Made by a program: the position numbers and the translations under genes. From Alistipes sp. (lineage in GTDB: Bacteria; Bacteroidota; Bacteroidia; Bacteroidales; Rikenellaceae), in NCBI GenBank assembly GCA_017532885.1, contig JAFXIS010000009.1, positions 1 through 11,872 of the forward strand: DNA of 11,872 nucleotides, in the 5' to 3' direction. Below the pieces are notes generated by a model. It had not been told where the DNA came from, ran no database searches, and saw only the letters and a list, made by a program, of their open reading frames with translations. Below, one piece after another: positions 1 to 11,872 of the stretch. Numbering within the stretch: the stretch's first letter is position 1; each line of letters begins with the position of its first letter.

Positions 1-1244
1 ACCGTAACCAAATCCTCAGGGCGGAGATATTTTTGTGCCAGGGACTGAAGTTCTTCGGGCGTTGTTTGGCGGATACGCTCCAAATTATACTGAATATGCG
101 AATTGTCGAAGCCGCAGAGAATATTTTCGGTCGTAACATCGGCGATACCGAATGGTCCATCGAGTATGCGCATCATCTCTCCTGCCATAATATTCTTAAC
201 GAGCGACAACTCCTCAGCTGAAACAGGCTCATTGCGCAACATATCTATCTCGCGCATAATCTCCTCTAAAGCCGCATCCTTTACCTCGCAGCCGACCTGT
301 GTAGCGATAGCCAAATAACCGGCATGCTGGAAATTCACCATTGCCGAGTAGGCTCCATATGTGAAGCCGCTGCGTTCGCGCAAGTTCTGCATAAGGCGCG
401 AGCCAAAGTATCCTCCCAATATAGTCGAGAGCACCTGCATAGGTATAAAATCGGGATGCTGACGCGTAAATAGCATACGCCCCATGCGTATAGACGCCTG
501 CACAGCCCCGTCGTGAGGCACAATCGTGCGGAGTGTAGTGTCGTATGAGGTGGGGATTACCAACTCCTCCGCGTTAGAGCGATGTGGCAGTTGAGCAGTA
601 ATTGACTCAATGCGTTGCATCACTTCGGGCGTTATATTTCCACTACACACCACAATGCAGTTCTCGGCCGTGAAACGCGCCTCATAATGCTTCATAAGTT
701 GCTCTCGCGTGAGGTTATCGTACTCCTGCTCGCTATATGACACGCCATAGGGATGCTCCTTGCCGAACATGGCATGAGCAAATCGCTCGCGAGCAATGGT
801 TTCGACCTTGCGGCGTTCGATGGTGAGCTGCTGACGACGCTTTGCAGCATAGGTCACAACCTCCCGCTCCGGAAAAATGGGATGCAGAATAACCTGCTCG
901 ATAATGTTTGCCGTTTTGTGGAAGAACTTCGAGAGTGTACAGAAGGTTATATAGGCGTAGTCGCGGTCGATATTGACATCGAAATATGAGCCATAATAAT
1001 CCAAGCGCTCGGCAATCTGGCGAGCCGAAAGTTTTGTACTGCCCTCTCCCAACATATTTGCCGTAGCCGACGCGGTAAAGGGATGATGCTGCGTGGTTGA
1101 ACCCGCATGGAATACAAACGAGAGGCGCACAACCTCATACTCGGGGCAGTGAATGGCATATATCGGCGTACCATTACTTGCCGTCAGTCGCTCCGCCGAG
1201 GGGACTGCGATGGTCGAAGGAATTGTTATCTGAGGTTGTTTCAT
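1..1244 (-). CDS. M16 family peptidase, zinc-less partner subunit (partial, C-terminus beyond window)
   Basis: An open frame of 414 codons runs from ATG 1244-1242 to the window edge without a stop, so the C-terminus is missing. The two-lobed M16 fold is recognisable: an N-terminal beta/alpha lobe (about residues 20-200) and a second lobe with the motif N-L-R-E-R-S-G-F-T-Y-G (R289 to Y296), the R/Y substrate-binding pair typical of the non-catalytic subunit of M16B heterodimers. Where the catalytic partner has HxxEH, this protein has S59-A-T-A62-N63, so zinc cannot be bound there. No signal peptide is seen, so it is probably cytoplasmic. Its ATG overlaps the TGA of the upstream gene (ATGA), implying translational coupling and 1:1 synthesis. 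By family knowledge such pairs degrade unfolded or short peptides; the substrate here is unknown. Confidence 0.88.
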   Translation of the reverse strand, partial: MKQPQITIPSTIAVPSAERLTASNGTPIYAIHCPEYEVVRLSFVFHAGSTTQHHPFTASATANMLGEGSTKLSARQIAERLDYYGSYFDVNIDRDYAYITFCTLSKFFHKTANIIEQVILHPIFPEREVVTYAAKRRQQLTIERRKVETIARERFAHAMFGKEHPYGVSYSEQEYDNLTREQLMKHYEARFTAENCIVVCSGNITPEVMQRIESITAQLPHRSNAEELVIPTSYDTTLRTIVPHDGAVQASIRMGRMLFTRQHPDFIPMQVLSTILGGYFGSRLMQNLRERSGFTYGAYSAMVNFQHAGYLAIATQVGCEVKDAALEEIMREIDMLRNEPVSAEELSLVKNIMAGEMMRILDGPFGIADVTTENILCGFDNSHIQYNLERIRQTTPEELQSLAQKYLRPEDLVT

Positions 1245-2479
1245 TGCTTTGCACGGTAAATTAGGGTTGATGAATTCTCTCGGCGGAAAATACGACGCGA
1301 AAAATCGGCGACATCCTCTGCGCCTAATGAGCGGTAGATATCCACCTCGCGATTTATAAGCGATATATCTCCCGTCATCTCGTAATAGCCGAGGTTCATC
1401 GCTTTATTCATTACATTCAATTCACCAAAGAGCGTATTTGCCTCGAACTTATTCTTGACTTTGGCAATCTCATATTTTGATACTTTGCCCTGCTGAAGCT
1501 CGGAAATCTCTGCCCAAATAGCCTCCTCGGCAGCCTCAACCGAGGTCGTGGGTAATAACTGCCCCGTAAAGCAGAATGTTCCGCAATCCAAATCGCCCGA
1601 GATGTAGGCATTTGCGGTTGCGAACAAGCGCTTACGCTTGATGAGCCTATCGTAGAGGCGTGCCGAATCGCCACCCGCCAGGAGGTCGGAGGTCATATCC
1701 CCGACAAAAAAATCAGGGGATAGGCGGTTACCCATATGGAACGCTATAACTATCATTGTAGCAGGGACATCGCGCTCGACTTCCATTCTGCGAGGCTCGG
1801 TTTGCTCGGGCTCCACGGGGATTTGCTGCGGCGCAAAATCTCGATTTTCAATACCCGAAAACCACTTCTCCGCAAGAGAGAAAAATGCCTCAGGCTCGAT
1901 ATCGCCCGACACCGAGAGTATCGCATTGGAGGGTTGGTAATAACGCTCATAAAAGGCACGAATCTCCTCCACCGAAGCCGAAGATATATGGTCGGGCGAA
2001 AGTCCGATGGTTGCCCAACGATAAGGGTGGCGGGTATATGCCATTTGACGCATGAGCATCATAACATCGCCATATGGTTGATTGAGATATCGCTGACGAA
2101 ACTCCTCAATCACAACGCGTTTCTCTATCTCGATAGCCTCCTCCGAGAGATTTAGCCCGTGCATGCGGTCACTCTCCAACCACAGAGCAGTCTGAATGTT
2201 ATCGACGGGCAAAGTGATATAAAAATCGGTGTAATCGTTATTTGTGAAAGCGTTGTTCTCGCCACACGCCATCTGCACCGGAGTATCAAAATCGGGCACA
2301 GAGTGCGTACCCTTGAACATCAAATGCTCGAACAGATGCGCAAGACCTGTGCGTGAAGGGTTTTCGTTGCGAGCACCCACTTTGTAGAGAATGTTTACGG
2401 CAGCCATGCGCGATGTTCGGTCGTGATTGGCAAGCAGCGTAAGTCCATTCTCGAGTTTATGTTTTGAGTATGTTATCAT
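1241..2479 (-). CDS. M16 family zinc metallopeptidase, catalytic subunit
   Basis: The 412-residue protein carries the inverted zinc motif H48-L-F-E51-H52 with general base E51, followed by the distal zinc ligand glutamate at E126 in the segment R-V-V-I-E-E-F. Spacing between the two sites (74 residues) fits the M16 rule. Length matches the single-repeat M16B subfamily (processing-peptidase-like, about 410-430 residues) rather than the 900-residue fused forms. There is no signal peptide, so cytoplasmic action is likely. The start at 2479 is supported by a promoter whose -7 box lies 27 bp upstream. The next gene overlaps by 4 bp and encodes the zinc-less partner, so the two probably form one heterodimeric peptidase. 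The precise substrate cannot be read from sequence. Confidence 0.93.
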   Translation of the reverse strand: MITYSKHKLENGLTLLANHDRTSRMAAVNILYKVGARNENPSRTGLAHLFEHLMFKGTHSVPDFDTPVQMACGENNAFTNNDYTDFYITLPVDNIQTALWLESDRMHGLNLSEEAIEIEKRVVIEEFRQRYLNQPYGDVMMLMRQMAYTRHPYRWATIGLSPDHISSASVEEIRAFYERYYQPSNAILSVSGDIEPEAFFSLAEKWFSGIENRDFAPQQIPVEPEQTEPRRMEVERDVPATMIVIAFHMGNRLSPDFFVGDMTSDLLAGGDSARLYDRLIKRKRLFATANAYISGDLDCGTFCFTGQLLPTTSVEAAEEAIWAEISELQQGKVSKYEIAKVKNKFEANTLFGELNVMNKAMNLGYYEMTGDISLINREVDIYRSLGAEDVADFSRRIFRRENSSTLIYRAKQ

Positions 2480-2505
2480 TGCTCTTTGTCATGCTTTTTG
2501 CTCTA

Positions 2506-2536
2506 CAAAAGTAATGATTTTTCCGAAGAGTGCAAA
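2506..2536 (-). promoter_or_regulatory. Bacteroidota-type promoter for the M16 gene pair
   Basis: On the minus strand TTTG (2536-2533) is followed after 19 bp by TACTTTTG (2513-2506). This matches the TTTG-N19-21-TAnnTTTG pattern of the Bacteroidota primary sigma factor. Transcription would begin near 2499, leaving a leader of about 20 nt before the ATG. Confidence 0.75.
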
Positions 2537-2558
2537 GTTTGCGACAGGGAGGGTTGTT

Positions 2559-2574
2559 GTGAAAATATTAACAC
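2559..2574. promoter_or_regulatory. Candidate operator palindrome between divergent promoters
   Basis: The 16-bp site reads GTGAAAATATTAACAC, a palindrome of the form GTG-nn-AATATT-nn-CAC (12 of 16 positions symmetric). It lies between the -33 elements of the M16 promoter (2536) and the nifJ promoter (2584), where a shared regulator could act. The half-site resembles CRP/FNR-family boxes only loosely, and A/T-rich DNA gives such symmetry by chance, so this is tentative. Confidence 0.25.
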
Positions 2575-2583
2575 TCGAAAACA

Positions 2584-2614
2584 TTGTTTCCTACGGAAAA
2601 TTTGTGTAACTTTG
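2584..2614 (+). promoter_or_regulatory. Bacteroidota-type promoter for nifJ
   Basis: TTG (2584-2586) is followed after 20 bp by TAACTTTG (2607-2614), a full match to the TAnnTTTG -7 element. Transcription would start near 2621, giving an A-rich leader of about 100 nt before the nifJ ATG, longer than the 16-26 nt leaders of the other genes here. Confidence 0.75.
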
Positions 2615-2719
2615 TCCGAATTTTGGAGTTTGCTTCAAACAAACGATAGATATATTCCATCGGAGTAACAAACAGAGAACAAAATATTCACAACAATAAA
2701 CAAAATAAAAAGTTTAGTT

Positions 2720-5700
2720 ATGTCAGAGAAGAAATTTATCACTTGTGATGGTAACTATGCAGCGGCGCATATCGCGTACAAATTTTCAGAGGTAGCTGCT
2801 ATCTACCCTATCACACCTTCATCGACTATGGCCGAGTATGTAGACGAGTGGGCTGCACAGGGCCAGAAGAATATGTTTGGCGAGACCGTTAAGGTTGTCG
2901 AGATGCAGTCTGAGGCCGGTGCTGCCGGTGCTGTACACGGTTCTTTGCAGAGCGGCGCTTTGACCTCGACCTTCACAGCTTCACAGGGTTTGCTGTTGAT
3001 GGTTCCCAACATGTATAAGATTTCGGGTGAGTTGTTGCCGGGTGTTTTCCATGTATCGGCGCGTGCTTTGGCTGCACAGTCATTGTCTATCTTCGGTGAC
3101 CACCAGGATGTAATGGCTACACGCCAGACCGGATTTGCTATGTTGGCGACATCTTCAGTTCAGGAGGTTATGGATTTGGCTGGTGTTGCTCATATCGTCG
3201 CGTTGAAGGCTCGCGTTCCATTCCTTCACTTCTTCGACGGATTCCGTACTTCACACGAGATTCAGAAGGTTGAGATTATCGACGACGCATCGCTCACCTC
3301 ATTGCTCGACCGCGATGCTCTTAAGGCATTCCGCGCTGCAGCTTTGAACCCCGAGCACCCCGTAACTCGTGGTACTGCACAGAACCCCGATATCTACTTC
3401 CAGACTCGTGAGGCTTCAAATAAGTTCTATGATGCAGTTCCCGACATGGTAGCTGATACTATGGAGAAGATTTCTCAGATTACAGGTCGTTGCTACAAGC
3501 CATTCACATATTATGGTGCTGAGGATGCCGAGAACATCATCGTAGCTATGGGTTCTGTAACCGAGACTATCAAGGAGACTATTGATTACTTGGCAAAGCA
3601 GGGCAAGAAGGTTGGTCTTATCACCGTTCACCTCTACCGCCCATTCTCAGAGAAGTATTTCTTCAATGTAATGCCTGCATCGGTTAAGCGCGTATGCGTT
3701 TTGGACCGCACAAAGGAGCCCGGAGCAAATGGAGAGCCTTTGTATCTCGATGTTAAGGATATGTTCTATGGCAAGGAGTCGCAGCCTATGGTTATCGGTG
3801 GTCGCTATGGTCTTTCATCAAAGGACACTACTCCCGCACAGATTTTGGCAGTTATCGAGAACTTGTTCGCAGCAGAGCCAAAGAATCACTTTACAGTAGG
3901 TATTAATGACGATGTTACTAACCTTTCATTGCCCGTAGGCGAGGAGGTTGCCGTAGCAGAGGCAGGTACTTTCGAGGCTTTGTTCTTCGGTTTGGGTGCT
4001 GATGGTACTGTAGGTGCTAACAAGAACTCAATCAAGATTATCGGTGGCACTACCGACAAGTATTGCCAGGCATACTTCTCTTACGACTCAAAGAAGTCGG
4101 GAGGTTACACATCTTCACACTTGCGTTTCGGCGATAACCCGATTCGCTCACCTTATTTGGTTACTACACCAGACTTCGTGGCTTGCCATGTACCATCGTA
4201 TGTCGATAAGTATGATGTTTTGAAGGGCTTGAAGAAGGGTGGCTCATTCCTTTTGAACTCTGTTCACGATGCTGCGACCACTTGCGCTACTTTGCCCGAC
4301 CACATGAAGGCTTATTTGGCAAAGAACAACATCAACTTCTATATCATCAACGCTACGAAGATTGCTGCCGAGCTTGGCTTGGGCTCTCGTACCAACACCA
4401 TCATGCAGTCTGCATTCTTTAAGATTGCCGAGGTTATTCCTTTTGAGAAGGCTGTTGAGGAGATGAAGAAGGCTATCTTGAAGTCTTACGGCAAGAAGGG
4501 CGAGGATATCGTAAATATGAACTACGCTGCAGTTGATGCAGGTGGCTCGGCTGTTGAGAAGGTTGAGGTTCCCGCAGAGTGGGCTTCAATCGAGGTTAAG
4601 GCAGCAGAGGCTGTAGTTGATATGTCACGCCCCGCATTCGTGCGCGAGGTATGCGACCCGATTAACGCATTGAAGGGTGATGACCTTCCTGTATCGGCAT
4701 TTAATGGTCGTGAGGACGGTACTTGGGATAATGGCACGGCTGCTTACGAGAAGCGCGGTATCGCTGTGAATGTTCCCGAGTGGTTGGTTGAGAACTGTAT
4801 CCAGTGTAACCAGTGTTCTTATGTCTGCCCCCACGCTGCTATCCGTCCATTCCTCGCTACGGAGGAGGAGGCTACGGCTTTGGGTGATTTGGCTTGGAAG
4901 CAGGGCTTGGGTGAGACTAAGACCTACAAGTTCCGCATTCAGGTATCGCCACTCGACTGTACAGGTTGCGGCAACTGTGTTGATGTATGTCCTGCAAAGA
5001 CCAAGGCTTTGGTTTTGAAACCTTTGGAGTCACAGATGCCACAGGCAGAGAATTGGAACGCCGTATTGAAGGGTGTAAGCATCAAGACCGATGTTATCGA
5101 CAAGACCAAGAGCGTGAAGAACTTGCAGTTCGAGCAGCCTTTGTTCGAGTTCTCGGGTGCTTGTGCCGGTTGCGGTGAGACTCCTTATATTAAGACTATC
5201 ACACAGCTCTTCGGCGACAAGATGATGGTTGCTAACGCTACGGGTTGTACATCTATTTACTCTGGTTCAGCACCTTCTACTCCTTACTGCACAAATTCCA
5301 AGGGTCAGGGTCCCGCATGGGCTAACTCACTCTTCGAGGATAACGCCGAGTTCGGTTTGGGTATGCATGTAGGTGTCGAGAAGTTGCGCGACCGCATCCA
5401 GAAGTATATGGAGCAGGCAATGGCCGAGTGCGAAAAGTGCTCAGATGAGCTTAAGGAGGCTATGAAGTCATGGATTGAGAATCGTGGCTCTTCGAATGCT
5501 TCTGCCGAGGCTACTGCCAAGCTGCTTCCGTTGTTGGAGGCTTGTGGTTGCGACTACTGCCAGAAGATTCTCGAGATGAAGGATTGGCTCGTTAAGAAGT
5601 CACAGTGGATTATCGGTGGTGACGGCTGGGGCTACGATATCGGCTTCGGTGGTGTAGATCATGTTTTGGCTTCAGGTATGGATGTAAATATCTTGGTTGT

Positions 5701-6253
5701 CGATACCGAGGTTTACTCTAATACAGGTGGTCAGTCATCTAAATCTACTCCCGTGGGTGCTGTTGCGAAGTTCGCATCAAGCGGTAAGCGCATCCGCAAG
5801 AAGGATTTGGGGGCAATCGCAATGACTTATGGTTATGTATATGTTGCTCAGGTATCAATTGGTGCTTCGCAGGCGCAGCTTTTGAATGTCTTGAAGGAGG
5901 CAGAGGCTTACCCTGGACCATCACTCATCATCGCATATGCACCATGTATCAACCACGGTATCAAGGGCGGTATGACTCGCACGCAGACCGTAGGTAAGCA
6001 GGCTGTTGAGTGCGGTTACTGGCACTTGTGGCACTACAACCCAATGTTGGAGGAGCAGGGCAAGAATCCATTCGTTATGGACTCTAAGGAGCCCGATTGG
6101 TCGAAGTTCCGCGACTTCTTAATGAAGGAGGTACGCTATACTTCACTCCAGAAGTCATTCCCCGCAGAGGCTGAGGAGCTCTTCGCTGCAGCCGAGGAGA
6201 ATGCAAAGTGGCGTTACAACACATACCAGCGTCACGCAAAGATGGAGTACTAA
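2720..6253 (+). CDS. nifJ: Pyruvate:ferredoxin (flavodoxin) oxidoreductase, homodimeric
   Basis: The 1177-residue protein oxidises pyruvate with CoA to acetyl-CoA and CO2, reducing ferredoxin or flavodoxin; it feeds fermentation in anaerobes and acts in the cytoplasm. All domains are present in order: N-terminal transketolase-like pyruvate domain with Y-P-I-T-P-S near residue 29 and the H-V-S-A-R-A-L segment; the central gamma-type and CoA-binding regions; a two-[4Fe-4S] ferredoxin insert with C693, C696, C699, C703 and C747, C750, C753, C757; and the thiamine-diphosphate domain with G-D968-G-W-G-Y-D-I-G and N1001-T-G-G-Q. The proximal cluster ligands C815, C818, C843 and C1076 correspond to the four known in the Desulfovibrio africanus enzyme. 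Length is typical (about 1170-1200). Codon choice is visibly restricted (Lys nearly always AAG, Gly mostly GGT), a sign of high expression. It has its own promoter and terminator. Confidence 0.98.
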   Translation: MSEKKFITCDGNYAAAHIAYKFSEVAAIYPITPSSTMAEYVDEWAAQGQKNMFGETVKVVEMQSEAGAAGAVHGSLQSGALTSTFTASQGLLLMVPNMYKISGELLPGVFHVSARALAAQSLSIFGDHQDVMATRQTGFAMLATSSVQEVMDLAGVAHIVALKARVPFLHFFDGFRTSHEIQKVEIIDDASLTSLLDRDALKAFRAAALNPEHPVTRGTAQNPDIYFQTREASNKFYDAVPDMVADTMEKISQITGRCYKPFTYYGAEDAENIIVAMGSVTETIKETIDYLAKQGKKVGLITVHLYRPFSEKYFFNVMPASVKRVCVLDRTKEPGANGEPLYLDVKDMFYGKESQPMVIGGRYGLSSKDTTPAQILAVIENLFAAEPKNHFTVGINDDVTNLSLPVGEEVAVAEAGTFEALFFGLGADGTVGANKNSIKIIGGTTDKYCQAYFSYDSKKSGGYTSSHLRFGDNPIRSPYLVTTPDFVACHVPSYVDKYDVLKGLKKGGSFLLNSVHDAATTCATLPDHMKAYLAKNNINFYIINATKIAAELGLGSRTNTIMQSAFFKIAEVIPFEKAVEEMKKAILKSYGKKGEDIVNMNYAAVDAGGSAVEKVEVPAEWASIEVKAAEAVVDMSRPAFVREVCDPINALKGDDLPVSAFNGREDGTWDNGTAAYEKRGIAVNVPEWLVENCIQCNQCSYVCPHAAIRPFLATEEEATALGDLAWKQGLGETKTYKFRIQVSPLDCTGCGNCVDVCPAKTKALVLKPLESQMPQAENWNAVLKGVSIKTDVIDKTKSVKNLQFEQPLFEFSGACAGCGETPYIKTITQLFGDKMMVANATGCTSIYSGSAPSTPYCTNSKGQGPAWANSLFEDNAEFGLGMHVGVEKLRDRIQKYMEQAMAECEKCSDELKEAMKSWIENRGSSNASAEATAKLLPLLEACGCDYCQKILEMKDWLVKKSQWIIGGDGWGYDIGFGGVDHVLASGMDVNILVVDTEVYSNTGGQSSKSTPVGAVAKFASSGKRIRKKDLGAIAMTYGYVYVAQVSIGASQAQLLNVLKEAEAYPGPSLIIAYAPCINHGIKGGMTRTQTVGKQAVECGYWHLWHYNPMLEEQGKNPFVMDSKEPDWSKFRDFLMKEVRYTSLQKSFPAEAEELFAAAEENAKWRYNTYQRHAKMEY

Positions 6254-6293
6254 AACATCCAACGCCTGATATTTAATATTAGGTAATATACAG

Positions 6294-6330
6294 AAAACTG
6301 CCCGACTTTTTAGGTCGGGCAGTTTTTTTT
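6294..6330. terminator. Strong Rho-independent terminator, nifJ end, probably bidirectional
   Basis: A perfect 13-bp stem (6294-6306 with 6314-6326, core CTGCCCGAC/GTCGGGCAG) closes a 7-nt loop and runs into eight T residues (6323-6330). On the minus strand the same stem ends in TTTT, so it can also stop transcription of the convergent trpB gene that ends at 6372. Confidence 0.93.
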
Positions 6331-6371
6331 GCGAGGATTAATTCGACAATCTATATCTCAAAACATATCGC

Positions 6372-7736
6372 CTACTTGATAATCTTATCCAAAGCATCCA
6401 CCGCTCGGCGAATCTCCGCCTCCGAGACTTCGTGATCCACAAGTTTATTGTTGAAATATTGCTCAAAGGCATAGAGGTCAATCATTCCGTTACCCGAGAG
6501 GTTGAACAAAATAGTCTTCTCCCGACCCTCCTCCTTGGCTTTTTTCGCCTCGCGCACAGCGACAGCTATGGCATGGCACGACTCCGGAGCCGGGATTATA
6601 CCCTCACTATTGGCGAACATCATTCCCGCAGCAAATGTCTCAAGTTGCGGCACCGACTGCGCCTCCATCAAACCATCCTTATAAAGCTGACTCACGATGC
6701 TTCCCGCACCATGGTAGCGCAATCCTCCGGCATGAATATCCGAAGGCTGGAAGGTATGTCCGAGCGTGTACATCGGCATCATGGGCGTCATACCTGCCGT
6801 ATCGCCAAAGTCGTATTGGAACTCTCCGCGCGTGAGCTTGGGACATGATGCCGGCTCAACCGCTATTACGCGCGTTTTCTTGCCCTCCACCAAGTTGCGA
6901 CGAATGAAAGGGAAGCCTATACCGGCGAAGTTCGAGCCACCGCCAAAACAGCCTATAACGACATCGGGGTCATCACCCGCCATCTCCATCTGACGGAGTG
7001 CCTCCTCGCCAATTACGGTCTGATGCAGCAGGACATGATTCATAACGCTACCCAAGCAGTAACGCGTATCATCGCCATGCTCCATAGCCACTTCAACCGC
7101 CTCCGAGATAGCTATACCCAAGTTACCCGAGCAATCAGGATCTTTGGCCAATACCTCGCGACCAAAGCGCGTTGTCGCGCTCGGCGAGGGGATAACATTT
7201 GCACCCCACGCATTCATCAAAAGCTTACGGTAAGGCTTCTGTTGGCAACTCACCTTAACCATATAAACTCTTAGGTCGATATTGAAGTATTGACACGCCA
7301 AAGCCATAGCACTACCCCACTGACCGCCACCCGTTTCGGTTGCAAGGAACTTTATGCCCTGCTTTGCGTTGTAATATGCCTGCGGGATAGCCGTATTGGG
7401 TTTATGCGAGCCGGCAGGAGATGTACCCTCGTTCTTGAAATATATCTTTGCCGGAGTATCCAACATCTTCTCCAATCCATATGCGCGAACAACAGGCGTA
7501 GGTCGCCATATTTTATATAGTTCCTGCACTTCTTCGGGGATTTCGATATATCGCTCCTCGGAGAGTTCCTGCCGAACCAACTCCTCGCCGAAAATACGAC
7601 ACATAGAGTCATATGTGACAGGCTTCTTGGTCACAGGGTCCAATGCCGGCAGAGGTTTATTGGGCATATCGGCCACGATATTATACCATGCCGTTGGCAT
7701 CTGCTGCTCGGAGAGCATAAATTTCTTCGTTTTCAT
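6372..7736 (-). CDS. trpB: TrpB2-type tryptophan synthase beta-like protein (PLP-dependent)
   Basis: This 454-residue protein belongs to the TrpB2 branch of pyridoxal-phosphate enzymes rather than to classical TrpB (about 395 residues). It has the N-terminal extension typical of that branch (about residues 1-75) and ends in a helical tail. Visible catalytic features: PLP Schiff-base lysine K112 in G-S-H-K-P-N-T-A, catalytic glutamate E134 in E-T-G-G-G-Q-W-G, and the PLP-phosphate loop G-G-G-S-N at 265-269. The chemistry would be condensation of indole with serine (or phosphoserine) to tryptophan. No trpA or other trp gene is adjacent, as is common for TrpB2, whose role (indole salvage versus biosynthesis) is debated. 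A tandem-Trp leader peptide with switching hairpins lies directly upstream, supporting a real role in tryptophan supply. Confidence 0.93.
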   Translation of the reverse strand: MKTKKFMLSEQQMPTAWYNIVADMPNKPLPALDPVTKKPVTYDSMCRIFGEELVRQELSEERYIEIPEEVQELYKIWRPTPVVRAYGLEKMLDTPAKIYFKNEGTSPAGSHKPNTAIPQAYYNAKQGIKFLATETGGGQWGSAMALACQYFNIDLRVYMVKVSCQQKPYRKLLMNAWGANVIPSPSATTRFGREVLAKDPDCSGNLGIAISEAVEVAMEHGDDTRYCLGSVMNHVLLHQTVIGEEALRQMEMAGDDPDVVIGCFGGGSNFAGIGFPFIRRNLVEGKKTRVIAVEPASCPKLTRGEFQYDFGDTAGMTPMMPMYTLGHTFQPSDIHAGGLRYHGAGSIVSQLYKDGLMEAQSVPQLETFAAGMMFANSEGIIPAPESCHAIAVAVREAKKAKEEGREKTILFNLSGNGMIDLYAFEQYFNNKLVDHEVSEAEIRRAVDALDKIIK

Positions 7737-7784
7737 AACTATGATATTTTTTACTTATATGACATTGCTTGCGGAAAGAATAAT

Positions 7785-7820
7785 AAAAAACCATCGTTCA
7801 ATCTTTAGAACAATGGTCTT
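7785..7820 (-). terminator. Intrinsic terminator inside the trp leader (segments 3:4)
   Basis: A 10-bp stem with one G-U pair (7817-7808 with 7799-7790) closes an 8-nt loop and is followed by T at 7790-7785. It lies about 50 nt before the trpB ATG and after the leader ORF, so it acts within the 5' leader and not at a gene end. Confidence 0.85.
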
Positions 7821-7862
7821 AAACTTTCCAACTTACTACATTACAATCACATACACGCCAGT

Positions 7863-7925
7863 TTACCCATTGTTCTTTATTCCCAATGAGCGCCACCAAA
7901 AGCGGATATATGAATTAGACAACAT
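7863..7925 (-). CDS. trpL: trp leader peptide, 20 aa with tandem Trp codons
   Basis: ATG 7925-7923 opens a 20-codon frame ending in TAA at 7865-7863. The peptide begins MLSNSYIRF, then W10-W11, and ends RSLGIKNNG. The two adjacent TGG codons (7898-7893) are far above chance in so short a frame. The ATG lies about 16 nt after the predicted transcript start. The last four sense codons and the stop form segment 2 of the attenuator, and codons 12-14 hold segment 1, so ribosome position decides the fold. The peptide itself probably has no function beyond being translated. The frame is too short for usual gene calling. Confidence 0.87.
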   Translation of the reverse strand: MLSNSYIRFWWRSLGIKNNG

Positions 7926-7947
7926 CTTTGCGTTTGTTTATCAAAAA

Positions 7948-7979
7948 CAAATGTAAGCATAAAAAACTAAAAAAACAAA
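7948..7979 (-). promoter_or_regulatory. Bacteroidota-type promoter for the trp leader and trpB
   Basis: On the minus strand TTTG (7979-7976) and TACATTTG (7955-7948) are separated by 20 bp, an almost ideal promoter for this phylum. Its position fits a transcript that starts just before the leader peptide. It lies back to back with the rmuC promoter. Confidence 0.82.
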
Positions 7980-7990
7980 AATTTTTATGC

Positions 7991-8000
7991 GTAAATTTAC
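7991..8000. promoter_or_regulatory. Perfect palindrome in the trpB/rmuC divergent region
   Basis: GTAAATTTAC is a perfect 10-bp palindrome, extended by AT/AT at two positions further out (7987-7988 and 8003-8004). It sits between the trp leader promoter and the rmuC -7 box, over the place where the rmuC -33 element should be. It could be an operator; A/T-richness makes chance possible. Confidence 0.3.
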
Positions 8001-8011
8001 ATATTCATTTG

Positions 8012-8019
8012 TACCTTTG
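8012..8019 (+). promoter_or_regulatory. -7 element of the rmuC promoter
   Basis: TACCTTTG matches TAnnTTTG and would start transcription near 8026, about 16 nt before the rmuC ATG. No good TTTG -33 element is found at the usual distance (only TATG at 7986-7989), so the promoter may be weak or need an activator. Confidence 0.6.
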
Positions 8020-8041
8020 TATATATATTAATTAGCCTACT

Positions 8042-9367
8042 ATGAATACACTTCCTATAATTATCGTTGCGGCGCTACTCGTTGTCTGCATTCTGCTCTT
8101 TGCGATGTATATAATGAGGGGGCGCACTATCTACTCCGTAAACGAGGAGCTAAGGAGTACAGCCGAGGCATTGCGCCTTACCCAAAGCGAGCGCGACAGC
8201 ATGCAGCACGAGGTTTTGAATCTAAAACAGCAGCTTGAGCAGGAGCGCTCACTCCGCGAGGCAGAACAGATGTCACGAATCAAAGCTGAGACAGAACTCT
8301 CGGCCGAGCGTCGCACAAATGCCGAGAAAATGCGTTCTCAGGAGGAGTTCGAGCGACAACTCAAGGAGCAATTCCGTATTTTGGCAGGTGATGTCTTGGG
8401 CGAACAGAGCCGCAAGTTCAAGGAGGAGAATCGCGAGTCGATGGATATTATACTCAAGCCTTTCAAGGATAATATCAAGGACTTCCGCGAGCGTGTGGAG
8501 AATATCTACTCACATCAACAAGAGCAAAGTGGTGCGCTCAAGAATGAATTACAGCGCCTTATGGAGTTGAATGCGCGTATTACAACCGAAACCACAAACC
8601 TCACGAATGCACTCAAGGGTAACTCGAAGGTGCAGGGCGATTGGGGCGAAGTAATACTCGAAACCATCCTCGAAAACTTCAATTTCATCCGCGGCGTGCA
8701 TTATCAAACGCAATATAATGTCAAAGGCGAGGAGGGTCAGAACCTACGCCCCGATGTGGTACTTAATCTACCCGACAACAAACGCGTCGTTATCGATTCG
8801 AAGGTATCGCTTACGGCCTATGTGAATTATGTAGCGGCCGAGGATGACGCCTCGCGCCAAGCTGCTATGGCGGCGCATATCGCCTCGGTGCGTCAGCATG
8901 TCAAGGAGCTGAGCGACAAGAAATATCAGCAGTTGGTGCTGCAATCGCCCGACTTTGTTATTATGTTCGTACCCAACGAGCCGGCGTTCCTCGATGCGAT
9001 GAAGGAGGACGGCAAGATTTGGAGCGATGCCTACGAGCGCAAGGTAATTGTATCTTCGCCCACAAACCTCTTCGCGCTACTGAAGATTGTCGATGACCTA
9101 TGGCGCCGCGAGGACCAAAGTCGCAACCAGCAAGCAATTTTGGAGAATGCCGAGAAGCTATATGCGCAACTCGTGGAGTTCACTTCGGCATTGGAGGGTA
9201 TCGGCTCGGGCTTGGAGCAGGCTCGTGCGCGCTATGACGAGGCGTTTAAGCGCTTGCATACGGGCAATAACAACATTGTGCGCTTGGGCGAGAAACTGCG
9301 TAAATTGGGCGTTCCGGCAAAGAGAACCCTGCCAAAATCACTCACTCAAGACCTCGACGAGGAGTAG
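8042..9367 (+). CDS. rmuC: DNA recombination protein RmuC
   Basis: The 441-residue protein has the full RmuC architecture. A membrane anchor spans about residues 4-25, a long charged coiled coil covers about 30-180, and the RmuC nuclease-like domain lies at about 185-400. The PD-(D/E)xK-type residues are visible as E203 (G-D-W-G-E), D238 (R-P-D) and D252-S-K254. The C-terminus is a helical tail. In E. coli, RmuC limits inversions at short inverted repeats and is thought to be a nuclease; the membrane-anchored form here would act at the inner face of the cytoplasmic membrane. It stands alone, divergent from trpB, with a -7 element 22 bp before the ATG. No strong terminator follows; only an A/T-only hairpin is seen. 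Confidence 0.95.
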   Translation: MNTLPIIIVAALLVVCILLFAMYIMRGRTIYSVNEELRSTAEALRLTQSERDSMQHEVLNLKQQLEQERSLREAEQMSRIKAETELSAERRTNAEKMRSQEEFERQLKEQFRILAGDVLGEQSRKFKEENRESMDIILKPFKDNIKDFRERVENIYSHQQEQSGALKNELQRLMELNARITTETTNLTNALKGNSKVQGDWGEVILETILENFNFIRGVHYQTQYNVKGEEGQNLRPDVVLNLPDNKRVVIDSKVSLTAYVNYVAAEDDASRQAAMAAHIASVRQHVKELSDKKYQQLVLQSPDFVIMFVPNEPAFLDAMKEDGKIWSDAYERKVIVSSPTNLFALLKIVDDLWRREDQSRNQQAILENAEKLYAQLVEFTSALEGIGSGLEQARARYDEAFKRLHTGNNNIVRLGEKLRKLGVPAKRTLPKSLTQDLDEE

Positions 9368-9461
9368 CCGACAGCTAAATGCGCCACCCTACCTCGTAAA
9401 ACGCAAGCAGGATATTTGAAATTATTTCGTAGATAATTTTATCATTTTTATTGAATAGCTG

Positions 9462-9492
9462 TTGCAGAAACCGCATCAATTATTTATATTTG
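9462..9492 (+). promoter_or_regulatory. Bacteroidota-type promoter for the small outer-membrane gene
   Basis: TTG (9462-9464) and TATATTTG (9485-9492) are spaced by 20 bp. Transcription would begin near 9499, leaving about 26 nt of A/T-rich leader before the ATG. This makes the downstream gene independent of rmuC. Confidence 0.75.
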
Positions 9493-9524
9493 TATCAGTT
9501 ATAAACCATTAAAATATTTTAGCT

Positions 9525-9989
9525 ATGAAGAAACTTATTTTTGCAACTATTTTCTGTTTGTTTGCAGCAACATCTTTTGCTCAGAACAACGCATTAGGTC
9601 TTCGCATTGGTAGCGGCGCAGAGGTACAGTATGAGCATTTCTTTGACACAGGCAATGTATTGAAAGTTAATGGTGGACTCTTCGATTTTGATGGAAATTT
9701 CTTTGGTACATGTATCTACGATTGGGAGTGCTTCAATTGGAGCGACTGGACTCCTAAGGCGGGCGATTGGTTCTTGCAAGCCGGTGTCGGTGGTGCTGTT
9801 GGTATGTATAAGGTGGACAGTAAGAGCTCTCTTAATATCGGAGTAGCCGGAAATGTAGCATTCGGTATTCACTTCAAGGGCGCGCCCTTCACTCTCGCAT
9901 TAGACTATCGTCCTACGGTATTCCTACTCAACGACTGTTGGGGCAGCGGCTTCGGTAGCTTCGGCTTAAGCTGCGTTTACCGCTTCTAA
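9525..9989 (+). CDS. Small secreted outer-membrane beta-barrel-like protein, unknown function
   Basis: The 154-residue product starts with a clear Sec signal peptide: basic MKK, hydrophobic core at 4-16, and a type I cleavage site S-F-A19 before Q20. The mature part alternates polar and hydrophobic residues in strands rich in Gly and aromatics (for example G-L-R-I-G-S-G, F-L-Q-A-G-V-G-G, F-T-L-A-L-D-Y-R-P) and ends in V-Y-R-F. A terminal Phe is the usual signal for barrel insertion. The size suits six to eight short strands. A segment with W67, W72, W75 and W82 plus two cysteines (C63, C69) probably forms an exposed loop. I do not recognise a named family. It is a single-gene unit with its own promoter and terminator. 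Confidence 0.82.
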   Translation: MKKLIFATIFCLFAATSFAQNNALGLRIGSGAEVQYEHFFDTGNVLKVNGGLFDFDGNFFGTCIYDWECFNWSDWTPKAGDWFLQAGVGGAVGMYKVDSKSSLNIGVAGNVAFGIHFKGAPFTLALDYRPTVFLLNDCWGSGFGSFGLSCVYRF

Positions 9990-10024
9990 CACCCTATCGA
10001 ATGTAAAGATATTTACTTGACAAC

Positions 10025-10061
10025 AAAAAGCGCTGTGCTCCTTCTGGACACAGCGTTTTTT
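10025..10061 (+). terminator. Rho-independent terminator after the small outer-membrane gene
   Basis: The stem CGCTGTG (10031-10037) with CACAGCG (10049-10055) is extended inward by TCC/GGA past a bulged C and outward by a G-U and five A-T pairs, and is followed by T at 10056-10061. It lies 36 nt after the stop codon. Confidence 0.9.
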
Positions 10062-10207
10062 GTCGCCCCAGCCCATAAGGTTAAATTACCAATTATGGCT
10101 TATTGGTCAAAATAGTATATAAAATCGTGCCAGTTTTGTTAGTGCCACACCTTTCTCGCATCGAGTATTGAATATCTGGGTTAGTTTCGGATCACCTGCA
10201 AAACATA

Positions 10208-10245
10208 CCCCTCTGCGGCATATACAACAAGATACCGCCGAGGGG
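10208..10245. repeat. GC-rich inverted repeat, possible 3' hairpin of the WG-protein transcript
   Basis: CCCCTC (10208-10213) pairs with GAGGGG (10240-10245), and GCGG (10215-10218) with CCGC (10235-10238), around one mismatch and a 16-nt loop. It lies 36 bp beyond the end of the WG-repeat gene. The minus-strand continuation TATGTTTTG is only partly U-rich, so terminator function is uncertain. The rest of 10062-10280 shows no gene. Confidence 0.45.
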
Positions 10246-10280
10246 ATATGAGTGACAATATGTCTTTAGGGCAATCAGGA

Positions 10281-11417
10281 TTACTCTACGCTATTGCCTT
10301 TAGAGTCAATTATATGCCATTCGTAGAGGTCGTGTTTCTGCACCTCGAACAATTCGCTTGAGAGCATCGAAATATCGGAATATATGGCGGGCGTGATAGG
10401 TTCGCCCGTGAGACGGTTCATTATGCCATAGCGATTCATAATGCCATATTTCACATAGTCAGACAGAGCATACACAACCTCGTCGTCCTCGTCGCATCCA
10501 ACGGGATAATACAGGAACGAGCTCTCATCAATCATGAAAGGTTGGACGATATTGCCCTCGAAATCCACCTGCCACTGCTTACCGCCCTTAGTCAGGACAA
10601 AGCCGTCCAAACCGATAGTGATATAGCGATATTCGGCAGGATAGAGTACTGCACCCGAGGCATCCAAAACCCCATATTTCCCATTCTTGATAACCATGCG
10701 ATATCCGCTTGCGTGAGGTGCCCAAATCTCATCATAGTGAGGCTCTACGACCCAATTTCCCGCTTTATCAATCAAGCCCAAGTCGCCATCGGCGTTTGTC
10801 ATGGCGCAGTAGCCATTATGGAAGATATAGCCAAATTCCCACATGCGGCACAAATCCGAATAATCGAACTTAAATGGTATCACAACCTCATTTGCGGCGT
10901 TGATAAAGCCTATCTTGCCATCCTTCATCACAGCAGCCAAACCATCGGAGAACACCCACGCCTTACGGTAGTCGTTAGCCTCGGCATCGATGACAACCCG
11001 ACCTGTCTTTACATTGATATAGCCGCGTTTATCGGGCAGGGCATACACAGCCAGGGAGTCGCCCTCCTGAATCTCCGACAGCCAATTTATTTTATCGGTA
11101 ACATACTCCTCCGCCTGACAATCATAGACCCTCCAACGATTATCGGCGAAAGAGTGCAACATAATGCCTTGTGAGAGCGGTCTATCGTAGTAATCTCTGC
11201 CATAGTTATCGTCGTAGAAGTCATAAGCCTCACAAGCTACATACCCTACTGCAAGCAGCGCCACAACCGCCACAACCGAGCGGCGAAGCCACTTCGAGCG
11301 CTTCTTCCACCAATTACGAACAGTGCGCCAAGCAAGGCGACCAAAAGCAATAATCGCCGTAAAAATCAAGGCTACCACACCGAGTAGTGCCTGAAAAATT
11401 TGAGTCAGTCGTTTCAT
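10281..11417 (-). CDS. WG-repeat protein with two N-terminal membrane segments
   Basis: The 378-residue protein has two hydrophobic segments (about 8-25 and 47-63) separated by a strongly basic stretch rich in Arg, Lys and Trp. By the positive-inside rule this loop is cytoplasmic and the large C-terminal part is periplasmic. That part carries WG-type repeats, each a short (K/D)-x-G-x-x-D/N-x-x-G motif followed by a V-I-x-P-x-Y-D-like strand: about 130-146, 167-188, 211-231, 246-266, 281-293 and 322-349. WG repeats are a structural fold of unknown general function; I infer binding or scaffolding in the envelope. Its ATG lies 2 nt after the creD stop codon, so the two are one operon. A short in-frame duplication lies in the last repeat. 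Confidence 0.85.
   Translation of the reverse strand: MKRLTQIFQALLGVVALIFTAIIAFGRLAWRTVRNWWKKRSKWLRRSVVAVVALLAVGYVACEAYDFYDDNYGRDYYDRPLSQGIMLHSFADNRWRVYDCQAEEYVTDKINWLSEIQEGDSLAVYALPDKRGYINVKTGRVVIDAEANDYRKAWVFSDGLAAVMKDGKIGFINAANEVVIPFKFDYSDLCRMWEFGYIFHNGYCAMTNADGDLGLIDKAGNWVVEPHYDEIWAPHASGYRMVIKNGKYGVLDASGAVLYPAEYRYITIGLDGFVLTKGGKQWQVDFEGNIVQPFMIDESSFLYYPVGCDEDDEVVYALSDYVKYGIMNRYGIMNRLTGEPITPAIYSDISMLSSELFEVQKHDLYEWHIIDSKGNSVE
10413..10448 (-). repeat. Tandem 18-bp in-frame duplication in the WG-repeat gene
   Basis: Two adjacent 18-bp units (10413-10430 and 10431-10448) differ at three positions and each encode Y-G-I-M-N-R (residues 324-335). The synonymous differences show the copy is not brand new or has been kept under selection. 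Confidence 0.85.
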
Positions 11418-11419
11418 CG

Positions 11420-11872
11420 TTATTCTGTTTTTGCAAGTTCTTTGTTATTGTTCATATTGGCTGTAAGATACATTACAACGCAGAGGAGCAGGAACAACAC
11501 TACTGAGCCAGCGAGCAGTGCGTAAGTCTCCATTTGAAGCAGCATATAATTCAACGCATAGACCACTGCTACAAATCCGCCAAGGACATAAGCACTACGG
11601 CTCTTCAAGATGGCTCTGAAGTAGAACATCATTGCACCTGTCGTCATCAAGGCTGCAATTATGTACGCCACGCCAAAGGTTATAAACTCGGAGAAGGCAA
11701 CTAACAATGAGTAGAACAACACGAGCGACAGACCTATTACAGCATACTGGATAGGATTAATCTCCTTGCGAGTCAGGAACTCCACGAACAAGCCTGCTAC
11801 GAAGACAAGAATGATGATGAGCATTCCATACTTTGCTGAGCGCATTGACTGCTGATAAGGGTTAGCTGGATC
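11420..11872 (-). CDS. creD: Cell envelope integrity protein CreD, C-terminal part (5' end beyond window)
   Basis: The frame runs open to the window edge, giving 150 codons; the first visible residues are D-P-A-N-P-Y-Q-Q-S-M-R-S-A-K-Y-G. Family CreD proteins are about 430-460 residues, so roughly the last third is seen. The Y-Q-x-S-x-R-S-x-K-Y start followed by five tightly spaced hydrophobic segments (about visible residues 16-33, 42-63, 67-88, 94-113 and 117-137) is the conserved C-terminal membrane domain of CreD. An internal ATG at 11845 is not the true start, because the conserved motif begins before it. CreD is an inner-membrane protein whose loss or overexpression alters envelope and beta-lactam phenotypes in other bacteria. 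The gene ends 2 nt before the WG-repeat gene. Confidence 0.9.
   Translation of the reverse strand, partial: DPANPYQQSMRSAKYGMLIIILVFVAGLFVEFLTRKEINPIQYAVIGLSLVLFYSLLVAFSEFITFGVAYIIAALMTTGAMMFYFRAILKSRSAYVLGGFVAVVYALNYMLLQMETYALLAGSVVLFLLLCVVMYLTANMNNNKELAKTE

What the first reader, a model, noticed from the sequence alone, without database searches (positions are those of the whole stretch)
7785..7890. Complete four-segment attenuator switch in a Bacteroidota member
Segments 1 (7890-7884), 2 (7876-7860), 3 (7825-7807) and 4 (7799-7790) allow mutually exclusive 1:2, 2:3 and 3:4 helices, the last an intrinsic terminator. Segment 2 is a perfect 10-bp complement of segment 3 and extends by another 6 bp. 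Ribosome positions fit: the second Trp codon lies 15 nt before segment 2, so stalling masks segment 1 and frees 2, while arrival at the stop masks 2. This parallels the E. coli trp leader, although the genes and sequences are unrelated. A 'Bacteroid-trp' RNA motif has been described as I recall it; an example driving a lone trpB2 may widen its known range.
Basis: partly seen in the sequence, partly recalled or inferred. Interest (0 to 1): 0.85.

Follow-up and report, generated by a model that had tools for sequence, protein, structure and literature searches.

The report
Tryptophan attenuator controlling lone trpB2
A gut Bacteroidota bacterium whose relatives mostly lack the normal tryptophan pathway carries a ribosome-sensing RNA switch that should turn on its tryptophan-from-indole enzyme only when tryptophan runs low; the switch is conserved in relatives and looks like a rewired cousin of a known RNA family.

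Summary
On the minus strand a 20-codon leader ORF (7925-7863) with tandem Trp codons precedes a 1:2 hairpin, a 2:3 antiterminator and a 3:4 intrinsic terminator ahead of trpB2 (7736-6372). The layout recurs before 37 of 80 related trpB2 genes. Terminator and antiterminator covary. In 29 non-redundant elements the outer helix, the inner helix and the segment-2:terminator pairing each fit their own partner better on average than permuted partners (0 of 5000). Rfam's Bacteroid-trp model gives no match in the window at E<=10, yet models built here link the two groups. A difference in logic appears: 34 of 43 trpB2 leaders, this one included, pair segment 2 with the terminator's 5' arm, whereas 27 of 30 trpB1/trpE leaders use its loop or 3' arm. 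Of 20 relatives' genomes searched, 19 lack trpA, trpB1 and IGPS over cut-off, so trpB2 there is probably an indole-salvage tryptophan synthase. Verdict: new variant of a known kind, well supported by comparison, untested by experiment.

The parts
7976..7979 (-). probable -33 promoter element TTTG (Bacteroidota type; consensus recalled)
   Evidence: read directly; 20 nt from the -7 box; 17 of 37 leaders have TANNTTTG with a TTG at about this spacing
7948..7955 (-). probable -7 promoter element TACATTTG (consensus TANNTTTG, recalled)
   Evidence: 29 of 37 trpB2 leaders examined have TANNTTTG upstream of the leader start, 1.9 expected by mononucleotide shuffling (one of the 38 could not be examined)
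7863..7925 (-). leader ORF MLSNSYIRFWWRSLGIKNNG*
   Evidence: such leaders precede 36 of 80 related trpB2 genes with an ATG start, 0 of 80 on the reverse complement, 0.44 of 80 in shuffles
7893..7898 (-). tandem Trp codons TGG TGG (sensor)
   Evidence: two to four Trp codons in the 37 loci (these were picked by TGGTGG, so its invariance in A1 is by selection)
7901..7913 (-). segment 1a: 5' strand of the outer helix, before the Trp codons
   Evidence: MFE; own partners beat permuted partners on average in 29 non-redundant elements, 0 of 5000 permutations
7884..7891 (-). segment 1b: pairs with segment 2a, inner 1:2 hairpin
   Evidence: GCTCATTG with CAATGGGT; 0 of 5000 permutations as high; covariation at fixed columns not above shuffles
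7860..7876 (-). segment 2a: antiterminator 5' strand; contains the leader stop
7847..7859 (-). segment 2b: 3' strand of the outer helix, after the leader stop
7807..7825 (-). segment 3: pairs with 2a (antiterminator) or with 4 (terminator 5' arm)
7790..7799 (-). segment 4: terminator 3' arm
   Evidence: 8 of 12 terminator pairs with changes on both sides, 94.2% of cells paired
7785..7790 (-). T6 run of the intrinsic terminator
6372..7736 (-). trpB2, TrpB-like PLP enzyme, 454 aa
   Evidence: NF009057 E 4.9e-214 and TIGR01415 E 2.9e-186, both over cut-off; TIGR00263 (trpB1) 145.4 of 392.45 bits

Best explanation
This is a ribosome-mediated transcription attenuator that senses Trp-tRNA and controls trpB2. 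When charged Trp-tRNA is plentiful the ribosome runs through the Trp codons to the stop and covers segment 2; segments 3 and 4 then form the intrinsic terminator and transcription stops near 7785. When Trp-tRNA is scarce the ribosome stalls on the Trp codons at 7898-7893 and holds open both the outer helix (1a:2b) and the inner helix (1b:2a). Segment 2a is freed and pairs with segment 3 before segment 4 is made, and RNA polymerase reads on into trpB2. With no translation, 1:2 forms and termination results. The enzyme most likely condenses indole with serine or phosphoserine to tryptophan, so the switch would turn on indole salvage during Trp shortage. Shown by sequence and comparison: the segments, the Trp codons, the conserved helices, the context in relatives' genomes. 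Inferred: stalling, termination, antitermination and the enzyme's role in the cell.
For: Segments and ORF. Trp-run leaders upstream of 36 of 80 related trpB2 genes, 0 of 80 on the reverse complement, 0.44 of 80 in shuffles; 37 of 80 with a terminator 60-150 nt on. Terminator 8 of 12 pairs and antiterminator 5 of 11 with double changes; 0 of 500 shuffles reach the observed values on four of five measures in each case. Outer helix, inner helix and segment 2:terminator each 0 of 5000 permutations in 29 elements of at most 70% identity. Fold simulation for the window: expected 2:3 pairs before segment 4 exists are 12.7 stalled, 1.7 naked, 0.2 with the ribosome at the stop. Counting pairs of segment 2 with segment 3, the loop and the first 5 nt of segment 4, stalled exceeds stop in 40 of 43 trpB2 leaders. 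The E. coli trp leader gives the same pattern. Promoter box in 29 of 37. trpA, trpB1 and IGPS not over cut-off in 19 of 20 genomes.
Against: At equilibrium on the full leader the terminator wins in every state (0.95 naked, 0.88 stalled, 0.95 stop), so antitermination must be kinetic; the E. coli leader behaves the same in this model. L016 shows no state dependence, and 3 of 43 trpB2 leaders fail the stall-over-stop test. On the measure 'further pair types' neither terminator (115 of 500) nor antiterminator (52 of 500) exceeds shuffles. Inner-helix covariation at fixed columns is not above shuffles on any measure; for the outer helix three of five measures are, and the -2 slide scores slightly higher on the covariation score (0.162 against 0.153). 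In the outer-helix permutation test L035, L104, L117, L011, L124 and L039 pair no better than 40-100% of cross pairs. 43 of 80 related trpB2 loci show no such leader, some of them cut short by contig ends. No expression data.
Confidence: 0.92

Rival explanations
1. It is simply a member of the Rfam Bacteroid-trp family (RF01692) that happens to stand before trpB2.
For: Same order of parts, including an outer helix around the Trp codons (RF01692 alignment). The trpB2 model R1 finds 14 of 15 RF01692 loci at the element, 9 with E<1e-4 and 5 between 0.001 and 0.031. The trpB1/trpE model R2 matches 28 of 32 trpB2 leaders given to it at E<=10, 10 of them at 1.3e-8 to 6.3e-5. The E. coli trp leader scores only 22.1 bits (R1) and 15.8 bits (R2). 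A Rikenellaceae trpB1 leader also fails Rfam's threshold (L129, 34.5 of 49 bits), so failing it does not by itself set the window apart.
Against: RF01692 gives no match at E<=10 in the window or in 13 trpB2 loci. R2 scores the window only 21.1 bits, E 0.42, and misses L016, L020, L036 and L103. The antiterminator partner differs. G409 and G415 carry both kinds side by side (the G415 trpB1 leader read by eye). The weaker model matches are no better than background: R1 gives an off-target E of 0.0043 (L012), R2 one of 4.3e-4 (L031 at 4323-4460).
Confidence: 0.25
2. Convergence: the trpB2 leader arose independently and looks like Bacteroid-trp because any Trp attenuator needs Trp codons, a hairpin and a terminator.
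For: The E. coli trp leader also scores with R1 (22.1 bits, E 0.01). Much of the signal of R1 and R2 is probably the Trp codons and the terminator; R2 holds no outer helix. The window is weak with R2.
Against: Bacteroidales trpB1 leaders score up to 48.7 bits with R1 and trpB2 leaders up to 64.1 bits with R2. Outer-helix pairing averages 18.85 in 17 trpB2 and 17.95 in 12 trpB1/trpE elements against 14.35 for cross pairs.
Confidence: 0.3
3. The hairpins are real but there is no switch: a constitutive partial terminator with an incidental small ORF.
For: Full-length equilibrium folding favours the terminator in all states. No RNA data.
Against: Tandem-Trp leader ORFs are far above chance (36 of 80 against 0.44 of 80). 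Segment 3 keeps pairing with two different partners. Own-partner pairing, 0 of 5000 permutations.
Confidence: 0.03
4. A metabolite riboswitch or protein-bound leader rather than ribosome stalling.
For: Conserved structured leader; the Firmicutes/Fusobacteria 'trpB motif' was proposed as a possible riboswitch, its authors not ruling out a classic attenuator (PMC11109978, passages).
Against: No riboswitch, T-box or RF04312 match in the window at E<=10. The conserved parts are Trp codons and interacting segments.
Confidence: 0.03
5. The switch is real but TrpB2 here does something other than make tryptophan (for example serine deamination, a hypothesis discussed in PMC1854888).
For: PMC1854888 (passages) reports that a trpB2_o retained without other trp genes had been taken as a sign of another, unidentified function.
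Against: A Trp-specific sensor makes sense mainly if the product bears on Trp. The same passages cite poor serine deaminase activity of tested TrpB2_o proteins. PMC11917138 (passages) calls TrpB2 enzymes phosphoserine-dependent and of high affinity for indole, citing others.
Confidence: 0.08

Closest known systems
Bacteroid-trp RNA (Rfam RF01692; Weinberg 2010, PMC2864571, passages seen)
   Same: Bacteroidota; leader ORF with two or three Trp codons; outer helix bracketing the Trp codons; inner hairpin; terminator; Trp gene downstream.
   Different: In the 14 loci read here it stands before trpB1 (13) or trpE (1), judged by the start of the ORF; segment 2 (for example GUCGUGAG) pairs with the terminator loop and 3' arm (CUCACGAC). 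Rfam's model does not match the window at E<=10. Here segment 2 pairs with the 5' arm and the gene is trpB2.
E. coli trp operon leader (trpL; Rfam Trp_leader RF00513)
   Same: Tandem Trp codons, 1:2 / 2:3 / 3:4 logic, 3:4 terminator, same simulated behaviour.
   Different: Different sequence; a lone trpB2 rather than a trp operon downstream; longer leader with an outer helix; RF00513 not matched in the window.
Classical trp attenuators of Actinobacteria (PMC1262725, passages seen)
   Same: Trp-codon leader with antiterminator and terminator before trp genes.
   Different: Different phylum; the 'trpB2A' named there is a second trpBA operon, so far as the passage tells, not a lone TrpB2-class gene.
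trpB motif (RF04312; PMC11109978, passages seen)
   Same: Structured leader sometimes before trpB, with a terminator.
   Different: Firmicutes and Fusobacteria; no match in the window at E<=10; a sub-threshold match (27.6 of 59 bits) touches the L058 leader.

Membership tests
Ribosome-mediated (classical) transcription attenuator | short leader ORF with tandem codons of the regulated amino acid | tested here: met
   WW at 7898-7893; ATG...TGGTGG...stop in 36 of 80 related loci, 0 of 80 on the reverse complement
Ribosome-mediated (classical) transcription attenuator | mutually exclusive 1:2, 2:3 and 3:4 helices ending in an intrinsic terminator | tested here: met
   the inner 1:2 helix only by the permutation test, not at fixed columns
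Ribosome-mediated (classical) transcription attenuator | stall position frees segment 2, stop position covers it | tested here: met
   window: 12.7 against 0.2 expected 2:3 pairs (a simulation); not general, see L016
Ribosome-mediated (classical) transcription attenuator | amino-acid-dependent read-through | not testable with these tools
   no expression data
Bacteroid-trp RF01692 | score at or above Rfam's gathering threshold (49 bits) | tested here: not met
   no match at E<=10 in the window or in 13 trpB2 relatives
Bacteroid-trp RF01692 | outer helix around the Trp codons plus inner hairpin | tested here: met
   family; here
Bacteroid-trp RF01692 | antiterminator pairing seen in trpB1/trpE leaders: segment 2 with loop or 3' arm (observed here, not a published criterion) | tested here: not met
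   window 9/1/0 positions in 5' arm/loop/3' arm; 27 of 30 trpB1/trpE leaders loop or 3' arm
Bacteroid-trp RF01692 | common descent with the family | tested here: inconclusive
   models of each group find the other above the E. coli control in part, but the window itself is weak with R2 (21.1 bits, E 0.42)
E. coli Trp_leader RF00513 | Rfam match | tested here: not met
trpB motif RF04312 | Rfam match | tested here: not met
TrpB2 (TIGR01415 / NF009057) | curated HMM score over cut-off | tested here: met
   619.2 against 518.85 bits and 710.9 against 366 bits

The most novel reading that the evidence does not exclude
A distinct branch of Bacteroidota Trp attenuators has been built onto lone TrpB2 genes: gut Rikenellaceae and Odoribacteraceae that lost the trp operon keep a Trp-tRNA-sensing switch whose job is to turn on indole-to-tryptophan salvage. 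Its antiterminator has been rewired (segment 2 takes the terminator's 5' arm instead of invading its loop and 3' arm), with at least two changes of logic on the TrpB2 tree and both logics side by side in single genomes. It would argue strongly that TrpB2_o is a tryptophan synthase in vivo in these bacteria.
Probability: 0.6. Interest if true: 0.65.

Novelty: new variant of a known kind. Interest (0 to 1): 0.5.

Why it matters
The role of stand-alone TrpB2 has been in doubt (PMC1854888, passages seen). A recurrent Trp-codon sensor in front of it is context evidence that the cell treats it as a tryptophan-making gene, and predicts that gut Bacteroidota with no other trp genes, which a pathway survey without a lone-TrpB2 variant would count as plain Trp auxotrophs (PMC9026213, passages seen), can live on indole from others when Trp is short. 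The two antiterminator logics on one scaffold also give a natural comparison of how attenuators rewire: a loop-invading antiterminator and a classical one in the same genome.

Tried and rejected
Rfam scan for a ready-made family: only sub-threshold matches in the window, none at the leader, best Thr_leader 30.9 of 55 bits at 6276-6329. RNAalifold on A1 saw only the terminator, so the other helices were tested by named structures and by permutation. Inner helix at fixed columns: not above shuffles, probably because its register slips. A first automatic classification of antiterminator partners let segment 1 or the terminator itself act as partner and so mis-called several rows (L018, L035, L038, L041, L063); the search range was narrowed and the class rule changed. 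Even so L035, L038 and L041 are weak calls, in the trpB1/trpE group L091, L095 and L108 are weak, and the three trpB1/trpE exceptions L104, L112 and L118 are ambiguous. The trpB1/trpE set was picked by RF01692 and R1 hits, so it is not a random sample, and most of its downstream genes were named only from the first residues of the ORF, not by HMM; L113 is unsure. L059 was dropped as spurious. L092 was dropped because its element sits at a contig end and was read from the wrong place. In the tree the L063 row has branch length 10 and is probably a wrong ORF; one search shows a TrpB2-like reading at the expected place. Selection by TGGTGG makes that motif's invariance in A1 circular; one search was run as the control. 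The tryptophanase search (TIGR02617) matched 14 of 20 genomes, none over cut-off; some may be tyrosine phenol-lyases (recalled), so no claim is made on the indole source. Literature: listings and passages showed no description of a Trp attenuator at trpB2 in Bacteroidota; the library lacks most subscription papers, among them Lopatovskaya 2010, seen only in a reference list.

Full report
What was checked. The gene is TrpB2: TIGR01415 and NF009057 over cut-off, classical trpB (TIGR00263) at 145 of 392 bits. The 2:3 helix is 10 pairs plus 6; the 3:4 helix is 10 pairs with one G-U. All reader coordinates hold.

More than chance. In the window alone, 17 of 2000 dinucleotide shuffles of the segment-2 region pair as well with the terminator, suggestive but not proof; across 73 elements only 39 had at most 5% of shuffles as high. 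The better evidence is comparative. Of 80 related trpB2 loci (the best 80 of 576 confirmed), 38 have a TGGTGG with a terminator-like hairpin 60-150 nt on; one (L059) is spurious, leaving 37 plus the window. Some loci had too little upstream DNA to judge (L022, L045, L077). As a control, an ATG...TGGTGG...stop leader occurs in the upstream 330 nt of 36 of 80 loci, in 0 of 80 on the reverse complement, and in 0.44 of 80 on average (at most 2) in 50 rounds of dinucleotide shuffles. Thirty of the 38 elements were aligned (A1; the eight most diverged were left out: L035, L038, L041, L046, L056, L058, L063, L067). Terminator: 94.2% of cells paired, 8 of 12 pairs with double changes, slid versions at most 51%. 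Antiterminator: 87.8% paired, 5 of 11 pairs with double changes, slid at most 60%. On both, 'further pair types' did not exceed shuffles. One arm, segment 3, thus keeps up pairing with two partners.

Sequence just before the Trp codons pairs with sequence just after the leader stop: in the window 7913-7901 with 7859-7847 (MFE). Clear cases include L012 (CACATAACTCT with AGAGTTATGTG), L046 (GACATGAACA with TGTTCATGTC), L062 (AATCACATGACC with GGTAATGTGATT) and L067. At fixed columns the signal is moderate: cells paired, double-change cells and covariation score above all 500 shuffles, the other two measures within them, and the -2 slide scoring about the same. By permutation in 29 elements of at most 70% identity, own-partner pairing averages 18.5 against 14.35 for cross partners, 0 of 5000 permutations as high; 17 of 29 are in the top 10% of their cross pairs, while L035, L104, L117, L011, L124 and L039 are no better than 40-100% of cross pairs. 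The inner 1b:2a helix passes the permutation test (15.0 against 13.1, 0 of 5000) but not the fixed-column test. Segment 2 with the terminator passes too (20.3 against 15.7, 0 of 5000). So 1:2 is a long hairpin with the Trp codons inside it, and a ribosome stalled there should open it.

How it should work. With the ribosome's assumed footprint forbidden to pair, the RNA up to just before segment 4 forms 12.7 expected 2:3 pairs when stalled on Trp, 1.7 when naked and 0.2 with the ribosome at the stop. Counting pairs of segment 2 with segment 3, the loop and the first 5 nt of segment 4, stalled exceeds stop (by over 0.5) in 40 of 43 trpB2 and 30 of 30 trpB1/trpE leaders, and exceeds naked in 34 of 43 and 29 of 30. 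On the full leader at equilibrium the terminator wins in all states (window 0.95 naked, 0.88 stalled, 0.95 stop), so the switch must be kinetic. The E. coli trp leader, run through the same procedure, gives 0.97, 0.88, 0.97 and 0, 5.0, 0. L016 shows no state dependence in this model. In L016, L017 and L020 the leader runs 48-51 nt past the Trp codons, so the released state there cannot rely on a ribosome parked on segment 2.

Relation to Bacteroid-trp. Rfam RF01692 finds nothing in the window at E<=10 and nothing in 13 trpB2 relatives. The Rikenellaceae trpB1 leader L129 also falls short of the threshold (34.5 of 49 bits), and L058 has a sub-threshold match on the other strand only. In a sample of 295 Bacteroidales genomes RF01692 matches 26, of which 15 are over the cut-off; of the 15 loci fetched, 14 could be read and stand before a TrpB1-like (13) or TrpE-like (1) ORF, and the RF01692 consensus carries the same outer helix. 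A model of the trpB2 leaders (R1) finds 14 of these 15 loci at the element, nine with E<1e-4 and five between 0.001 and 0.031, the latter no better than an off-target match of 0.0043 in the same run. The E. coli trp leader scores 22.1 bits, E 0.01, which marks the level that convergence alone can reach. Over 393 Bacteroidales genomes R1 matches 117 at E<=0.01; of these only the 30 fetched loci were read, and four of them (L116, L120, L121, L125) showed no Trp leader, so the tail is not all real. A model of 24 trpB1/trpE leaders (R2, with no outer helix in it) matches 28 of 32 trpB2 leaders at E<=10, ten at 1.3e-8 to 6.3e-5 (best L102, 64.1 bits), but the window only at 21.1 bits (E 0.42), E. 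coli at 15.8, and one off-target at 4.3e-4. Kinship is therefore likely for the group but not proved for the window.

A difference in logic. In 34 of 43 trpB2 leaders segment 2 pairs with the terminator's 5' arm, as in E. coli; in 27 of 30 trpB1/trpE leaders it pairs with the loop or 3' arm, for example GTCGTGAG with CTCACGAC. It is not just lineage: G409 has a trpB2 leader of the first type (L018) and a trpB1 leader of the second (L129), and G415 likewise (L015; L157 read by eye). On a TrpB2 tree the two types need three changes, at least two forced by well supported branches (by the drawn tree two do not depend on the doubtful L063 row). Counts are of related sequences and of a chosen set, so they are not independent.

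Genome context. No genome is held for the window. In 20 genomes of trpB2 relatives, trpA is over cut-off in 1 (two more have 21-bit fragments), trpB1 in 1 (TrpB2 itself gives a sub-cut-off match in all 20) and IGPS in 1, always G409. The controls ring over cut-off in 14 of 14 for trpA and IGPS and 13 of 14 for trpB1. Many of the 20 are MAGs, but by record title L020, L026 and L031 are not. One of the 20 (L013, G406) has no leader either, so 18 of 20 have the leader with no trpB1. Outside these 20, G415 and G420 do carry a trpB1 with its own leader, so at least 3 of 22 keep a trp operon gene. R1 matches 30 of 35 such genomes, one place each except two each in G409 and G415; G420's single match is at trpB1, its trpB2 (L024) having none. 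So in most of the genomes looked at, the switch stands before the only tryptophan synthase beta gene found.

Literature. The Bacteroid-trp entry was seen in a table of PMC2864571 (passages). Leader-peptide attenuation upstream of amino-acid operons is mentioned for Flavobacterium psychrophilum (PMC9723704, passages), and sORFs reminiscent of leader peptides for Bacteroides thetaiotaomicron (PMC7366714, passages). A survey of gut amino-acid biosynthesis lists Trp variants with no lone-TrpB2 variant in the table passage seen (PMC9026213). The listings and passages show no Trp attenuator at trpB2 in Bacteroidota; titles and passages only were seen, no whole paper.

Verdict. The finding is real and the mechanism is of a known kind. 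New here: the gene it serves, the outer helix in these leaders, the rewired antiterminator and the genome context that points to indole salvage. All function is inferred; nothing was measured.

Noticed in passing
window 6297-6330: Strong terminator-like hairpin with T runs on both strands between the pyruvate:ferredoxin oxidoreductase gene (2720-6253 +) and the end of trpB2 (6372 -).
   Followed up: no
L111 (G007), 1501-1643 -: A leader with Trp-Arg-Trp (MRKLNINYWRWRTK) instead of adjacent Trp codons before a TrpB2-like ORF, found by R1 at E 1.7e-6.
   Followed up: no
L024 and L158 (genome G420): trpB2 without a leader while the same genome's trpB1 keeps a Bacteroid-trp-like leader.
   Followed up: partly
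L019, 1789-1966: trpB2 upstream region without tandem Trp codons and with a weak R1 match (E 0.04): perhaps a decaying attenuator.
   Followed up: no
L016, L017, L020, L021, L023, L025, L027: In this Alistipes branch the leader peptide is longer and alike past the Trp run (LVNNEC...); in L016, L017 and L020 the stop was measured 48-51 nt past the Trp run.
   Followed up: partly
window 10281-11417 - and 11420-11845 -: An uncharacterised ORF without an NCBIfam match (a WG-repeat protein by eye) next to a piece resembling the C-terminal part of CreD, under its cut-off.
   Followed up: no
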